NCBI GenBank assembly: GCA_001898965.1
Contig: MKVW01000004.1
Coordinates: forward strand, 537,307 to 601,306
Origin: Rhizobiales bacterium 62-17
GTDB taxonomy: Bacteria; Pseudomonadota; Alphaproteobacteria; Rhizobiales; Beijerinckiaceae
Reading direction: 5' to 3'
DNA: 64,000 nucleotides
The position numbers and the translations under genes are program-made. Positions 1 to 64,000 of the stretch are shown here, in pieces. Every line of letters starts with the position of its first letter. The first letter of the stretch is position 1. Below the pieces are notes generated by a model. The model saw nothing but the letters and a program-made list of their open reading frames with translations, did not search any database and was not told the DNA's origin.

Positions 1-536
1 AGCGTGCAACGGGTGAGATCGACCCAGAAGTTGCCGACGGTCCGCATCGATGAACGCGCGAAACCACGAATAAGAGCCATGGCGATGGCAACGCCCGTCG
101 CCGCGGAGAGAAAATTCTGAACGGTCAGCCCCAGCATCTGGGTGAGATAGGAGACCGTCGTCTCGCCGCCATAGCTCTGCCAATTGGTATTGGTGACGAA
201 GCTGACAGCAGTGTTGAACGCCAGATCCGGCGCCACGGCCGACTGCTCCGCCGGATTGAACGGCAAGCCGGCCTGAAGGCGCAACAGCGCATAAAGCGCG
301 AGAAAACCGACGACCTGAAGCAGCAACATGGAGACCGCGTAGACCAGCCAATGCTGCTCACGCTTCTCGTCGATGCCGCTTATCCAATACAGGCCGACTT
401 CAAAGGGCCGCAAAATAGGCCAAAGAAACGTGCGCTCGCCATTGAAGACTTTCGTCATATAGGCGCCAAGCGGCTTTACCAACGCGATGATGATCGCGCA
501 GAACAACAATATTTGAATCCAGCCAATCGCAGTCAT
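1..536 (-). CDS. kdpA: Potassium-transporting ATPase subunit KdpA (partial, N-terminal 178 residues)
   Basis: KdpA is the K+-channel-like membrane subunit of the high-affinity KdpFABC P-type ATPase in the inner membrane. The visible part starts [12 protein letters not shown], has several hydrophobic segments, and contains the first selectivity-filter region ([11 protein letters not shown]) followed by a [11 protein letters not shown] stretch, all characteristic of KdpA. The 3' end lies beyond the left edge of the window. kdpF lies 62 bp upstream in the same direction, so transcription runs leftward and kdpBC is expected outside the window. The ATG at 536 fits the family start. Confidence 0.95.
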
Positions 537-598
537 GGTCGTGCGCCTTCAGGTATTGGGTGATTTCGCCCGAAAATCGATCTCGCGGGGTTCGCGGA

Positions 599-688
599 TC
601 AAAAACGTTCAGGCCGCAGTAGCGCATAGGTCAGATAGACGAGGAGCCCGACCGATATGATTGCCGCGAGTACGTAATCGATGATCAT
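599..688 (-). CDS. kdpF: KdpF small stabilising subunit of the Kdp ATPase (29 aa)
   Basis: A 29-residue single-span membrane peptide (MIIDYVLAAIISVGLLVYL then TYALLRPERF) ending in the usual KdpF pattern of a hydrophobic helix followed by L-x-x-PE-x-F. KdpF stabilises the KdpABC complex. Two ATG codons are possible. The one at 688 is preferred because GGAG sits 7 nt upstream of it, whereas the ATG at 694 almost abuts the GGAG. It lies between the 27-aa small ORF and kdpA on the same strand. Confidence 0.85.
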   Translation of the reverse strand: MIIDYVLAAIISVGLLVYLTYALLRPERF

Positions 689-701
689 GATCATTCTCCG
701 A

Positions 702-785
702 TCAAAGCCATTCGCACGCGTAGGCATAGGCCACCGCCAGGGCGAAGAAGCCCAGGCCGAGGATCAACATGACGGCGTCCAACAT
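702..785 (-). CDS. Putative 27-aa membrane microprotein upstream of kdpF
   Basis: A short reading frame (MLDAVMLILGLGFFALAVAY then AYACEWL) with an AGGAG Shine-Dalgarno 6 nt before the ATG. It ends 13 bp before the kdpF start and is co-directional with it. The peptide is almost entirely one hydrophobic helix with a short polar C-terminus. Similar tiny ORFs upstream of kdpF in other proteobacteria are a recollection I cannot verify here. Function is unknown; a Kdp-associated microprotein is an inference from position and topology. Confidence 0.55.
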   Translation of the reverse strand: MLDAVMLILGLGFFALAVAYAYACEWL

Positions 786-1134
786 GAGATGCTCCTAGCA
801 ATGCTCGTTCTGCCAGGGATCGCGACACTCAGGCTCGCGCATTCGCGATGGAAAGTCCTGATCAAAGGCGCGGGTGACGTGCCACTTCGCCCATATGTTT
901 TCCAGATGATCGGCGCGACGACATTATAGGAATCTTATAAAGATCGCGCGCAGACCGATCTTAACCTATTGATATTATATATTTAAATTAAGGAAGCAGC
1001 TGTAGCTGTCCCGCCTCTTGTGGGCATACTTTTCACCACTTCGTGCACGGCGCGGTCAGAGATCGGGCTGGAAGAGCCAGCTCTTTATATAACGACCATC
1101 CACGTCACCTCGATTTTATATATCGCCTTGCCGT
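786..1134. other. Gene-free interval between kdp and a small rightward gene
   Basis: No convincing coding frame. The centre (about 920-1000) is much more A+T-rich than its surroundings and should hold the leftward kdp promoter and perhaps a rightward one. On the minus strand a TATAAT hexamer at 923-928 is preceded by a TTTATA at 935-940, which could be a KdpE-type T-rich site. The assignment rests on base composition and motif only. Confidence 0.4.
923..940 (-). promoter_or_regulatory. Candidate kdp promoter (-10 TATAAT with TTTATA upstream)
   Basis: On the minus strand TTTATA (940-935) is followed after six bases by TATAAT (928-923), inside an A+T-rich block about 140 bp upstream of the first kdp small ORF. 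KdpE sites in enterics are T-rich direct repeats overlapping the -35 region, so this is a reasonable place for Kdp control, but no -35 consensus is visible. Confidence 0.3.
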
Positions 1135-1431
1135 ATGGCAGCAGCAGTAGACCTGAGCCGCACAGCAAGAGTTCAAACGGTGATTGTGCATGTATCCCCT
1201 CACGACACCGATCGGATCAATCGCGAGATTTTCGATGCCTTCGTCGGCGCCGTCGTTCCCGTTATCCGGCATTACATCGCGCATCGAACCAGCGATCCGA
1301 AGGAAATCGCCGAATTGTTGAATCAACGCGGCATTCCTTGTTGCGGTCAATCAAAATGGACCGGGACGTTCGTGCGTATGATCCTGACGCGAGACAAACC
1401 CGCCCTCTGTTCAATCAAGACGGCTCGATAG
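1135..1431 (+). CDS. Small hypothetical protein with recombinase-like C-terminal helix-turn-helix
   Basis: 98 residues. The N-terminal half is not recognised. The C-terminal part (DPKEIAELLNQRGIP then about ten residues and WTGTFVRMILTR) has the pattern of the DNA-contacting repeats of the 'Recombinase' domain of large serine recombinases (I-A-x-x-L-N-x-R-G-I ... W-T-x-x-x-V-R-x-I-L). There is no catalytic resolvase domain, so it is not an integrase by itself. It could be a small DNA-binding protein or a decayed remnant. The start is uncertain: no strong Shine-Dalgarno is seen before the ATG. Codon usage supports this frame over overlapping ones. Confidence 0.5.
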   Translation: MAAAVDLSRTARVQTVIVHVSPHDTDRINREIFDAFVGAVVPVIRHYIAHRTSDPKEIAELLNQRGIPCCGQSKWTGTFVRMILTRDKPALCSIKTAR

Positions 1432-1474
1432 AGATGCTTATCTCATCGGCCAGGAATATTGAGGCATAACGACA

Positions 1475-1747
1475 ATGATGACCGATCTGGATCATCTGTC
1501 CAAGGCAACCATTGGACGCTTCTTCCTCAAGATAGGCATATCCGCGCTTCTCGCGCTCATTGCGCATGCCGAGAACTATCCCAAATCCATGGCCCTGTGG
1601 GTCGGGCTCTATTCGTTTTTCGCCGTCGTCTATGCACTCAAGGATGGTCAGAAATTCTCGTCCCATCATTTCAACTATTGGGATGAAGCGCTCTGGCTGG
1701 CGCTTTCCGCCCTCGCGCTGAGAATCGCCAGCGGCCTTTCGGCTTGA
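1475..1747 (+). CDS. Small hypothetical inner-membrane protein (90 aa)
   Basis: 90 residues with about three hydrophobic segments (around residues 13-32, 40-55 and 70-88) joined by short polar loops containing KDGQKFSSHHFNYWDEALW. No family is recognised. It follows the recombinase-like gene by 43 bp in the same direction and may be cotranscribed with it. Two adjacent ATG codons occur at 1475 and 1478, either of which could be the start. Confidence 0.5.
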   Translation: MMTDLDHLSKATIGRFFLKIGISALLALIAHAENYPKSMALWVGLYSFFAVVYALKDGQKFSSHHFNYWDEALWLALSALALRIASGLSA

Positions 1748-1859
1748 TCGAAAAGCACGATGTCTTCTTCAATATCGACAGCTATTTCTCCGCTTCGGAT
1801 ATCCAGAATGAAAAAAAATTCTCTTCAAAACCGAAATCACAAGATGAGGTTCAAGAACG

Positions 1860-2837
1860 ATGAGCGATAGTACGGTCCACGCGCGGATAGAGGGCGCATA
1901 CACTGAACTCATTACGCCTTTCAAGAACGGCATGGTCGATCATGCGGCTCTGGAAGCGCTGATCGAATGGCAGATCAGCGAAGGCATCCAGGGCCTGATC
2001 CCCTGTGGAGCGGCCGGCGAAGTCCCTACCCTCTCATGCCAAGAACATATCGCTGTCATTCGACGCTGCATCGAAATCTCCGCCGGCCGCTGCCCGATCA
2101 TCGCCGGAACCGGCACGAACAACACCCAAACGACAATCGACCTGACGGCAACCGCAAAATCTCTGGGCGCCAGCGCCGCCCTCCTGACCACGCCCTACTA
2201 TAACCGGCCCAATCAGGAAGGGCTTTTCCGGCATTTCGAAGCCGTCGCCCGGAGCGTCGATATTCCGATCATCATCCAGAACGTGCCTTCGCGGACCGGT
2301 GTCGACTTGTCGCTCGAAACCCTGAAACGTCTCGCAAGCCTGCCCACGATCGTCGGCTTAGCGGATACGACCGGCGATCTATCGCGGCCCTTTGCCGTGT
2401 CTCACCTTCTTGGCGATCGCTTCCTACAATTGTCCGGTCATGACGCGACAGCCCTCGGCTTCAGCTTACTGGGTGGCCAGGGCGCCATTTCCGTCGTCGC
2501 CAATATTGCACCGAAAACGATTGTCGAGATGCAAACGGCCTGTCGTACGGGTGACGTCCGAAGGGCCAGGTCCATCGAAAGCCGCCTCCGCCCTCTGATA
2601 GCAGCGCTTGACCTCGAGCCCAGCCCGGCGCCCGCCAAATTCGCCCTGCATCTGCTTCGCGGCTTGAGCCCGGACGCACGCCTGCCGCTCATCCCCGTCT
2701 GCGCCCATACAGCCCTGGCCATTGAGGCCGCACTGTCCAAGCTCGTCGGCGCCGACGATCACAGCACGTTCAACCCGCCGGGCGCCTTCAATCAAACCGG
2801 CATGAAACCTCGCCAATCCTCTCAAACGCCACCGTGA
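1860..2837 (+). CDS. Dihydrodipicolinate synthase (DapA) family protein lacking the canonical catalytic residues
   Basis: A full-length (325 aa) (beta/alpha)8 protein of the DapA/N-acetylneuraminate lyase superfamily, closely resembling true DapA in TPYYNRPNQEGL (112-122), NVPSRTG (141-147) and the AGTG loop (82-85). By alignment with E. coli DapA, the Schiff-base lysine (K161) is Ala168 (codon GCG at 2361-2363), the triad tyrosine Y133 is Gln140 (codon CAG at 2277-2279) and the T44-T45 pair is Ala51-Ala52. Such a protein should not condense pyruvate with aspartate semialdehyde, so a regulatory, binding or altered-chemistry role is likely. Its 3' end overlaps the convergent hydratase gene by 50 bp. 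GAGG lies 10 nt before the ATG. Confidence 0.8.
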   Translation: MSDSTVHARIEGAYTELITPFKNGMVDHAALEALIEWQISEGIQGLIPCGAAGEVPTLSCQEHIAVIRRCIEISAGRCPIIAGTGTNNTQTTIDLTATAKSLGASAALLTTPYYNRPNQEGLFRHFEAVARSVDIPIIIQNVPSRTGVDLSLETLKRLASLPTIVGLADTTGDLSRPFAVSHLLGDRFLQLSGHDATALGFSLLGGQGAISVVANIAPKTIVEMQTACRTGDVRRARSIESRLRPLIAALDLEPSPAPAKFALHLLRGLSPDARLPLIPVCAHTALAIEAALSKLVGADDHSTFNPPGAFNQTGMKPRQSSQTPP

Positions 2838-3558
2838 GCTGTTGGCCAGGAAGCACCTGTAGAATCGGACCGAAAGAGCCTGTGGCGACGATATCGCCGG
2901 CGCTGATCCGCCTGTCCTGCCGTGCCAGTTCGCGCACCAACCAAGCGACAGCCTCAAGCGGGTGGCCAAGCACGGCATCGCCTCTGGCCGAGATCATGGG
3001 CTTGCCATCGATACGCGCTGTCATCTGAACCTGATCCAGAGCGTCACGGTCGAAGTCCATCGACATGGGACCACAGATGGTCGCGACGTGGAGCCCAAAA
3101 TCGGCGATGGCGCCAAGTTCGGGATTTGACGCGGGCGGTGTGCGTCGGCCGAGCAGGCCGATCGTCGGCCAGCAGGTCACGACAGCCGCTGCCATCGTGT
3201 CGCGGTTGATCGCGGAGCCTTCGCCCTGAAGAGCCGCTCCGATAGTAAACGCGAGCTCGCATTGCGCACCGATCATTCCTTGCGGCAGAACGATACGATT
3301 TCCGTCGCTATGGAAGGCCCTGTTTGGAAGCGGCGCATAGAACGGCCGCCGCACGCCCAGCATCCGCTGGCAGACCAGACTGGTACCGACCAAAGTATAG
3401 CCGACGAAATCCTCGTCATAATCGTCAAGGGCCGCGGCCTGGATAGCCTCGGCCTCTGCTTCCGACTGGATGTCGTGCAACGGCAAGTCCGAAACGCGCC
3501 CGGCCTTACGGTTGGCGGACAGCCGCAAAGCGAGCTCTTCAAGATGAGGGGTTGGCAT
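2788..3558 (-). CDS. 2-keto-4-pentenoate hydratase (MhpD/fumarylacetoacetate hydrolase-fold) family protein
   Basis: 256 residues with the hydratase/decarboxylase pattern: an N-terminal helical part, GAQCELAFTIG (about residue 97 on, supplying a metal-ligand Glu) and a C-terminal GDIVATGSFG-type loop before the final strand. Enzymes of this family add water to 2-hydroxypenta-2,4-dienoates or decarboxylate 2-oxo-enoates in meta-cleavage pathways, using Mg2+ or Mn2+. The start at 3558 is chosen for the AGGAG 8 nt upstream; an in-frame codon at 3603 has no such signal. It is convergent with the DapA-like gene. Substrate is unknown. Confidence 0.8.
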   Translation of the reverse strand: MPTPHLEELALRLSANRKAGRVSDLPLHDIQSEAEAEAIQAAALDDYDEDFVGYTLVGTSLVCQRMLGVRRPFYAPLPNRAFHSDGNRIVLPQGMIGAQCELAFTIGAALQGEGSAINRDTMAAAVVTCWPTIGLLGRRTPPASNPELGAIADFGLHVATICGPMSMDFDRDALDQVQMTARIDGKPMISARGDAVLGHPLEAVAWLVRELARQDRRISAGDIVATGSFGPILQVLPGQQLTVAFERIGEVSCRFD

Positions 3559-3806
3559 GGCGCACGCTCCTGACCTGGTCAGCAACGCGCCTTTCGACTG
3601 CAAGTCAAATAGAAAACCGTTTATAGCCGCCAGCTTATGAAACGTTCGGGACGCGTTTATAACAATCTTATTTTAACGCTCCGCGCATCCCATCGAAAGA
3701 ATACGCGCTCGCCGCTAGATGATTCAGGGTCATGGCGAGCGCTCGCATTCTTCGAATATCAAATGCACTGCAGCCACGACACCACTGGTCGGTGGAGTGA
3801 ACAAAC

Positions 3807-3992
3807 ATGCTCAAGCACCCGGAGAGAGATCTCCTCGCCCATGCCTATTCGACGAACGCCAAACTCGCCCGTCCGCCCAATCCCCTGCGTTCAATAAGCC
3901 ATGCGATATCCGCGCCCGATCAGCTGGGCATTCTTCTGCGCCTATCCGCAGTGATCGTGGTGATTACGGGAATAGCTGCGATCTTTGGCTAG
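3807..3992 (+). CDS. Hypothetical 61-aa protein with C-terminal membrane span
   Basis: Begins MLKHPERDLLAHAYS and ends in a hydrophobic helix (LGILLRLSAVIVVITGIAAI) at the extreme C-terminus, the layout of a small tail-anchored protein. GGAG lies 9 nt before the ATG. No family is recognised. A second small gene starts 44 bp downstream. Confidence 0.5.
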   Translation: MLKHPERDLLAHAYSTNAKLARPPNPLRSISHAISAPDQLGILLRLSAVIVVITGIAAIFG

Positions 3993-4036
3993 ACGGCAAT
4001 AATTCGGCGAACAGAAAGCAACGAAAGGTACAGGTT

Positions 4037-4270
4037 ATGGAACTGCAATCTCAAGAAGAAGCCCGCCCTCCCTCGCGACGCAATCGCTTTATGGTTGGTC
4101 GCGACGAGGAAGGACACTGGGTCGTGTGCGATAGCGAATGTTTGATTGGAGGATTGTTCGTCAATAAGGAATCCGCGCTTCATTTTGCTCTTCATGAAAG
4201 CGAGAAAACGGCCGATGGTGTCTGCTGCGCGGCGGACGATGAGATTCTTCGATTGGGAAACATGTTCTGA
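4037..4270 (+). CDS. Hypothetical 77-aa protein, rhizobial small conserved type
   Basis: 77 residues with a compact pattern MVGRDEEGHWVVCDSECLIG followed by GLFVNKESALHFALHESE. The G-G-x-F-x-x-x-x-x-A-x-x-x-A arrangement resembles small conserved cytosolic proteins seen in rhizobia (recollection, not checked). The ATG at 4037 is chosen over the upstream in-frame codon at 3719 because conservation-like sequence starts here and a weak AAGG precedes it. Function unknown. Confidence 0.6.
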   Translation: MELQSQEEARPPSRRNRFMVGRDEEGHWVVCDSECLIGGLFVNKESALHFALHESEKTADGVCCAADDEILRLGNMF

Positions 4271-4408
4271 AGTGGCAGCGGCCCGACATTGAACATCGAT
4301 GGATCATCCGTTCGCAGCCGAGGTCCTTGATTCCCCCAATTGCACCGACGACTTAAGCGCCCCCTCAAGTCTCAATACTGGCCCAACGGCAGGCTTTGAC
4401 CGAAAAAA

Positions 4409-4493
4409 TGGTGCGGACGGCGGGGATCGAACCCGCACGGGAAAACCCGAGGGATTTTAAGTCCCTTGCGTCTACCAGTTTCGCCACGTCCGC
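4409..4493 (-). tRNA. tRNA-Leu (anticodon TAA)
   Basis: On the minus strand the acceptor arms GCGGACG and CGTCCGC pair fully, discriminator A is followed by an encoded CCA (4411-4409), the anticodon stem GGGA/TCCC holds the loop CTTAAAA with anticodon TAA, and the T-arm GCGGGTTCGATCCCCGC is perfect. A variable arm and total length of 85 nt fit class II tRNA-Leu. A run of six T follows the CCA directly on the minus strand, suitable for termination. Confidence 0.97.
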
Positions 4494-4658
4494 GCGCCGC
4501 AACGCTTATCGCCGATGCGACGGCAGGGCAAGATGGCAGGCAAGGGCAATAGGCAAAGTGGCGTGAAAAGCGGCACTGTTGTCTGGTTGCAACCACGCTG
4601 CTAGCCTTTTGGGGATCGTGGCGCACCTCGAATGCGCTTGGACTGCGAAGGATGCTCC

Positions 4659-5636
4659 GTGCCGTTCAAATCTCTTTTCGCGGCCCTCTGCCTGGCCGCC
4701 ACATTCATTCAACCCGTCTCCGCCCAGAATTGGCCGGCACGGCCCATCACCATGATCGTGCCTTTCGGCGCCGGCGGCAGCGCCGACGTGGTCGGCCGGC
4801 TCATCGGCCAAAAACTCAGCGAGAAACTCGGCCAGAGCATCCTCATCGAAAACGTCTCCGGCGCCGGCGGCCTCATCGGCACGCAGCGCGCGGCGCGCGC
4901 CGAGGCTGATGGCTACACGATCCTGATGGGTGTCGAGAGCACGATGGCGATCGCCAAACTGATCCAGCCGAATGTCGTGCAATATGATGGGTTGAACGAT
5001 TTTCAGCCGATCGCCCTCATCGGCACCTCACCCATCGCCGTTCTGGCGCGCAAGGATTTTCCCGCCTCGACGACCGACGAGCTTCTCAAGCTGCTGCGCG
5101 CCAATCCGGGCAAATATAGTTTCGCCACATCGGGCGTCGGCTCGTCACTGCATCTCGCCGGCGAATTGATCAGCCTCGAAGGCAAGGCGCCGATGACGCA
5201 CCTGCCCTATCGCGTCGGCAGCCAGGTCATCACCGATCTTGCCGCCGGCCATATCGATCTCGCCGTGCTGACATTGGTCACCGCCCTGCCGCCGCTGCGC
5301 TCGGGCCAGATCAAATCCTTCGGCATCACCAGCAAGGAAACCTCGCCGCTGGCGCCGGAATTGAAGCCGATGGCCGATCATCCCGATCTGAAGAAGGTCG
5401 ATGTCTCCACCTGGTTTGGCCTGTTCGCGCCGGCACGCACCGATCCGGCCATCGTCGAACGCCTCAATCGCGAGATCAACAGTCTCTTGGCCGATCCGGC
5501 CATGCGCGCCCGCCTCGCCGACCTCAGCGTTCAAGCGGTGAGCGGCGACACGCCTGCTGCGTTCAAGAGCTTCCTCGCCAGCGAGATCGAGAAATACGGC
5601 GCCATCGTCAAAGCCGCCAATATCAAGCTGGAATGA
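4659..5636 (+). CDS. Bug/TctC-type tripartite tricarboxylate transporter substrate-binding protein
   Basis: Periplasmic binding protein of about 325 aa: signal peptide ending PVSAQ, then NWPARPITMIVPFGAGGSAD, the first ligand-binding loop of the Bug family, and HLPYRVGSQVITDL for the second. Bug proteins capture carboxylates or aromatic acids and deliver them to TctA/TctB membrane subunits, none of which is nearby. The GTG at 4659 is preferred because GAAGGA sits 6 nt upstream and it yields a normal signal peptide; an in-frame ATG at 4632 adds nine residues and has no ribosome site. Confidence 0.85.
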   Translation: MPFKSLFAALCLAATFIQPVSAQNWPARPITMIVPFGAGGSADVVGRLIGQKLSEKLGQSILIENVSGAGGLIGTQRAARAEADGYTILMGVESTMAIAKLIQPNVVQYDGLNDFQPIALIGTSPIAVLARKDFPASTTDELLKLLRANPGKYSFATSGVGSSLHLAGELISLEGKAPMTHLPYRVGSQVITDLAAGHIDLAVLTLVTALPPLRSGQIKSFGITSKETSPLAPELKPMADHPDLKKVDVSTWFGLFAPARTDPAIVERLNREINSLLADPAMRARLADLSVQAVSGDTPAAFKSFLASEIEKYGAIVKAANIKLE

Positions 5637-5673
5637 ACGGGCAGCCACTCCGTCTTTTCAATAACCGAGGTGC

Positions 5674-6168
5674 TTAAGCGCCAACCTTGTTGATCGGCGG
5701 CTGGAAGGCGAGGCCCGTATCCCAGGGGAAGAAGATCCAGGTGTCCTGCGACACTTCGGTGATGAAGGTATCGACCATCGGCCGGCCGAGCGGCTTGGCA
5801 TAGACGGTGGCGAAATGCGCCTTCGGCAGCATGTCGCGCACCAGTTTGGCGGTGGCGCCCGTGTCGACGAGATCATCGACCACCAGCACGCCTTTGCCAT
5901 CGCCATTGCCGGAAACTTCCTTGGCGATGGATTTGATCACCTGCAGCGAGCCTTGCTTGTTCTCATGCGAATAGCTCGAGATGCAGACCGTCTCGATCAT
6001 GCGGATGTTGAGCTCGCGCGCGACGATCGCCGCCGGCACCAGACCGCCGCGGGTGACGCAGACGATGGCGTCAAACGGGCCTGAATCATTCAGCCGCCAG
6101 GCCAGCGCCCGCGCGTCACGGTGAAACTGATCCCAGGAAACAGGAAAGGCTTTCTGTGCTTCGCTCAT
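5674..6168 (-). CDS. gpt: Xanthine-guanine phosphoribosyltransferase
   Basis: 164 aa with the type I phosphoribosyltransferase PRPP loop [13 protein letters not shown] (about residues 94-106), [10 protein letters not shown] near residues 37-46 and a C-terminal WIFFPWD motif found in bacterial Gpt. It salvages xanthine and guanine to XMP and GMP in the cytosol. The start is the ATG at 6168: AGGA lies 8 nt upstream. A TTG at 6174 is too close to that site. It begins 10 bp after the end of the CinA-like gene, so the two are probably cotranscribed. Confidence 0.92.
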
Positions 6169-6178
6169 CGTCAATATC

Positions 6179-6937
6179 CTAAAGGCCGCGCGCGGCTTTC
6201 AATTCTTCGATCATCACCCGCACGGCGGCAACCGCCTCGGCCAACATCGTCGCATCCTTGCTGCGCACGACGATCTGGTTGCTGAAGCCGCCGCCCGACG
6301 TGTTGAAATGCGGATAGGAGCCGATGGAGGTCTGCGGAAAGCGCTTCTGGATCTCGCCCAGCGCCGAGCCATAGGCGCCCTCGGGCAGTCCCGCTTCCAA
6401 AGTCTCCGACAGCATTTTGGCGCCGGTCTGCAAGGTCGGCCCGATGACATCGAGCATGGCCTGCATGATGCGCGGCACGCCCGCCATCACGAACACATTG
6501 CCCATGCGGAAGCCCGGCGCCGCCGACACCGCATTGGCGACCAGTTCGGCGCCTTGCGGAATGCGGCACATGCGCAGCCGCGCCTCGTTCAAATCCTCGC
6601 GCTTGAGCCGCGTCAGCAGCATGTCGACGGCACGCTCATCGACATCAATCGGCACGCCAAAGGCCTTGGCGACACTGTCGGCGGTGATGTCGTCATGGGT
6701 CGGGCCGATGCCGCCGGTGGTGAAAAGATAGGTGTAGCGCGTGCGCAGCGCATTGACCGCGGCGACGATCTCGGCCTCTTCGTCGGGCACGACCCGGACT
6801 TCCTTGAGGTCGACCCCGATCAGGGTCATGTAATCGGCGATATAGCCGATATTGGCATCCTTGGTCCGGCCGGACAGGATTTCGTCGCCGATGACGAGGA
6901 TGGCGGCGGTGATGGCTTGGTTTGGCGCTGCGGTCAT
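6179..6937 (-). CDS. Competence/damage-inducible CinA N-terminal (MoCF-binding) domain protein
   Basis: 252 aa with the molybdopterin-binding MoaB/CinA fold: [19 protein letters not shown] at the N-terminus and [13 protein letters not shown] around residue 75, the signature loop of the family. The C-terminal nicotinamide-deamidase half of full CinA is absent. Such stand-alone proteins may act in nucleotide (ADP-ribose or FAD) pyrophosphate hydrolysis; the exact role here is not certain. GGAG lies 6 nt before the ATG at 6937. Upstream gene of gpt. Confidence 0.85.
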
Positions 6938-6997
6938 TTGGCTCTCCGCCGAGGTTTTAAGAAGCGGGAAGCGCTCCTGGCAAGCGGAAATGGCGTT

Positions 6998-7028
6998 AAA
7001 ACGGCAAAGGCCCGGCGCGGGCCGGGCC
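6998..7028 (-). terminator. Rho-independent terminator after the L,D-transpeptidase gene
   Basis: Perfect 8-bp G+C stem GGCCCGGC/GCCGGGCC (7028-7021 with 7016-7009, loop of 4). On the minus strand it is followed by TTTGCCGTTTT. It lies between the end of the transpeptidase gene (7057) and the start of the CinA-like gene (6937). Confidence 0.75.
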
Positions 7029-7056
7029 ATGTCCACAAGTTGACCGGGAGGCAGGG

Positions 7057-7668
7057 TCAGAGCACGACCACCGAGGCCCCCACCGAAATGCGGCTGTAGA
7101 GGTCGGTCACGTCCTCGTTGAGCATCCGGATACAGCCCGAGGAGACCGCCTGACCAATGGTCGAGGGCTCGTTGGTGCCATGGATGCGGTACATCAGGTC
7201 GCGCTTGCCGCTGTAGAGATACATGGCGCGGGCGCCCAGCGGATTGTCGATGCCGCCTTCCATGAATTTCGGCAGGTCGGGGCGACGCTTGAGCATGGCT
7301 GCAGGCGGCACCCACGACGGCCATTCCGCCTTGCGGCCGACATGGGCCGCGCCCTTCCACTCGAAGCCCGGGCGGCCAACGCCGATGCCGTAGCGCAGCG
7401 CCCGGCCGTCGGCGAGCGACAGGTAAAGATAGCGGTTTTCCGTATCGACCGTGATCGTGCCCGGCCGCGCGCCCGTGGGATCGGCCATGACTTCGCGGGT
7501 CGTGCGCGGCGTTTCGCGGCCAAGCGTCAGTTGTTCGCCAAGGGCGGCGACACGCACCCGCGCGTCATTGCGGAAGAAAGAAGCGGATGACTCGTCCTGG
7601 GCCAAAGCCGGAGCGGCGAAGCCAGCAACGACAAGAGCGGCAGCAATGATCGAGCGAGAGAAACGCAT
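7057..7668 (-). CDS. L,D-transpeptidase (ErfK/YbiS/YcfS/YnhG family)
   Basis: 203 aa: signal peptide ending APALAQ, then a YkuD domain with the catalytic pattern H163-G ... SSGC179IRM (the His-x14-17-S-x-G-C motif). Cys179 would attack meso-diaminopimelate in peptidoglycan stems to make 3-3 crosslinks or attach proteins in the periplasm. GGAGG lies 5 nt before the ATG at 7668; the in-frame codon at 7686 would spoil the signal peptide. Single-gene unit with its own terminator. Confidence 0.92.
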   Translation of the reverse strand: MRFSRSIIAAALVVAGFAAPALAQDESSASFFRNDARVRVAALGEQLTLGRETPRTTREVMADPTGARPGTITVDTENRYLYLSLADGRALRYGIGVGRPGFEWKGAAHVGRKAEWPSWVPPAAMLKRRPDLPKFMEGGIDNPLGARAMYLYSGKRDLMYRIHGTNEPSTIGQAVSSGCIRMLNEDVTDLYSRISVGASVVVL

Positions 7669-7761
7669 GAAACCCTCCAAAACCATGTGATGGGCATAGC
7701 GTTTTGCAGTTTGACGTAGTCAAACGCCACAAAGACGCGTCCAAACAAAGATCCAGGGCAA

Positions 7762-7785
7762 TCGTGTTTCGATCGAAACGCGATT
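7762..7785. repeat. 24-bp palindromic repeat, copy 1
   Basis: ATCGTGTTTC-GATC-GAAACGCGAT, near-perfect 10-bp arms with a 4-nt loop. Almost identical to the element at 28270-28293. It lies in the interval upstream of the transpeptidase gene and downstream of coxD, with no gene overlap. Confidence 0.6.
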
Positions 7786-7875
7786 GGCACTGGTGACATC
7801 GCATGGCAGGGACGGCCTCGGTGTGCGCTTCGGCACAGGGCGAAAAAGCCAGAAACTCAGCCTTAAGAGATAGGC

Positions 7876-8814
7876 TTAAACGCGCATTTCCGTGCGCATA
7901 TCGGCCAGAAGCTGCTCGGTCTGGCCGCCCATTTTCTCGATATCATCCTGGTATTTCAGCAGAACGCCAAGCGTATCGTTGACCACGCGGGGGTCCAGCG
8001 CCGTCGTGTCGAGTTCCGAGAGCGCGCTCGCCCAATCGAGGGTTTCGGCGACGCCCGGCTGTTTGAACAGATCCTGCTTGCGCAGGTGCTGCACGAAGCC
8101 GACGATTTCCTTGCTCAGTTTCGCCGGTGCATCAGGCACTTTCGCGCGCACGATCTTCAACTCGCGTTCGGCATCGGGATAGCCGACCCAGTGATAGAGA
8201 CAGCGCCGCTTCAGCGCGTCATGGATTTCGCGCGTGCGGTTCGAGGTGATGACGACGATGGGAGGCGCTTCCGCCTTCACCGTGCCGAGTTCGGGAATGG
8301 TGATCTGAAAGTCCGACAGCACTTCGAGCAGGAACGCTTCGAAAGCCTCATCGGTGCGATCGAGTTCGTCGATCAGCAAGACGGGCGGGCCTTCGGCCGC
8401 GGGCTCCAACGCCTGCAACAGCGGCCGCTTGACCAGATAGCGCTCGGAGAACACGTCGCCCTCGAGACGCGCCCGATCGGTCTCGCCGGAGGCTTCCGCC
8501 AGGCGGATCGCCATCATCTGCGCCGCGTAATTCCATTCATAGACCGCAGAGGCGATGTCGAGCCCTTCATAGCATTGCAGGCGGATGAGCCTGCGGCCGA
8601 GCGAAGCGGCCAGCACTTTGGCGATTTCGGTCTTGCCGACGCCAGCCTCGCCTTCGAGAAACAGCGGCCGGCCCATTTTCAGCGACAGGAACAGCACCGT
8701 CGCCAAGGACCGGTCGGAGACATAGTCGGCCCCGGTGAGAAGGGCCAGTGTGTCGTCGATCGAGGCGGGGAGCTGGCGCGGGTCGCGCGCGGTGGTTTTC
8801 GCTGATTTGGCCAT
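7876..8814 (-). CDS. coxD: MoxR-type AAA+ ATPase, CoxD-like
   Basis: 312 aa MoxR-family ATPase with Walker A EGEAGVGKT (54-62), Walker B VLLIDELD (145-152) and sensor TSNRTREIHDALKRRCLYHW. CoxD-type ATPases help mature the active site of molybdenum hydroxylases in the cytosol. Last gene of the coxG-S-L-M-D series, 125 bp after coxM. The usual VWA partner CoxE is not found next to it: the next leftward gene is the transpeptidase. The gene name is by context and similarity. Confidence 0.85.
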   Translation of the reverse strand: MAKSAKTTARDPRQLPASIDDTLALLTGADYVSDRSLATVLFLSLKMGRPLFLEGEAGVGKTEIAKVLAASLGRRLIRLQCYEGLDIASAVYEWNYAAQMMAIRLAEASGETDRARLEGDVFSERYLVKRPLLQALEPAAEGPPVLLIDELDRTDEAFEAFLLEVLSDFQITIPELGTVKAEAPPIVVITSNRTREIHDALKRRCLYHWVGYPDAERELKIVRAKVPDAPAKLSKEIVGFVQHLRKQDLFKQPGVAETLDWASALSELDTTALDPRVVNDTLGVLLKYQDDIEKMGGQTEQLLADMRTEMRV

Positions 8815-8870
8815 GATGTCTTAACGGATGCGCCGTGGGGCACGGCGAGAAACGGGCTTGCGGAAATGCC

Positions 8871-8895
8871 GATGGCCGGGACAGGCCCGGCCATC
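8871..8895. repeat. Strong GC hairpin between coxM and coxD
   Basis: Perfect 10-bp arms GATGGCCGGG/CCCGGCCATC around a 5-nt loop. It lies in the coxM-coxD spacer and resembles the short GC-rich intergenic palindromes common in alphaproteobacteria. It may trim or stabilise the transcript; there is no T-run on the minus strand to make it a terminator. Confidence 0.6.
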
Positions 8896-8939
8896 GCACG
8901 TGTCTTAATTTAGCGCCCCGGGGGCGGCCGATCCATCCC

Positions 8940-9743
8940 TTATTTCGCGTTCGCTTTGGCGACGGCGCGGCGCGCCATCACGCCGATCAAATGGGCGCGA
9001 TAGGCTGCATCGGCGTGAATGTCGGAATTGAGCCCCTCGGCCTTGGCGCTGACGCCTTCCAGCGACTTCACGTGGAACTTCGCTGTCAGGGCGGCCTCGA
9101 AATTGGACGGACGGAACACGCCGTTCGAGCCTGCGCCCGTCACCGCGACGCGCACGTCCTTGCCCTTCTTGGCGACGAAGACGCCGACGATGGCATAGCG
9201 CGAGGCCGGATTGCGGAACTTCTCATAGGCGGCCTTGTTGGGGACCGGGAACGAGATCTTGGTGATCAGCTCGCCCTCTTCCAACGCCGTCTCGAACAGA
9301 CCGGTGAAGAATTCATCGGCTGGAATCTTGCGCTTGTTGGTGATGATCGTCGCGTTCAGCGCCAGACAGGCGGAGGGATAATCCGCTGCCGGGTCGTTGT
9401 TGGCGACCGAACCGCCCATCGTGCCGCGATTGCGCACCGCCGGGTCGCCGATCATGCCGGCGAGATCGGCGAGCGCCGGGATCTTTTCCTTGACCAGCTC
9501 CGAGGTCGCCACATCGAAATGCCGCGTCATCGCACCGATGACGAGGTTACGACCCTTCATCTCGATGCCCTTGAGATCGGCGGCGCCGGACAGGTCGATC
9601 AGCGCACCCGGCGAGGCAAGGCGCTGCTTCATCGTCGGCAACAGGGTCTGGCCGCCGGCGAGGAATTTGGCATCCTCGTTCTTGCTGATCAGATTGACCG
9701 CCTTGCGTCCGGTTTCAGCCCGGCTGTAGTTGAATGCGTACAT
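8940..9743 (-). CDS. coxM: FAD-binding medium subunit of a CoxM-type molybdenum hydroxylase
   Basis: 267 aa flavoprotein of the CO dehydrogenase/xanthine dehydrogenase family: AGGQT (29-33) and TMGGSVANNDP (108-118) are the two pyrophosphate-contacting FAD motifs, followed by a CoxM C-terminal domain. It passes electrons from the 2Fe-2S subunit to the respiratory chain or another acceptor. The ATG at 9743 has AGGGAG 6 nt upstream; the ATG at 9749 directly abuts it. Downstream of coxL by 54 bp. Confidence 0.92.
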   Translation of the reverse strand: MYAFNYSRAETGRKAVNLISKNEDAKFLAGGQTLLPTMKQRLASPGALIDLSGAADLKGIEMKGRNLVIGAMTRHFDVATSELVKEKIPALADLAGMIGDPAVRNRGTMGGSVANNDPAADYPSACLALNATIITNKRKIPADEFFTGLFETALEEGELITKISFPVPNKAAYEKFRNPASRYAIVGVFVAKKGKDVRVAVTGAGSNGVFRPSNFEAALTAKFHVKSLEGVSAKAEGLNSDIHADAAYRAHLIGVMARRAVAKANAK

Positions 9744-9797
9744 ACTCATCTCCCTTGAAGGGTGGGCCGGCCTTTCGGCGCGGCAAGTTCGGGCCGC

Positions 9798-12176
9798 CTA
9801 TTGCGCAGCCTTTCGGGTAATCGATTTTTGCGCCAACCGCCAGACCGCCTGCGGCGTGGCTGGCATGGGCACGTTTTCGGTGCCAAGGGCATCGGTGATG
9901 GCATTGATCAGCGCCGGCGGCGCGGCGATGGCGCCCGCCTCGCCGCAGCCCTTGATGCCAAGCGGATTGGAGGGACACGGCGTCTGCGTCATGCCGACCT
10001 GATAGGACGGCAGATCGTCGGCGCGCGGCATGCAATAGTCCATGAAACTGGCGGTGACGAGCTGCCCCTTGGCATCATAAACCGCGTTTTCGCACATCGC
10101 CTGGCCGATGCCTTGGGCGATGCCGCCGTGCACCTGCCCCTCGACGATCATCGGATTGATGACATTGCCGAAGTCGTCGACCGCGCTCCAGCGCTCGATA
10201 TGGGTGATGCCGGTTTCCGGATCGATCTCGACCTCGCAAATATGCACGCCGGCCGGGAAGGTGAAATTGGTCGGATCCCAGAAGGCGCTTTCCTTCAGGC
10301 CCGGCTCCAGTTCCTGACCGTTGAACTTGTGGGCGATATAGGCCTGCAAGGCGACGGCGCCGAAATCCATCGACTTGTCGGTGCCGCGCACGGTGAACTT
10401 GCCGTCCTTGAACTCGATATCTTTGTCGGACGCTTCCATGCAGAAGCCGGCGACTTTCTTGGCCTTCGCCTCGATCTTCTCCAGCGCCTTGACGATGGCG
10501 CTCATGCCGACGGCGCCCGAGCGCGAACCATAGGTGCCCATGCCCATCTGCACCTTGTCGGTGTCGCCGTGGACGATCGACACGGCGTCGAGGGGAATCC
10601 CCAAGCGATCGGAAACGAGCTGCGCGAAGGTCGTCTCATGGCCCTGGCCATGGGAATGCGAGCCGGTGAGAATTTCCACGGTGCCGATCGGATTGACGCG
10701 CACCTCGGCCGATTCCCACAAGCCGACACCAGCGCCCAGCGAGCCCACGGCCGCCGACGGGGCAATGCCACAGGCTTCGATATAAGCGGAAATGCCGATA
10801 CCGCGCAGCTTGCCATGCCGTTCGGATTCGGCCTTGCGCTTGCCGATATTCTTGTAATCGGCCATCTCCAACGCCTTCTGCAGCGAGGCGTCGTAATTGC
10901 CCGCGTCATAAGCCATGATCACCGGCGTCTGATGCGGGAACTTGGTGATGAAATTCTTCTGGCGGAATTTCGCCGGATCGACGCCGGTTTCGCGCGCCGC
11001 CACTTCGACCAGCCGTTCGACCACATAGGTCGCTTCTGGACGGCCAGCGCCCCGATAGGCATCGACTGGCGCCGTATTGGTGTAGATGCCATCGACCTCC
11101 GCATAGATAGCGGGAATGTCGTATTGGCCCGACAGCAGCGGTGCATAGAGATAGGTCGGCACCGACGACGAGAAGGTCGACAGATAGGCACCGAGATTGG
11201 CGAGCGTGTGCACGCGCAGGCCGGTGATGCGACCGCTCTCGTCAATCGCGAGTTCGGCTCGGGTGAGGTGATCGCGGCCATGCGCGTCGCAGAGGAAAGC
11301 CTCGGTGCGATCGGCGGTCCATTTCACCGGCCGGCCGACTTTCTTCGCCGCCCAGACGCAGACCACTTCTTCCGCATAGATGAAAATCTTCGAGCCGAAA
11401 CCGCCGCCGACGTCAGGCGCAATCACCCGCAGCTTGTTCTCCGGCGCCACGCCGATGAAAGCGGAAATGACGAGCCGCGCCACATGCGGATTTTGGCTCG
11501 TCGTGTAGAGCGTGAAGGATTCGGTGCCCGGCTCATAGTCGCCGACGGCGGCGCGCGTTTCCATCGGATTGGGCACGAGCCGGTTGTTGACGATATCGAG
11601 CTTGGTAACGTGTTTGGCCTTGGCGAAGGCCGCGTCCGTCGCCGCTTTGTCGCCGAGATGCCAGTTGTAGACGGTGTTGTTGTCAGCCACGTCATGAATG
11701 ACCGGCGCGCCCTTCTTGGTCGCGGCGTTCATATCCACCACCGCCGGCAGCACGTCGTAATCAACCTCGACCTTTTCGGCCGCGTCGCGGGCTTCCGCCA
11801 GGCTCTCGGCGATGACCACGGCGACATGGTCGCCGACATAGCGCACCTTACCCTGGGCGAGCGCCGGATGGGCGCCCGCCTTCATCGGCGAACCGTCCTT
11901 GGAATGGATCATCCAGCCGCAGATGAGCCCGCCGACCTTGTCGGCGGCGATATCGTCGCCCGTGAGGATGGCCAGCACGCCCGGCATTTTCGCCGCCGCC
12001 GTGCTGTCGATCTTGCGGATGTTCGCATGGGCGTGCGGCGAGCGCACGAAGAAGGCATAGCCCTGCCCCGGCCGGTTGACATCGTCGGTATACTGACCGC
12101 GACCGGTGATGAAACGCAGGTCCTCCTTGCGGCGGACGGAGGCTCCGATACCCGTTGCACTCGACGTTGCACTCAT
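9798..12176 (-). CDS. coxL: Molybdopterin-binding large subunit, form II CODH-like (aerobic molybdenum hydroxylase)
   Basis: 792 aa: N-terminal aldehyde oxidase/xanthine dehydrogenase a/b hammerhead domain, then the large molybdopterin domain with GGGFGSK and the active-site loop A373-Y-R-G-A-G-R379. True CO dehydrogenase (form I) has AYxCSFR with the copper-ligand cysteine. AYRGAGR marks form II enzymes, whose substrates are mostly unknown and are often aromatic or N-heterocyclic compounds. The gene order S-L-M is also the form II order. The opposite pca/liv cluster suggests a catabolic hydroxylation, which is inference. Confidence 0.93.
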   Translation of the reverse strand: MSATSSATGIGASVRRKEDLRFITGRGQYTDDVNRPGQGYAFFVRSPHAHANIRKIDSTAAAKMPGVLAILTGDDIAADKVGGLICGWMIHSKDGSPMKAGAHPALAQGKVRYVGDHVAVVIAESLAEARDAAEKVEVDYDVLPAVVDMNAATKKGAPVIHDVADNNTVYNWHLGDKAATDAAFAKAKHVTKLDIVNNRLVPNPMETRAAVGDYEPGTESFTLYTTSQNPHVARLVISAFIGVAPENKLRVIAPDVGGGFGSKIFIYAEEVVCVWAAKKVGRPVKWTADRTEAFLCDAHGRDHLTRAELAIDESGRITGLRVHTLANLGAYLSTFSSSVPTYLYAPLLSGQYDIPAIYAEVDGIYTNTAPVDAYRGAGRPEATYVVERLVEVAARETGVDPAKFRQKNFITKFPHQTPVIMAYDAGNYDASLQKALEMADYKNIGKRKAESERHGKLRGIGISAYIEACGIAPSAAVGSLGAGVGLWESAEVRVNPIGTVEILTGSHSHGQGHETTFAQLVSDRLGIPLDAVSIVHGDTDKVQMGMGTYGSRSGAVGMSAIVKALEKIEAKAKKVAGFCMEASDKDIEFKDGKFTVRGTDKSMDFGAVALQAYIAHKFNGQELEPGLKESAFWDPTNFTFPAGVHICEVEIDPETGITHIERWSAVDDFGNVINPMIVEGQVHGGIAQGIGQAMCENAVYDAKGQLVTASFMDYCMPRADDLPSYQVGMTQTPCPSNPLGIKGCGEAGAIAAPPALINAITDALGTENVPMPATPQAVWRLAQKSITRKAAQ

Positions 12177-12208
12177 TGGCTGGCTCCCGGAAACGAAGTG
12201 CTGATGCC

Positions 12209-12238
12209 CGACCGGGGCGGCATATCCTGTCCCGGTCG
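12209..12238. repeat. Inverted repeat in the coxS-coxL spacer
   Basis: Perfect 8-bp arms CGACCGGG/CCCGGTCG separated by 14 nt. It lies in the 144-bp spacer between coxS and coxL. Possible mRNA-processing or stability element. Confidence 0.5.
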
Positions 12239-12320
12239 ATCGTTCCGCGGATCGGCGCGCCCAGCGCCGGTCCGAAGTCCCTCCCCGGCCGTACGATCCG
12301 GCCGTTCTTGCCTGGCCTAA

Positions 12321-12791
<471 letters not shown>

Positions 12792-12831
12792 TCTTTCCTC
12801 CTGAAAACACGAACCGGCGGCACGCTCGGGC

Positions 12832-12888
12832 GGGCGCACTTTTGGTGCGCCCTATTGTGACTCATTCTGACGCACCCCCCTGGGTGCG
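12832..12888. repeat. Two adjacent hairpins in the coxG-coxS spacer
   Basis: First hairpin: GGGCGCAC/GTGCGCCC (12832-12839 and 12845-12852, loop 5). Second: CGCACCC/GGGTGCG (12871-12877 and 12882-12888, loop 4). The arms of the two hairpins share the GGTGCG core, so alternative pairings between them are possible. They sit directly upstream of the coxS ribosome site in the leftward transcript and could affect processing or read-through from coxG. Confidence 0.55.
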
Positions 12889-12974
12889 CCCCTGATATTG
12901 CGAATAATTCCAAATACTCTGTTCCGCCAGCCCGCTGCGGTCAAGACACTCAATAGACTGACGGGACGAGGAAT

Positions 12975-13427
12975 TTAGCCGCGGGCCACGACTTCGGCGA
13001 ATTTCGCGAAAAAGGAATCCGCGTTCTTCTTGGCAACGCCGTCGATCAGCCGCCCACCGAGCTGGGCGAGCTTGCCGCCCACATTGGCCTCCACGTCATA
13101 GCCCAGGATCGTGCCGCCGCCGGGGGCGTCGGTCAGCGCCACGCGCGCGCCGCCCTTGGCGAAACCGGCGACACCGCCCTCGCCCTGGCCGCTGATCTTA
13201 TAGCCGTTCGGCGGGTCGAGATCGGTGAGTTCCACATTGCCCTTGAAGGTGGCGCTGACGGGGCCAACCTTGATTTTCGCGGTCGCCGAAAACGAGGTGT
13301 CGCTGGTCTTCTCGAGGGCCTGGCAGCCCGGAATGCATTCCTTCAGCACCGCCGGATCATTGAGCTTTTCCCAGACAGTCTGCTTGCTCGCGGGGAGGGT
13401 GACCTCCCCCTTCATCGTCATCGCCAT
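12975..13427 (-). CDS. coxG: CoxG-type SRPBCC protein (carbon monoxide dehydrogenase subunit G family)
   Basis: 150 aa START/SRPBCC-fold protein with the CoxG pattern (ASKQTVWEKLNDPAVLKECIPG at the N-terminus split by the first helix, and a C-terminal GGKLAQLGGRLIDGVAKK helix). In the CO-oxidising model, CoxG recruits the hydroxylase to the membrane. First gene of the leftward cox series, 183 bp before coxS. AGGA lies 7 nt before the ATG at 13427. It lacks a long C-terminal anchor, so membrane recruitment is uncertain here. Confidence 0.85.
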   Translation of the reverse strand: MAMTMKGEVTLPASKQTVWEKLNDPAVLKECIPGCQALEKTSDTSFSATAKIKVGPVSATFKGNVELTDLDPPNGYKISGQGEGGVAGFAKGGARVALTDAPGGGTILGYDVEANVGGKLAQLGGRLIDGVAKKNADSFFAKFAEVVARG

Positions 13428-13553
13428 CGTCTTGTCCTCGCTTCGGCAGGCGGTTTATCCCGCGGACCGGACGGCAAAGTCCAGCCGTTTCCCCCCGCGG
13501 GTCTACCAGTTTTGACGCCCTGATCAATAGTTGCGCCCGGCGACCAGGGACGC

Positions 13554-13565
13554 TATGCCGGCATA
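13554..13565. promoter_or_regulatory. 12-bp palindrome in the divergent coxG/pcaD control region
   Basis: TATGCC-GGCATA, a perfect palindrome midway in the 192-bp interval between the leftward cox cluster and rightward pca-liv cluster, flanked by ATAAC repeats at 13563 and 13573. A shared operator is plausible; no regulator gene is adjacent. Confidence 0.35.
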
Positions 13566-13619
13566 ACAACCGATAACAGAAGCGATTTTTGACGCCACGA
13601 CAGAATAGGGGCATGGCCA

Positions 13620-14822
13620 ATGGCGCGGATGCAGGTCGGTACAGGGGAGTTCAACGTCGTAGTCGAAGGCGCCGACGGCGCACCCGCCGTGTTGATGTCC
13701 AATTCACTCGGCACCAATCTGCATATGTGGGATGATCAAATGGACGCGCTGAAACAGCGTTTCCGTGTCATCCGCTACGATTCCCGCGGCCACGGGCAGA
13801 GCGTCGCCGACGAAGGTCCTTATACAATAGAGCAATTGTCGCAGGACGCCCTGGCCATCCTCGACGCGCTCAACATCAAACAGGCGCATTACATCGGCCT
13901 CTCGATGGGCGGCATGGTGGGCATGTGGCTGCTCACCCACGCACCGCAACGGATCGGCCGCGCCGTGCTCGCCAACACCGGCGCCTATCTCGGCGGTCCC
14001 GATCTGTGGAATGCTCGCATCCGCACGGCCAAATCCGAAGGCCTTGCAGCTCTAACGGCCGCGACAATGGACCGCTGGTTCACCCGCGAGTTCCAGGAAC
14101 GTTCCCCCCAGGCCGTCGACCGGGTCGCGCAGATGTTCCGGGCAACCCCGCCGGCGGGCTATGCCGCCTGTGCCGCAGCGATCCGCGACATGGACCAGCG
14201 CGACAGCATCCGCGCCATCTCCAATCCGGTGCTCGTCATTGTCGGCACCCATGACCCCGCGACCCCGCCGACCATGGGTGGCCTGATCGCCGATCACATC
14301 AAAGGCTCGCGCCTGCTGGCGCTCGAAGCCGCCCATCTGTCGAATATCGAGGCCTCCAACAGTTTCAACCGGGCGATCCTGTCCTTCCTGAGCGCGTCGG
14401 AACACAAACCGGCGCCGGCCCAATCGGCCGCGCCCGCCAAGCCCACCAGAGCCAAACAAAAAAGCAAAAACGAAACGAAGGCCGCCGCCAAACCGGCCCA
14501 GCCCCCGAGTGCGGCACCCGCCGCCCCGAAACCGGCCGAGAAATCCACCGCAAAAACTGGTCAATCGGCTGCCAAGAAAAGCAGCAAGAAGAACGCTCGG
14601 AAGGCAGCCGCGAAAAAAGCAGTGCCCCAAAAGAGCGTGAAGAAGACGGCGGGCAAGGCGGCCAAAAAATCCGCCAAGAAAAAGTCCGGCACGAAAAAAG
14701 TCGCGAAAAAGAAAATCATGACGGCCACGAAGAAAGCCGCGAAAAAAGCAGCCAAGAAAAAAACCGTGAAAAAAGCTGTGAAGAAAGCAACCAAGAAGAA
14801 ATCGGGACGGAAATCGCGCTGA
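13620..14822 (+). CDS. pcaD: 3-oxoadipate enol-lactonase-like alpha/beta hydrolase with a lysine/alanine-rich histone-like C-terminal tail
   Basis: 400 aa. Residues 1-258 form a complete PcaD-type alpha/beta hydrolase: SNSLGTNLHMWD, nucleophile Ser95 in GLSMGG, acid Asp212 (GTHDPATP) and His239 (EAAHLSNIE). It would open 3-oxoadipate enol-lactone to 3-oxoadipate. Residues about 261-400 are low-complexity K/A/P-rich sequence with many AAKKA and KKAxKK repeats, like histone H1 or AlgP tails; this is absent from ordinary PcaD (about 260 aa). The gene overlaps pcaC by one base (TGATG), so both are translated together. Role of the tail is unknown. Confidence 0.88.
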   Translation: MARMQVGTGEFNVVVEGADGAPAVLMSNSLGTNLHMWDDQMDALKQRFRVIRYDSRGHGQSVADEGPYTIEQLSQDALAILDALNIKQAHYIGLSMGGMVGMWLLTHAPQRIGRAVLANTGAYLGGPDLWNARIRTAKSEGLAALTAATMDRWFTREFQERSPQAVDRVAQMFRATPPAGYAACAAAIRDMDQRDSIRAISNPVLVIVGTHDPATPPTMGGLIADHIKGSRLLALEAAHLSNIEASNSFNRAILSFLSASEHKPAPAQSAAPAKPTRAKQKSKNETKAAAKPAQPPSAAPAAPKPAEKSTAKTGQSAAKKSSKKNARKAAAKKAVPQKSVKKTAGKAAKKSAKKKSGTKKVAKKKIMTATKKAAKKAAKKKTVKKAVKKATKKKSGRKSR

Positions 14823-15202
14823 TGGACGACAAAGAACGGTATGAAAAGGGAATGCAGACCCGGCGCGCCGTGCTCGGCGATGCCTATGTAGACGCCGCGG
14901 TGGCGCGGGTCGACGATTTCACCCGTGAATTTCAGGACTATATCGTCCGCACCGCCTGGGGCGACCCTTGGCAGCGGCCGGGGCTTGACCGCAAGATGCG
15001 GTCCGTGGTCGTGCTCAGCGTCACGCTTTCGCTGGGCCATTGGGACGAGTTCCGCCTGCATCTGCGAGGCGCGCTCAACAACGGCGTTACCAAAGACGAG
15101 ATCAAGGAAATCCTGATGCACTGCGCAGCCTATGCCGGAATCCCCGCCGCCAACCACGCAGTCCGCGAGGCGCAGCAGGTCTTCAGGGATTTAGGCGTTT
15201 AG
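14822..15202 (+). CDS. pcaC: 4-carboxymuconolactone decarboxylase
   Basis: 126 aa CMD/AhpD-fold protein with the PcaC sequence: RRAVLGDAYVDAA, a central GLDRKMRSVVVLSVT helix, GHWDEFRLHLRGALNNGVT and HCAAYAGIPAANHA. It converts 4-carboxymuconolactone to 3-oxoadipate enol-lactone, the step just before the pcaD enzyme. One-base overlap with pcaD. Other pca genes are not in the window. Confidence 0.93.
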   Translation: MDDKERYEKGMQTRRAVLGDAYVDAAVARVDDFTREFQDYIVRTAWGDPWQRPGLDRKMRSVVVLSVTLSLGHWDEFRLHLRGALNNGVTKDEIKEILMHCAAYAGIPAANHAVREAQQVFRDLGV

Positions 15203-15232
15203 CAGTCGCGTCGCAGAGAAGGCTGCAGCGCG

Positions 15233-16150
15233 ATGTGGGCTAATTTCCTCGAACAACTGATCAACGGCATCACGCTCGGCTCGATCTATGGCCTGATCGC
15301 CATCGGCTATACGATGGTCTTCGGCATCATCGGCATGGTCAATTTCGCCCATGGCGATCTGTTCATGCTCTCAGCCTTCATCGCCTTGATCCTGTTTCTG
15401 GCGCTGGCCCAATTGGTCGGCCTGTCGTCGATCTATGTGGCGATGTTCATCGTCCTGCTCGTGGCGATGCTCATCACCTCATTGTGGAACTGGAGCATCG
15501 AACGACTGGCCTACCGGCCGCTACGTGGCTCCTTCCGCCTCGCGCCGCTCATCTCGGCGATCGGCATGTCGATCTTCCTGGCGAATTTCGCCCAGGTTGC
15601 CCAGGGCCCGCAGGTCAAGCCGCTGCCGCCGATGTTCAACGAGATGATCCTGCTTCCCGTCGGCGATGGCGGCCTGATGATCGCCTACAAGAAATTCGTC
15701 ATCGTCGCGGTCACCGTCATTCTGCTCACCGGCTTCTGGTATCTGGTGCAGAAAACCCCGCTCGGCCGCGCCCAGCGCGCCGTCGAACAGGATCGCCGCA
15801 TGGCTGCCTTGCTCGGCATCGACGTCGATCGCACGGTGTCGATCACCTTCATCATGGGTGCGGCGCTCGCCGCCGTCGCCGGCACGCTCTATCTCGTCTA
15901 CTACGGCGTCGTCAGTTTCTCAGACGGTTTCATTCCCGGCGTGAAGGCTTTCACCGCCGCCGTGCTCGGCGGTATCGGCTCGATCCCGGGCGCCGTGCTC
16001 GGCGGCCTGCTGATCGGCCTGATCGAAACCCTGTGGGCCGCCTATGTTTCGAACGACTACAAAAACGTCGCGGCTTTCTCCGTCCTCATCGTCGTGTTGA
16101 TCTTCATGCCTTCCGGCCTGCTCGGCAAACCGGAAGTCGAGAAGGTCTGA
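15233..16150 (+). CDS. livH: Branched-chain amino acid-type ABC transporter permease LivH
   Basis: 305 aa hydrophobic protein starting FLEQLINGITLGSIYGLIAI, the hallmark LivH N-terminus, followed by GYTMVFGIIGMVNFAHGDLF and a C-terminal GGIGSIPGAVLGGLLIGLIE cytoplasmic loop that contacts the ATPase. First transporter gene after pcaDC, 30 bp downstream. In this setting the ligand may be an aromatic or other carboxylate rather than an amino acid (inference). Confidence 0.92.
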   Translation: MWANFLEQLINGITLGSIYGLIAIGYTMVFGIIGMVNFAHGDLFMLSAFIALILFLALAQLVGLSSIYVAMFIVLLVAMLITSLWNWSIERLAYRPLRGSFRLAPLISAIGMSIFLANFAQVAQGPQVKPLPPMFNEMILLPVGDGGLMIAYKKFVIVAVTVILLTGFWYLVQKTPLGRAQRAVEQDRRMAALLGIDVDRTVSITFIMGAALAAVAGTLYLVYYGVVSFSDGFIPGVKAFTAAVLGGIGSIPGAVLGGLLIGLIETLWAAYVSNDYKNVAAFSVLIVVLIFMPSGLLGKPEVEKV

Positions 16151-16154
16151 GCGC

Positions 16155-17705
16155 ATGCAGGATGCCAAACGCGCACGCGGCGCCACCCCCCTGACCCAAA
16201 AGCCCTCCCAGGAAGAACTATCCCGCCTCACGCGCGCCCTGCGCGACGCCACCCTCGTCGGCCTCGTCACCGCCGGCCTCTGCTTCCCCATGATCGCTTT
16301 GCGCGCCGAAGCGGACATGACCAATCATCTGGTGCTGCTGCAGCGCTGGGAATGGCTCATCGGCGCGGCGATCGCCATGTTCGCCTTCCGCTTCGCGGCG
16401 TCGATGCTGAACACAGGGCTTGGACGCACGCTCGCGGTGATCGGCATCGCTCTGCTCTTGTTCGTCGCCGGCCATGGCTATTTCACGGCCTTTCCGTCAA
16501 CGACCACCACTGTCTTCTGCCTGATCGCCGGCGTCGTTGCGCTGATCGCGGCCGTCGCGATCGATCGGGTCGATTTCGATGGCGCGGGCGAGCGCGTCTC
16601 GATCAAGCCGCCGCAAGGCACCGGCACCGTCATTGCGATTTTCGCCCTGGCGGCCGCCCTCGCCTTCCCGCTGGTGATGAACAACTGGCTCGGGCCGCAA
16701 GGCTCGCTCAAGTGGATCAACAATTACGGCATCCAGATCCTGATCTTCGTCATGCTTGGCTGGGGGCTCAACATCGTCGTCGGCCTCGCCGGCCTGCTCG
16801 ATCTAGGTTACGTCGCCTTCTACGCGGTCGGCTGCTACGCTTATGCGCTGCTCGCCACCAAGTTCGGCCTGTCGTTTTGGATCTGCCTGCCGCTCGCCGG
16901 CATTCTCGCCGCCTTCTGGGGCATCCTGCTCGGCTTCCCGGTGCTGCGCCTGCGCGGCGACTATCTCGCCATCGTCACATTGGCCTTCGGCGAGATCATC
17001 AATATCGTGCTCACCAACTGGGTCGATCTCACCAATGGCGAGGCCGGCATTTCGTCGATCCCACGCGTCACCTTCTTCGGTATTCCTTTCACGGCCGGCG
17101 ACGACGGTTTTGCTGCGCGCTTCGGCCTGGAATTCTCGCCGATCCATCGCACGATCTTCTTGTTCTATCTGATCCTGATTCTGGCGCTGATCACCAATTA
17201 CATCACCTTGCGCCTGCGCCGCCTGCCTGTGGGACGTGCCTGGGAAGCCTTGCGCGAGGACGAGATCGCCTGCCGCTCGCTGGGCATCAACACCACCAAC
17301 GTCAAGCTCACCGCCTTCGCGCTGGGCGCCATGTTCGGCGGTTTCGCCGGCGCGTTCTTTGCCGTACGACAGGGCTTCGTCAATCCGAACTCGTTCACCT
17401 TCATCGAATCCGCCAGCATTCTCGCCATCGTCGTTCTCGGCGGCATGGGCTCGCAGATCGGCGTGGCGCTAGCTGCGGCCGTCATGGTTGGCGGCACGGA
17501 AGCGCTGCGCGAGCTCGACTTCCTGAAAACCCTGTTCGGCGGCCAGTTCGATCCCAACCAATATCGCATGTTGATTTTCGGCTTCGCCATGGTCCTGATG
17601 ATGATCTGGAAACCGCGAGGTTTGATCTCGACGCGAACGCCCTCGATTTTCCTGAAACAGCGCAAAGCCATCGCCGGCGATTTGGTGAAGGAAGGTCACG
17701 GCTGA
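16155..17705 (+). CDS. livM: Branched-chain amino acid-type ABC transporter permease LivM
   Basis: 516 aa. The C-terminal two thirds is a LivM domain (GWGLNIVVGLAGLLDLGYVA, FPVLRLRGDYLAIVTLAFGE, ALREDEIACRSLGIN and FVNPNSFTFIESASILAIVV). The N-terminal ~180 residues form additional membrane helices, a longer variant common in proteobacteria. It starts 4 bp after livH and ends in a TGATG overlap with livG. Second membrane channel subunit of the importer. Confidence 0.92.
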   Translation: MQDAKRARGATPLTQKPSQEELSRLTRALRDATLVGLVTAGLCFPMIALRAEADMTNHLVLLQRWEWLIGAAIAMFAFRFAASMLNTGLGRTLAVIGIALLLFVAGHGYFTAFPSTTTTVFCLIAGVVALIAAVAIDRVDFDGAGERVSIKPPQGTGTVIAIFALAAALAFPLVMNNWLGPQGSLKWINNYGIQILIFVMLGWGLNIVVGLAGLLDLGYVAFYAVGCYAYALLATKFGLSFWICLPLAGILAAFWGILLGFPVLRLRGDYLAIVTLAFGEIINIVLTNWVDLTNGEAGISSIPRVTFFGIPFTAGDDGFAARFGLEFSPIHRTIFLFYLILILALITNYITLRLRRLPVGRAWEALREDEIACRSLGINTTNVKLTAFALGAMFGGFAGAFFAVRQGFVNPNSFTFIESASILAIVVLGGMGSQIGVALAAAVMVGGTEALRELDFLKTLFGGQFDPNQYRMLIFGFAMVLMMIWKPRGLISTRTPSIFLKQRKAIAGDLVKEGHG

Positions 17706-18601
17706 TGCGCTGGTTGAGCGACCCCGTCCTCACCGTTGACGGTCTCAGCATGCAATTCGGCGGCATTCGCGCCGTCAGCAATCTGTCTTTCGCCGCCGCT
17801 CGCGGCGACATCACCGCCATCATCGGCCCCAATGGTGCCGGCAAGACCACGGTGTTCAACTGCATCACCGGCTTCTACAAGCCGACCTCCGGCCGCCTCG
17901 CCTTCACCCGCGAGGGACAGACGGCGCGCGCCGACATCGAGGCGCTGACGCGCTCACCGCGCCGCCATCGCCGTATGCCAAGCGGCGACATCTATCTGTT
18001 GGAACGCATGCCCGGTCACGACATCGCCAAGAAGGCGAAAGTGGCGCGCACCTTCCAGAACATCCGCCTGTTCGCCGGCATGACCGTGCTCGAAAACCTC
18101 ATCGTCGCGCAGCACAACACGCTGATGCGCGCCTCCGGCTTCTCGGTCGCGGGCCTCATCGCGCCGATGTTCTATCGCCCGCGCGAACGCGAGGCGGTCG
18201 ACCGCGCCACCTATTGGCTCGAGCGCATCAATCTCATCGATCGCGCCGACGATCCGGCTGGCGACCTGCCCTATGGCGACCAGCGCCGGCTCGAAATCGC
18301 CCGTGCCATGTGCATCGAGCCGGTCCTGCTCTGTCTCGACGAACCGGCCGCCGGCCTCAATCCGCGCGAATCCGCCGAACTGAATCGCCTGCTGCGCGGC
18401 ATCCGTGACGAACACAACGTGTCGATCCTCATCATCGAGCACGACATGAGCGTCATCATGAACATTTCCGACCATCTGGTCGTGCTCGACCATGGCGTGA
18501 AGATTTCCGATGGTGCGCCAGCCGACGTGCGCGAAGACCCCAAGGTGATCGCCGCCTATCTCGGCACCGCCGACGAAGACGAGCATGGAGGCCCGGTATG
18601 A
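17705..18601 (+). CDS. livG: Branched-chain amino acid-type ABC transporter ATPase LivG
   Basis: 298 aa ABC ATPase: Walker A GPNGAGKTT (43-51), Q-loop TFQNIRLF, Walker B VLLCLDEPAAGLNP and H-loop IEHDMS. The signature region reads LPYGDQRRLEIARA, as in LivG. An insertion before the Q-loop (IEALTRSPRRHRRMPSGDIY and following) is somewhat longer than in E. coli. Start is the ATG overlapping the livM stop; the stop overlaps livF by ATGA. Confidence 0.92.
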   Translation: MRWLSDPVLTVDGLSMQFGGIRAVSNLSFAAARGDITAIIGPNGAGKTTVFNCITGFYKPTSGRLAFTREGQTARADIEALTRSPRRHRRMPSGDIYLLERMPGHDIAKKAKVARTFQNIRLFAGMTVLENLIVAQHNTLMRASGFSVAGLIAPMFYRPREREAVDRATYWLERINLIDRADDPAGDLPYGDQRRLEIARAMCIEPVLLCLDEPAAGLNPRESAELNRLLRGIRDEHNVSILIIEHDMSVIMNISDHLVVLDHGVKISDGAPADVREDPKVIAAYLGTADEDEHGGPV

Positions 18602-19317
18602 CGGCCCTGCTCGAACTCACTGGCATCGAATCCGGCTACGGCAAGATCATCGCGCTGAAAGGCGTCGACATGCGTGTCGATCAAGGCGAGATCGTCACGC
18701 TGATTGGCGCCAACGGCGCCGGCAAATCGACCTTGATGATGACGATCTTCGGTTCGCCGCGCGCGCGCCGTGGCCGCATCGTCTATGACGGCCGCGACAT
18801 CACTCAATTGCCGACCCATGACGTGGCCCGCCTCGGCATCGCGCAATCGCCGGAAGGTCGGCGCATCTTCCCGCGCATGAGCGTCGAGGAAAATCTGCTC
18901 ATGGGCGCCGCCTTGGGCGATCCCGCCAAACGCGCCGACGATCTCGAACGAATGTTCGCCATCTTTCCGCGCCTCAAGGAGCGCCTGCACCAGCGCGGCG
19001 GCACCTTGTCGGGCGGCGAACAGCAGATGCTCGCCATCGCCCGCGCCCTGATGACCCGGCCGCGCCTGCTGCTGCTCGACGAACCTTCCCTGGGCCTCGC
19101 GCCTCTGGTCGTGAAGCAGATTTTCGACGTCATCCGCGACCTCAACCGCCGCGACGGCCTGACCGTCTTCCTGGTCGAGCAGAACGCCTTTCACGCCCTG
19201 CGCCTGGCCCATCGCGCCTATGTCATGGTCAACGGCAATATCACCATGAGCGGCACCGGCGCCGACCTGTTGTCCCGGCCGGAAATCCGCGCCGCCTATC
19301 TCGAGGGAGGCCATTGA
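18598..19317 (+). CDS. livF: Branched-chain amino acid-type ABC transporter ATPase LivF
   Basis: 239 aa: Walker A GANGAGKST, LivF-specific GIAQSPEGRRIFPRMSVEEN, signature LSGGEQQMLAIARAL, Walker B LLLLDEPSLGLAP. Pairs with LivG to drive import. ATGA overlap with livG and TGATG overlap with the next gene. Confidence 0.93.
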   Translation: MTALLELTGIESGYGKIIALKGVDMRVDQGEIVTLIGANGAGKSTLMMTIFGSPRARRGRIVYDGRDITQLPTHDVARLGIAQSPEGRRIFPRMSVEENLLMGAALGDPAKRADDLERMFAIFPRLKERLHQRGGTLSGGEQQMLAIARALMTRPRLLLLDEPSLGLAPLVVKQIFDVIRDLNRRDGLTVFLVEQNAFHALRLAHRAYVMVNGNITMSGTGADLLSRPEIRAAYLEGGH

Positions 19318-19703
19318 TGGAAGGGCTTCTCTACGCACCCTCGCCCTATGAGCCCTGGTCGTTTCTCGCTGTGACGGTGGTCATGGGCGGAGCGGCGGCC
19401 TGGGCGGCCGGCCGCATCCTGGCCTGGACCTGGCGCCCGCTCTGGCAGGTCTTGCCCTATGCCGTCTTGCTGGCCGGCGTGGTCGCCTTCCTGCATTATG
19501 TGCTGTTTCACGAAAACACCGTGCCGCTCGACCAGGTGATCGCCGCGATCGGTGCGCAAGACGGGGCGGCGCTGGCCGGCGCCCTGCGCTATTACGCGGT
19601 GATCCTGCTCGTCATCATTCTGTTCGCTGTCGCCGGCTACATCGTGACGCGCGCGCGACAGATGCGCCGGCAGTACGGATTCCAGACCGACCCGTCGAAA
19701 TGA
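19317..19703 (+). CDS. Small membrane protein of Liv-type importer operons (probable DUF6867)
   Basis: 128 aa with three hydrophobic helices (about 16-38, 45-63 and 88-110) and a polar C-terminus ending RARQMRRQYGFQTDPSK. The ATG at 19317 overlaps the livF stop (TGATG), arguing for coupled translation and function with the transporter. The name DUF6867 is from memory of a family placed between livF and livK in Rhizobiales. Role unknown; possibly an accessory membrane subunit. Confidence 0.7.
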   Translation: MEGLLYAPSPYEPWSFLAVTVVMGGAAAWAAGRILAWTWRPLWQVLPYAVLLAGVVAFLHYVLFHENTVPLDQVIAAIGAQDGAALAGALRYYAVILLVIILFAVAGYIVTRARQMRRQYGFQTDPSK

Positions 19704-19812
19704 CGCCTGCCATATCCGAAGGTTTACTGATGACTTCATGCGCAATTCAGGGAAGTATTCACGCCGATGGCGTCGGGCGCAGACGACCACGGAACCGTCC
19801 GGAGGGACTTAA

Positions 19813-20943
19813 ATGAAAAGAACATGGTTGGGACTCCTTGCCGCCGTCGCCACGACCCTGGCGGCCGTCGGCCCGGGACAGGCGCAGATCAAACTCGGCC
19901 TCGGCGGACCCATCACCGGCGGCAGCGCCGTCTTCGGCTCGCAGATGAAGAACGGTGCCGAACAGGCGGTTGAGGACATCAACGCCGCCGGCGGCATCCT
20001 CGGCCAGAAGGTTCAGCTGTTCCTCGGCGACGACGTTTCGCGGCCGGAACAGGGCGTGTCCGTCGCCAATAAATTCGCTGGCGATGGCGTCAAATTCGTC
20101 GTCGGCCATTTCAATTCCGGCGTCTCGATCCCCGCCTCCGACGTCTATCAGGAAAACGGCATCCTGCAGATCACGCCGGCCTCCACCAATCCGGTCCTGA
20201 CCGAGCGCAAGCTGACGAACGTCTTCCGCACCTGCGGCCGCGACGACCAGCAAGGCGCCGTCGGCGGCAAATACATTGCCCAGAATTTCAAGGGCAAAAA
20301 GGTCGCCGTCATCCACGACAAGACGCCCTATGGCAAAGGTCTCGCCGACGAGATCAAGAAGAACATGAACAGCGCCGGCGTCACCGAAGTTCTCTATGAA
20401 GGCGTCAACGTCGGCGAAAAGGATTTCTCCGCGCTCGTGTCGAAGCTGCGTCAGCAGGGCATCGACCTGGTGGTGTGGGGCGGCCTCTATCCGGAAGGCG
20501 GCCTCCTGGTGCGCCAGATGCGCGACCAGGGCGTCAATGCCGTTCTGCTCGGCGGCGACGGCATCGCTTCGGCCGAATTCGGCGCCGTCGGCGGTCCTGG
20601 CGTCGAGGGCACCTTGATGACCTACGGCCCGGACCCGACCAAGCGCCCCAATGCGGCGGCCATCGTCAAGAAGCTCATCGACAAGAAGATCAATCCGGAA
20701 TCCTATACGCTCTACACCTATGCGGCGGTGCAGATCCTGCAGCAGGCAATGGAAGCGACCAAGACGACCGACCCGAAGAAGGTCGCCGAATACATGCATT
20801 CCGGCAAACCCTTCGACACGGTGATCGGCACCATTTCCTATGATGCCAAGGGCGACCGCACCGATTCCGACTACGTCATGTACATCTGGAAGAAGGCGGC
20901 CGACGGCAAGCTGATCTTCGAAGAGATGCAGAGCGCGCCGTAA
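19813..20943 (+). CDS. livK: Branched-chain amino acid-type ABC transporter periplasmic binding protein LivK
   Basis: 376 aa type I periplasmic binding protein: signal peptide ending GPGQAQ, then IKLGLGGPITGGSAVFG, DINAAGGILGQKVQLFLGDD and HFNSGVSIPASDVYQENGI, the hinge and binding loops of the Leu/Ile/Val family. GGAGG lies just upstream of the ATG. Last gene of the pcaDC-livHMGF-livK unit, closed by a strong terminator. Confidence 0.93.
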   Translation: MKRTWLGLLAAVATTLAAVGPGQAQIKLGLGGPITGGSAVFGSQMKNGAEQAVEDINAAGGILGQKVQLFLGDDVSRPEQGVSVANKFAGDGVKFVVGHFNSGVSIPASDVYQENGILQITPASTNPVLTERKLTNVFRTCGRDDQQGAVGGKYIAQNFKGKKVAVIHDKTPYGKGLADEIKKNMNSAGVTEVLYEGVNVGEKDFSALVSKLRQQGIDLVVWGGLYPEGGLLVRQMRDQGVNAVLLGGDGIASAEFGAVGGPGVEGTLMTYGPDPTKRPNAAAIVKKLIDKKINPESYTLYTYAAVQILQQAMEATKTTDPKKVAEYMHSGKPFDTVIGTISYDAKGDRTDSDYVMYIWKKAADGKLIFEEMQSAP

Positions 20944-20964
20944 GGCAGGCCATATCCAGACAAC

Positions 20965-20992
20965 AAAGGCCGGGCTTGCGCCCGGCCTTTTC
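20965..20992 (+). terminator. Rho-independent terminator after livK
   Basis: Perfect stem AAAGGCCGGGC/GCCCGGCCTTT with a short TTGC loop followed by TTCG. Both strands have A/T flanks, so it probably also serves the convergent receptor gene ending at 21011. Confidence 0.9.
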
Positions 20993-21010
20993 GTTTGAGA
21001 ACGCCTCGCT

Positions 21011-23425
21011 TCAGAATTTCGCCGACAGCATGAGTTGCGCCGAGCGGCCTGGTGCGATGAAGACGAAGGGCGCGGCGCTCTGATAGAGGGCGTCATAGTA
21101 GCGCGTGTTGAAGATGTTGTTCACGAACAGCTTCACCGTCAGATTATCGTTGATCTTGCCTTCCAGGAACGTGTCGAAGCGCCAATGGGAGGGGATCGAC
21201 GTGCCGGCATTGGCCGCCAACAGCGTGCCGCCATAGATGCGCGACATATAGGTCGCCTGGCCGCCGACCTCGAGCCAGTTCGTCACCTGATATTTGCTCA
21301 ACAGGTTGAACGACTGATGCGCGATATTGGCCAGTTTGAGGCCGACATTGGTGGGCACCGCCGATTGATCGACGCGGGATTCCATCAAGGTCATGCCGCC
21401 GAACACGCTCCACTCCGGCGTGATCTTGCCGCCAAGCCCAAAGTCGACGCCCTGCACGTGATAGGAGGAACCTTGCACGATGACGCCACGCACGCCATTG
21501 AGCGTGATCGATTCCAGCGCATTGTCGACGCGGGTATGAAAGAGCGCCGCCGTCAGCAAAAGATGGCGATCGAACAATTCCCATTTGGTGCCGATTTCAA
21601 ACGCCTTGTTGCGTTGGGGCGAAAACACCTGATTGACCGGCGCGATCGGATTGAAGCCGCCATAACTGAGCGAGGAACCATCGAGACCCGCGCCCACTGG
21701 ATTGGCCGACGTGGCATAGGCGGCATAGATGCTCGCATAAGGCAGCGGTTTGATCGTGATGCCGGCATTGTAGTTGACAAGGCCAGACGTGGTCGAAACC
21801 GTCTTGCCCGCCTGCCATGAGCTGATGTTGTAATTGTCGTATCGCAGGCCGCCGTTGAGAATAACCAGATCCTGATAATTGACGCTCTCGATCAGATAGG
21901 CGCTTTTGGTATTGACCGTCGTGACGATCGGATTGCCGGCGAGAACCGGTGAGCCGGAGAATGGCAATTCGTTCGGCGGATTGAAGATGGACGCGTTCAT
22001 CACCGAACCTGTCCCGTTGAACCCGCCCGGCAGGGCTTCCGACGTCAGCCCCTTATAAGTATCGAAGCTCATGCGTTCGCGCGAGAACTCGGTGCCAATG
22101 GACGTGGTGCTCTTAACTGGCCCGAGATCGTATTTGAACGTCGCATCGGTTTGATCCGCCAGCACGGTCGTCACCTGATAGCGGCTCTGCGGATTGCCGG
22201 TATAGGTCAGCGTCGCCAGATTGGGAGCTTCTGGAATGGTGCCGAGATAATTGAGCAACGACCATTCGTAGCGGAACTTGTTGCTGATCGTCAGATGATC
22301 GTTGAGCGCATATTCGGTGTTCTGCGTGAGGATGTCCTGCTTGGCTTTCTGGAAGTCGCGATTGACGAAGCCATAATAGGTGTTGCGCGGCACCCCGGTT
22401 TCCGTGAAGGGCGCGCCAGCGGCCGTGTTATAGGGCACGCCGAAATCCGGCAGCATGTTGAGATAGACATGCGTGTAATTGGCGGTGACCTTCAACTGAT
22501 CGTTCGGCTTGAAAGCCACGGCCAGCAACCCGCCCCAGCGATCGTCGAACACGAAGTCGCGGCCTGCCACATTGGCCTGCTGGCCCATGCCCGCCGCGCG
22601 GATCGACAGTGCCGGCGAGATGACCTGATTGACGTCGAAGGTGAAACGCCGGGTCGAGTCCGTGCCGACGGTCGCGTCCGCCTTGTAGAAGTTCTTATCC
22701 TGCGCCTGTTTGGTGACAATATTGACCGCGCCGCCGGTGGTGCCACGGCCAGCGAAGGACGATGACGGGCCGCGCAGGATCTCCACCTGTTCGGTGAAGA
22801 AGTTTTCGCGAATGCTGACGGAGGGATCGCGCACGCCATCGACGAAAACGTCGTTGCGTGCATCGAAGCCACGGATGAAGAAGCGATCGCCGAACGCATT
22901 GCCGCCTTCCCCTGTCCCCAGCGTCAGACCGGCGGTGGTGCGCGCCAATTCGCGAAACGACGTGGCGTTCTTGTCGTCGATCACCTCGCGGGTGAGAACG
23001 GTCACGCTTTTGGGCGTATTGAGAATCGGCTCGGCGAATTTGGCGGACGAAGCCAAGCGATCGCCTTTATAGGGCGCGGCCGCATCGGCATAGGGATCGC
23101 TGCCGGGCTGACGCACCCCGATCTGCGGGCCTGCGGGAACTGGCGACGAGGCCGGCTGTATCGGTGCCGGTTGAGCGCGTGGCGCGCGCCTCCGCAGCGC
23201 GACCCGCGCCCGCGTATGGGCAACACTCTGGCGAGGCGGCGCGCTACGATGATGCACCACGGGCGCATCGACCGTGACCGAAGGCAGAGGCGCGCTTGGC
23301 TGCGCGGAACTCTGCGCATCGGCGCTGCCGACGGACCCAGCCGTTACGAGAAAGGCGGCGGCTGTCGCGAAGACACCGCGTGAATCGATATCGCGCAGCG
23401 AATGTGGCGCCTTCTCAACAGTCAT
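21011..23425 (-). CDS. TonB-dependent siderophore receptor (catecholate type, Fiu-like)
   Basis: 804 aa outer-membrane receptor. A long, proline-rich N-terminal stretch after the signal region contains a TonB-box-like LPSVTVDAP, then a plug domain (PKSVTVLTREVIDD, RFFIRGFDARNDVFVDGVRD, EILRGPSSSFAGRGTTGGAV) and a 22-strand barrel ending in aromatic F (SAQLMLSAKF). It imports a ferric siderophore, using TonB-ExbBD energy. Transcribed alone; control by iron is expected, see the candidate site upstream. Confidence 0.92.
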   Translation of the reverse strand: MTVEKAPHSLRDIDSRGVFATAAAFLVTAGSVGSADAQSSAQPSAPLPSVTVDAPVVHHRSAPPRQSVAHTRARVALRRRAPRAQPAPIQPASSPVPAGPQIGVRQPGSDPYADAAAPYKGDRLASSAKFAEPILNTPKSVTVLTREVIDDKNATSFRELARTTAGLTLGTGEGGNAFGDRFFIRGFDARNDVFVDGVRDPSVSIRENFFTEQVEILRGPSSSFAGRGTTGGAVNIVTKQAQDKNFYKADATVGTDSTRRFTFDVNQVISPALSIRAAGMGQQANVAGRDFVFDDRWGGLLAVAFKPNDQLKVTANYTHVYLNMLPDFGVPYNTAAGAPFTETGVPRNTYYGFVNRDFQKAKQDILTQNTEYALNDHLTISNKFRYEWSLLNYLGTIPEAPNLATLTYTGNPQSRYQVTTVLADQTDATFKYDLGPVKSTTSIGTEFSRERMSFDTYKGLTSEALPGGFNGTGSVMNASIFNPPNELPFSGSPVLAGNPIVTTVNTKSAYLIESVNYQDLVILNGGLRYDNYNISSWQAGKTVSTTSGLVNYNAGITIKPLPYASIYAAYATSANPVGAGLDGSSLSYGGFNPIAPVNQVFSPQRNKAFEIGTKWELFDRHLLLTAALFHTRVDNALESITLNGVRGVIVQGSSYHVQGVDFGLGGKITPEWSVFGGMTLMESRVDQSAVPTNVGLKLANIAHQSFNLLSKYQVTNWLEVGGQATYMSRIYGGTLLAANAGTSIPSHWRFDTFLEGKINDNLTVKLFVNNIFNTRYYDALYQSAAPFVFIAPGRSAQLMLSAKF

Positions 23426-23715
23426 CAGCCCGCCCCTGTAATAATACGGATGTATATAGACAGGGCGGTCATCGCAGAGGACGGGGCGTCCGTCAAAGCC
23501 TCTGTTTTAGAACGATTATTATCAGCGCACCGGAAGCATGCGCTGGGATGACACCGACACCTCAAGTTTAGATTTGGTCCAAATTAAATAAGGGGAAAAA
23601 GCAAAGTCATTCCCGTCCATTGTCCACTTAGTCCATCGAGGCATGGCGAGGAGAGATTTGCCACGGCGATCGGCAGCATCGATCGCAATCACGATTTTGT
23701 TAGACGTCTAACCGG
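23426..23715. other. Leader/promoter region of the siderophore receptor gene
   Basis: 290 bp without a supported gene. It contains A+T-rich segments at 23441-23460 and 23570-23600 and several short T/A-rich inverted motifs compatible with iron-responsive control, but no clean Fur box palindrome. Confidence 0.4.
23506..23522. promoter_or_regulatory. Weak Irr-box-like (ICE) motif upstream of the siderophore receptor
   Basis: TTTAGAACGATTATTAT: the left half TTTAGAA matches the rhizobial iron control element (TTTAGAA-N3-TTCTAAA) exactly, the right half only at 4 of 7 positions. About 80 bp upstream of the receptor start. Confidence 0.25.
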
Positions 23716-23958
23716 TCAGACGTCTGGGCTTGGAGCCTTCATCAGCGAGAACAGTTCATCCACTGAAAGCTGCGCGGCAGCCCTGACCCGCTCGGCCGAT
23801 TCCGTGCCGCTGATATCGATGCCGTCAATGACCGCTTTGATCTCGTCGCGAAAGCCGGTGAGGAAACGCAGCGGATCGGGCGAAGAATTGGCGACATGTG
23901 CGACCAGCCCGGTGATGAGAATCTGGCAGGCCAGCATGCGGCCGTTCAATTCTTCCAT
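23716..23958 (-). CDS. Hypothetical 80-aa protein downstream of ccdA
   Basis: Predominantly helical 80-residue protein (MEELNGRMLACQILITGLVA then HVANSSPDPLRFLTGFRDEI). AGGAG precedes the ATG by 6 nt. It starts 29 bp after the ccdA stop on the same strand, so is probably cotranscribed. No family is recognised. Confidence 0.65.
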   Translation of the reverse strand: MEELNGRMLACQILITGLVAHVANSSPDPLRFLTGFRDEIKAVIDGIDISGTESAERVRAAAQLSVDELFSLMKAPSPDV

Positions 23959-23987
23959 GCGTCTCTCCTGCAGGATATCTCTGTCGA

Positions 23988-24716
23988 TCAGCCGAGCGTC
24001 GCCAGCCCTGGAAAAACGTCAAGCAGCCAGAACGACACCGCCTGCATGCTACCGGTGAGGAAAGCGACGCCGGTGACGATCAGCAAGACACCGACCACTT
24101 TCTCCACCGTACCGAGATGGCGTTTGAACCGGCCGAGAAATTCCATGAACGGCTCGATGGCGAAAGCCGCGATGAGAAACGGAATGCCAAGACCCGCCGA
24201 ATAGACGGCCAGCAACAAAGCCCCACGTCCGGCGGTGCCTTCACTGCCGGCGATCGTCAGAATCGCTGCCAGGATCGGCCCGATACAGGGCGTCCAGCCG
24301 AAGGCGAAGGCGAGGCCCATGACGTAAGCGCCCCACAGACCGACAGGCTTGCGCACATCGAGCCGCGCCTCGCGATAAAGCAACGCCAGCCGCCACACGC
24401 CAAGAAAATGCAGACCCATGGCAATGATGGCGACACCAGCCAGCGCCGACAGCAGACCGAAATATTGCCGGATGAGCTGGCCGAACAAGGAAGCGGTGGC
24501 ACCGAGGCCGACGAAGACGGTCGAGAAGCCGAGCACGAACAGGACCGCCGCCAGCAGCACGTCGCGGCGCGCCCGGGTGGCCCGTTCGCTCGACAGTTCC
24601 TCCACCGTCGTTCCGGCAATGAAGGTCAGGTAAGGCGGCACCAGCGGCAAGACGCAGGGGCTCAGAAAAGACAGCAAGCCGGCAATCAAGGCGGCAGGCA
24701 GCGAAATATCCGACAT
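23988..24716 (-). CDS. ccdA: Cytochrome c biogenesis protein CcdA
   Basis: 242 aa with six hydrophobic spans and the two redox cysteines in their usual settings: Cys21 in LSPCVLPLVPPYL and Cys144 in GWTPCIGPIL. CcdA passes reducing equivalents from cytosolic thioredoxin to periplasmic thioredoxin-like proteins for haem attachment. The start at 24716 is preferred to 24752 because the family begins with this short segment before TM1. Confidence 0.92.
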   Translation of the reverse strand: MSDISLPAALIAGLLSFLSPCVLPLVPPYLTFIAGTTVEELSSERATRARRDVLLAAVLFVLGFSTVFVGLGATASLFGQLIRQYFGLLSALAGVAIIAMGLHFLGVWRLALLYREARLDVRKPVGLWGAYVMGLAFAFGWTPCIGPILAAILTIAGSEGTAGRGALLLAVYSAGLGIPFLIAAFAIEPFMEFLGRFKRHLGTVEKVVGVLLIVTGVAFLTGSMQAVSFWLLDVFPGLATLG

Positions 24717-24888
24717 CTCACATCCGATCGCGCCAACCGGGCGCACCTGCAAGCCGAGGCGCAGGCGCCACGAACATGCTAGACCAGCCCTACTGCTTAA
24801 AACCTAGGCGCTGCCCATGCAAAGCGGCGGAACGCCGCCTCGCCAAGAGGTGATGCGGACGTGAAGATGACGTGATGGAGCGTGACCC

Positions 24889-25911
24889 GTGCTGAACCTG
24901 ATCACCGACGTCCCTGGCCTGAAAGTCGGCAATGCCCACGACGAAACCGTGCTGTCGGGGGTCACGGCGGTGATTTTCGACGAACCGGCCATTGCCTCCC
25001 TCGCTATTCATGGCGGCGCGCCGGGCGTGCGGGACACCGCTTTGCTCGACCCCGAAATGACCGTCGAACGGGTCGATGCCCTAGTGCTCTCAGGCGGCTC
25101 GGCCTTCGGCCTCGACGCGCCTGGCGGCGTCCAAGCGGCGCTGCGAGCGGCGGGACGCGGCTTCCCCGTCGGCTCCGTAAAAATACCTATCGTGCCCGGC
25201 GCCATCCTGTTCGATCTCCTTAATGGCGGCGACAAGAACTGGCCGCGCATGTCGCCCTACTGGGAGCTTGGTTATGCCGCGGCCGAGGCTGTCGCCACGG
25301 ATTTCGCCATCGGCTCGGCCGGCGCTGGCTTTGGCGCCACCACCGCCAATCTGCGCGGCGGCCTGGGTTCGGCCTCAAGCCGCACCGCCGGCGGCTTCAC
25401 CGTCGGCGCTCTGGTCGCCGCCAATGCGATCGGCAGCGCCACCATCGGCACCGGACCGCATTTCTGGGCAGCACCTTACGAGCAAAACAGTGAGTTCGGC
25501 GGGCTCGGTTGGCCGGCGCAGATCGAAGCCGCCGATCTCGATCTGGTCATCAAGGGCGCAGCGGCCCCGAAACCCGAGAACACCACCATCGCCATCGTCG
25601 CTACCGACGCGGAACTGACGAAGGGCGGCGCCCGCCGTCTCGCCGTGATGGCGCATGACGGCATGGGTCGCGCTCTACGGCCATCGCACGCCGCCATGGA
25701 TGGCGATCTCATCTTCACCGCCGCGACCGGTAAAGCTCGTAAAACGCCAGATGCGCGCGATCATATTGAAATCGGCCAAGCCGCTGCCGATTGTCTGGCG
25801 CGCGCCATCGCGCGCGCTGTTTTCGCGGCAGCACCAGCACTGAAAGTTCCCGATGCGAAAAAGGCGTGGCGGGAACTCTTTTTTAACCGTGGTGTTTCAG
25901 ACAGACAGTGA
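24889..25911 (+). CDS. P1 family (S58) aminopeptidase, DmpA/BapA-like
   Basis: 340 aa Ntn-hydrolase-like peptidase with LSGGSAFGLDAPGGV, GAGFGATTANLRGGLGSAS and the segment PENTTIAIVATDAEL. By alignment with DmpA/BapA (N-S-I-I-V-V-V-A-T-D-A), autocleavage is expected between Asn231 and Thr232, leaving Thr as the nucleophile. It would remove N-terminal amino acids or beta-amino acids from peptides and amides. GTG start at 24889 with GGAG 8 nt upstream. Confidence 0.88.
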   Translation: MLNLITDVPGLKVGNAHDETVLSGVTAVIFDEPAIASLAIHGGAPGVRDTALLDPEMTVERVDALVLSGGSAFGLDAPGGVQAALRAAGRGFPVGSVKIPIVPGAILFDLLNGGDKNWPRMSPYWELGYAAAEAVATDFAIGSAGAGFGATTANLRGGLGSASSRTAGGFTVGALVAANAIGSATIGTGPHFWAAPYEQNSEFGGLGWPAQIEAADLDLVIKGAAAPKPENTTIAIVATDAELTKGGARRLAVMAHDGMGRALRPSHAAMDGDLIFTAATGKARKTPDARDHIEIGQAAADCLARAIARAVFAAAPALKVPDAKKAWRELFFNRGVSDRQ

Positions 25912-26034
25912 CAATTCCATTGATTGCTGCTGGCGCGCCTCTTGCTTCACATGTCCGTGACAAGGCATTCACGCCATGGTTGCGCCGCAATATCGGGTGT
26001 AAAACGTGCAGATGTCGGGTCTGGGAGCTTATCT

Positions 26035-26397
26035 ATGAGGCAACTTGCAAAAATCGCTGTCGTTGGAGCGATGCTGCTGGCTGTTGCTCCGGCTTACGCG
26101 CAAGAACCCATTCAGCAGGAACAGTCGACCAACTGGCGCGAGCTGCTGAACGATCTCTACCGTCTCGATCTCGCCATCGACCGCTGCGAACAAGTTCTGC
26201 CAAGCGGCGAGGAAATGATCCGTCTCGAAGATGCGATCGGCTATGTCGAACGCCGCGTCGATCTGTCGAAGGAAGCCCTGGACGAGGTTTTCTCCAAGCT
26301 CGAATATGAGACCGTGGCCGAGCGCAACGATTTCTGTTCGGCAATGACCAATGCCGTCGACGAAATCCGCAAAATCCCGGCCGAATACCAAGATTAA
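26035..26397 (+). CDS. Small exported hypothetical protein (120 aa)
   Basis: Signal peptide (KIAVVGAMLLAVAPAYAQ) followed by about 97 mature residues rich in charged helices (ELLNDLYRLDLAIDRCEQVL, AIGYVERRVDLSKEALDEVF) with two cysteines (CEQVL and DFCSA) that could form a disulfide. GGGAG is 7 nt before the ATG at 26035. No family is recognised; periplasmic location inferred. Followed by the hairpin at 26432. Confidence 0.65.
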   Translation: MRQLAKIAVVGAMLLAVAPAYAQEPIQQEQSTNWRELLNDLYRLDLAIDRCEQVLPSGEEMIRLEDAIGYVERRVDLSKEALDEVFSKLEYETVAERNDFCSAMTNAVDEIRKIPAEYQD

Positions 26398-26431
26398 GAT
26401 TGAGCTTTCGTGAAGGTTTGCCGGCGATAGT

Positions 26432-26460
26432 GCCTCCTGCACAAACAGGAGGCTCTTTTT
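26432..26460 (+). terminator. Terminator-like hairpin whose 3' arm is the cupin gene Shine-Dalgarno
   Basis: Perfect 8-bp stem GCCTCCTG/CAGGAGGC (26432-26439 and 26446-26453, loop of 6) followed by TCTTTTT and immediately by the ATG at 26461. AGGAGG (26447-26452) is the ribosome site of the cupin gene at an ideal 8-nt spacing. The same element would end transcripts from the upstream gene and hide the cupin ribosome site in any transcript that reads through. Confidence 0.75.
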
Positions 26461-26925
26461 ATGTCATCGCCCGACTTCGCCGCCGCCGCGCTCGACGCGG
26501 TCGTCCTCGAGCCGGCGCCTATCAATTCAGATTGGATCCTCGCCGGATCCCCTGAAGCCCGTTCGGTGGAAGTTTTCCGCAGCGCCGACGGCGCCGCCAC
26601 CTGCAATGTCTGGGATTGCACGGCTGGCACCTTCAAATGGTATTTCGGTGTCGACGAGACCGTCCACATCCTGCAAGGCGAAGTCGAAGTGACCGCCCAG
26701 GACGGATCGGTCCGCGTGCTCAAGCCCGGCGACGTCGCTTTCTTCGCCAGCGGCACTTGGGCGACGTGGCGCATCGACACCTACGTCCGTAAACTTGCTT
26801 ACTGCCGCCACTCGATGCCGCTGCTGCTGGCTTTCTCCCTGCGCGTGGTCGGCAAGCTGATGCGCATGTCGGGCCTGAGCGGAGCCGCGCCCGACAGCGG
26901 ATTGAGTGGTCGCAAGGTCGCCTGA
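26461..26925 (+). CDS. Cupin domain protein (DUF861-like)
   Basis: 154 aa. The central part carries a small beta-barrel cupin with GTFKWYFGVDETVHILQGEV and LKPGDVAFFASGTWATWRID, the DUF861 subtype related to ureidoglycine/(S)-allantoin enzymes. The usual second-motif His is not obvious, so metal binding is uncertain. A C-terminal hydrophobic stretch (PLLLAFSLRVVGKLM) is added. Translation start lies directly after the hairpin/T-run described at 26432-26460. Confidence 0.75.
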   Translation: MSSPDFAAAALDAVVLEPAPINSDWILAGSPEARSVEVFRSADGAATCNVWDCTAGTFKWYFGVDETVHILQGEVEVTAQDGSVRVLKPGDVAFFASGTWATWRIDTYVRKLAYCRHSMPLLLAFSLRVVGKLMRMSGLSGAAPDSGLSGRKVA

Positions 26926-26930
26926 ACCGT

Positions 26931-28190
26931 CTATCGTCTCGGTGCCATCCGCTCCGACGTTCCGATGAAATAAGCGATGGTGCCGATGACGATCAGCCCG
27001 AACAGGAACCACAGCACCGGCAGATAGGTGCCATAGACGTCGTGCAGCATCGCCAGCACGACGGGCGACATGGTACGCGGCAGGATCGACACGGTCGTCA
27101 TGGCGCCCGACACCGCCGCATAGCCGCGCAGGCCGAAGATTTCCGCGATCACCGTCTGACGGACGATCATGATGACGCCGCCCGCCGCGCCATGCACCAG
27201 CGCGAAGAGAAAATTGCCGGTCGCGCCATAGGAGCCGGCGAAAATCAGAATGAGCATGCCGACGCCGAACATCGGAAACACGATCCGCCCTGTGCGGCGC
27301 GCCGATCCGACCGGATCGAGCACATGGGTGATGATCCGCCCGACCACGGCCGCTGGCCCCGTCATCGAAAAGATCACCACCGCCAGGCTTTGCGGCAGGC
27401 CGCGTTCATCGAGCAGCGGCACCAGATGGATGGTGATGCCCGACATGACGAACCAGTGCACGCTGAAGGCGATCGCCAAGGTCCAGAAGGCGCCCGTGCG
27501 GATGGCGCTGCGCAACGGCGACGTGCCGCCTTGCGGCGCCGACGGCAGCCGACCTTCCGAAAGCGCCTGCTTGCGCCGCTGAAACTCGCCCGTGCGGCTG
27601 CCGACCGTGCCGCGCAAGGTGAAGAAGCAGATCAATGTCGGCCCGAAAGCGAGGATCGCCGCCAGCGCCATCATGCCGGCACGCCAGCCATATTCGCCCA
27701 TGATCAAGCCGACCACCGGCGGCACCACCGCCGAGGACAGGCCGCCGATGATGGCCGCATAGGTGAGGCCGCGGCGAAAATCCTTGACGTTGGCGGTGAC
27801 GACGGAGGCTGGAATATTGCCGAGCAACATCGACTGCGAAATGCCGACGCCGGTGAAAGCCATGTAGAGCTCGGTCAGACTGTTGATATGCGGCACGCTC
27901 ATGAGCGCCGCCGCGCCGACCAGCCCGCCGCCGGTCATGATCCAGCGACCGCCACGACGGTCCATCAGATAGCCGAAGGGAATAGCGAAAATGTCGGCCA
28001 CGACCAGCGCCAGGGTGAAGGCCGAAGCGACTTCCGTGGCGCTCCAGCCGAATTCCTGGTTCAGCGGCTTCAGAAATAGAGCGATCGAGTGCCAGAGAAC
28101 GCCGATGGCAATCAACTGGGAAATGGCGACGCCCCAGATGATCCGGTTTTCACCCGGCGCCGTCTTCGCTCCCTGCCCCTCGCTGCCCAT
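26931..28190 (-). CDS. Major facilitator superfamily transporter (12 TM)
   Basis: About 419 aa with twelve hydrophobic spans and the MFS loop motif between TM2 and TM3 (GYLMDRRGGRW). The fold resembles the oxalate/formate or monocarboxylate antiporter branch (start WGVAISQLIAIGVLWHSIAL). Substrate unknown; its place beside the sulfatase and Bug-type genes suggests an organic acid. The ATG at 28190 has GGAG only 3 nt upstream; a GTG at 28199 is the alternative start. Confidence 0.85.
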   Translation of the reverse strand: MGSEGQGAKTAPGENRIIWGVAISQLIAIGVLWHSIALFLKPLNQEFGWSATEVASAFTLALVVADIFAIPFGYLMDRRGGRWIMTGGGLVGAAALMSVPHINSLTELYMAFTGVGISQSMLLGNIPASVVTANVKDFRRGLTYAAIIGGLSSAVVPPVVGLIMGEYGWRAGMMALAAILAFGPTLICFFTLRGTVGSRTGEFQRRKQALSEGRLPSAPQGGTSPLRSAIRTGAFWTLAIAFSVHWFVMSGITIHLVPLLDERGLPQSLAVVIFSMTGPAAVVGRIITHVLDPVGSARRTGRIVFPMFGVGMLILIFAGSYGATGNFLFALVHGAAGGVIMIVRQTVIAEIFGLRGYAAVSGAMTTVSILPRTMSPVVLAMLHDVYGTYLPVLWFLFGLIVIGTIAYFIGTSERMAPRR

Positions 28191-28269
28191 TGTCTCCACC
28201 CCGCCCGGCGGATCATCCGGGCCGGCACCTCATCGACAGCATTCTGCCGCTGATCAACTCTTAGAATGA

Positions 28270-28297
28270 ATCGCGTTTCGATAGAAACGCGATTTTT
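28270..28297. repeat. 24-bp palindromic repeat, copy 2, with T-run
   Basis: ATCGCGTTTC-GATA-GAAACGCGAT (28270-28293), perfect 10-bp arms, followed on the plus strand by TTTT. Differs from the copy at 7762-7785 in only two positions. It lies between the sulfatase stop and the MFS start. Confidence 0.65.
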
Positions 28298-28306
28298 GCA
28301 AGAGCC

Positions 28307-29872
28307 TTATGCGCGCCGGCGGGCGTGCGGGCTTTTGTCGACATTTTCCATGAGTTCGTGGACCAGACGCTCCGTCAGCTCGGCGCGCACGCCGGCATAG
28401 GCCGGATCGTCCCACACATTATGGGTGTCGTCGGGATCATTGCGGCGATCGTAGAGTTCGCCCCACGGCATGCCCTTGTAAAGGGTGAGCCGGTGATCGG
28501 CGGTGATCAAGGTGCGCACCACCGCCGATTTCTCGAAGCCCATGCGCGGCTGGGTGTCCTCATATTCGATCACCAGTTCGTCGCGCAGATCATGGGAACC
28601 GGCGACATTGCCGAGCAAGCTCTTGCCCTGAATGCCCCAATAGTGTTTCAGGCCGGCGCGCTCGATGATGGAAGGCGCCAGATCGATGGTCGAGGAGAGT
28701 GCGTGCGACACGCGCGCCGTGCGATCGGCGGGGTCGGACCAGATCATCGACACGTTGTTGATGGAGTCAAGCATGACCGCGCCCTTCAACATCAGATTGA
28801 AGTCGCCGAGATAGTCGCCATGGTCGGAATTGAACACGATGACCGTGTTCTCATACTTGCCGGCCGCCTTCAGCGCATTGATCACCTCGCCGATGGCATC
28901 GTCGATCATGGTGATCATGCCGCAGGACAGCGCCATGGCTTCGCGCGTCTCGCGCTCATTGGCCATGAAGGCTTCCTGGGTCTGCGCCTGGCGGGTGCCC
29001 TTGGTCCAGTGATCGTGCAGCCAGCGCATCGGCGGCGTCGGGTTTTTGTGCGCCTCATAGGGCAGCCGCGGATGGAAATCCTCGGGGCTGTACATGTCCC
29101 AATATTTGCCCGGCGGCGTGAACGGGTGATGCGGATCGGGGAAAGAGACGAAAGCGAAGAACGGCTGATCGTCGCCTTTCGAAGCGTTGATATAGTCGAT
29201 GGCGCGATCGCGGATGAAGGACGTCGGATACAACTCCTCCGGGATCGGCGTGCGCACCGCTTGCGGACAGACGTAGTCATGCGGCAGCTGGTTCGCCTTG
29301 TCGCGCCAAAAGTCAGCCTGATTGGTCTTTGATTTCAGCCATTGATAGTAATGGCCATTGCACTGGTCACTGTGGTTGGTGACCATATCGACATGGTCGT
29401 AACCGTAGTAGGGCGTCCTGATCTTGAAGAATTCGGGACTGGCGTAGCGCGACGGATCTTCCTGATCGTAGTCGGCCTCATCATCCGCCTTCCAAGCTTC
29501 CTTGATGACGCCGAGTTCATCGGGCTGGTAGCGCTTTTGCGAGTCGATGCCGGTCATCGGTTGTACATGGCTCTTGCCGATGAGCGCCGTGCGATAGCCG
29601 CCGGCCCGCAACACGTCGGTGAACGTATTGGCTCGAATGGACAGATCGCACCCATTGTGGCGTAGCCCATGAGTGCTGGGAAAACGGCCGGTCAGCAGCG
29701 ACGCGCGATTGGGCATGCACACGGGCGAAGCCACATAGAAGCGATCGAACCGCGTGCCATGAGCCGCGAGGCCATCGATATTGGGCGTCTTGACGATCGG
29801 ATGACCGGCGCAGCCGAGATAATCGGCGCGCTGCTGATCGGTGATGAAGAACAGAAAATTAGGACGCGACAT
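28307..29872 (-). CDS. Sulfatase / phosphonate monoester hydrolase-type alkaline phosphatase superfamily enzyme
   Basis: 521 aa type I sulfatase with C52-M-P-N-R56 in the C-x-P-x-R signature, whose Cys would be turned into formylglycine, and metal ligands Asp12 (FITDQQ), the FNSDHGDYLGDF motif, and SFPDPHHPFTPP. Closest in style to arylsulfatase or phosphonate monoester hydrolase-like enzymes. No signal peptide, so it is cytosolic. Neighbours suggest use in breakdown of a sulfated or phosphorylated organic compound. No formylglycine-generating enzyme is nearby. Confidence 0.87.
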   Translation of the reverse strand: MSRPNFLFFITDQQRADYLGCAGHPIVKTPNIDGLAAHGTRFDRFYVASPVCMPNRASLLTGRFPSTHGLRHNGCDLSIRANTFTDVLRAGGYRTALIGKSHVQPMTGIDSQKRYQPDELGVIKEAWKADDEADYDQEDPSRYASPEFFKIRTPYYGYDHVDMVTNHSDQCNGHYYQWLKSKTNQADFWRDKANQLPHDYVCPQAVRTPIPEELYPTSFIRDRAIDYINASKGDDQPFFAFVSFPDPHHPFTPPGKYWDMYSPEDFHPRLPYEAHKNPTPPMRWLHDHWTKGTRQAQTQEAFMANERETREAMALSCGMITMIDDAIGEVINALKAAGKYENTVIVFNSDHGDYLGDFNLMLKGAVMLDSINNVSMIWSDPADRTARVSHALSSTIDLAPSIIERAGLKHYWGIQGKSLLGNVAGSHDLRDELVIEYEDTQPRMGFEKSAVVRTLITADHRLTLYKGMPWGELYDRRNDPDDTHNVWDDPAYAGVRAELTERLVHELMENVDKSPHARRRA

Positions 29873-29945
29873 AAAAGCCTCTTCGACGGCGTTTCCGGAT
29901 CATTTTATCGGCAGATGCCGCCAGCTCTCGCCGGCGGCAGACATA

Positions 29946-30920
29946 TCATTCCATCTTCATACCAGCTTTGGCGATGACTTCGCCCCATTTCTGCCGATCA
30001 CGAGCGATCTGGTCGACGGAAGCAGCCTCATCGGCGCCGATCGGATCGGTCGCCTGCTGTTCGATACGGACGCGCACCTCTGAATTCTTCAGCGCTTCGA
30101 GAACCGCGTTGCCGAAAGCCGCCCGCAGCTCCGGCTTCATGCCGCCGGGCGCGAACATGTAATTGACGAAGCGCGCCTCGAAGCCCTTGATGCCGGCTTC
30201 TTCAGCGGTGGGAATATCAGGCACGAAACGCACCCGCTCGTTCGCCGACACGGCAAGCGCGCGCAGCGCACCCGAATTGACGTGCGGAATAAGCACGCCG
30301 GCGGTGATGAAACTCGCCTGGATGTTGCCGGCCAACAGATCCTGCAAGGCCAGCGCCGCCCCGCGATAAGGCACGTGCACGGCGCGCAGGTCGCTCACCA
30401 TCTTCAAATATTCGAGCGCCAGATGGCCGGGCGAGCCGATGCCCGCCGATCCGAAATTCAGTTCATGGCTTTTGCCGAATTCGACCAGCTCCTTAAAACT
30501 CTTGGCCGGAACCGTCTTCGCGTTGACGGCGAGCAGCAGCAAGTTCTGGCCGACCTTGGCGACGGGCACGAGGTCGCGCGTCGCATCGAAGCCTTGCGAC
30601 TTGTAGACATGCGGATTCACCGTGACGATCGAATCCGGGCAGAAAAGCCAGGTCAGTCCGTCAGGCGCCGATTTCGCCACGAAGGCAGCGCCAACATTGC
30701 CAGCGGCACCCGTGCGGTTCTCGATGACGATCGACCGCTTGATATCCTGGCTCAGCCGCTCGGCCAAAACACGTGCGATCGCATCGGCCGGCCCGCCCGG
30801 CGCCAAGGGCACGATGACCGTGATCGGCCCCGGCGGAATTTGCGCAAGCGGCGATTGCGCAGCAACCGCCATAGCGCCCGCCAGCCAGAAGGCAGCGGCA
30901 GAGATCAGTTTCGACATCAT
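29946..30920 (-). CDS. Bug/TctC-type substrate-binding protein (tandem copy A)
   Basis: 324 aa periplasmic binding protein: signal peptide ending AVAAQ, PITVIVPLAPGGPADAIARV and VPYRGAALALQDLLAGN. Strongly similar along its length to the gene immediately upstream (shared blocks such as FWLAGAMAVAAQSPL, GLTWLF, PDSIVTVNPHVYKSQGFDA), so the pair is a tandem duplication. No TctAB membrane genes are adjacent. Confidence 0.88.
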   Translation of the reverse strand: MMSKLISAAAFWLAGAMAVAAQSPLAQIPPGPITVIVPLAPGGPADAIARVLAERLSQDIKRSIVIENRTGAAGNVGAAFVAKSAPDGLTWLFCPDSIVTVNPHVYKSQGFDATRDLVPVAKVGQNLLLLAVNAKTVPAKSFKELVEFGKSHELNFGSAGIGSPGHLALEYLKMVSDLRAVHVPYRGAALALQDLLAGNIQASFITAGVLIPHVNSGALRALAVSANERVRFVPDIPTAEEAGIKGFEARFVNYMFAPGGMKPELRAAFGNAVLEALKNSEVRVRIEQQATDPIGADEAASVDQIARDRQKWGEVIAKAGMKME

Positions 30921-30929
30921 CCTCGTCCC

Positions 30930-31904
30930 CTATTCGACCTTCAGCCCGGCCTTGGCGATAATCTCACCCCATTTCTGACGCCCGCTCGCAACCTGAGCGA
31001 TCGAGGCCGCTTCGTCCGCGGTGGTCGGATCCGTCGCTTGCTCCTCGATGCGTGCCCGCACGCTCGGTTCTTTCACGGCATCCCGCAGCGCCGCACTGAA
31101 AGCGGCACGCACCTCCGGCTTTACCCCCGATGGCGAGAAGAAATAATTGTAGAAGCGCGCGTCGAAACCCTTGATGCCGGCTTCCTCGGCAGACGGCACC
31201 TCAGGCAGGAAGCGGCTCCGTTCATTGGCCGACACGGCAAGCCCACGCAACGCGCCTGATTTGACATGGGGCATCAACGCGCCGGCCACGATGAAACTGG
31301 CCTGGATGTTTCCGCCAACCAAATCCTGCAAGACGAGCGCGGCGCCGCGATAAGGCACATGCGCGGCGCGAATGTCGCTGACGAGCCGCAGATATTCCAA
31401 AGCCAGATGGCCCGGCGATCCCGGACCAGCGGAGCCGAAACTCAGATCGTTCTTCTTGCTGTAGGCAACCAGTTCACTGAAGCTGTTCACCGGAACGGCT
31501 TTCGGATTGACGGCCAGGATCAGCGAAAACTGTCCCAGCTCGGCGATCGGGATCAGATCCTTCGCCGCATCGAAGCCCTGCGACTTGTAGACGTGCGGAT
31601 TCACGGTGACGATCGAATCGGGCGCGAAGAGCCAGGTCAGTCCATCTGGTTTGGCTTTGGCGACGAAGGCGGCACCGATATTGCCGCCGGCCCCGGCCCG
31701 GTTCTCGATGATGATCGAACGATTGATGGTCTGCCCGACCCGTTCGACGACGATCCGCGCGAGCGCATCCGCCGGCCCGCCCGCCGCCAAGGGCACCACG
31801 ATGGTGATCGGTCCCGATGGGATTTGTTCAAGCGGCGATTGCGCGGCAACAGCCATGGCCCCCGCCAGCCAGAACGCGGCGGCGGCGATTTTCGGCAACA
31901 TCAT
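30930..31904 (-). CDS. Bug/TctC-type substrate-binding protein (tandem copy B)
   Basis: 324 aa, same length as copy A and 9 bp upstream of it. Signal peptide FWLAGAMAVAAQ is identical to that of A. The ligand loop reads PITIVVPLAAGGPADALARI. Differences cluster in surface helices, while the pocket loops are nearly unchanged, which suggests related ligands. Expressed from the interval 31905-32028, which holds a LysR-type palindrome. Confidence 0.88.
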   Translation of the reverse strand: MMLPKIAAAAFWLAGAMAVAAQSPLEQIPSGPITIVVPLAAGGPADALARIVVERVGQTINRSIIIENRAGAGGNIGAAFVAKAKPDGLTWLFAPDSIVTVNPHVYKSQGFDAAKDLIPIAELGQFSLILAVNPKAVPVNSFSELVAYSKKNDLSFGSAGPGSPGHLALEYLRLVSDIRAAHVPYRGAALVLQDLVGGNIQASFIVAGALMPHVKSGALRGLAVSANERSRFLPEVPSAEEAGIKGFDARFYNYFFSPSGVKPEVRAAFSAALRDAVKEPSVRARIEEQATDPTTADEAASIAQVASGRQKWGEIIAKAGLKVE

Positions 31905-31997
31905 TTCGGATCCACTCCCCTCAAACGGACGGCACTCGGACCTCCCGGCTTTTCGATTGGGATTGTGGAGGGGTTTTATCTATTCGAAAACAACAAT

Positions 31998-32013
31998 TAT
32001 GATGGCAATCATA
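31998..32013. promoter_or_regulatory. Candidate LysR-type operator (TATGAT-N4-ATCATA)
   Basis: Perfect 6-bp arms separated by GGCA in the A+T-rich interval between the LysR gene and the tandem Bug genes. It fits the T-N11-A core of LysR-family sites (T at 31998-32000, A at 32011-32013). Candidate site for the neighbouring regulator. Confidence 0.4.
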
Positions 32014-32028
32014 TCAAAAACGTATATC

Positions 32029-32949
32029 TTAAACTGACTTGGCGTCAGCTAAGTGACTGACATAAGCCTCGAAACGCCCTTTGAACTCATCGATCAGCGG
32101 GTGATCCTTCATGTCCTGGCGTCGCCACATGGCGACGTCGCGGCGCGGCATTTCCGCCTTGAAAGGCAGTTCGACGAAGCGCCTGGGATCGTCGAGGTGG
32201 TGCATTAGGAAACTGGGCGCGGCCATCAGATAATGGCCGCCGCTCACCAGATTGAGCGCGATCGAAATATCGCCGGAGAATTCAATGACCGTCCGCGCAC
32301 CATCGACACCGATGCGCGCGAGAATGTCCCGCGTCGTATCGCGCGCGCCCGACAATACGCCCACGGTCGTCCAGGTGGCGGCGGCAAGATCGGCGGCAGT
32401 CACTTCGCGACGGCGCGCCAAGGGATGGCTTTCGCTGGCGAAGAGACCGATGTGATCCTCGAACATCACATCGTGGATCAGATCGTCGGCGGCGAAATGA
32501 CGGGGCCCCGGCGCCAGCACGATATCGAGTTCGTCGCGCCGCAGCCGATCAAGTAGACGCTCGGCACCATCGACGGACACGCGCAAACCGACATTCCATT
32601 TCGAATGCAGAATGTGGCTGACGAAGCCCGGCATGATCGAGCGCGCCAGCATGGCGCCGACGGCAATGCGCAACTTGCCATCCTGCCCCTGCCGCCAGCG
32701 CTCCACTTCGCCTTCAGCCTGATCCATCGCATCGCGGATCAGGCGCCCCTGGCGCGCCAGCGCCGCACCGATCACCGTCGGCGCAACGCCATAGCGGCCA
32801 CGCTTCAAAAGAGGCGCGCCAACTTGCGCCTCCAGGCTCTTCATATTGCGGCTAAGCGTCGGCTGGGTGAGATGGAGCGCTTCTGCGGCCCGCGACAGCG
32901 AGCCCAGCTCAACGATTTCGGCCAGTTGCCGCAGATATCGTGGCTCCAT
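32029..32949 (-). CDS. LysR-type transcriptional regulator
   Basis: 306 aa: N-terminal winged helix-turn-helix (LGSLSRAAEALHLTQPTLSR NMKSLE split across residues 15-39, typical LysR) and a two-domain effector-binding part. It lies between Bug-type genes on both sides in the same direction, and probably controls them or the divergent Rieske oxygenase in response to a carboxylate ligand. Confidence 0.92.
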   Translation of the reverse strand: MEPRYLRQLAEIVELGSLSRAAEALHLTQPTLSRNMKSLEAQVGAPLLKRGRYGVAPTVIGAALARQGRLIRDAMDQAEGEVERWRQGQDGKLRIAVGAMLARSIMPGFVSHILHSKWNVGLRVSVDGAERLLDRLRRDELDIVLAPGPRHFAADDLIHDVMFEDHIGLFASESHPLARRREVTAADLAAATWTTVGVLSGARDTTRDILARIGVDGARTVIEFSGDISIALNLVSGGHYLMAAPSFLMHHLDDPRRFVELPFKAEMPRRDVAMWRRQDMKDHPLIDEFKGRFEAYVSHLADAKSV

Positions 32950-32973
32950 CCCCTCTCACTTTTGCCTCTCTCA

Positions 32974-33954
32974 CTATTGAGGCTCGATCCCCAGTTCCTT
33001 GGTGGTCTTTTCCCACAGAGTGAGCTGTTCGCCAAGGAAGTTCGCCGCATCGCCAGGCGATCCGACACCCTGCGGATTGATGTCGAAGCCGAGTTTCGGC
33101 GCCATCTCGCGCACTTGTTCGTCGCGCGTTGCCCGATCGATCGCCGCATTCATCTTCGCGACGATGTCGGGAGGCGTGCCGGTGGGTGCCATCAGCATGA
33201 ACCAGCCGGCGAAATCAAAGCCCGGCACGGTTTCGCCAGCCGCCGGCAGGTCCGGGAAGGCCGACACCCGCTTGGCCGAGGCCATGGCGATCGCCCGCAT
33301 CTTGCCGGCGCGGATCTGCGCCTCGACGATCGAGACGGAGAACACGCCGACTTGCAGGCGCCCGGCGATCGTGTCCTGCACCGCATTGTTGATGTTGGGA
33401 TAAGGCACCAGAACGAAGGTCGTGCCGGTGCGCTTGTTGAGTGCTTGCGCGGTGACGCCAGCCAGATTGCGTGGGCCGTCAACCCCAAGCGAATATTTGC
33501 CGGGCGCCGCTTTCTCCAGCGCGATCAGCTCCGTCAGAGTCTTCGCCGGCAGGTCTGGTGTCGTCACGATCACCTGATTGCTGCGCGTCACCAGCGCGAC
33601 CGGCGCGAAGTCCTTCGTCGGATGATAGGGCAGATCCTTCATCATGAAGACATTGTTGGCCAAGGCCGCCGACGTCGCGAAGAAATAGGTATAGCCATCC
33701 GGCGCGGCACGCGCCGCCGCCAGCGCCCCGATGACATTGCCGCCACCTGGCTTGTTCTCGACAACGACGCCTTGGTTCAATTCCTTGCCGAGCTTTTCAG
33801 CGATAAGGCGCGCCATCACGTCGGGGCTTGCGCCCGCCGCTTGCGAAACGATCAGCGTCACCGGCCGCTGTGGCCAGTTCGCCGCGCCCTGTGCCGCAGC
33901 GATATGTGTCGACACGAATAAAGCGGCACCTGCCGCCAACAGCCTCCCGAACAT
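32974..33954 (-). CDS. Bug/TctC-type substrate-binding protein
   Basis: 326 aa: signal peptide ending THIAAAQ, then RPVTLIVSQAAGASPDVMAR and VPYPNINNAVQDTIAGRLQV. Only distantly similar to the tandem pair. It lies 24 bp upstream of the lysR gene on the same strand and divergent from the Rieske oxygenase, so it may feed the oxygenase substrate. Confidence 0.87.
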   Translation of the reverse strand: MFGRLLAAGAALFVSTHIAAAQGAANWPQRPVTLIVSQAAGASPDVMARLIAEKLGKELNQGVVVENKPGGGNVIGALAAARAAPDGYTYFFATSAALANNVFMMKDLPYHPTKDFAPVALVTRSNQVIVTTPDLPAKTLTELIALEKAAPGKYSLGVDGPRNLAGVTAQALNKRTGTTFVLVPYPNINNAVQDTIAGRLQVGVFSVSIVEAQIRAGKMRAIAMASAKRVSAFPDLPAAGETVPGFDFAGWFMLMAPTGTPPDIVAKMNAAIDRATRDEQVREMAPKLGFDINPQGVGSPGDAANFLGEQLTLWEKTTKELGIEPQ

Positions 33955-34129
33955 GTCCCCTCCCAGGCTCCCTGTTCAATGCGGAAAGCCTAGCATGACG
34001 TTGCGCGCGTGAAAGATGCCCACCCGGACCCTAAGCAAAAATTTCGTATCGCAATGTGAGCACAGGCCCCTGGATGGCTTTACCGCCAGCATGGCCTATG
34101 CCTAGCATCATGTGTGAGGGAGGATCACG

Positions 34130-35197
34130 ATGACGTTTCTGCGCAATGCCTGGTATGTGGCGATGTGGTCGCAAGATCTCGGCGACACACCGCAACCGCG
34201 CCGCATTCTCGACGAACCGCTTGTCTTCTTTCGCACGGCCGATGGCAAAGCCCATGCGCTGATCGATGCTTGTCCGCATCGCCAGGCGCCGCTGCATCTC
34301 GGCAAAATCGTCGGCGACCGCGTGCGCTGCCAATATCACGGGCTTGAATTCGACACGGCAGGCGCCTGCGTGCGCAATCCCCATGCGTCCGGACGCATTC
34401 CACCCAATGCCAAGGTGCGGGCTTATCCGGTTGTCGAAAAACACACGCTCGTCTGGGTCTGGATGGGCGAAGCTAAAGCCGATCCATCAACCATTCCCGA
34501 CTTCTCTTTGTTCGATACCGCCGATCCCGCAACGGTGTCGCGTAAGGAATGGATGCGCATGAAGGCGCATTATTATCGCATCGTCGAAAATCTGCTCGAT
34601 CTTAGCCACGCCAATGTTCTGCACGAAAGCATCCTCGGCAACGAGGAGATGATGCCGGCGAAGGTCGGCGTCGAGCAGAACGGAGCGTCCCTGAAAGTGT
34701 CGCGCCTCAACGAGAACGTACCGCCGCCGCAGCTCTACAATCTCTTGTTCCGGCGCGACGATGCGCCGGTCGACGTCTGGGCCAATATTTTCTGGTATGC
34801 GCCTTCAAGCCTGTTGAACGACACCGGCGCGACCACGCCAGGCGGCCGGCACGAAGATGGCACCGGCGTCTTTGGCGCGCATTTCCTGACACCAGAAACA
34901 GCGACGACCACGCTCTATCATTTCGCCGCCGTGCGGCAGAACCCGCGCACGTGGGGCGAGCCCATCGACAGCGAATTGCGCGCTTTGCTCTCCGAACTGC
35001 GCCACGAAGCCTTCGACGCGCAGGACCGGGTGATGATCGAGGGCCAGCAGCGCAACATGGATGATCCCGCCATCAATAAGGAACGGCCGATCTTCCTGGA
35101 GGTCGATGCGGGCCCGACGCGGTTCCGCCGGATCATGGACGAACTGCTGCGCCAGGAGCAGGAAGCGGCCCCGATCCCGGCTTCTGCCGCCGAGTAG
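34130..35197 (+). CDS. Rieske non-haem iron oxygenase, vanillate O-demethylase VanA-like
   Basis: 355 aa alpha-subunit-type oxygenase: Rieske cluster C48-P-H50 and C67-Q-Y-H70, and catalytic iron motif N154-x2-D157-x2-H160-x4-H165 (ENLLDLSHANVLHES). VanA-type enzymes remove O-methyl groups from aromatic acids. The reductase VanB is not adjacent, so electrons must come from elsewhere. Good AGG-rich ribosome site before the ATG. Divergent from the Bug/LysR genes. Confidence 0.9.
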   Translation: MTFLRNAWYVAMWSQDLGDTPQPRRILDEPLVFFRTADGKAHALIDACPHRQAPLHLGKIVGDRVRCQYHGLEFDTAGACVRNPHASGRIPPNAKVRAYPVVEKHTLVWVWMGEAKADPSTIPDFSLFDTADPATVSRKEWMRMKAHYYRIVENLLDLSHANVLHESILGNEEMMPAKVGVEQNGASLKVSRLNENVPPPQLYNLLFRRDDAPVDVWANIFWYAPSSLLNDTGATTPGGRHEDGTGVFGAHFLTPETATTTLYHFAAVRQNPRTWGEPIDSELRALLSELRHEAFDAQDRVMIEGQQRNMDDPAINKERPIFLEVDAGPTRFRRIMDELLRQEQEAAPIPASAAE

Positions 35198-35217
35198 GCC
35201 CGAAAAGGGCCGATTTT
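35197..35217 (+). terminator. Probable terminator after the Rieske oxygenase gene
   Basis: GGCCC-GAAAA-GGGCC followed by GATTTT, starting at the last base of the stop codon. Short stem and imperfect T-run. Confidence 0.5.
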
Positions 35218-35244
35218 CTGGGGCTTTATTGCCAAATGTCGTTT

Positions 35245-35270
35245 CTTATCGCGGCGGAACCTGCGATAAG
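35245..35270. repeat. Inverted repeat upstream of rpe
   Basis: Perfect 8-bp arms CTTATCGC/GCGATAAG with a 10-nt loop, 25 bp before the rpe start. It could be an operator or a structured 5' leader. Confidence 0.45.
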
Positions 35271-35294
35271 CCACGGCATATTTGGAGATGACCC

Positions 35295-35975
35295 ATGCGC
35301 CCGCTGAAAATCCTGCCCTCGATCCTCGCCGCCGATTTCTCCCGGCTCGGCGATGACACGCGGGCGGCGATGGAAGCCGGCGGCGATCTCGTCCATGTCG
35401 ACATCATGGACGGCCATTTCGTGCCCAACATTTCCTTCGGCCCCGATGTCATGCGCTCGATCCGTGGCGTCACCGACAAGCCGTTCGACGTGCATCTGAT
35501 GATTTCGCCGGTCGATCCCTATCTCGAAGCTTTCGCCAAGGGCGGTGCCGACATCATCACCGTTCATGCCGAAGCCGGGCCGCACCTGCATCGCTCCTTG
35601 CAGACCATCCGCGGGCTCGGCAAACGCGCCGGCGTCGCCATCAATCCGGGCACGCCCGAAAGCGCCATCGAACCCGTGCTCGACGATGTCGATTTGGTTC
35701 TGGCCATGACCGTCAATCCGGGCTTCGGCGGCCAGAAATTCATCTATCCGGTGCTCGACAAAGTGCGCCGCATCGCCGCCATGTGCGCCGGCCGCGACAT
35801 CGACATCGAGATCGACGGCGGCGTGACGGCGGAAACGGCGGCAGCTTGCGTCACCGCTGGCGCCAATTATCTCGTCGCCGGCTCCGCCGTATTCAAAGGC
35901 GGCCAGAACGCCTTCGCCGGCAATATCGCCGCGATCCGCAAGGCGGCCGAAAGCGCGCGCGGTGAAATCGCTTAG
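35295..35975 (+). CDS. rpe: Ribulose-phosphate 3-epimerase
   Basis: 226 aa TIM barrel: LPSILAADFSRLGDD, VHVDIMDGHFVPNISFG (metal-binding His and Asp), VHLMISPVDPY, MTVNPGFGGQKFI and IEIDGGVTAETA, the full Rpe set. It interconverts ribulose 5-phosphate and xylulose 5-phosphate in the pentose phosphate cycle. Its stop codon directly abuts the stop of the convergent gene at 35976. Confidence 0.96.
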   Translation: MRPLKILPSILAADFSRLGDDTRAAMEAGGDLVHVDIMDGHFVPNISFGPDVMRSIRGVTDKPFDVHLMISPVDPYLEAFAKGGADIITVHAEAGPHLHRSLQTIRGLGKRAGVAINPGTPESAIEPVLDDVDLVLAMTVNPGFGGQKFIYPVLDKVRRIAAMCAGRDIDIEIDGGVTAETAAACVTAGANYLVAGSAVFKGGQNAFAGNIAAIRKAAESARGEIA

Positions 35976-38156
35976 TCACTTCGGATTGGGGTGCCCGTCG
36001 AGGCGTAGCTGATAGACGAAATAGGTCGGCGTGCAGAAGCCGATCTTTTCGTTCCGTAAAACATTGAGCGCCTGCGCACTGGGCTTCACGGCGCCGCGCG
36101 TCAAATCCTCTGGCATGGCCTGGCAAATATAATCCTCGCGGCAGAAGCGCGTTGGCGAGCAGGTATCGAGCATGCCGCGCCCGACACTGGCGGCGAAAGC
36201 CGCGCTGTCGAAATAACCCTTCGCCATCTGCTCGAAGCCCTTGCCGCCGACAATGGCGCAGATTTCATTGGCCGCCTTGCCGGGCAGAAAGGCCGAGAGC
36301 CGCGCTTCCTCCGGCGTACAGGGCCTCGACAGACGACCCAGCGGCACGCCGATCTGGCTCGGACGGCAATTGTTCTCATAACCGCTGAGCTTGCCCTCAG
36401 GCACTTTATAGATCAGCTCTTCCTTGGTGACGCGATCGCTGAACGACCGCACGTTGAAGCTGAGCCGGCTGCCCGAAGCATTTTGAGGCGTCGCGTCGGC
36501 GATGACGTTGGCGCGACAGCTCAGCCCGGCATAGATATTCTTTTGCGCTGGCACGCATTGGCCAAGATGAAACGACGCAGCAGCATTCGTCGTCATCGCC
36601 TGACAGGTGAGACCGCGCGCGCCGCTGCAACTCCAATTGGCCTCGGTGGCAAGATCGGCATTCAACGGGCACGGCATGTTGTCGCCAGCCGCGGCATAGA
36701 TCGGCACCGCCTTCTTGTCCCAATCGGCGGCGGGTGCCGAGGGATGCGGCCGGAAACGATCCGGTGTCTCGCCGCGCGCCAGATGGTCCACATAGCTCTT
36801 GCGGCGCGGCAATTCCGCAGAGACATGCGGCGAGAACGGCAATTGCAGCCTGTTGCCGTCAATCGCGCCCTGAACCGCATTCGCATCACCGAAATCGGAA
36901 CGATCGACGCCGAGAAAATGAAAACCCGCCGTCGAGGACGATTGATGGCAGCCCATGCAGGAGGACGTGTTGAGCCGCTCCAGCAGAGCCGCGCCTGTGC
37001 GCACGAACTTGCGTGACGGATCGCCCCAAGCGTTGACCATCTTGTTGGCCAGTTCCGAGCTGATCACGAGATCGAACGGACGATTGGCAAGACGCGCGCT
37101 GCCGGCCGTCGAATAGCTCAGCGCGATATCAGCCGAAAGCGCGTCCGGAATTTTGAACGCACCCGTATCCACCTCCGCCATGTGAGCGGAGAGATAGTCC
37201 TGCAACTGTTTCTGCTTGGCCGGCTCCTTCAAGATCGCCTGCACATCAGGCGTATTCTCGAGAGCAATCGGCCGGAAGCCTTCGTCGCGGAAAGCGAAAA
37301 TGCGCATCCAATAGATCGCCTGGCCCGCGAGCTTGCGGTTTTCCATCCGCTCGAGATCGGACGGGAAGCGCGCCACCTGCGCATTGATCTCCATCTGCTT
37401 GAAGGTGAGCTTGGAGAAATCGAGCGGCCCTTGCAGCAGCCGTTGGGTAATCACCCCCACGCTGTCCTTGCCTATGCCCTCGACACGCCAGCGCGTGGCG
37501 ATGCTGCGGCAATTGTCGCCGTCGTCAGCATAGCTGAACACCATGTTGACGGTGAACGGCATGCGCGACGCATAGGTCTTGCCGTTCATCTTCACATCAT
37601 AACCGAGACGATAGATGAAGCGCACTTCGCCGCAGTGTCCGGGATCGAAATCGCGCCGATCGATGCGATTGACGACACCGGCAAGAATGAACAAGCCATC
37701 CGACGAGCTGAGCCATTTCTCGTTGAAGACGCGCATCACATTGCCGTTCTGCCGCAATCTTTTGCCGGCCTCCGTCTTCGCGGCCGAGGAAACGTAGGTC
37801 TTCAGAATCTCCTTTTCCCAGTCGATGCCCAGTTCCGAAATCATCCGCGCGATGTCGGCGGACATGACCGAAGCGAATTTGCCATAGCTGTCGCTGAAAC
37901 GTGCGAGATCACTCGCCCGCGTCGATCCCGAAGCCGTGGCGGGTGCAGGCAATGGTAATTTGCGAGCGTCGTGGATGCGCTTGAAGAGGCTGTAGAGCGA
38001 CAGCGGCGCGGTTTTGTCGCGATCGAGCTGCGCCAGCAGCGGCGCTTCGCTGATCAAGGTCACGACGGGCGGAGCCGGCACGGGCTGCGCCACGGCCATC
38101 GGGCCCAGACCGAGGACGACAGCCAAACCCAAAGAGCGAAAGATCGTAAGGCGCAT
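35976..38156 (-). CDS. Large exported protein with a single c-type haem motif and Cys-rich C-terminus
   Basis: 726 aa with a signal peptide (LGLAVVLGLGPMAVAQ). A single C400-M-G-C403-H404 haem-attachment motif occurs mid-protein. The C-terminal ~200 residues hold many cysteines (PCPLNAD, WSCSG, LTCQA, SCRANV, NNCRPS, FCREDYICQAM), likely disulfides. Nothing in the rest matches a family I recognise. Periplasmic or surface redox protein by inference. It would need the Ccm haem-ligation machinery, and ccdA lies elsewhere in the window. Confidence 0.75.
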   Translation of the reverse strand: MRLTIFRSLGLAVVLGLGPMAVAQPVPAPPVVTLISEAPLLAQLDRDKTAPLSLYSLFKRIHDARKLPLPAPATASGSTRASDLARFSDSYGKFASVMSADIARMISELGIDWEKEILKTYVSSAAKTEAGKRLRQNGNVMRVFNEKWLSSSDGLFILAGVVNRIDRRDFDPGHCGEVRFIYRLGYDVKMNGKTYASRMPFTVNMVFSYADDGDNCRSIATRWRVEGIGKDSVGVITQRLLQGPLDFSKLTFKQMEINAQVARFPSDLERMENRKLAGQAIYWMRIFAFRDEGFRPIALENTPDVQAILKEPAKQKQLQDYLSAHMAEVDTGAFKIPDALSADIALSYSTAGSARLANRPFDLVISSELANKMVNAWGDPSRKFVRTGAALLERLNTSSCMGCHQSSSTAGFHFLGVDRSDFGDANAVQGAIDGNRLQLPFSPHVSAELPRRKSYVDHLARGETPDRFRPHPSAPAADWDKKAVPIYAAAGDNMPCPLNADLATEANWSCSGARGLTCQAMTTNAAASFHLGQCVPAQKNIYAGLSCRANVIADATPQNASGSRLSFNVRSFSDRVTKEELIYKVPEGKLSGYENNCRPSQIGVPLGRLSRPCTPEEARLSAFLPGKAANEICAIVGGKGFEQMAKGYFDSAAFAASVGRGMLDTCSPTRFCREDYICQAMPEDLTRGAVKPSAQALNVLRNEKIGFCTPTYFVYQLRLDGHPNPK

Positions 38157-38218
38157 GGCCGAAGCTTACTTCGGGAACACGCGCCTCACAATGAAGCCAC
38201 CACTAGATCGAGAAACGA

Positions 38219-39253
38219 TCAAACCACCGGCAGGGTCAGCAGGCCGGCGTCGCCCGTCTCGAGCCCGAAGAGCAGCCGCTTGCCGTCGGCATCCCAGGCC
38301 AAAGCGGTGACCGGGGCACGCGGCCGGTTGCGCGCTTCGACCTCGTCGGTCTCCTCGAGCCCTTTGCGCACCAGAAGTTCGGCGCTGTCGGTGATGCGGC
38401 ACAGCAGCACCCAGCCGTCGTCATAGCCAAGCGCGACGATCGGCGCTTTCGGATGGAAAGCGACGCGGTTGATGCGCGCCGGGCGCACGCCGCATTCGCG
38501 CGGCGCCTTGCCCATCGGCCCATCCTTGGACTCGAACGGCCAGATCACGCAGGCATCGGCGCCGGAGGTAGCCAGCCACTTGCCATCGGGCGACCAGGAA
38601 AAGGAGCGCGTCTTCGACGGATAGCCCGTCATGCGCATGTCCTTCTTGTCGGCGATGCGCCAGCCGTGCAGCGCGTTTTCCTGCATGGCGGTGACGCAGA
38701 ACAGGCCATCGGGCGACACGGTGATGTCGAGATGCGAGCCGGCCCAGCGCAGCATCTCCGGCTCCGCCACCATGTTGGGAAACCACAGGCTCGCGCCATT
38801 ATAGTGCGACATGGCCACCCGATAGCCCTTGGGCATGAAGGCGAGACCGCGCACGCCAGACGGCGCCTGCACGCTCTTGACCGCGCCTTTCGGATCGCGT
38901 GCCCGCACATCCTTGCCGGCCGACCAGGCGGCTGCGCCATCGTCGCGCAGTGCCAAAGCGTCGATCCACTTGCCCTTCTCGTTGCCGATCTCGGTCGCCG
39001 TGCCATTCCCGCGCGTTTCGACCACGCGGCCGTCATCGCCGCCGGTGACCAGCCGATCGCGCCCGCCGGCGGCGCACAGGATCGTCGCATCCGGATGGGC
39101 GAACACGCGCTCGCCGCTGTCGGTGAAAAGCACTTCTCCATTGGCCAGCGCCAGCACCGGCCGGCCATCGAGAAAGGCGCCGGCGACGGCCTCGGCCCCC
39201 GCTTCGATCGGTTGCACGTGGGAAGTCAGGGACTGGTCGTAATTGGTGAGCAT
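38219..39253 (-). CDS. WD40 repeat protein linked to the COG0523 GTPase
   Basis: 344 aa cytosolic beta-propeller. WD-like blades include SFSWSPDGKWLATSGADACVIW, RVAFHPKAPIVALGYDDGWV and ALAWDADGKRLLFGLETGDAG. No catalytic motif. It lies 85 bp downstream of the COG0523 gene on the same strand, with a hairpin in the spacer. Adapter or target protein for zinc delivery is an inference from position. Start at 39253 has only weak GGA upstream. Confidence 0.8.
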   Translation of the reverse strand: MLTNYDQSLTSHVQPIEAGAEAVAGAFLDGRPVLALANGEVLFTDSGERVFAHPDATILCAAGGRDRLVTGGDDGRVVETRGNGTATEIGNEKGKWIDALALRDDGAAAWSAGKDVRARDPKGAVKSVQAPSGVRGLAFMPKGYRVAMSHYNGASLWFPNMVAEPEMLRWAGSHLDITVSPDGLFCVTAMQENALHGWRIADKKDMRMTGYPSKTRSFSWSPDGKWLATSGADACVIWPFESKDGPMGKAPRECGVRPARINRVAFHPKAPIVALGYDDGWVLLCRITDSAELLVRKGLEETDEVEARNRPRAPVTALAWDADGKRLLFGLETGDAGLLTLPVV

Positions 39254-39278
39254 GGATCCGGTGTCTTGTTGTGAGGCC

Positions 39279-39301
39279 GGGGTGGCACGCCGTACCACCC
39301 C
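39279..39301. repeat. GC hairpin between the COG0523 and WD40 genes
   Basis: Perfect 7-bp arms GGGGTGG/CCACCCC with a 9-nt loop and no T-run on the minus strand. Possible transcript-processing or attenuation element that lowers WD40 expression. Confidence 0.5.
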
Positions 39302-39338
39302 GCCTGTTAGGACCGTCTATAAAGCGACTGTAAGAGTT

Positions 39339-40385
39339 TCAGGCCTTGCAAGCCATGAAACCTTCGCGCAGCATCTCTTCGTCGAGCTTGCGGCCAATGA
39401 AGACGATCTTCGATTCCCGCTTCTCGCCCGACTTCCAATCACGCTGCAAATCGCCGTCCAGGATCATGTGCACGCCCTGGAAGACGAAACGCTTCGGCTC
39501 GTCCTTGAACGCCAGAATGCCCTTGTAGCGCAGCAGGCTCGGGCCTTCGGTCTGGGCAATGTGATTGATCCACGGCATGAAGCGGTGCGGATCGACATCG
39601 CCATCGATGTGGAACGACACCGACTGCATGTCTTCGTCGTGATAGTGCTTCAGCCCGTGACCATGATCGTGATGATGGCCATGGCCGTGATCATGATGGT
39701 GGTGGTCATGATCGTGATGATCGTGGTCGTCGACTTCCAGGAAGTCCGGCTCGATTTCGAGAATGCGGTCGAGATCGAAAGCGTTGCGGCCAAGCACGGC
39801 ATCGAGCGGCACATCGCAGCGCGAGGTCTTGTGCAACTTGGCATAGGGGTTGATGGCGCGGATGCGCGCCTCGACCTCACGCAGCTCCTCCGGCGAGACC
39901 AGATCCTGCTTGTTGAGCAGGATGACGTCGGCGAAAGCGATCTGGTTCTTGGCTTCCGGCGCATCCTTCAGCCGTTCCGCCAGCCATTTGGCGTCGGCGA
40001 CGGTGACGACGGCGTCGAGGCGGGCTTCGTCCTGCACGTCCTGGTCGACGAAGAATGTCTGGGCCACGGGCGCCGGATCGGCGAGGCCGGTGGTCTCGAC
40101 CAGAATGGCGTCGAACTTGCCCTTGCGCTTCATCAAGCCTTCGATGATGCGGATCAGGTCGCCGCGCACGGTGCAGCAGATACAGCCGTTGTTCATTTCG
40201 AACACTTCTTCATCGGCGCCGACGATCAGGTCGTTGTCGATGCCGATTTCGCCGAACTCATTGACGATGACCGCGAATTTGTGGCCGTGGTCCTCGGTCA
40301 AAATGCGGTTGAGCAGGGTCGTCTTGCCGGCGCCGAGATAGCCGGTGAGCACGGTGACGGGAATTTTTTCGTTGGTGGCGGTCAT
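39339..40385 (-). CDS. COG0523/CobW-family G3E GTPase with a His-rich loop (putative zinc chaperone)
   Basis: 348 aa: Walker [10 protein letters not shown] (15-23), metal-binding C68-I-C-C71 of the CxCC motif, GTP-specific NKQD (158-161), and a CobW C-terminal domain. Residues 219-251 are almost only His, Asp and Gly, a metal-buffering loop. Such GTPases hand zinc (or cobalt) to client enzymes. Its placement just after the znu operon favours zinc. Start at 40385; longer upstream in-frame sequence is not family-like. No Zur box of its own seen. Confidence 0.88.
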
Positions 40386-40531
40386 GGCGGTCTCCGGCCG
40401 GGCCCTTCGGCGGAGCACCGGCATGTTCGTTAGGGCCCGAGCCTGGCCCAAAAGGCAATCCGACCGGAGAGATAGTCGGCCGCCCCGCCCCTGACAAGCT
40501 TGGAACGATCCGACGGAAAATTCATGAGAAT

Positions 40532-40549
40532 CGCCGGCCTAAACCGGCG
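40532..40549 (-). terminator. Possible weak terminator after znuA
   Basis: CGCCGG/CCGGCG perfect 6-bp stem, loop of 6, directly after the znuA stop on the minus strand. Only scattered T follow, so read-through into the COG0523 gene is possible. Confidence 0.45.
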
Positions 40550-40555
40550 TTTCGG

Positions 40556-41479
40556 TCACGGTTTCAGCGCTTTGGTGAGCTCGCCGAGGTTGTGGCGCAT
40601 CATCCCGATATAGGACGGTGCCGGACCATCCGACGGCGACAGCGAGTCCGAATAGAGCGTGCCGCCGATCCGCGCGCCGGTTTCCCGGGCGATCCGCTCG
40701 GCCAGACGCGGATCGGAGATGTTTTCGACGAACACCGCCGGCACCTTGTCCTGGCGAATCTGGCGGATGATCCGCGCCACATCCTGAGCCGAGGCCTCGC
40801 TCTCGGTCGAGATGCCCTGGGGCGAAATCAGCTTCATACCGTAAGCGGCACCGAAATAACCGAAGGCATCATGGGTGGTGATGATGAGCCGCCGCTCCGG
40901 CGGAATGGCACCAAGGCCAGCGCGGATATCCGCGTCGAGCCCGTCGAGCTGCTTCAGATAAGCATCCGCCCGGCTGCGATAGCCCTCCGCCCCCAACCCA
41001 TCGGCTTGGATCAGCGCATCGCGGATATTGGCGACATAGAGTTTGGCATTGGCGACATCCTGCCAGGCATGCGGATCCGAGGCCGAGTGATTATGCCCGG
41101 CATGACGCTCGGTCATGGTCAGCGGCTTTAGCCCTTTGGTCACCGTCACCACGGACGCCTTGGTGCCGGAGGAGCGCACCAGCCGGTCCATCCAACCCTC
41201 GAAACGGATGCCGTTAACGAAGACCACTTTCGCCGACGTGAGCTTTTTCGCATCGCTTGGCGTCGGCGCATAGACATGCGCATCGCCGCCCGGCCCGACC
41301 AGAACGTCGAGCGCGATCCGATCGCCACCCACCTGTCGCACCATGTCGCCGAGAATCGAGAACGACGCGACGACGGGCAGCTTCGTTTCGGTCTGCGCTG
41401 CGACTGGAAGGGTCGAAACAGCCAACAGACTGCAAGCCAGCGCCAGGGCCTGGCGCCGTGAGGGAATAAGATTGCGCAT
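40556..41479 (-). CDS. znuA: Zinc ABC transporter periplasmic binding protein ZnuA
   Basis: 307 aa cluster A-I (cluster 9) metal-binding protein: signal peptide ending PVAAQ, first ligand His in GGDAHVYAPT, a short His-containing loop (ERHAGHNHSASDPH AW), second and third ligands in DPHAW and TTHDAFGYF, and an acidic ligand in a YSDSLS loop. Captures Zn2+ in the periplasm. Last gene of the Zur-controlled leftward operon, 7 bp after znuB. Mn2+ as ligand is a less likely alternative. Confidence 0.9.
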   Translation of the reverse strand: MRNLIPSRRQALALACSLLAVSTLPVAAQTETKLPVVASFSILGDMVRQVGGDRIALDVLVGPGGDAHVYAPTPSDAKKLTSAKVVFVNGIRFEGWMDRLVRSSGTKASVVTVTKGLKPLTMTERHAGHNHSASDPHAWQDVANAKLYVANIRDALIQADGLGAEGYRSRADAYLKQLDGLDADIRAGLGAIPPERRLIITTHDAFGYFGAAYGMKLISPQGISTESEASAQDVARIIRQIRQDKVPAVFVENISDPRLAERIARETGARIGGTLYSDSLSPSDGPAPSYIGMMRHNLGELTKALKP

Positions 41480-41486
41480 GATCTTC

Positions 41487-42356
41487 CTATGCTTCGAGAT
41501 GTCGGCCAGTCGAAACGTGACGGATCAAACCACCCGCGCGTCCGAAGACGAGCGAGACCAGATGCAGAACGCCGGCGACGAGAATGATCGCCGGGCCAGC
41601 GGGTAAACCGTAATGATAGGACAAGAGCAGGCCGAGATAACTGGAAGCGAGCCCGATGCCGACGGCAATCAAGGTCATCACCGTGATATCGGCAGACCAT
41701 AAGCGCCCAGCAGCCGCCGGCAGCATCATCAGGCCCACGGCGAGCAAAGTGCCGAGCGCATGAAAGCCGGCGACGAGATTGAGCACGACGAGACCGAGAA
41801 ACACCAGTTGCGTCGGCGCGCCGGCACCACTGACGGAAGCCAGAAAGCCCGGATCCAGCGTTTCCAACGCCAGAGCGCGATAGCCGATGGCGAGCACGAT
41901 CAAGGTGACGCTGGCAATGCAGGCGAGCAGCAGCAACGTCGCATCATCGAGCGCCAGCACGCTGCCAAACAGCACATGCAGCAGATCGACGTTGGAACCG
42001 CGCACCGACACGATGACGACGCCCAGCGCCAGCGACAGCAGATAGAAACCAGCGAGCGAAGCATCTTCCCGCAAGGCAGTGAAGCGCGCGACAACACCAG
42101 CGGCCAGCGCCACCGTGAAACCGGCGGCAAGCCCACCTAAGGTCATGGCCGGCAGCGACAGGCCGGCGACGAGATAACCCAGTGCCGCGCCAGGCAGAAT
42201 GGCATGGGCCATGGCATCGCCGGTCAGCGCCATGCGACGCAAAATCAAAAAGACGCCGAGCGGCGCGCCCGACAGCGCCAGAGCGGCAGCACCGACAAGC
42301 GCACGGCGCATGAAATCGAATTCGGCGAAGGGGCCGATCAGCGCATCATAGATCAT
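41487..42356 (-). CDS. znuB: Zinc ABC transporter permease ZnuB
   Basis: 289 aa membrane protein of the ABC-3 family (FMRRALVGAAALALSGAPLG, RRMALTGDAMAHAILPGAAL, FHALGTLLAVGLMMLPAAAG). About eight to nine spans. Four bases after znuC. Confidence 0.92.
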   Translation of the reverse strand: MIYDALIGPFAEFDFMRRALVGAAALALSGAPLGVFLILRRMALTGDAMAHAILPGAALGYLVAGLSLPAMTLGGLAAGFTVALAAGVVARFTALREDASLAGFYLLSLALGVVIVSVRGSNVDLLHVLFGSVLALDDATLLLLACIASVTLIVLAIGYRALALETLDPGFLASVSGAGAPTQLVFLGLVVLNLVAGFHALGTLLAVGLMMLPAAAGRLWSADITVMTLIAVGIGLASSYLGLLLSYHYGLPAGPAIILVAGVLHLVSLVFGRAGGLIRHVSTGRHLEA

Positions 42357-42360
42357 GGCA

Positions 42361-43101
42361 TCACGCGGCGCGTTCGCATTCGTGCGCCTGGCGGTCGAAA
42401 GCTTCCGCCATGCGTCGCGCCGACAACAGATTCTCGGCGCTCAACACCTGCGTCGTGTCACCCCAGGCGATGCTTTCGCGCGCCATCAACAGGGTCTGCG
42501 GGAAATGTTTGCGCACGAGTTCAAGATCGTGCAGCACCGCGAGCACGGTACGCTTCTCGCCATGCCAGCGGCTGATGAGATCGACGAGATCGGCCACGGT
42601 GCGTTGATCGATAGCGTTGAACGGTTCGTCGAGCAGAATGATCGGCGCGTCCTGCAACAGCACCCGCGCGAACAAAGCACGTTGCATCTGCCCGCCCGAC
42701 AAGGTGCCGATGGCACGATCCTCGAAGCCGGTGAGACCGACGGCGGCAATGGCTTCGAACGTGCGTTCGCGTGCCTTGCGGCCAAGGCCGCCGAACAAGC
42801 CGGCGGAGCGCCAGGCGCCCAATGCCACCAGATCGAAGACATTGATCGGGAAAGACCGGTCGATTTCGGCAGCCTGCGGCAGATAGGCGATGTCGCGCGG
42901 CCGGCAGCTTTCGAGCTTCACCGCGCCGTCGAGCGGCTTCAGTGCCCCGGCAATGCCTTTCAGCAAGGTCGATTTGCCGGCGCCATTGGGGCCACAGACG
43001 GCGAGCAGGGCGCCACCATCCACCTGGCCGGAGAGATGATGCACGGCCGGATGCCGGTCATAGCCCAGCGTCAGATCACGGAATGTAATGGCGGCGCTCA
43101 T
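42361..43101 (-). CDS. znuC: Zinc ABC transporter ATPase ZnuC
   Basis: 246 aa: Walker A CGPNGAGKST, Q-loop AYLPQAAEIDRSFPINVFD, signature LSGGQMQRALFARVL, Walker B IILLDEPFNAID, H-loop LHDLE. It powers ZnuB. Its ATG overlaps the stop of the small His-rich gene (ATGA), so the two are translationally coupled. Confidence 0.93.
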   Translation of the reverse strand: MSAAITFRDLTLGYDRHPAVHHLSGQVDGGALLAVCGPNGAGKSTLLKGIAGALKPLDGAVKLESCRPRDIAYLPQAAEIDRSFPINVFDLVALGAWRSAGLFGGLGRKARERTFEAIAAVGLTGFEDRAIGTLSGGQMQRALFARVLLQDAPIILLDEPFNAIDQRTVADLVDLISRWHGEKRTVLAVLHDLELVRKHFPQTLLMARESIAWGDTTQVLSAENLLSARRMAEAFDRQAHECERAA

Positions 43102-43310
43102 TGCAAAGCCCAGAAGACGGCGCCCCAGAGCGCGAGGACGATCAGCCCGGCGCCCGCCAGGCGCTGGCCGGCCGAGAGCCGCAGCAGCGAAAACCCCGGA
43201 ACCACTGGCCGCGCCAGGACCGGCGCCACCGCCCCGGAATGACCATGAACATGGCTATGCCCATGTGCATGGCTATGGTCGTGAGAAGCGGAATGATGGT
43301 GATCGTGCAC
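43098..43310 (-). CDS. Small His-rich membrane protein heading the Zur-controlled znu operon
   Basis: 70 aa if the GTG at 43310 is the start. The first ~25 residues are His/Ser/Asp/Gly (HDHHHSASHDHSHAHGHS), followed by a linker and a C-terminal membrane helix (LAGAGLIVLALWGAVFWAL). The frame is open further upstream, but the Zur palindrome at 43341-43355 would lie inside the gene, so a start downstream of it is chosen; no strong Shine-Dalgarno is seen. ATGA overlap with znuC. Possibly a membrane-tethered zinc buffer or a partner of ZnuB; not a known Znu component. Confidence 0.7.
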   Translation of the reverse strand: MHDHHHSASHDHSHAHGHSHVHGHSGAVAPVLARPVVPGFSLLRLSAGQRLAGAGLIVLALWGAVFWALQ

Positions 43311-43340
43311 GCCAAAACTGCCGGAACGCGGAAAATGTGC

Positions 43341-43355
43341 TGTTATACTATAACA
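43341..43355. promoter_or_regulatory. Zur box (TGTTATA-C-TATAACA)
   Basis: Perfect 7-1-7 palindrome that matches the rhizobial Zur consensus (GTTATA-N-TATAAC). It is 31 bp before the start of the leftward His-rich-znuCBA operon, so Zn-bound Zur should repress that operon. Confidence 0.88.
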
Positions 43356-43462
43356 ACACCCGCAGCCGCGCCAGCACAAAATAAAAGAGCCGTTGGAGGG
43401 AGCTGACACAGGTTCGCTCACCCCTCAACGGCCTAACCGTCTGAATAACGGTGAATAACGCC

Positions 43463-44440
43463 CTACTCTTCCGGCACGTAGCCCGAGCTTTTGACGATCG
43501 GTCCCCAGCGCTCCGTATCGGCCTTCACCTGCTGAGCAAACTGCGGCTGCGGCAGGAAATACATTTCATTGGCGAATTTGGCCTGGGCTTCGATCATCGC
43601 CGGCAGTTGCACCGCCTTTTCCAGCGCCTGGCTCAGGGCCGTCACCACTTTCGGATCGGCCTTGGCCGGCAGAAAGATGCCGGTCCAGGTGTTGACCGAC
43701 GCGTCATAGCCAACCTCGCGCATGGTCGGCACATCGGGCAGGAAACGCGAACGCTCCGAACTCGCCACCGCCAGCATGCGGATCTGGCCGGCTTGGCCCA
43801 GCGGCAGCGCCTCGCCGATCGGATTGATGCTCGCCGCCACATGACCGCCCAGCAGATCCTGCAAGGCCGGCGCACCACCGCGGTAATGCACCGGCGTCAT
43901 CGGCACCTTGCTGGCGTTCGACAGCAACACGCCGACGAAATGCGGCGTGCCGCCAGCGCCCGTCGTCGCATAGCTCGCTTTGCCCGGATTGGCTTTGCAC
44001 CATTCAACGAAGTTTTGCAGCGTCTTGACGCTCTCGGGCACCGAAGGTCCGACGCTGAGCACCAGCGCCGATTTGGTCAGCGGCGCGACGGGCGTCAGAT
44101 CGTTGATCGGATCGTAGTTGAGCTTCTTGAAGATGTGCGGATAAAGCGTCAGCGGAAAATCGACCGTGTAAAGCAACGTGCTGCCATCCGGCGCGGCGTT
44201 CTTCACATAGTCGACGGCGATGCGTCCGGCCGCACCCACTTTGTTTTCGACAATGACGGTTGGCGCATAGGAGCGCAATTGCTCGGCGAACAAACGCGCG
44301 GTCGCATCGGTCGAGCCACCGGCAGCAAAACCGACGATCATCGTCGCCTGTTTGCCGATCGTCTGCGCGAAAGCCTGATGGAAGCCCAAAGTGGCGGCGC
44401 CCGCGAGCGAACCGGCCAAAGCCTGGCGGCGTGTCAGCAT
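43463..44440 (-). CDS. Bug/TctC-type substrate-binding protein with Tat-like signal
   Basis: 325 aa: N-terminus MLTRRQALAGSLAGAATLGF, a twin-arginine-like signal, then ATMIVGFAAGGSTDATARL and VHYRGGAPALQDLLGGH. The start at 44440 has GGAGG 5 nt upstream; the in-frame codon at 44497 has none. Fifth Bug-type protein of the window; no membrane subunits nearby. Confidence 0.87.
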   Translation of the reverse strand: MLTRRQALAGSLAGAATLGFHQAFAQTIGKQATMIVGFAAGGSTDATARLFAEQLRSYAPTVIVENKVGAAGRIAVDYVKNAAPDGSTLLYTVDFPLTLYPHIFKKLNYDPINDLTPVAPLTKSALVLSVGPSVPESVKTLQNFVEWCKANPGKASYATTGAGGTPHFVGVLLSNASKVPMTPVHYRGGAPALQDLLGGHVAASINPIGEALPLGQAGQIRMLAVASSERSRFLPDVPTMREVGYDASVNTWTGIFLPAKADPKVVTALSQALEKAVQLPAMIEAQAKFANEMYFLPQPQFAQQVKADTERWGPIVKSSGYVPEE

Positions 44441-44525
44441 AAAATCCTCCCCCAACAAAACGCGCGCACTGTCGCGTATCGAGGGGAGAACGGTCAAGTA
44501 AATAAACTTGATGGTTTACATTATA

Positions 44526-44569
44526 GCATTTTCGAGCGAAGTGGCTGCCGGTTCGCGTGAAGAAAATGC
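44526..44569. repeat. RIME-like intergenic palindrome
   Basis: GCATTTTC...GAAAATGC outer arms (8 bp) with inner GCGAA...TTCGC arms (44536-44540 and 44552-44556) around a GTGGCTGCCGG loop. The layout GCATTTTCGA-GCGAAGTGG-x-x-x-CCGGTTCGC matches the common Rhizobiales dispersed palindromes (recollection). Lies between the Bug-type gene and the ABC ATPase gene. Confidence 0.65.
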
Positions 44570-44584
44570 GTTAAAACAAAAACC

Positions 44585-45367
44585 CTAAAACCCAAGCTGC
44601 CCGAGCAACTCCTTACGGATGCTCGTGAACTCCGGCGACGTGCGATCGCGCGGCCGCGACAAGGTCACAGGCACGATACTCTGAATGCGACCGGGTCGCG
44701 GCGAGAGAACCACGATGCGGTCACACAGGTAGATCGCTTCCTCGAGATCGTGGGTGACGAGGATCATCGGAATGTGGCGCACGTGCCAGATGCGCAACAG
44801 TTCCTGCTGCAGATTGATCTTGTTGAACGCATCGAGCGCGCCGAACGGCTCGTCGAGCAGCAGCAGGCGCGGATCGGCGGTGAGTGCGCGTGCGATGGCG
44901 GCACGCTGCAACATGCCGCCCGACAATTGATGCGGGAAGGCATCGTCAAACCCCGACAAGCCCACAAGCTCGATATGCTCGGCGACCCGTTGGCGCTTCT
45001 GCGCCTCCGGCATAGCGGCCTCGTGCAGGGCAATGCCGACATTTTGGCTTATGGTCAGCCAGGGAAACAGACGGTGATCCTGGAAGACGATGCCGCGATC
45101 GAGCCCCGGCCCGGCGATGTCCTGCCCTTCGAAACGGATCCGGCCTTCAAAATCCGGTTCGAGCCCGCCGATCAACCGCAGCAAGGTCGACTTGCCGCAA
45201 CCGCTGCGCCCGACGATGGCGAGGCTTTCATTCGGCTCCAACGTCAAGGACACATCATCGAGCGCCACAACCGTTCCGGTGCGCGACGAGAAGCGTTTCG
45301 AGACATGTTCGATGGCGAGCGCTGGCGCGACGGCGGCGGAGGAAGCGGAAGATACAGCAAACGACAT
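44585..45367 (-). CDS. ABC transporter ATPase, SsuB/TauB-like
   Basis: 260 aa: Walker A GRSGCGKST, Q-loop VFQDHRLFPWLT, signature LSGGMLQRAAIARAL, Walker B LLLLDEPFGALD, H-loop THDLEEA. Nitrate/sulfonate/taurine subfamily. A GTG at 45373 overlapping the permease stop (GTGA) is an alternative start. Energises the permease encoded just upstream. Confidence 0.9.
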   Translation of the reverse strand: MSFAVSSASSAAVAPALAIEHVSKRFSSRTGTVVALDDVSLTLEPNESLAIVGRSGCGKSTLLRLIGGLEPDFEGRIRFEGQDIAGPGLDRGIVFQDHRLFPWLTISQNVGIALHEAAMPEAQKRQRVAEHIELVGLSGFDDAFPHQLSGGMLQRAAIARALTADPRLLLLDEPFGALDAFNKINLQQELLRIWHVRHIPMILVTHDLEEAIYLCDRIVVLSPRPGRIQSIVPVTLSRPRDRTSPEFTSIRKELLGQLGF

Positions 45368-45369
45368 GG

Positions 45370-46218
45370 TCACACCACCGCCACGCGCCGCCAGCGCGTC
45401 AACCGCCTCTCGAGCCCGCCGATGAAACCATATTCGAGAATGGCCATGACCAAAGCGAAGCCGATCGTCCAGGCCAGCACGCCAGCCACGTTCATCGAAC
45501 TATATTCGACGTTAAGCCTGTAGCCGACGCCGCTCGAGAGGCCGAAGATTTCAACCAAGACAATCACCTTCCAGGCCATCGACAGGCCGATGCGGATGCC
45601 GTTGAGCAGGAACGGATAGAGCGTCGGCAGCCACAGGAAGCGCAGTCGCGCCCGCAACGACAATTGATAGACGGCGGTGATCTCCTGCAATTCGGCGCTG
45701 ACGGTCTTCAATCCCTGCGCGATGCTCAAAGTCAACGGCGGCGCCAGACTGAGGGCCACGGCCACCGTCGATGTCGTCAGCGAAATACCGAACCAGATGA
45801 CGCAGAGCAGCGCCCAGACAAGCCCCGGCACGGTGAGACCGATCAGCACCGCCGGCTCTGCAAAGCGAGCTACATATTTGTTGCGGCCCATCGCGATGCC
45901 AAGCGCCAGGGAAAGAATGAAAGCGAAGACAAAGCCGAGCCCGACGCGACCCAGCGTGACCTGCAACTGGCGAAAGAATGAACCGTCGCTGAAAATACGC
46001 ACCAGCTCCGTGCCGATCTCGGCCACATGCGGCACAAGCGGATTGGCGAGCGTGCGCGCCATGGCCTCCCAGGCCACGGCGAGCAGGATCAGGAACAGGG
46101 CCGGCAGCAGCAGTGTGCTGAGCGGCGGCCCGTTAAAGCTCTTGGTAGTAGCGCTTGGCCGGCTTCTTCTCGATGATACCGAGAGAGAGCGCGACTTCGA
46201 GCTGTCGATCGAAACCAT
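45370..46218 (-). CDS. ABC transporter permease, SsuC/TauC-like
   Basis: 282 aa if started at the ATG at 46218. BPD_transp_1 domain with EAA-type loop (GIRIGLSMAWKVIVLVEIFG) and six predicted spans. TM1 (LSTLLLPALFLILLAVAWEA) begins right after the upstream stop, and no ATG, GTG or TTG lies between, so translation must begin inside the preceding gene or at a rare codon. The start given overlaps that gene by 86 bp and has AAGG 9 nt upstream; it is uncertain. Confidence 0.8.
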   Translation of the reverse strand: MVSIDSSKSRSLSVSSRRSRPSATTKSFNGPPLSTLLLPALFLILLAVAWEAMARTLANPLVPHVAEIGTELVRIFSDGSFFRQLQVTLGRVGLGFVFAFILSLALGIAMGRNKYVARFAEPAVLIGLTVPGLVWALLCVIWFGISLTTSTVAVALSLAPPLTLSIAQGLKTVSAELQEITAVYQLSLRARLRFLWLPTLYPFLLNGIRIGLSMAWKVIVLVEIFGLSSGVGYRLNVEYSSMNVAGVLAWTIGFALVMAILEYGFIGGLERRLTRWRRVAVV

Positions 46219-47125
46219 CGAAGACTGCCTTGTTCCATTCCGTGGCGTAGACACGTGGCAAACGCTCGACGAGCAAATCGATCGCCGCCTTGTCGGTGTC
46301 CTTGAAGCCCATCGGTCGATAGATGTCGGGATCGCGCACGACCGTCGGATCGGCAACGAACTTGCGATTGATCGCCAGCGCCTGCGCGCCAACGCGCCGT
46401 GCCGTTTCCGGATTCTTCTCGACCCATTGCCGCGTCCCAGCGCAAGTGACAAGCGACAGCGGCGCGCTATCGCCGGTCGCTTCCTGCCATTGATCGGCGA
46501 CACGGGCGATCTCGCGATGCCCTTGCGCGATCAGCCGCGTCGAGGTCGGCTCAATCGCGATCACCGCATCCACATCGCCGCGATTGAACAGAGCGATATT
46601 CGCGATCGACGAACCGAAAATGACCTGAAAGTCCTTTTGCAGATCGAGCTTATGCAGCGCCGCCGCCATGCGCGCATGGCGATAGGTATCGCTGGTCGGC
46701 AATTGCGTCGCGATCTTGCGGCCCTTCAGATCGGAAGGGTGTTTGAAGGGGCTGTCGCCGCGCACGATCCACGAGCCATGATTGTTCAGACGCGGCCCGA
46801 ACATCAACAGGTCAGCGCCCTTCTGCGCCGCTTCGGCCAGACCCAAGGCGCCGAACGGCCCGGAATCGATCGCACCCGACAGGATGAACACCTGCAACTG
46901 ACCCGGATCGCCATCGACCCAATCGATCTCCAAGCCCTGCGAAACCTCAGGGAATTTGGCGATCATGCCGTCCTGCAACGTCCCCGCCGTGCCGGCGAGG
47001 GATTTGCTGAGCCGCGCCTTATAGGCGGGAGAAGGAGCGGGAAGCGCCGCACCGGGGAGGAGGAGCAGCGCCGCGCTTCCCGCACCGGCGGCAAACTGCC
47101 GCCGGTCAACTCTGAATGAAGCCAT
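46133..47125 (-). CDS. ABC transporter substrate-binding protein with Tat-like signal (NitT/TauT family)
   Basis: 330 aa: MASFRVDRRQFAAGAGSAAL is a twin-arginine-like signal. The mature part has VDGDPGQLQVFILSGAIDSG, FGPRLNNHGSWIVRGDSPFK and DAVIAIEPTSTRL, typical of NMT1/SsuA-type binding proteins. It lies 6 bp after the cytosolic-looking paralogue. Ligand unknown; an aliphatic sulfonate, taurine-like compound or pyrimidine precursor are possible. Confidence 0.85.
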   Translation of the reverse strand: MASFRVDRRQFAAGAGSAALLLLPGAALPAPSPAYKARLSKSLAGTAGTLQDGMIAKFPEVSQGLEIDWVDGDPGQLQVFILSGAIDSGPFGALGLAEAAQKGADLLMFGPRLNNHGSWIVRGDSPFKHPSDLKGRKIATQLPTSDTYRHARMAAALHKLDLQKDFQVIFGSSIANIALFNRGDVDAVIAIEPTSTRLIAQGHREIARVADQWQEATGDSAPLSLVTCAGTRQWVEKNPETARRVGAQALAINRKFVADPTVVRDPDIYRPMGFKDTDKAAIDLLVERLPRVYATEWNKAVFDGFDRQLEVALSLGIIEKKPAKRYYQEL

Positions 47126-47131
47126 CGCTGC

Positions 47132-47995
47132 TTACGCCACCAGCGCGTGATAGTTGCTGATGCCCGGCGTCAGATTCCAGGTCTTCATCCATTCATAGGT
47201 ATAGTCGAAGCGCTTCTCGTCGAGCGGCTTGGAGCGGGTGTAGTGGACGAAGTGCGAGAAAAGCTCTTCCGGCTTCAGCTTGCCTTCGACCTGCTTGACG
47301 ATGTGGTGCTTATACTTGTCGAAGTTCGCCTTGATGCGATCAGCCGCTTCGTTGACCGCCGCCACGTAAGCCTCGCGATATTGCTCGGGCACCTCAGGCG
47401 AGATCACTTCCGAACCACGATAGTAATTGACGGCGACGATATGCGCGCCTTCCTTCAGCGCCAGGCTGATGAACGGCTCCATGATGGCGATCACCTTGAT
47501 CTCGCCTCGCTTCAGCGCGTCGTAACGCACGTGCGGCGAGCCGGCATGTTCGAGGATGATGCCTTCGCGCGGGATCGTGCCTTCGAGAAGCTGCAAGGTC
47601 GTGTAGTGCGAGCCGGTGAGCTCATTGATGCCGATGGCGACGCCTTCCAGGTCGCGCGGCTCCTGAATGTCTTCGTCGAAAGTGACGAGCGCCTGTGCCG
47701 CCACCGCCGGTCGCAGGCTGAACACGCGGCTGCCGCGTCCGCTCTTTTCCGACCGGTCGAGACCGGCCCATTCGCACAGATTGTAGGCGCTGGCCTTGCC
47801 CGATTCGTAGAGCACTTCCTTCTGGCGCTGGAACGGGTCCTTCGAGGTGTTCAGCGGATCGAACGCCTTGGCGAATTCCACTTTCAGGCCGTGTTTCTCG
47901 AACAGGCCCTCGTCGCGGGCGACATAGAGCGGCAGGTCGAAGACCGGGCCGTTCGGCGAAATGGTGAAAGTGTAAAGGCTCGACGCGTCGCTCAT
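47132..47995 (-). CDS. Signal-less NMT1/SsuA-like binding protein
   Basis: 287 aa with the fold pattern of NMT1/THI5 or SsuA (SPNGPVFDLPLYVARDEGLF, LEHAGSPHVRYDALKRGEIK, IMEPFISLALKEGAHIVAVN). It begins MSDASSLYTFTI with no signal peptide or upstream in-frame leader, so it seems to be cytosolic. First gene of the ABC cluster. It could be a substrate-handling enzyme or sensor derived from a binding protein (inference). Confidence 0.75.
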   Translation of the reverse strand: MSDASSLYTFTISPNGPVFDLPLYVARDEGLFEKHGLKVEFAKAFDPLNTSKDPFQRQKEVLYESGKASAYNLCEWAGLDRSEKSGRGSRVFSLRPAVAAQALVTFDEDIQEPRDLEGVAIGINELTGSHYTTLQLLEGTIPREGIILEHAGSPHVRYDALKRGEIKVIAIMEPFISLALKEGAHIVAVNYYRGSEVISPEVPEQYREAYVAAVNEAADRIKANFDKYKHHIVKQVEGKLKPEELFSHFVHYTRSKPLDEKRFDYTYEWMKTWNLTPGISNYHALVA

Positions 47996-48015
47996 TTTCT
48001 AGTTTTCCTATATTG

Positions 48016-48032
48016 TCTATAAGATTTATAGA
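48016..48032. promoter_or_regulatory. 17-bp perfect palindrome upstream of the ABC importer operon
   Basis: TCTATAA-GAT-TTATAGA, starting 21 bp from the first gene of the leftward cluster. A perfect 7-bp dyad in an A+T-rich promoter-proximal position is typical of GntR or similar operators; no regulator gene is next to it. Confidence 0.5.
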
Positions 48033-48210
48033 TATTAGACGCAAACACGAGAGCTTGGCAAGCACCCTCCGGCGTTTTCGATCGAAAATTTTCGGAATCG
48101 GCGGCAAAACGCCGTGGCGTCATCCCCACACGGGACAAAAATCGCCGCGCAGCAATTCGTTAACCGTCATCCTTTAACGCCGGTTAAGAAATCCCGCACA
48201 TTTGTAGCGA

Positions 48211-49224
48211 ATGGCGCGTAGCGTATGGCCATATCTCGTTCTGGCGGGTTTGCTGGCAACGATCTCCGGATGCGGCGTGTTCGAGCGCCCGCAGCGTGCG
48301 GCCTGGCGTGAAGCGGCCGAGAAGGCCTGTTTCGCCCGCCGCGGCGTCAAACTCTCCGCCTATATTCAGCAATCAAAACCCATCGACGGACCGAGCATCT
48401 GCGGCCTCACCATGCCGCTGCGCACCACAGCCCTGCTCAATGGCGCAGTTACGCTCAGTTCGACCCAGACGCTCGGTTGCCCGATGACCGAAGCGCTTGA
48501 ACAATGGATTCAGGCCGTCGTGCAGCCCTCGGCTATGGCCCGCTTCGGCCAGCCGGTGGCGCAGATCGACTCCATGGGTGCCTATTCCTGCCGGCCGATC
48601 AACAACACCGCCGGCGGCAAACTATCCGAACATGCCTATGGCAATGCCATCGACATCGGCGGCTTCCGCTTGGCGGACGGTCGCAAGATCACCGTCGTGC
48701 AAGGCTGGACACGCGGCGATCAACAGGAACAGGCCTTCCTGCGCGAAGTGCATGCGGGCGCCTGCGAACATTTCACCACGGTGCTGGGGCCCGGCTCCAA
48801 CGCCTTCCACTACAATCACATTCACGTCGATCTGGCGATGCACGGCTCGTCGTCGCGCGGCCTGCGCCGTTATTGCCGCCCGGTCATCAAGGACATCGCG
48901 CCACCGCCGCGTCAGGACAATCTGCCCGATGCGCCGGAACTCGAGCCCGAGATCGACATCTCGCGCAACAATCCCAATGCGCGCAATGCGCTGGCCCTGG
49001 CGCGCGGTCCTTACAGCGAGCAGCAGGCCGCCCCCGCGCCGATTTCGCGTGGTGCATTGCCGCCGATGGCAGGCGGCGGCTCGTCACGTCCGCCGCGCAG
49101 CATCAACAGCATCGGCGAACTCGATGTCGGCGCGCCGATGACGGTGCCGCAAGCCTCGCGCGTCGAGCGTGGTTCCATTCGCGACGATGGTGCCTTCGTG
49201 CCGGAAGGCGAACTCGGCGATTGA
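48211..49224 (+). CDS. Extensin-like family lipoprotein (putative D-Ala-D-Ala-type/LAS peptidase fold)
   Basis: 337 aa with a lipobox (LATISGC) near residue 21 and an Extensin-like C domain: conserved SEHAYGNAIDIGGF and HYNHIHVDLAMH, the His/Asp zinc-site layout of LAS-type peptidases. A proline-rich C-terminal tail (about 230-337) follows. Likely a periplasmic cell-wall protein anchored to a membrane. Confidence 0.85.
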   Translation: MARSVWPYLVLAGLLATISGCGVFERPQRAAWREAAEKACFARRGVKLSAYIQQSKPIDGPSICGLTMPLRTTALLNGAVTLSSTQTLGCPMTEALEQWIQAVVQPSAMARFGQPVAQIDSMGAYSCRPINNTAGGKLSEHAYGNAIDIGGFRLADGRKITVVQGWTRGDQQEQAFLREVHAGACEHFTTVLGPGSNAFHYNHIHVDLAMHGSSSRGLRRYCRPVIKDIAPPPRQDNLPDAPELEPEIDISRNNPNARNALALARGPYSEQQAAPAPISRGALPPMAGGGSSRPPRSINSIGELDVGAPMTVPQASRVERGSIRDDGAFVPEGELGD

Positions 49225-49229
49225 AGGTA

Positions 49230-49254
49230 AATGCGTTTCGCGTGGAAGCGCATT
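49230..49254. repeat. Imperfect GTTTC/GGAAGC intergenic hairpin
   Basis: AATGCGTTTC and GGAAGCGCATT pair with one bulge around a GCGT loop, directly after the extensin-like gene. Same flavour as the 24-bp palindromes at 7762 and 28270. Confidence 0.4.
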
Positions 49255-49406
49255 CGTTTCAAACCACAAACGCCGCGACGCACGATCATGTCGGATCACG
49301 CACATGTGTCCACCGTCGTCGTTGCAGTGCTGAGCCAGTCTGACACTCTGCCCTCGCCGCCTCGAACGTGAGCGACCCAGTCGCCGGGCGGCACGAGGAG
49401 GGAGTT

Positions 49407-50081
49407 ATGTTGTTACATTTTCGAATTGCCTTGGCCGCAGCAGCAGGCCTGACGTTTATCGGCGCGGCGCAAGCACAACAGCAGCCCCCGCAATATCCCA
49501 ACATGACCTTCTTCATCACCAGCCAGCCGGGCCCAGACGGCGCCAATTTCGGCGGTATCGAGGGCGCCGACAAATTCTGCCAAGGCCTTGCCGAGAAAGC
49601 CGGTGCTGGCGCCAAGACATGGCGCGCCTATCTCAGCCAGCAGGAGCTGAACGGCAAACCGGCGGTGAATGCCAAGGATCGTATCGGCAAGGGTCCGTGG
49701 GCCAATGCCGAAGGCACGTTGATCGCCGCCAATGTGGAAGACCTGCACAATGCCTATCGCAATCGCATTAGCACCGAGACCGGGCTGACCGAAACCGGCA
49801 AGCGCGTCCCAAGCCGCCTGTTCACCATCAACCAGCACGACATCCTCACCGGCTCGAACGCCGATGGCACAGCGCCACCTCCGGGCAAGGATCTCACCTG
49901 CGGCAATTGGACGAAGAACGGCGAGGGCTCGGCGATCGTCGGCCACAACGACCGCATGGGCCTGAGCGATGACGCGGCGGCGCGCTCGTGGAATTCCGCG
50001 CATCCCTCCGCTGGCTGTGATCGGCCGGCCCTGATCCGCACCGGCGGCAATGGGCTGCTCTACTGCTTCGCCGCCAACTAA
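49407..50081 (+). CDS. Exported lectin-like protein (C-type-lectin fold-like)
   Basis: 224 aa: signal peptide ending GAAQAQ, then TFFITSQPGPDGANFGGIEG and ADKFCQGLAEKAGAGAKTWR, a pattern of C-type-lectin-like/DUF1554-like proteins, and cysteines in LTCGNW, AGCDRP and LLYCFAAN for disulfides. GGAGGGAG precedes the ATG at 49407; the in-frame codon at 49368 gives a poor signal. Role unknown, extracytoplasmic. Confidence 0.75.
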   Translation: MLLHFRIALAAAAGLTFIGAAQAQQQPPQYPNMTFFITSQPGPDGANFGGIEGADKFCQGLAEKAGAGAKTWRAYLSQQELNGKPAVNAKDRIGKGPWANAEGTLIAANVEDLHNAYRNRISTETGLTETGKRVPSRLFTINQHDILTGSNADGTAPPPGKDLTCGNWTKNGEGSAIVGHNDRMGLSDDAAARSWNSAHPSAGCDRPALIRTGGNGLLYCFAAN

Positions 50082-50101
50082 AGCGCGTTAGCATTGCGAT
50101 G

Positions 50102-50131
50102 AGAGAGCGGGATCATTCCCGCTCTCTTTTT
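50102..50131 (+). terminator. Rho-independent terminator after the lectin-like gene
   Basis: Perfect 11-bp stem AGAGAGCGGGA/TCCCGCTCTCT, loop TCAT, followed by TTTT. It lies between two convergent genes. Confidence 0.92.
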
Positions 50132-50134
50132 GCC

Positions 50135-50758
50135 TTAGCGCCAATCGGACGGCAAAGGCGCGCCAGGCTCCTGCAACGGGCCTACGGGCAAACCATTCTC
50201 GCGGCGCTTCGCGGCGAAGGCTGCTGGATCCTTGCGGAAACCGCCGATGACTTCCTCGAATTGCGTATCATTGTCCTGCCGCGCCTTGGCGACCACTGCC
50301 TGCCATTGCTCCGGCGTGAGATCAGCTGGTTGTTTCGGATAGAGCGGGATTTTCTTTTCATAGGACAGCGCGCGCCCGGCAATATCGTACCAAGCCTCGA
50401 GATCGCTCGCGACCCAGGGATTGATCATCGCACCGATCTGCTGGTTGAGAGACGCCCGCAACGGCGCCGCCGATTTATCCGCATTGATCCAGGCGCGCGA
50501 GCGCACCTGGAAAACATAGAACCAGAAAGCTGCTTGCGCCCGGTCGCCACGCTTCCACAAGCTCAATGCCACGGTCGACAGATAGATCGGGTTGATCGCT
50601 TCGGGATGCGCCATAACATAATTGCATGCCGCATCGCGCGCCTCGATCGGCCCCTTGAGCATCGCCTCGATCAGGGCATTCTCCGGCTTGGCGGCGGCCG
50701 GCGCCATCGGCGCGAAAAGCGCCAGGCAGAGCACGCCTATCATCATCATCGATCTCAT
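50135..50758 (-). CDS. Exported hypothetical protein (207 aa)
   Basis: Signal peptide (MMIGVLCLALFAPMAPAAA) then a helical mature part with a Sel1/TPR-like look (NPIYLSTVALSLWKRGDRAQ AAFWFYVFQVRSRAW is the clearest block). Start at 50758 has GGGAG 8 nt upstream. Family not recognised. Confidence 0.65.
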   Translation of the reverse strand: MRSMMMIGVLCLALFAPMAPAAAKPENALIEAMLKGPIEARDAACNYVMAHPEAINPIYLSTVALSLWKRGDRAQAAFWFYVFQVRSRAWINADKSAAPLRASLNQQIGAMINPWVASDLEAWYDIAGRALSYEKKIPLYPKQPADLTPEQWQAVVAKARQDNDTQFEEVIGGFRKDPAAFAAKRRENGLPVGPLQEPGAPLPSDWR

Positions 50759-50813
50759 CGCGCGAACTCCCTGAGGCTTCCGAATCGACCGCCCGCACCT
50801 GACCATGGAAAGA

Positions 50814-51581
50814 TCACACTCTGACTAAGCCGCCATCGACAATCAATGTCTGTCCACTCATGAAGGCCGCATCATCGCTGGTCAGGAACGACACCACCCC
50901 GACGAGATCATCGGGCGTCTGATGCCGCTTGATCGCCTGCGCCTGCGAAACCACGTCGAAAGCCTGTTCGATCGGCAGGCCACGCGGCCGGAATTGGCCT
51001 TCCAGTGTGCCGGGCGTACGCGTCAGCCCCGGCGAGATCGCATTCACCGTAATGCCATCGACACCCATCTCGCTCGCCAAAGCACGCGTGAAGCCAACAA
51101 CGCCACCCTTGCTGGCGATATAATCGACATGATTGGGTGAGACCGACCCAAGCGAATTCGAGGCCACATTGACGACGCGGCCCCATTTGCGCGCCCGCAT
51201 GCCACCGATGAAGGCTTGCGTCATCAAGAACATCGAATCGAGATTCACGGCCATGGTCCGTCGCCAGTCCGCGATGGTCAGGTCCTCGAATTTGCGGGTT
51301 TTGAAGAAGCCGGCATTGTTGACGAGAATGTCGCAACGGCCGAGTTCACGTAAAATGTGATCGGCGAAGCGCTGCACGTCTTGCGGATCGGACACGTCGC
51401 AGGATCGTGAAATGGCCCGGCGCCCCAGTTCCGTGATGCGCCGCACGGTCTCATCGGCCGGCTGTAGATCGGCAATGGCGATATCGACACCATCTTCGGC
51501 CAGTCGCACGGCCATCGCCTGGCCGATTCCGCTCGCCGCGCCGCTAATCACGGCGATTTTGCCCGCATGTCCCTTGACCAT
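50814..51581 (-). CDS. Short-chain dehydrogenase/reductase
   Basis: 255 aa classical SDR: cofactor motif SGAASGIGQAM (14-24), NNAG (about 90), catalytic Ser in VVNVASNS and Y-I-A-S-K (YxxxK) with following helix; C-terminal MSGQTLIVDGGL. An Asp (AIADLQ) after strand 2 favours NAD(H). Substrate unknown. Confidence 0.92.
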   Translation of the reverse strand: MVKGHAGKIAVISGAASGIGQAMAVRLAEDGVDIAIADLQPADETVRRITELGRRAISRSCDVSDPQDVQRFADHILRELGRCDILVNNAGFFKTRKFEDLTIADWRRTMAVNLDSMFLMTQAFIGGMRARKWGRVVNVASNSLGSVSPNHVDYIASKGGVVGFTRALASEMGVDGITVNAISPGLTRTPGTLEGQFRPRGLPIEQAFDVVSQAQAIKRHQTPDDLVGVVSFLTSDDAAFMSGQTLIVDGGLVRV

Positions 51582-51701
51582 GGGCCTCCCCTCAATTTTT
51601 TGTGGCCCCTGGTCTAGCTTGCCGGGCTCGGCTTGTCATGCGCGCCCACTTCATAGCGGCATCCCGCCGGCACGGATCGACGCCGCCCGGGACGGTGCTA
51701 T

Positions 51702-53240
51702 ATGGAACCCAAGAAACCACGAGGAGAACGCCAGCGCGTGCCGAAAGTCGAGCTGCAGAATATCGCCCCGATCATGTTCGGACTGATGCTGGCCATGTTT
51801 CTTGCCAGTCTCGACCAAACCATCGTCGCCACCTGTCTCACCGCCATGGCCAACGATCTGGGCGGCTGGAAATTGCTCCCCTGGATCATTTCCGCCTATC
51901 TGATCGCCTCGACCGCCATGACGCCGATCTACGGGCGCCTCAGCGATCTCTACGGCCGGCGGCACATGCTGCTTATTTCGATCGCACTGTTCGTCATCGG
52001 CTCCGCCGCCTGCGCGCTGGCCAATTCCATGGAACTCCTGATCGCCGCGCGCGTCCTGCAAGGCATCGGTGGCGGCGGCCTGCGCTCGATTGCCCAAATC
52101 GTCATCGCCGACATCATCCCGCCGCGCCATCGCGGCCGTTACCAAGGCTATCTGTCGACCAATTTTCTCGTCTCGACGGCGCTCGGCCCCGTACTCGGCG
52201 GCTTCTTCGCCGAACATCTGTCCTGGACCTGGGCCTTCTGGATCAACCTGCCGCTTGGCGCCATCGCCTTCGTCGTCATCGACCGGCAATTGCGTCCTCT
52301 CTCCTTGCCGGTGAAACAGGCGCGCATCGATTGGCTCGGCGCTTTGTTCATCCTGCTTGCGACGATACCGCTGATGCTCGGCATCAGCCGCGTCGAGGAG
52401 GAAGGCGGCTGGCTCAACGCCAACGTCATCGTCCCCATTCTCATCGGCCTCGCCTTCACCGTGGTTCTGGTGCTGGTCGAATTGCGCACCGTCGATCCGA
52501 TGATCCCGATGCATCTCTTCGCCAACCGCATCTTCAGCCTCGGCAATGTGGCGATCTTCATCCCCTCGATGACGATGACCGCTTATATCGTCATGCTGCC
52601 GCTCTATTATCAGATCGTGCTGAAGATGCCGGCTGACGTCGCCGGCCTGCATCTGATCGCGCTAACCGGCGGCATGGCGACCGGCAGCTTCATCTGCGGT
52701 TCCGCAATCGCGCGCCTCGGCCGCGCCCGCATCTTTCCGATCATCGGCGGTTTGTCGGCCGCCACGCTCTGCCTGCTCATCGCCTGGTTCGGGCTTGGCC
52801 GCTCGGTCTGGTTCGACATCGTGGCGATTGCGCTCTTAGGCGCTTCAATCGGCTGGCAGATCAATCCGATGCTCGTCATCGTGCAGAACGGCCTGGAAAT
52901 CCGCGACATGGCCACCGGCGTCGGTGGCATGACCTTCTTCCGCTCGCTCGCCGGCGCCTTTGGTGTCGCCGTCTTCTCCACCTTCCTGATCAGTTGGCTG
53001 ACGGCGGGCGCCATCACCATACCCGGCCACGAGAAACTCGGCGCCGATCCCGGCATTGCCTTGATGCGCGGCGATGCCACACGGCTGTTCTCGGCCAGCG
53101 AAGCGGAAGCCTATCGCAGCATTCTCGAACATGGCTTCTCGGCCATCTTCATCCTCGGCGCCGTCCTCTCGATCGCCGCCGCACTGTGCATGGTCTTCAT
53201 TAAGGAACGGCCGCTGCGCGCCGGCAGCGGGCCGTTGTAA
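51702..53240 (+). CDS. MFS drug efflux transporter, DHA2 family (14 TM, EmrB/QacA type)
   Basis: 512 aa, fourteen predicted spans. Motifs: LDQTIVATCLTAMANDLGG (motif D1), GRLSDLYGRRHMLL (motif A) and ALGPVLGGFFAEHLSWTWAF (motif C, antiporter). Exports toxic compounds using proton-motive force. A GTG at 51738 with GAGGAG upstream is an alternative start that would drop twelve basic residues. Confidence 0.92.
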   Translation: MEPKKPRGERQRVPKVELQNIAPIMFGLMLAMFLASLDQTIVATCLTAMANDLGGWKLLPWIISAYLIASTAMTPIYGRLSDLYGRRHMLLISIALFVIGSAACALANSMELLIAARVLQGIGGGGLRSIAQIVIADIIPPRHRGRYQGYLSTNFLVSTALGPVLGGFFAEHLSWTWAFWINLPLGAIAFVVIDRQLRPLSLPVKQARIDWLGALFILLATIPLMLGISRVEEEGGWLNANVIVPILIGLAFTVVLVLVELRTVDPMIPMHLFANRIFSLGNVAIFIPSMTMTAYIVMLPLYYQIVLKMPADVAGLHLIALTGGMATGSFICGSAIARLGRARIFPIIGGLSAATLCLLIAWFGLGRSVWFDIVAIALLGASIGWQINPMLVIVQNGLEIRDMATGVGGMTFFRSLAGAFGVAVFSTFLISWLTAGAITIPGHEKLGADPGIALMRGDATRLFSASEAEAYRSILEHGFSAIFILGAVLSIAAALCMVFIKERPLRAGSGPL

Positions 53241-53243
53241 TCG

Positions 53244-55829
53244 TCAGCGCCGAAACGGCCGCGATTTTCCGCCGCGCGATCCTGGCTTGCCGCCGGTGCT
53301 CTTCGGCCGCGCTTCGCCGCCACCGAAATTATGTGGCCCCATGTCCTCGTCCGTCGGCTTGTGGATACGCGATGTCGACGGCGTGTTGGCGGCACGGCCA
53401 TATTTGCGTTCGCCCTGATAGGCGCCGGCAGCGTCCTCCACCGCCTGCTGGCGCGCCAGCGGATCCTCGGCGATGGCCAATTCCGTCGCCTGCAGGCGCT
53501 TGATCTCGTCGCGCATGCGCGCCGCCCGTTCGAAGTCGAGATTGGCGGCGGCTTCGCGCATCTCGCGTTCGAGATCGGCCAATGTCGCCTTGAGATTGTG
53601 GCCGACGAGCGCCGTCTTCGCCACACCGGCATCGACGGTGACGTGATCCTGCTCATAGACCGAGCCCAGAATGTCCTGAATGCCGCGGCGGATCGATTCC
53701 GGCGTGATGCCATGCTCGGCATTATAGGCAAGCTGCTTCTCGCGCCGGCGCGTCGTTTCCGCCATGGCGCGTTCCATCGAGCCCGTCACCTGATCGGCAT
53801 AGAGGATCACCTTGCCGTCGACGTTACGCGCCGCGCGGCCGATGGTCTGCACCAGTGATGTCTCGCTGCGCAGGAAACCCTCCTTGTCCGCATCGAGAAT
53901 CGCGACCAAGGCGCATTCGGGAATGTCGAGACCTTCGCGCAGCAGGTTGATGCCGACCAGAACGTCGAAGGCACCCAGCCGCAGATCGCGGATGATCTCG
54001 ATACGTTCGATCGTATCGATGTCCGAATGCATGTAGCGCACGCGCACACCATTCTCGTGCAGATATTCGGTGAGGTCTTCAGCCATGCGCTTGGTCAGCA
54101 CGGTGACGAGGCTGCGATAGCCCTTGCGCGCCGTTTCCTTCACCTCGCCAAGAAGATCGTCGACCTGCGCGCGCGCCGGCCGCACGTCGACAGGCGGATC
54201 GATCAGGCCTGTCGGGCGGATCACCTGTTCGACAAAGACGCCGCCGGTCTGCTCCATCTCCCAATTGCCTGGTGTCGCCGAGACATGCACGGTCTGCGGC
54301 CGCATCGCTTCCCATTCCTCGAAGCGCAGCGGCCGGTTGTCCATGCACGAGGGCAGACGGAAGCCATATTCGGCCAGGGTCGCCTTGCGGCGGAAGTCGC
54401 CGCGATACATGCCGCCGATCTGCGGCACGGTGACATGGCTTTCGTCGGCGAAGACCAAAGCATTATCGGGCAGATATTCGAACAGGGTCGGCGGCGGCTC
54501 GCCCGGCTTGCGGCCGGTGAGATAGCGCGAATAGTTTTCGATGCCGGCGCAGGAGCCCGTCGCCTCCAGCATTTCCAGATCGAACATGGTGCGCTGTTCG
54601 AGGCGCTGCGCTTCCAGCAATCGCCCGCCGTTATGCAGTTCGTCGAGACGCTGCTTCAATTCGAACTTGATCCCGGCGATCGACTGGATGAGCGTCGGAC
54701 GCGGCGTCACATAGTGCGAATTGGCGTACATCTTGACGAATTCGAGATCCTGCGTCTTCTGGCCGGTCAACGGATCGAATTCGGCAATGGTCTCGATCTC
54801 ATCGCCGAAGAAGCCGATGCGCCAGGCACGATCCTCATAGTGCGCCGGAAACACTTCGATCGTATCACCACGCACACGGAACAGGCCGCGCGAAAAATCG
54901 CCGCCCGAACGCTTGTATTGTAGCGCGACGAGATCGGCGATGAGCTGGCGCTGATCGATCTTCTCGCCGAGCTTCACCGAAAAGGTCATCGCCGTATAGG
55001 TTTCGACCGACCCGATACCGTAGATGCAGGACACCGAAGCGACGATGATCACATCGTCGCGTTCTAGCAGCGCACGCGTCGCCGAGTGGCGCATACGGTC
55101 GATCTGCTCGTTGATCGAGGATTCCTTCTCGATATAGGTGTCCGTCCGCGGCACATAGGCTTCCGGCTGATAGTAGTCGTAATAAGAAACGAAATATTCG
55201 ACCGCATTGTCCGGGAAGAAACTCTTGAACTCGCCATAGAGCTGCGCCGCCAGGGTCTTGTTCGGCGCCAGCACCAGCGCCGGTCGATTGGTGCGCGAAA
55301 TCACCTGCGCCATGGTGAACGTCTTGCCCGAGCCGGTGACGCCGAGCAGCACCTGATCACGCTCATGGGCACTGACGCCGGCGACGAGTTCGGTGATCGC
55401 GGTCGGCTGGTCGCCACGCGGTTCGTACTCGGACACCAGCTTGAAGGCGATGCCGCCTTCCGACTTCTCCGGCCGTTCGGGACGATGCGGCGTCCACGGC
55501 TTGCTGCCGCGCAGATTCGGATCGCCCTGCTCGAGCAGATCCTTCAGCGATTCGACGGTCGCCGTCGCGCCCGTCAGTTCCGGCCGGCGCGAACGCCCAC
55601 GGCCGGCGGGCTCCGGCAGGAAGGTCTTGGCGAGCTTTGGATCGATCCCCTCGACCGTATCGGCATCAAAGCCCTTTTGCGGCGCTTCGCCGAAGCCGCC
55701 GCGCGGTTCGTTCAGGGCCGGATTGAGCAGGCTGGCGAGATGCTCGTCGAGCGGCTTCACGTCGGGACGCGACGCCTTGGCGCGCGTCGGCCGGACGCTT
55801 TTCGGGGACTTGTTCGGTGATTTGGCCAT
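53244..55829 (-). CDS. uvrB: UvrABC excinuclease subunit B
   Basis: 861 aa helicase-like UvrB: Walker A GVTGSGKT (163-170), beta-hairpin [24 protein letters not shown] motif ([11 protein letters not shown]), helicase motifs V/VI ([22 protein letters not shown]) and the C-terminal UVR domain ([20 protein letters not shown]). An N-terminal ~125-residue low-complexity extension precedes the family start and includes [16 protein letters not shown]. It cuts damaged DNA with UvrA and UvrC. Confidence 0.96.
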
Positions 55830-55886
55830 GGCCGCAATATGGGGGGAGTCTGGCCGCAGGAAAAGCCGCGATCCTGTCAGTTTTTG

Positions 55887-56501
55887 TCAGGAGTTCCGGC
55901 CGGCAAATCGCCTATAGAGAAAAGCCGCGGTCAGGCCGCTCGCCATCATGGCGATGAGGTGGCGGGGCTGCCCCGTCAGAATCGTCATGCCATAGGCATA
56001 AATGCCGCCACTGATCGCCCCGGCGATGGCATAGGCGGTTGGACTGGTCATCTCGACGAAACGCATGGCCCAATGGCTCGCCATCGTCGCGGTGACCGCG
56101 ATTTGCACGCCATTCCACAACCCCAGGACGAGCGCCCACAGCAACATTTGCGAACCATCGCCGATGGTCATTTTCAGCCCGGGGATGAGTTCCAACGGCG
56201 CCTTGGCCGCCAAGACATAGAGGCCCGCCTGCAAGCAGCTTGCCACCAGACCGGCCAGCAGCGCCGCCCGCATCGACCACGGCACGGCACCATCGCTGGC
56301 GGCAACTATCCCCGGTTCGCCGTCGCCATCGCGCAGCAACTGCCGCGCCATGGCGGTGAAGCGTTCGTCGACCGGCTTGGCGGCGGAGGGCGATGGCATC
56401 GGCCTATCGTCAGGCGGCGGAACAACTGGCGACCGGGAACGCGCCATCGGCGCGGCTTTGACGCCACGGCGGCCAAAGGTCGGGGCCCGGACGATGGTCA
56501 T
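55887..56501 (-). CDS. Hypothetical membrane protein (204 aa)
   Basis: N-terminal ~70 polar residues rich in Pro/Ser/Arg, then about four hydrophobic helices (ALLAGLVASCLQAGLYVLAA, MLLWALVLGLWNGVQIAVTA, SPTAYAIAGAISGGIYAYGM, LIAMMASGLTAAFLYRRF). No motif recognised. The ATG at 56501 is used; no good ribosome site is seen. Confidence 0.65.
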   Translation of the reverse strand: MTIVRAPTFGRRGVKAAPMARSRSPVVPPPDDRPMPSPSAAKPVDERFTAMARQLLRDGDGEPGIVAASDGAVPWSMRAALLAGLVASCLQAGLYVLAAKAPLELIPGLKMTIGDGSQMLLWALVLGLWNGVQIAVTATMASHWAMRFVEMTSPTAYAIAGAISGGIYAYGMTILTGQPRHLIAMMASGLTAAFLYRRFAGRNS

Positions 56502-56656
56502 CGTCAAGGGCTAGCGCAGGAATGATGAATTTTCCGTGAGTCCTCGTAGAATTACGGACGCCAGGGCGCCTTACACAGGCAAAACTGCCGATCGGCACCC
56601 GTCGAACGATCTGGCGGAACCGGACCAACCAGAGCCCGGCGAAGGCGAGGAAAATC

Positions 56657-57499
56657 ATGCAAACACCGGACTTTAGACTGAACCGGCGAACCGCTCTTGG
56701 CCTGATCGGCACCGCACTCTCCGTGCCAACCGCCCTCCCCGTTTGGGCACAGGAAAGCAGACGCCCGCGTCTCGACGTGCCTTATGTGCCGACACCGCAG
56801 GACGTCGTCGACCGCATGCTCGACATGGCCAAGGTCACAAGCAGCGATTTCGTCATGGATCTCGGCTGCGGCGACGGCCGCATGCTGGTCACCGCCGCGC
56901 GCAAATTCGGCGCATCCGGTTTCGGCGTCGACATCAATCCCGACCGCATTCTCGAAGCCAATGACAACGCCAAAACGGCCGGCGTCGCCGACAAGATTTC
57001 CTTCGAAGTGCGCAATCTGTTCAGCACGCCGATCGAAAAGGCCTCGGTGCTGACGATGTATCTGCTGCCGGACGTCAACCTGCAACTGCGCCCACGCATT
57101 CTGAAAGAAATGAAACCCGGTTCGCGCGTCGTCTCGCATGCCTTCACCATGGGCGATTGGGAAACCGACCAGCGGGCTCAGGTGGGCGTGCGCGATATCT
57201 ATTTCTGGATCGTGCCGGCACAGGTCGAAGGCAAATGGACCGTGCGCGAAGGCAACGACACCTATGCGCTCGACTTGAAACAGACCTATCAAAAGTTCGA
57301 TGGCCTCGCCACGGTCAACGGCGCGGTGGCGAAGGTCACCGGTGGCCAGTTGATCGGCGATCGCATCAGCTTCACCGTCGAGCCGGCGAACGGCCGTCAT
57401 CGCATTTTCGTCGGCAAGGTCGATGGCGGCAAGATGAGCGTAGACACAGCTTCCGCCACCGATGTCGCACGCGACTGGAGCGCTACCCGCGCCAATTAA
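56657..57499 (+). CDS. Tat-exported class I SAM-methyltransferase-like protein
   Basis: 280 aa. N-terminus LNRRTALGLIGTALSVPTAL with R10-R11 and AxA-type end (VWAQ) is a clear Tat signal. The mature part starts with a complete Rossmann methyltransferase region: D68-L-G-C-G-D-G (motif I), FGVDINPDRI (motif II acidic residue) and NLFSTPIEKASVLTMYLLPD, and adds a C-terminal ~110-residue beta-rich domain. A methyltransferase in the periplasm is unusual because SAM is cytosolic. AGGAAAAT precedes the ATG. Confidence 0.8.
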   Translation: MQTPDFRLNRRTALGLIGTALSVPTALPVWAQESRRPRLDVPYVPTPQDVVDRMLDMAKVTSSDFVMDLGCGDGRMLVTAARKFGASGFGVDINPDRILEANDNAKTAGVADKISFEVRNLFSTPIEKASVLTMYLLPDVNLQLRPRILKEMKPGSRVVSHAFTMGDWETDQRAQVGVRDIYFWIVPAQVEGKWTVREGNDTYALDLKQTYQKFDGLATVNGAVAKVTGGQLIGDRISFTVEPANGRHRIFVGKVDGGKMSVDTASATDVARDWSATRAN

Positions 57500-57546
57500 A
57501 GCAATAACAGCAACAAGCCATCAACCTCCAGAGAACGGACCCCTCG

Positions 57547-58875
57547 ATGTCTTCTGAAACTGCGGCCGCGCCGCGCCGCGTGCTGACCATCGCCGATGCC
57601 GTCGCCTTCTTCGTCGGGATCGTCATCGGCGTCGGCATTTTCCGCACGCCGCCCATCGTCGCCTCCGCCACTGGCAGCGAAGTCCTGTTCATTGGCGCCT
57701 GGATCGCCGGCGGCTTGGCCACCTTGATCGGCGCCCTCTGCTACGCGGAGCTCGCCGCCGCCTATCCCGATGCCGGCGGCGAATATCAGTTTCTGTCGCG
57801 CGCCTACGGCCACCGGCTCGCCGTGCTGTTCGCCTGGGCACGCGGCACGGTCATTCAGACCGGCGCCATCGCCCTCGTCGGCTTCGTCTTCGGCGATTAT
57901 GCTCAGCAATTGCTGCCGCTCGGTCCCAATGGCCCAGGGATCTACGCCGCGATCTCGGTCATCCTTTTCACCGCCGTCAACATCGCCGGCACGCAGCCTG
58001 GGGCCGGCATGCAGAAACTGCTCGAAACCTGCACGGTTCTCGCCATCATCGTGGTCGTCGTCGTCGGCTTCACCGTCAGCGGCACCGAGATGAAACCCGT
58101 TGAGCCTGGCGCCGGCGGCATGCTCGGCCTCGCCATGGTGCTCGTGTTGCTGAGCTATGGCGGCTGGAACGAAATCGCCTATCTCTCCGGCGAACTGCGC
58201 GACGTGAAACGCGACATGACCCGCGCGATCTTCATCGGCACCGCCATCGTCACCGTGCTCTATGTCGCCTTCAACCTGGCTTTGCTGAAAGCCTTCGGTC
58301 TCGGCGGCATTGCCGCCAGCAAGGCGCCCGGCGCCGATCTCATGCAGATCGCCGCCGGCAGCACGGGCGTCGCCATCCTCGCGCTCACCGTCTGCCTCTC
58401 GTCCCTCTCGACCCTCAACGGCACGATCTTCACCGGCGCACGAGTTTATTACGCGCTCGGCCGCGACCTGCCTTTGATCGCCAAGCTCGGTGTCTGGAAC
58501 GAACGGGGCGACAATCCAGCCAATGCCTTCCTGCTGCAAGGCGCGATCTCACTCGCCCTCGTCGTCTTCGGCCTGATCACCCGCGACGGTTTCAGCACCA
58601 TGGTCGATTACACCGCGCCGGTGTTCTGGTTCTTCCTGATGCTCACCGGCCTGTCGCTGTTCATCTTCCGCATCCGCGAACCGAACCGCCCGCGCCCGTT
58701 CAAAGTGCCGCTCTATCCGTTGACGCCAGCGATCTTCGTCGGCATCTGCGCCTATCTGCTTTATTCGAGCCTGGCCTATACGGGCTGGGGCGCTCTGGTC
58801 GGCATCGCGGTCGTCATCATCGGTCTGCCGCTGGTGCTGGTGAGCAAACGAGCAACGGCCCAGGAACCCGCCTAA
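57547..58875 (+). CDS. Amino acid permease, APC family
   Basis: 442 aa with twelve spans and the APC N-terminal signature DAVAFFVGIVIGVGIFRTPP, followed by GALCYAELAAAYPDAGGEYQ. Related to the basic-amino-acid/cationic and LAT branches. Substrate unknown. It overlaps the convergent anti-sigma gene by four bases. Confidence 0.9.
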   Translation: MSSETAAAPRRVLTIADAVAFFVGIVIGVGIFRTPPIVASATGSEVLFIGAWIAGGLATLIGALCYAELAAAYPDAGGEYQFLSRAYGHRLAVLFAWARGTVIQTGAIALVGFVFGDYAQQLLPLGPNGPGIYAAISVILFTAVNIAGTQPGAGMQKLLETCTVLAIIVVVVVGFTVSGTEMKPVEPGAGGMLGLAMVLVLLSYGGWNEIAYLSGELRDVKRDMTRAIFIGTAIVTVLYVAFNLALLKAFGLGGIAASKAPGADLMQIAAGSTGVAILALTVCLSSLSTLNGTIFTGARVYYALGRDLPLIAKLGVWNERGDNPANAFLLQGAISLALVVFGLITRDGFSTMVDYTAPVFWFFLMLTGLSLFIFRIREPNRPRPFKVPLYPLTPAIFVGICAYLLYSSLAYTGWGALVGIAVVIIGLPLVLVSKRATAQEPA

Positions 58876-59609
58876 AGCGCGACAGCCGCATTGCCCTTGT
58901 TCAAGATCGGTCCGGTCGGACGGCCGATCGGGGAGCCCGTCGCAGGCTCAAGGGTCATCTCGAACAATTGGCCTGCCGTTGGACGCGGCAGGCCATCGAG
59001 CCGCAGATCGATCTTGCCGGAAACATTCTGAATCAGGCCGATCGACTTCGGCCCGATGGCGCGATCCCACAACGTCCAGATTTCGACCGCACGCCCGGGC
59101 GGAATGGCAATCGGCTTGATGGTCTGCAATTCGGCGCGGCCATCGGCGAAGGCACGCACCACCGCCGCCGCCTCGTTCTGATCGGTCATTAAGACCGCCA
59201 CAAGTACCGGCTGGCGATTGGCCTGATGCATGAAATAGCCCATACCAAAAGCCAGAAGCAGGGCCGCCATGGCGGCGGAGAGGCCTGCGCCACGCCAGAA
59301 CGGCAGCGAGTCCCACAAAGCCATCCAGCGCAAGGGCGCCGCGCTCACACGTGAAACCGTTGGCGCGACGGATGATCCGAGCGCGGTCTCGATTCTCGAC
59401 CACAACGCGTCTCCTGCCTGTCCGCCAGCAGCCGTTTCATCAAGCGCGCCCAATCTTTGCCGCCACGCGCCAACGCGGCGAGCGAAATCCACATCCGTTT
59501 CCATCATCGTCTCCAGATGCGGCAGGTCGTTGGCCTCGACGAGCCCCAGAACATATTCGGCCGCGCGCGCGTCTCTCTCTTCCTCCGAGGTCGGCACCGG
59601 ATCGGTCAT
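58872..59609 (-). CDS. Anti-sigma factor, RskA-like
   Basis: 245 aa: an N-terminal cytosolic anti-sigma domain (EEERDARAAEYVLGLVEAND, DVDFARRVGAWRQRLGALDE), one TM segment (GAGLSAAMAALLLAFGMGYF) and a periplasmic RskA domain ending AGQLFEMTLEPATGSPIGRP. It would hold the ECF sigma factor inactive until a signal triggers its proteolysis. GGGAG lies 8 nt before the ATG, which overlaps the sigma stop (ATGA). Confidence 0.9.
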   Translation of the reverse strand: MTDPVPTSEEERDARAAEYVLGLVEANDLPHLETMMETDVDFARRVGAWRQRLGALDETAAGGQAGDALWSRIETALGSSVAPTVSRVSAAPLRWMALWDSLPFWRGAGLSAAMAALLLAFGMGYFMHQANRQPVLVAVLMTDQNEAAAVVRAFADGRAELQTIKPIAIPPGRAVEIWTLWDRAIGPKSIGLIQNVSGKIDLRLDGLPRPTAGQLFEMTLEPATGSPIGRPTGPILNKGNAAVAL

Positions 59610-60154
59610 CCCATGCACTCCCTCAAGGAAATGAGGCTCCGTCGCAGCCAGGATTTGACGGTGCCAAGCGGCATACCAAGCTTGATCGCCAAGTCGGAAT
59701 GGGACAGACCATGCACGTAGGCGAGTACGATCGCGGCGCGCCGATCGGCGGCCAACCCCTGCAGGCAACGGCGTAACGCGGCCTTGTCGGACAATTGCGT
59801 GACGATCGTTTCCGGATCGTCGTCCTCACTCGCCTGTTCTTCTCCGATCGGAGCATCGGAGAATTCCAGCCGCCGCTCGCCCCGCAACATGTTCAACGCG
59901 CGATGACGCAGAATGGCATAAACCCACGTCCGGCCGCCGCCACGCGCCGCATCGAATGTCGAAGCCTTATGCCAGATCGAGACGAAAGCATCTTGCACCG
60001 CTTCCTCGGCCAGAGCCCTGCGTCTCAACAATCTTTGCGCGACCCCAATCATGCGCGATGCTTCCAACTCGTAAAGCGCACGCAGGGCCGAGCGATCCCC
60101 CAAAGCGCAGGCCCGGATGAGGTCATCACAATCGATGGCGACCCTGGTCGTCAT
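59606..60154 (-). CDS. ECF RNA polymerase sigma factor (SigK/RskA-associated group)
   Basis: 182 aa with region 2 (LIRACALGDRSALRALYELE; AEEAVQDAFVSIWHKASTFD) and region 4 helix-turn-helix (LSHSDLAIKLGMPLGTVKSW). Start at 60154 with GGAGG 4 nt upstream. ATGA overlap with the anti-sigma gene and divergent from a DUF4394 gene; both starts face matching GCATCC...CGTAT-type promoters. Confidence 0.93.
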   Translation of the reverse strand: MTTRVAIDCDDLIRACALGDRSALRALYELEASRMIGVAQRLLRRRALAEEAVQDAFVSIWHKASTFDAARGGGRTWVYAILRHRALNMLRGERRLEFSDAPIGEEQASEDDDPETIVTQLSDKAALRRCLQGLAADRRAAIVLAYVHGLSHSDLAIKLGMPLGTVKSWLRRSLISLRECMG

Positions 60155-60187
60155 TGTTCCTCCACGCGCAAACCCGCTAATGCGTGA

Positions 60188-60214
60188 ATACGCGTGAGTT
60201 CGTCGATTGGATGC
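60188..60214 (-). promoter_or_regulatory. Candidate ECF promoter for the sigma/anti-sigma operon
   Basis: On the minus strand GCATCC (60214-60209), 16-nt spacer, then CGTAT (60192-60188), about 34 bp before the sigma start. Shares the GCATCCA/GTAT elements with the divergent promoter at 60249-60274, suggesting autoregulation. Confidence 0.55.
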
Positions 60215-60248
60215 GCGGTAAGCAAAAAATATTCTCCGGCCGACTTCC

Positions 60249-60274
60249 GCATCCACGCCGACCGCTGCGTGTAT
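60249..60274 (+). promoter_or_regulatory. Candidate ECF promoter for the DUF4394 gene
   Basis: GCATCC (60249-60254), 15-nt spacer, then TGTAT (60270-60274), 47 bp before the ATG. Same hexamer as in the divergent sigma promoter. Similar in shape to RpoE-type TGATCC...CGTA promoters of alphaproteobacteria. Confidence 0.55.
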
Positions 60275-60321
60275 CCCCTCTTGAGGGCGGCATGGCGCCG
60301 CCTCGGTAACGGGAGATACCC

Positions 60322-61107
60322 ATGTACAAGTCCGCGATCTTGGCCTCCGCCCTACTCGGTTCCGTGGCGCTCACCAGCCAAGTCCATGCCGACACCGTCG
60401 CCGTCCTCTCGGACGATGCCACTATCACCATCGTCGACCCCACGGGAAAAACGGCCGCCAAAAGCTGGAAGGTGAGCGGCATCACCGGCAAGCTGGCCGG
60501 CATCGACGTACGCCCCGCCGACGGCATGCTCTACGGCCTCCTCGAAGACGGCACGGTCGTCACCATCGACACCGCCAGCGGCAAGGCCACGACGAAGTCC
60601 AAGCTCGAAGTGATGTTGCCGAAAGGCACGATGGCAACGGTCGATTTCAATCCGGTCGCCGATCGCCTGCGCGTCATCGGCTCCGATGGCATGAATCTGC
60701 GCGCCAATGTCGACGACGGCAAGGTGACAACGGACAAGCCGCTCAACTTCGCCGAAGCCGATCCGATGAAAGGCAAGCCACCGAAGGTGGTGGCGGGCGC
60801 TTACGTCAACTCCATGAAGGGTGCCAAGGAAACCACGCTCTTTGATATCGATAGCATCGACTGGACTTTGGTGAAGCAGGCGCCGCCGAACGACGGCGTT
60901 CTGACCACCATCGGCAAGCTCGGCCTGAAGGACAAAGTGACGGCTTTCGATATCGCCTCCGATGGCAAAGGCGGCAATGAGGCCTGGCTCATCTCCGGCA
61001 ACATGCTGCACAAGGTCGATCTGACGAACGCGAAGACCAGTGGAGCGATCGCCCTGAAGGGCGTCAACGGCACGATCCGCGACATGGCCGTCCTGCCGGC
61101 GATGTAA
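60322..61107 (+). CDS. DUF4394 exported protein, probable target of the ECF sigma factor
   Basis: 261 aa: signal peptide ending SQVHAD, then DUF4394 repeats (VSGITGKLAGIDVRPADGML, MATVDFNPVADRLRVIGSDG, AYVNS, TTLFDIDS) forming a beta-propeller-like periplasmic protein. Genes of this type often sit next to RskA/ECF pairs, consistent with the shared promoter elements. Function unknown; stress protection or ligand sensing possible. Confidence 0.85.
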   Translation: MYKSAILASALLGSVALTSQVHADTVAVLSDDATITIVDPTGKTAAKSWKVSGITGKLAGIDVRPADGMLYGLLEDGTVVTIDTASGKATTKSKLEVMLPKGTMATVDFNPVADRLRVIGSDGMNLRANVDDGKVTTDKPLNFAEADPMKGKPPKVVAGAYVNSMKGAKETTLFDIDSIDWTLVKQAPPNDGVLTTIGKLGLKDKVTAFDIASDGKGGNEAWLISGNMLHKVDLTNAKTSGAIALKGVNGTIRDMAVLPAM

Positions 61108-61116
61108 CCGTCTCGT

Positions 61117-62274
61117 TCAGCCGATGATGGCGTGCGGCACGAAGCGTGACATATTGCCGATGATCGGCGTGTCGTCTTCGCGCAAACCGATGCCGCACGC
61201 CGTATCGCCGACGATCCAACTGCCGACGGTCGCATAGCGGCCGTCGAAACGCGGCGGCATCGCCAGCTCCTGCACAATGAATCCTTCGGCGCCATAGGTG
61301 CCGTCGGAATGGGCAATGGCGCGGCCGCGATCGACCATGTCAATATTGGCGCCCTCGCGCGAATAGATCGGCTTGCGCACATGATTGCGCGCAAGCTTTG
61401 CCGCGCCCGGTTCATCGGCGAAATAAGCCGGCAGCAGGTTGGGATGGCCGGGCTCCGCCTCCCACAACAGAGCCAACAGGCCTTTGTTCGACAGGATGCT
61501 TTTCCAAGGCGGCTCGAGAAAGCGCGTCGCCCCCATCGAAGGCGAGCGGCCGAATTCATCCGCCAGCATCCATTCCCAAGGATAGAGCTTGAACAGCCAG
61601 TCGATCGGCTTCTCGGCCAGATCGACGAAACGCGCGCCGTCGTCGCCGATGTCGTTGACGTAGATCGACGACACGCCAAGTCCCGCCTGCGCGGCACAAT
61701 CGGCCAGATAACCGATCGTCCCTTCATCCTCCGTCATGTCCTTCATGCAGGAGAAATGCACATGGCCAGAGCCAACGACCACGCGCCAGCGCTGGATCAA
61801 CGCGTCATGGATCGAGTTGAATTGATCGGCATCCTCGGGCAAGGCGCGCCGCTCGCGGCCGTTCTCCAGCCAATGCCATTGCACCACGGCCGATTCGAAC
61901 AGCGAGGTTGGCGTATCGGCATTATATTCGAGCAGGCGAGCCGGTCCGTGCCCGTCATAGACCATGTCAAAACGGCCGTAGAGCGACGGCTGGCGTTTGC
62001 GCCAACTGTCGAGAATCAGCGGCCAGGCGTGCGCCGGAATGCGCAACCGCGTCAGGTCTTTTTCGCTGCCGACGACACGGCCGACCACGTCGCGACACAA
62101 CGCCGCCAGTTCCTGCGATGGCGTTTCGAGATCTTTCTCGATCTGATCGAGGGTGAAGGCGTAATAAGCTTCGTCCTGCCAATAGGGCTGTCCATCGGCC
62201 GCATGATAGGTAAAGCCGATCTGGCGCGCGTAATCGGCGAAGTCTGGGCGCGGCGCGATGCGCAAGCGCCTCAT
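61117..62274 (-). CDS. Glutathionylspermidine synthase-like ATP-grasp protein (YgiC/YjfC family)
   Basis: 385 aa with the GSP_synth pattern: RFDMVYDGHGPARLLEYNAD (substrate/ATP-site region), KLYPWEWMLADEFG and a C-terminal YGAEGFIVQEL. Ligates an amine to a peptide carboxylate; the E. coli relatives act on unknown substrates. Its ATG directly follows the stop of the Ser/Gly-rich gene (TAGATG). Nine bases from the convergent DUF4394 gene. Confidence 0.88.
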   Translation of the reverse strand: MRRLRIAPRPDFADYARQIGFTYHAADGQPYWQDEAYYAFTLDQIEKDLETPSQELAALCRDVVGRVVGSEKDLTRLRIPAHAWPLILDSWRKRQPSLYGRFDMVYDGHGPARLLEYNADTPTSLFESAVVQWHWLENGRERRALPEDADQFNSIHDALIQRWRVVVGSGHVHFSCMKDMTEDEGTIGYLADCAAQAGLGVSSIYVNDIGDDGARFVDLAEKPIDWLFKLYPWEWMLADEFGRSPSMGATRFLEPPWKSILSNKGLLALLWEAEPGHPNLLPAYFADEPGAAKLARNHVRKPIYSREGANIDMVDRGRAIAHSDGTYGAEGFIVQELAMPPRFDGRYATVGSWIVGDTACGIGLREDDTPIIGNMSRFVPHAIIG

Positions 62275-62646
62275 CTAGCCACCACCGGAGAAATGGAAGC
62301 CGCCGCTCGATCCAAAGCCTCCCCGCGCGACCGTGCTATGGCCCGACCCGGAATCCGAGCCCGACGACCCAAAGCCCCAGGAAGAGCGAGACGAGGAGGA
62401 ACCGCCATGGGATGAACCGCTCGACGAACTGCGCGACGACGAACATTGCTGCTGGCCCGTCGCCGGATCGACCTCGCACTGTTCACGCGGCGTGAACGCG
62501 AAAATCGACATGCCGCCGGCCGCGATGAGGCCAATGGCGAGCGTGCTCTTGCGGCCCGCCGACATGCCCGGCTTCTTCGACAGGCTGTGTTTTGCAGCAC
62601 CCGGCTGGCCCAGATTGATGGGACGTTTGGCGGGATTGGTGCTCAT
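62275..62646 (-). CDS. Ser/Gly-rich small membrane-anchored protein of the YgiC cluster
   Basis: 123 aa. One hydrophobic helix (STLAIGLIAAGGMSIFAF) after a basic N-terminus, then a CEVDPATGQQQC loop with two Cys and a long Ser/Gly-rich tail (SSSRSSSSGSSHGGSSSSRS and a final GGFGSSGGFHFSGGG). It occupies the place where DUF1190 (YgiB) lies in E. coli, and the CxxD...QC loop may correspond to it. Probably extracytoplasmic. Confidence 0.7.
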   Translation of the reverse strand: MSTNPAKRPINLGQPGAAKHSLSKKPGMSAGRKSTLAIGLIAAGGMSIFAFTPREQCEVDPATGQQQCSSSRSSSSGSSHGGSSSSRSSWGFGSSGSDSGSGHSTVARGGFGSSGGFHFSGGG

Positions 62647-62653
62647 GCTGGGC

Positions 62654-63061
62654 TCACGGCGTCATGCTGCTGGCACTGACGATGCCGACCGTCAGCGAAA
62701 CCGTGCCAAGCCAGATCGCCGCGGCGATCGAATTGTCCTCGATGCTCTTTGAAAGAGTGGGATGCGCCAGCCGCGCCAGGCCATAGCCCGCCACCTGCAC
62801 GATGAGGGACACCAGCGCCCAGATCGCGAAATCGACCATCCCGGCCGAATGTCGGATCGCCGAGGTCAGCGGCATGGCGAAGCCGATCAGGCTCATGCCC
62901 AGTGCCACGGCGGCTGAGGCATTGTGATTCTCGACGATCAGGGTGAATTCGCGATGCGGCGTGATGCGCGTGTAGATCAGCAGAAAGAGCGCGCAAAAAC
63001 CAATGGCGGCGACGAGATAGGCGGCGAAGGCCGGCAAGCCGCTCAAGGATGAAACGATCAC
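62654..63061 (-). CDS. DUF350 membrane protein (YjfL/YaaW-like)
   Basis: 135 aa with four hydrophobic helices and the DUF350 pattern (NHNASAAVALGMSLIGFAMP, FAIWALVSLIVQVAGYGLAR, SIAAAIWLGTVSLTVGIVSA). DUF350 genes pair with YgiC-type ligases, as here. GTG start at 63061; no ATG nearby. Eight bases before the Ser/Gly-rich gene. Confidence 0.82.
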   Translation of the reverse strand: MIVSSLSGLPAFAAYLVAAIGFCALFLLIYTRITPHREFTLIVENHNASAAVALGMSLIGFAMPLTSAIRHSAGMVDFAIWALVSLIVQVAGYGLARLAHPTLSKSIEDNSIAAAIWLGTVSLTVGIVSASSMTP

Positions 63062-63133
63062 GGGTCACCATCCATCGTCACGAAGTCAGAGCATACTACG
63101 GCTCAGATCGCGATTTTGTGAACCGTCGATCGC

Positions 63134-63541
63134 TTAGGCCGGCTTCTTGCGCTTGCCGCCCCGCCGCTTTGCCCCCGGCGGATTGGCCGGATCGAAACCA
63201 TAATCGTAAGTCAGCTCCTCGCCGCGTGCGATATCGCACAGCGCGCGGATCCATACGCCCCCGCGATGCATGATGGCATCGGCGTTCGGCGTCAGCGAGT
63301 GGTTGATGTAAATCGCTTCATTGCCGCCCACGAGGCCATCGACATAGTGGGTATCGAGCTTGAACAGCAGCGTATAGCCAATGGAATTATAGAACTTGTC
63401 GCGCCGCCGGCCCTCGGCCAGGGAAACCTTCTGACCCGTATATTCGATGATCCAGGCACCGGCCGGAATCCGCTCGGCCGCGAAGAGGCCGCGTCCATGG
63501 ATCGCCGATTGGCCCAGTTTCAATCGATAGGTCTTCGCCAT
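63134..63541 (-). CDS. SET domain protein (putative lysine methyltransferase)
   Basis: 135 aa single SET domain: SAIHGRGLFAAERIPAGAWI, IEYTGQKV, YINHSLTPNADA (NHS motif) and GEELTYDYGF (catalytic Tyr). The basic tail GAKRRGGKRKKPA may bind nucleic acid or protein. Stand-alone bacterial SET proteins may methylate ribosomal or DNA-binding proteins. Same strand as the YgiC group. Confidence 0.85.
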   Translation of the reverse strand: MAKTYRLKLGQSAIHGRGLFAAERIPAGAWIIEYTGQKVSLAEGRRRDKFYNSIGYTLLFKLDTHYVDGLVGGNEAIYINHSLTPNADAIMHRGGVWIRALCDIARGEELTYDYGFDPANPPGAKRRGGKRKKPA

Positions 63542-63609
63542 TTTCAGTCCATCGCCCGCGCTTCCAGGCGCAGAATCATCGCATTGCAGATTCGTGGATT
63601 TCGCGCAAA

Positions 63610-64000
63610 TCAGGCCGCGACGGGCGCCACGTCGACGCTGACCGACAGGCTGTCGCGTCCCGACCCGATGAAGACGCCTTTCACGGGCGACACATCGCTA
63701 TAGTCGCGGCCAATGGCGACCTCGACATGGTCGTCACCGATCAGCAAGGCGTTGGTTGGATCAAGACCGATCCAGCCGAATTCGGCGCCGCACCACAGCG
63801 AGACCCAGGCATGGGAGGCGTCGGCACCCTGCAAACGCGGCTGACCGCGTGGTGGAATGGTGCGGATATAACCGCTCACATAAGCAGCCGAGAGGCCGAG
63901 ACCGCGCAAGCCGGCAATCATCAGATGGGCGAAGTCCTGGCAGACGCCGCTGCGCTGTTCGAAGACCTGCGCCAAAGGCGTCGAGATCGCCGTTGTGCCC
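63610..64000 (-). CDS. Transglutaminase-like cysteine peptidase (partial, C-terminal part)
   Basis: The gene enters from beyond the right edge. The visible C-terminal ~130 residues hold the whole triad: Cys in RSGVCQDFAHLMIAGLRGLG, His in ASHAWVSLWC and Asp in WIGLDPTNALL. C-terminal DYSDVSPVKGVFIGSG is typical of bacterial transglutaminase-family proteins with an N-terminal beta domain, which must lie outside the window. The last gene of a leftward group. Confidence 0.85.
   Translation of the reverse strand, partial: GTTAISTPLAQVFEQRSGVCQDFAHLMIAGLRGLGLSAAYVSGYIRTIPPRGQPRLQGADASHAWVSLWCGAEFGWIGLDPTNALLIGDDHVEVAIGRDYSDVSPVKGVFIGSGRDSLSVSVDVAPVAA

Follow-up and report, generated by a model that had tools for sequence, protein, structure and literature searches.

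A family of one-helix microproteins encoded directly upstream of znuC in Azt/Zni-type zinc importer operons

Small bacterial proteins of about 30-60 residues with a single helix, such as CydX, KdpF, AcrZ, MgtS and CbtB, are encoded with, or act on, a large membrane protein, and small single-span proteins can also act on targets other than their neighbours. Zinc importers of the Azt/Zni type have been described without such a part: in the available sections of the respective papers, zniCBA of Klebsiella pneumoniae (PMC10797113), znuCBA/mntABC of Neisseria gonorrhoeae (PMC9280163) and zniCBA of Rhizobium leguminosarum (PMC12183173) are each presented as a three-gene operon, and the microprotein considered here is not among the genes listed for AztABCD/ZniCBA (PMC10797113, PMC12183173). 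The Zur box of R. leguminosarum, as given in the accessible part of the same report, lies 153 bp upstream of the ATPase gene and leaves room for such an ORF (PMC12183173). According to the sections at hand of another paper, PacL1 of Mycobacterium tuberculosis is a single-span protein encoded together with the zinc exporter CtpC; it requires its metal-binding motif only when zinc is high, while transporter abundance is maintained by its Glu/Ala repeats and does not depend on that motif, which in paralogues differs or is partial (PMC9374683). The words zinc and znu are absent from the main text, in its available portion, of a study of small proteins in Sinorhizobium meliloti (PMC10117765), and among the listed matches in the open-licence part of PMC, which leaves subscription journals mostly outside coverage, no title or abstract describes the microprotein.

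The window, a 64,000-nucleotide stretch of the genome of Rhizobiales bacterium 62-17 (contig MKVW01000004.1), contains a minus-strand operon in which the palindrome TGTTATAGTATAACA is followed by a 70-codon ORF and then by genes for an ATPase, a permease, a periplasmic binding protein, a COG0523 GTPase and a WD40 protein (Table 1). The first-pass annotation had recognized a gene of about 70 residues at the head of this operon, behind a perfect Zur-type palindrome and coupled to znuC through ATGA, and this layout is confirmed: the palindrome has no mismatches, and ATGA is common to the stop of the microprotein gene and the start of the ATPase gene. Judged by model scores, the transporter is closest to AztA, AztB and AztC, falling just under each NCBI cut-off (NF040873, NF040871 and NF040870, respectively; scores in Table 1), and the cut-offs for the E. 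coli-type ZnuC, ZnuB and ZnuA (PRK09544, PRK09543 and PRK09545) were missed by far, with 83.7, 79.1 and 69.8 bits against 306, 284 and 268. It shares gene order and a Zur box with AztABCD/ZniCBA, but differs in the presence of COG0523 GTPase and WD40 genes, in subunit scores below the Azt cut-offs, and in the lack of aztD, for which two AztD proteins used as queries yielded nothing better than E 3.3 in the window. The GTPase carries a long His/Asp stretch of its own, and the pair it forms with the WD40 gene within the same operon (38219-40451) fits the clustering of COG0523 subfamily 5 with WD40 genes and znuABC that is reported in the available part of PMC2770081. Downstream of the WD40 gene, positions 35976-38156 code for a protein of 726 residues whose N-terminus resembles a signal sequence and which contains a CxxCH motif; it had no NCBIfam match at E<=1e-10.

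Table 1. Features of the microprotein-znuCBA operon, in window coordinates.
Feature	Position	Strand	Basis
Zur-type palindrome TGTTATA-C/G-TATAACA, putative Zur operator	43341..43355	.	Sequence pattern match
Microprotein gene, 70 codons, GTG start, TGA overlapping ATG of znuC	43098..43310	-	ORF, family conservation, purifying selection
His/Asp-rich N-terminal tail, residues 2-24, 12 His, predicted cytosolic, lineage-specific	43239..43307	-	Sequence; without secondary structure (AlphaFold2)
C-terminal transmembrane helix (predicted), residues 47-69, conserved R50 and W62	43104..43172	-	Alignments, profile, AlphaFold2
znuC / AztA-type ATPase	42361..43101	-	AztA model 219.7 bits, cut-off 220
znuB / AztB-type permease (ABC-3)	41487..42356	-	AztB model 264.7 bits, cut-off 280
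znuA / AztC-type periplasmic zinc-binding protein	40556..41479	-	AztC model 326.2 bits, cut-off 350
COG0523 (CobW-type) GTPase, own His-rich stretch, start codon uncertain	39339..40451	-	Sequence; PMC2770081 (seen in part)
WD40 repeat protein adjoining COG0523 gene	38219..39298	-	Sequence; PMC2770081 (seen in part)

At up to three mismatches, the pattern TGTTATANTATAACA has a single site in the window, the perfect one at the head of the operon, compared with a mean of 0.11 sites in shuffled versions of the window (at least one match in 10 of 100 shuffles). A Zur consensus of another shape, GTAATGTAATAACATTAC, had no match in the window, and the palindrome actually present there was used as the pattern. 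Genome-wide, five sites were found at up to two mismatches: two are perfect, two differ at a single position, and the fifth, with two mismatches, is 40 bases from one of the other four. The reversed control pattern gave two. One of the other sites adjoins the gene of a second COG0523 GTPase (C4:624954; L380), two neighbouring ones that of a TonB-dependent receptor (C4:248292 and 248252; L381), and one that of a TonB protein (C4:720388; L382); together with the operon in the window, these genes probably make up a zinc-starvation regulon. Upstream of the homologues described below, the palindrome recurs at up to two mismatches in 148 of 276 regions (0.0 in shuffles) and at up to three in 183 of 276 (0.8 in shuffles). 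From the palindrome and this recurrence we infer that the site at 43341-43355 acts as a Zur operator.

The predicted microprotein is read from GTG 43310 to TGA 43098; a stretch with 12 histidines (residues 2-24) is followed by a Pro/Ala linker, and the protein ends with FSLLRLSAGQRLAGAGLIVLALWGAVFWALQ. AlphaFold2 places a helix at residues 47-69 with a pLDDT of about 97 and no further helix or other element of four or more residues, the rest having a pLDDT of about 67-84, so that the His/Asp cluster followed by one C-terminal helix noted at first reading is recovered. Apart from GTG 43310, no in-frame ATG, GTG or TTG lies between the His cluster and the palindrome. The closest relative (locus L010, with a 96% identical znuC) has an in-frame stop inside the palindrome, which leaves the corresponding GTG as its sole standard start too. 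By eye, no Shine-Dalgarno-like sequence precedes it, so that GTG 43310 is a putative start. Searches of Pfam, NCBIfam and PDB with the microprotein family gave no credible match, only weak and scattered ones in single members at best: Zip (E 0.0013) and Sdh_cyt (0.013) in Pfam, a nickel/cobalt efflux family (0.00026) and DmeF (0.0069) in NCBIfam (4 of 44 members), and a best E of 0.11 in PDB. Families of the CydX, KdpF, AcrZ, MgtS and CbtB type were not among the Pfam matches of its members. The window protein stayed below the cut-off of the ZrgA family (PF10986; 11.8 bits against 27.4, E 0.24), with the His stretch only being aligned.

We compared this gene with the regions upstream of related importer genes in two sets, the 30 best znuB loci from a family search that matched 158 of 199 genomes, and the 80 top-scoring znuC loci among 576 named relatives scanned. 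A microprotein homologue was found upstream of znuC by profile in 108 of these 110 loci (104 of them distinct; the 110 include the window's own locus and some duplicates), and absence from related znu operons, which could have spoken against the first reading, was thus not what we observed. The remaining two loci (L018 and L024) have neither a znuC in the locus nor a profile match, and the microproteins of L050 and L074 were missed by a regular expression and found by the profile. Among 44 full-length members, the alignment has four invariant positions, M1 (the start codon), S41, R50 and W62, and in 128 core sequences the Arg and Trp are invariant. The same pair, exactly 12 residues apart (R-x11-W), is present in 274 of the 278 distinct cores found by profile, or 275 if Tyr is allowed, counts which are partly conditioned on the profile because the profiles were built from transporter-found members. 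The N-terminus and the length vary freely, the latter from 29 to 147 aa under the start rule used. As judged from these alignments, the conserved part of the family is the C-terminal membrane helix with its R-x11-W core, not the histidines.

The histidines themselves were counted on the open frame, as the chosen start made some rows (among them L152, L174 and L082) look His-poor. A strong cluster, with at least four His in some 15-residue window, is present in 158 of 278 members, 2-3 His in 32, and one or none in 88. Grouped by search scope, with three further sequences ungrouped, strong clusters were counted in Hyphomicrobiales (145 of 183 members), in other Alphaproteobacteria (10 of 65) and in genomes beyond the class (3 of 27); L312, from outside Alphaproteobacteria (GC 71%), has a His-rich tail, perhaps gained independently. 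The cluster is thus an add-on to a wider family. This bears on the reading in which the microprotein is a membrane-tethered buffer or collector of zinc, with the His tail as its working part and the helix as a mere anchor: 12 His within 23 residues in the window, the strong clusters in over half of the members and the zinc-related operon all speak for it, but 88 of 278 members, as well as the translated parts of those from K. pneumoniae and N. gonorrhoeae, which are His-poor, have no His cluster, and a mere anchor would need no conserved Trp inside its helix. We consider it unlikely. A role as zinc collector or sensor can therefore only be a lineage-specific extra, and the first-pass view of the His cluster as the essence of the protein does not hold.

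The nine-residue segment that ends with the conserved Arg has a mean of 1.65 positive and 0.13 negative charges, compared with 0.25 and 0.09 for the stretch following the helix. By the positive-inside rule, this bias suggests that the N-terminus, and the His tail with it, would be cytosolic (N-in), which disfavours a sensor of periplasmic zinc, one of the options initially raised. Conservation of the Trp within the helix would be better explained by contact with another protein than by membrane anchoring alone. PacL1 is the nearest working analogue, in a comparison that concerns the way of working: common to both are the helix and the linkage to a transporter gene, with the cytoplasmic side of our protein predicted from the charges. 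As far as the available sections on PacL go, both are small single-span proteins encoded with a metal transporter, and the cytoplasmic part of PacL, with a metal-binding motif that varies among its paralogues, would have a putative counterpart in the His tail; PacL differs in being actinobacterial, in its P-ATPase exporter partner, in its Glu/Ala repeats and in the C-terminal location of its metal motif (PMC9374683), whereas in the microprotein the helix is C-terminal and the partner would be an ABC importer. Neither the 44 full-length nor the 128 core members matched DUF1490, the PacL family.

Selection on the coding sequence was estimated from 56 independent close pairs over the last 35 codons. 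The microprotein frame has a dN/dS of 0.199 (bootstrap 95% 0.167-0.235) and the same DNA in the other two frames 1.60 and 2.58. In the microprotein frame, the first, second and third codon positions account for 203, 133 and 511 differences, respectively. The family profile matched 330 of 337 upstream regions in sense and none of the 337 in antisense orientation, these regions having been pre-selected for a sense match. At seven other ABC loci of the same genome, taken as a control, the best core-profile match had E 0.034, compared with 2.8e-17 for the window gene; a second, weak match (E 0.007) lies elsewhere in this genome, at C1:127112-127195. At the level of sequence, these comparisons confirm the observation that the ORF in the window is a real microprotein gene. 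Purifying selection of this kind also bears on the possibility that translation of the ORF serves solely to deliver ribosomes to znuC, its peptide being inert. Its place as the first gene after the Zur box, its free N-terminus and length, and the close spacing of the genes (a median gap of 4 nt between the microprotein stop and the extrapolated znuC start, with overlap in 100 of 278 cases) would all suit such a coupling leader, but neither a conserved helix nor a tryptophan is needed for it, and a dN/dS of 0.20 together with R-x11-W being kept across classes and at local GC values from 31 to 71% speaks against it; we regard this possibility as improbable.

Searched on its own, without regard to the transporter, the microprotein profile found a match in 135 of the order's 397 genomes (exactly one in 134) and in 46 of 385 genomes of the class. 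Out of about 180 matched places, 98 loci were inspected (L119-L216, namely the top 30 matches of either search plus 40 picked for their divergence, the window's own among them), and in 97 of them znuC lies directly behind the microprotein gene on the same strand, starting from -7 to +70 nt from its stop; the exception, L214, is at a contig edge. At the phylum level, the core profile matched 59 of 299 genomes at E<=0.01. Thirty genomes outside the class have a core-profile match, and 26 of the 27 examined have znuC directly downstream, from 13 nt overlapping to 26 nt away, L334 being the exception. Carriers include a record of N. gonorrhoeae, Methylobacterium bullatum, K. pneumoniae and Enterobacter hormaechei (both with the locus between mltB and pncC), Neorhizobium, Bartonella, Skermanella, Comamonas, Thioclava and Gemmobacter. 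On profile matches and gene order, then, the family extends to other Alphaproteobacteria and beyond, and what was first noted as a feature of one operon is broader than stated: a new family of proteins with one predicted helix bearing R-x11-W, encoded directly upstream of, and on the same strand as, an Azt/Zni-type znuC, into which the window protein fits.

With the transporter as query, a microprotein was found in 63 of 76 genomes of the order (58 at E<=0.01), and 13 of 76 had no match; in 47 of the 63 it is a profile match some 0.9 kb ahead of znuB in the same orientation, and the other 16 come from local reading. At the class level, znuC was placed in 68 loci, and 60 of these have the microprotein (52 at E<=0.01) and eight have no match. 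Some of the counted matches are weak. The class-level set covers 69 of 79 places, leaving out the window's own, six carriers from the profile-found set, and G852, G796 and G706. L353, L361 and L378 have no profile match and are counted as lacking the microprotein in the order-level figure; on visual inspection, a one-helix ORF of different appearance lies further upstream of znuC in L378, and the ORF seen there in L353 and L361 resembles the family but shows no clear helix. On a tree of the ATPase with 199 rows, the presence of the microprotein requires 10 changes, compared with 21.1 for shuffled labels (minimum 17), in a count which leaves out these three loci and takes L237, L265 and L355, with weak scores and a visible helix, as carriers by eye. 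Of the 22 microprotein-free rows, 12 form one clade with a support of 98, and the other ten are scattered. It is hard to reconcile this pattern with an independent small membrane protein which shares only the promoter and regulates, for example, another membrane target in zinc starvation: small single-span proteins can act beyond their neighbours, but presence here follows the ATPase tree, the gene adjoins znuC in 97 of the 98 profile-found loci, and no second match exists in 134 of 135 genomes of the order. We find such an arrangement quite improbable.

The microprotein-free clade holds all six tree rows that have aztD and lack the microprotein. Among nine loci with an aztD homologue, the microprotein is lacking in eight (L335-L338, L368, L377, L395 and L397), and L170 has both; the two genes thus nearly exclude each other; at most loci the downstream DNA is too short to rule out an aztD. 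AztABCD operons mostly do without the microprotein, and this transporter type therefore does not strictly need it, a point that weighs against a subunit role, as does the fact that no fused form was noticed.

The initial statement that known Znu systems have no such part holds for the printed descriptions, in the sections available, but not for the DNA, as zniCBA of K. pneumoniae and, presumably, znuCBA of N. gonorrhoeae carry a His-poor version. The K. pneumoniae locus is placed between mltB and pncC in the published account as well, in its accessible part (PMC10797113); the N. gonorrhoeae record is unannotated in this region, and we presume from its content that it is the published znuCBA/mntABC operon. 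Fifteen annotated regions had listed genes; eight of them contain the microprotein, and a gene is listed for it in two (Skermanella and Comamonas), in both cases as a "hypothetical protein". The gene tables of PLSDB are incomplete. Gene finders can miss the family because its proteins are small.

An attenuator leader such as hisL counts His codons. That the ORF is non-coding, being either a chance frame in a GC-rich genome or a leader of this sort, is very improbable: a GTG start, the absence of a clear ribosome-binding site and a low-complexity N-terminus could be taken that way, but we rejected a chance ORF for the family on dN/dS, the frame controls and the antisense control, and a His-codon attenuator since the microprotein stop overlaps znuC and leaves no room for one and since many members lack His runs and contain few His codons or none, with no Rfam match over 42900-43600.

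A hand-over of zinc from the His tail to the COG0523 GTPase was also considered. Over 119 loci, 68 have both the tail and a COG0523 gene, 31 have neither and 20 are discordant, and the raw counts of 11/20 against 2/20 (Fisher p 0.006) were suggestive; with relatedness taken into account, five independent pairs were left and gave no support to the association.

Our preferred reading, to which we assign a probability of about 0.62, is that the microprotein is a single-span accessory subunit of the Azt/Zni-type zinc ABC importer, with its helix on the permease and, in this lineage, a cytosolic zinc-binding tail. Among the three roles first suggested (zinc collector, ZnuB partner or sensor), the ZnuB partner fits best, since what is conserved is a membrane helix and since the gene goes together with znuC, and the collector and the sensor fall away as roles of the family as a whole, given the members without His. 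The microprotein would be made first from a Zur-repressed operon, in translational coupling with the ATPase gene; its helix would insert N-in/C-out and pack on the permease (ZnuB/AztB) through a face with the conserved Trp and small residues, and could thereby aid the assembly, the stability or the regulation and gating of the ZnuB-ZnuC complex. In Beijerinckiaceae, Bradyrhizobium and relatives, the short cytosolic N-terminus may have grown into a disordered His/Asp tail, which might catch zinc as it leaves the permease. The tail could then act as a buffer, relay the metal (for example to the operon's own COG0523 GTPase) or, once loaded, slow import.

A bolder extension is offered tentatively: that a broad group of proteobacterial zinc importers, among them those of Klebsiella, Neisseria and perhaps Rhizobium, possesses an unlisted fourth subunit, a one-helix protein of 30-150 residues that holds or gates the permease, with the cytosolic His tail, where present, serving as a built-in sensor that captures entering zinc and, once loaded, slows import, or else hands the zinc to the COG0523 GTPase, and that the AztABCD lineage has dropped it. 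Importers of this type have been studied, in symbiosis and in infection, as ATPase, permease and binding protein only, and if a fourth subunit exists, the reconstitutions, structures and mutants made without the microprotein would be incomplete. Direct tests could build on the conserved residues and on the His tail that some members have and, if the reading is correct, an ABC metal importer would gain a post-translational handle beside Zur.
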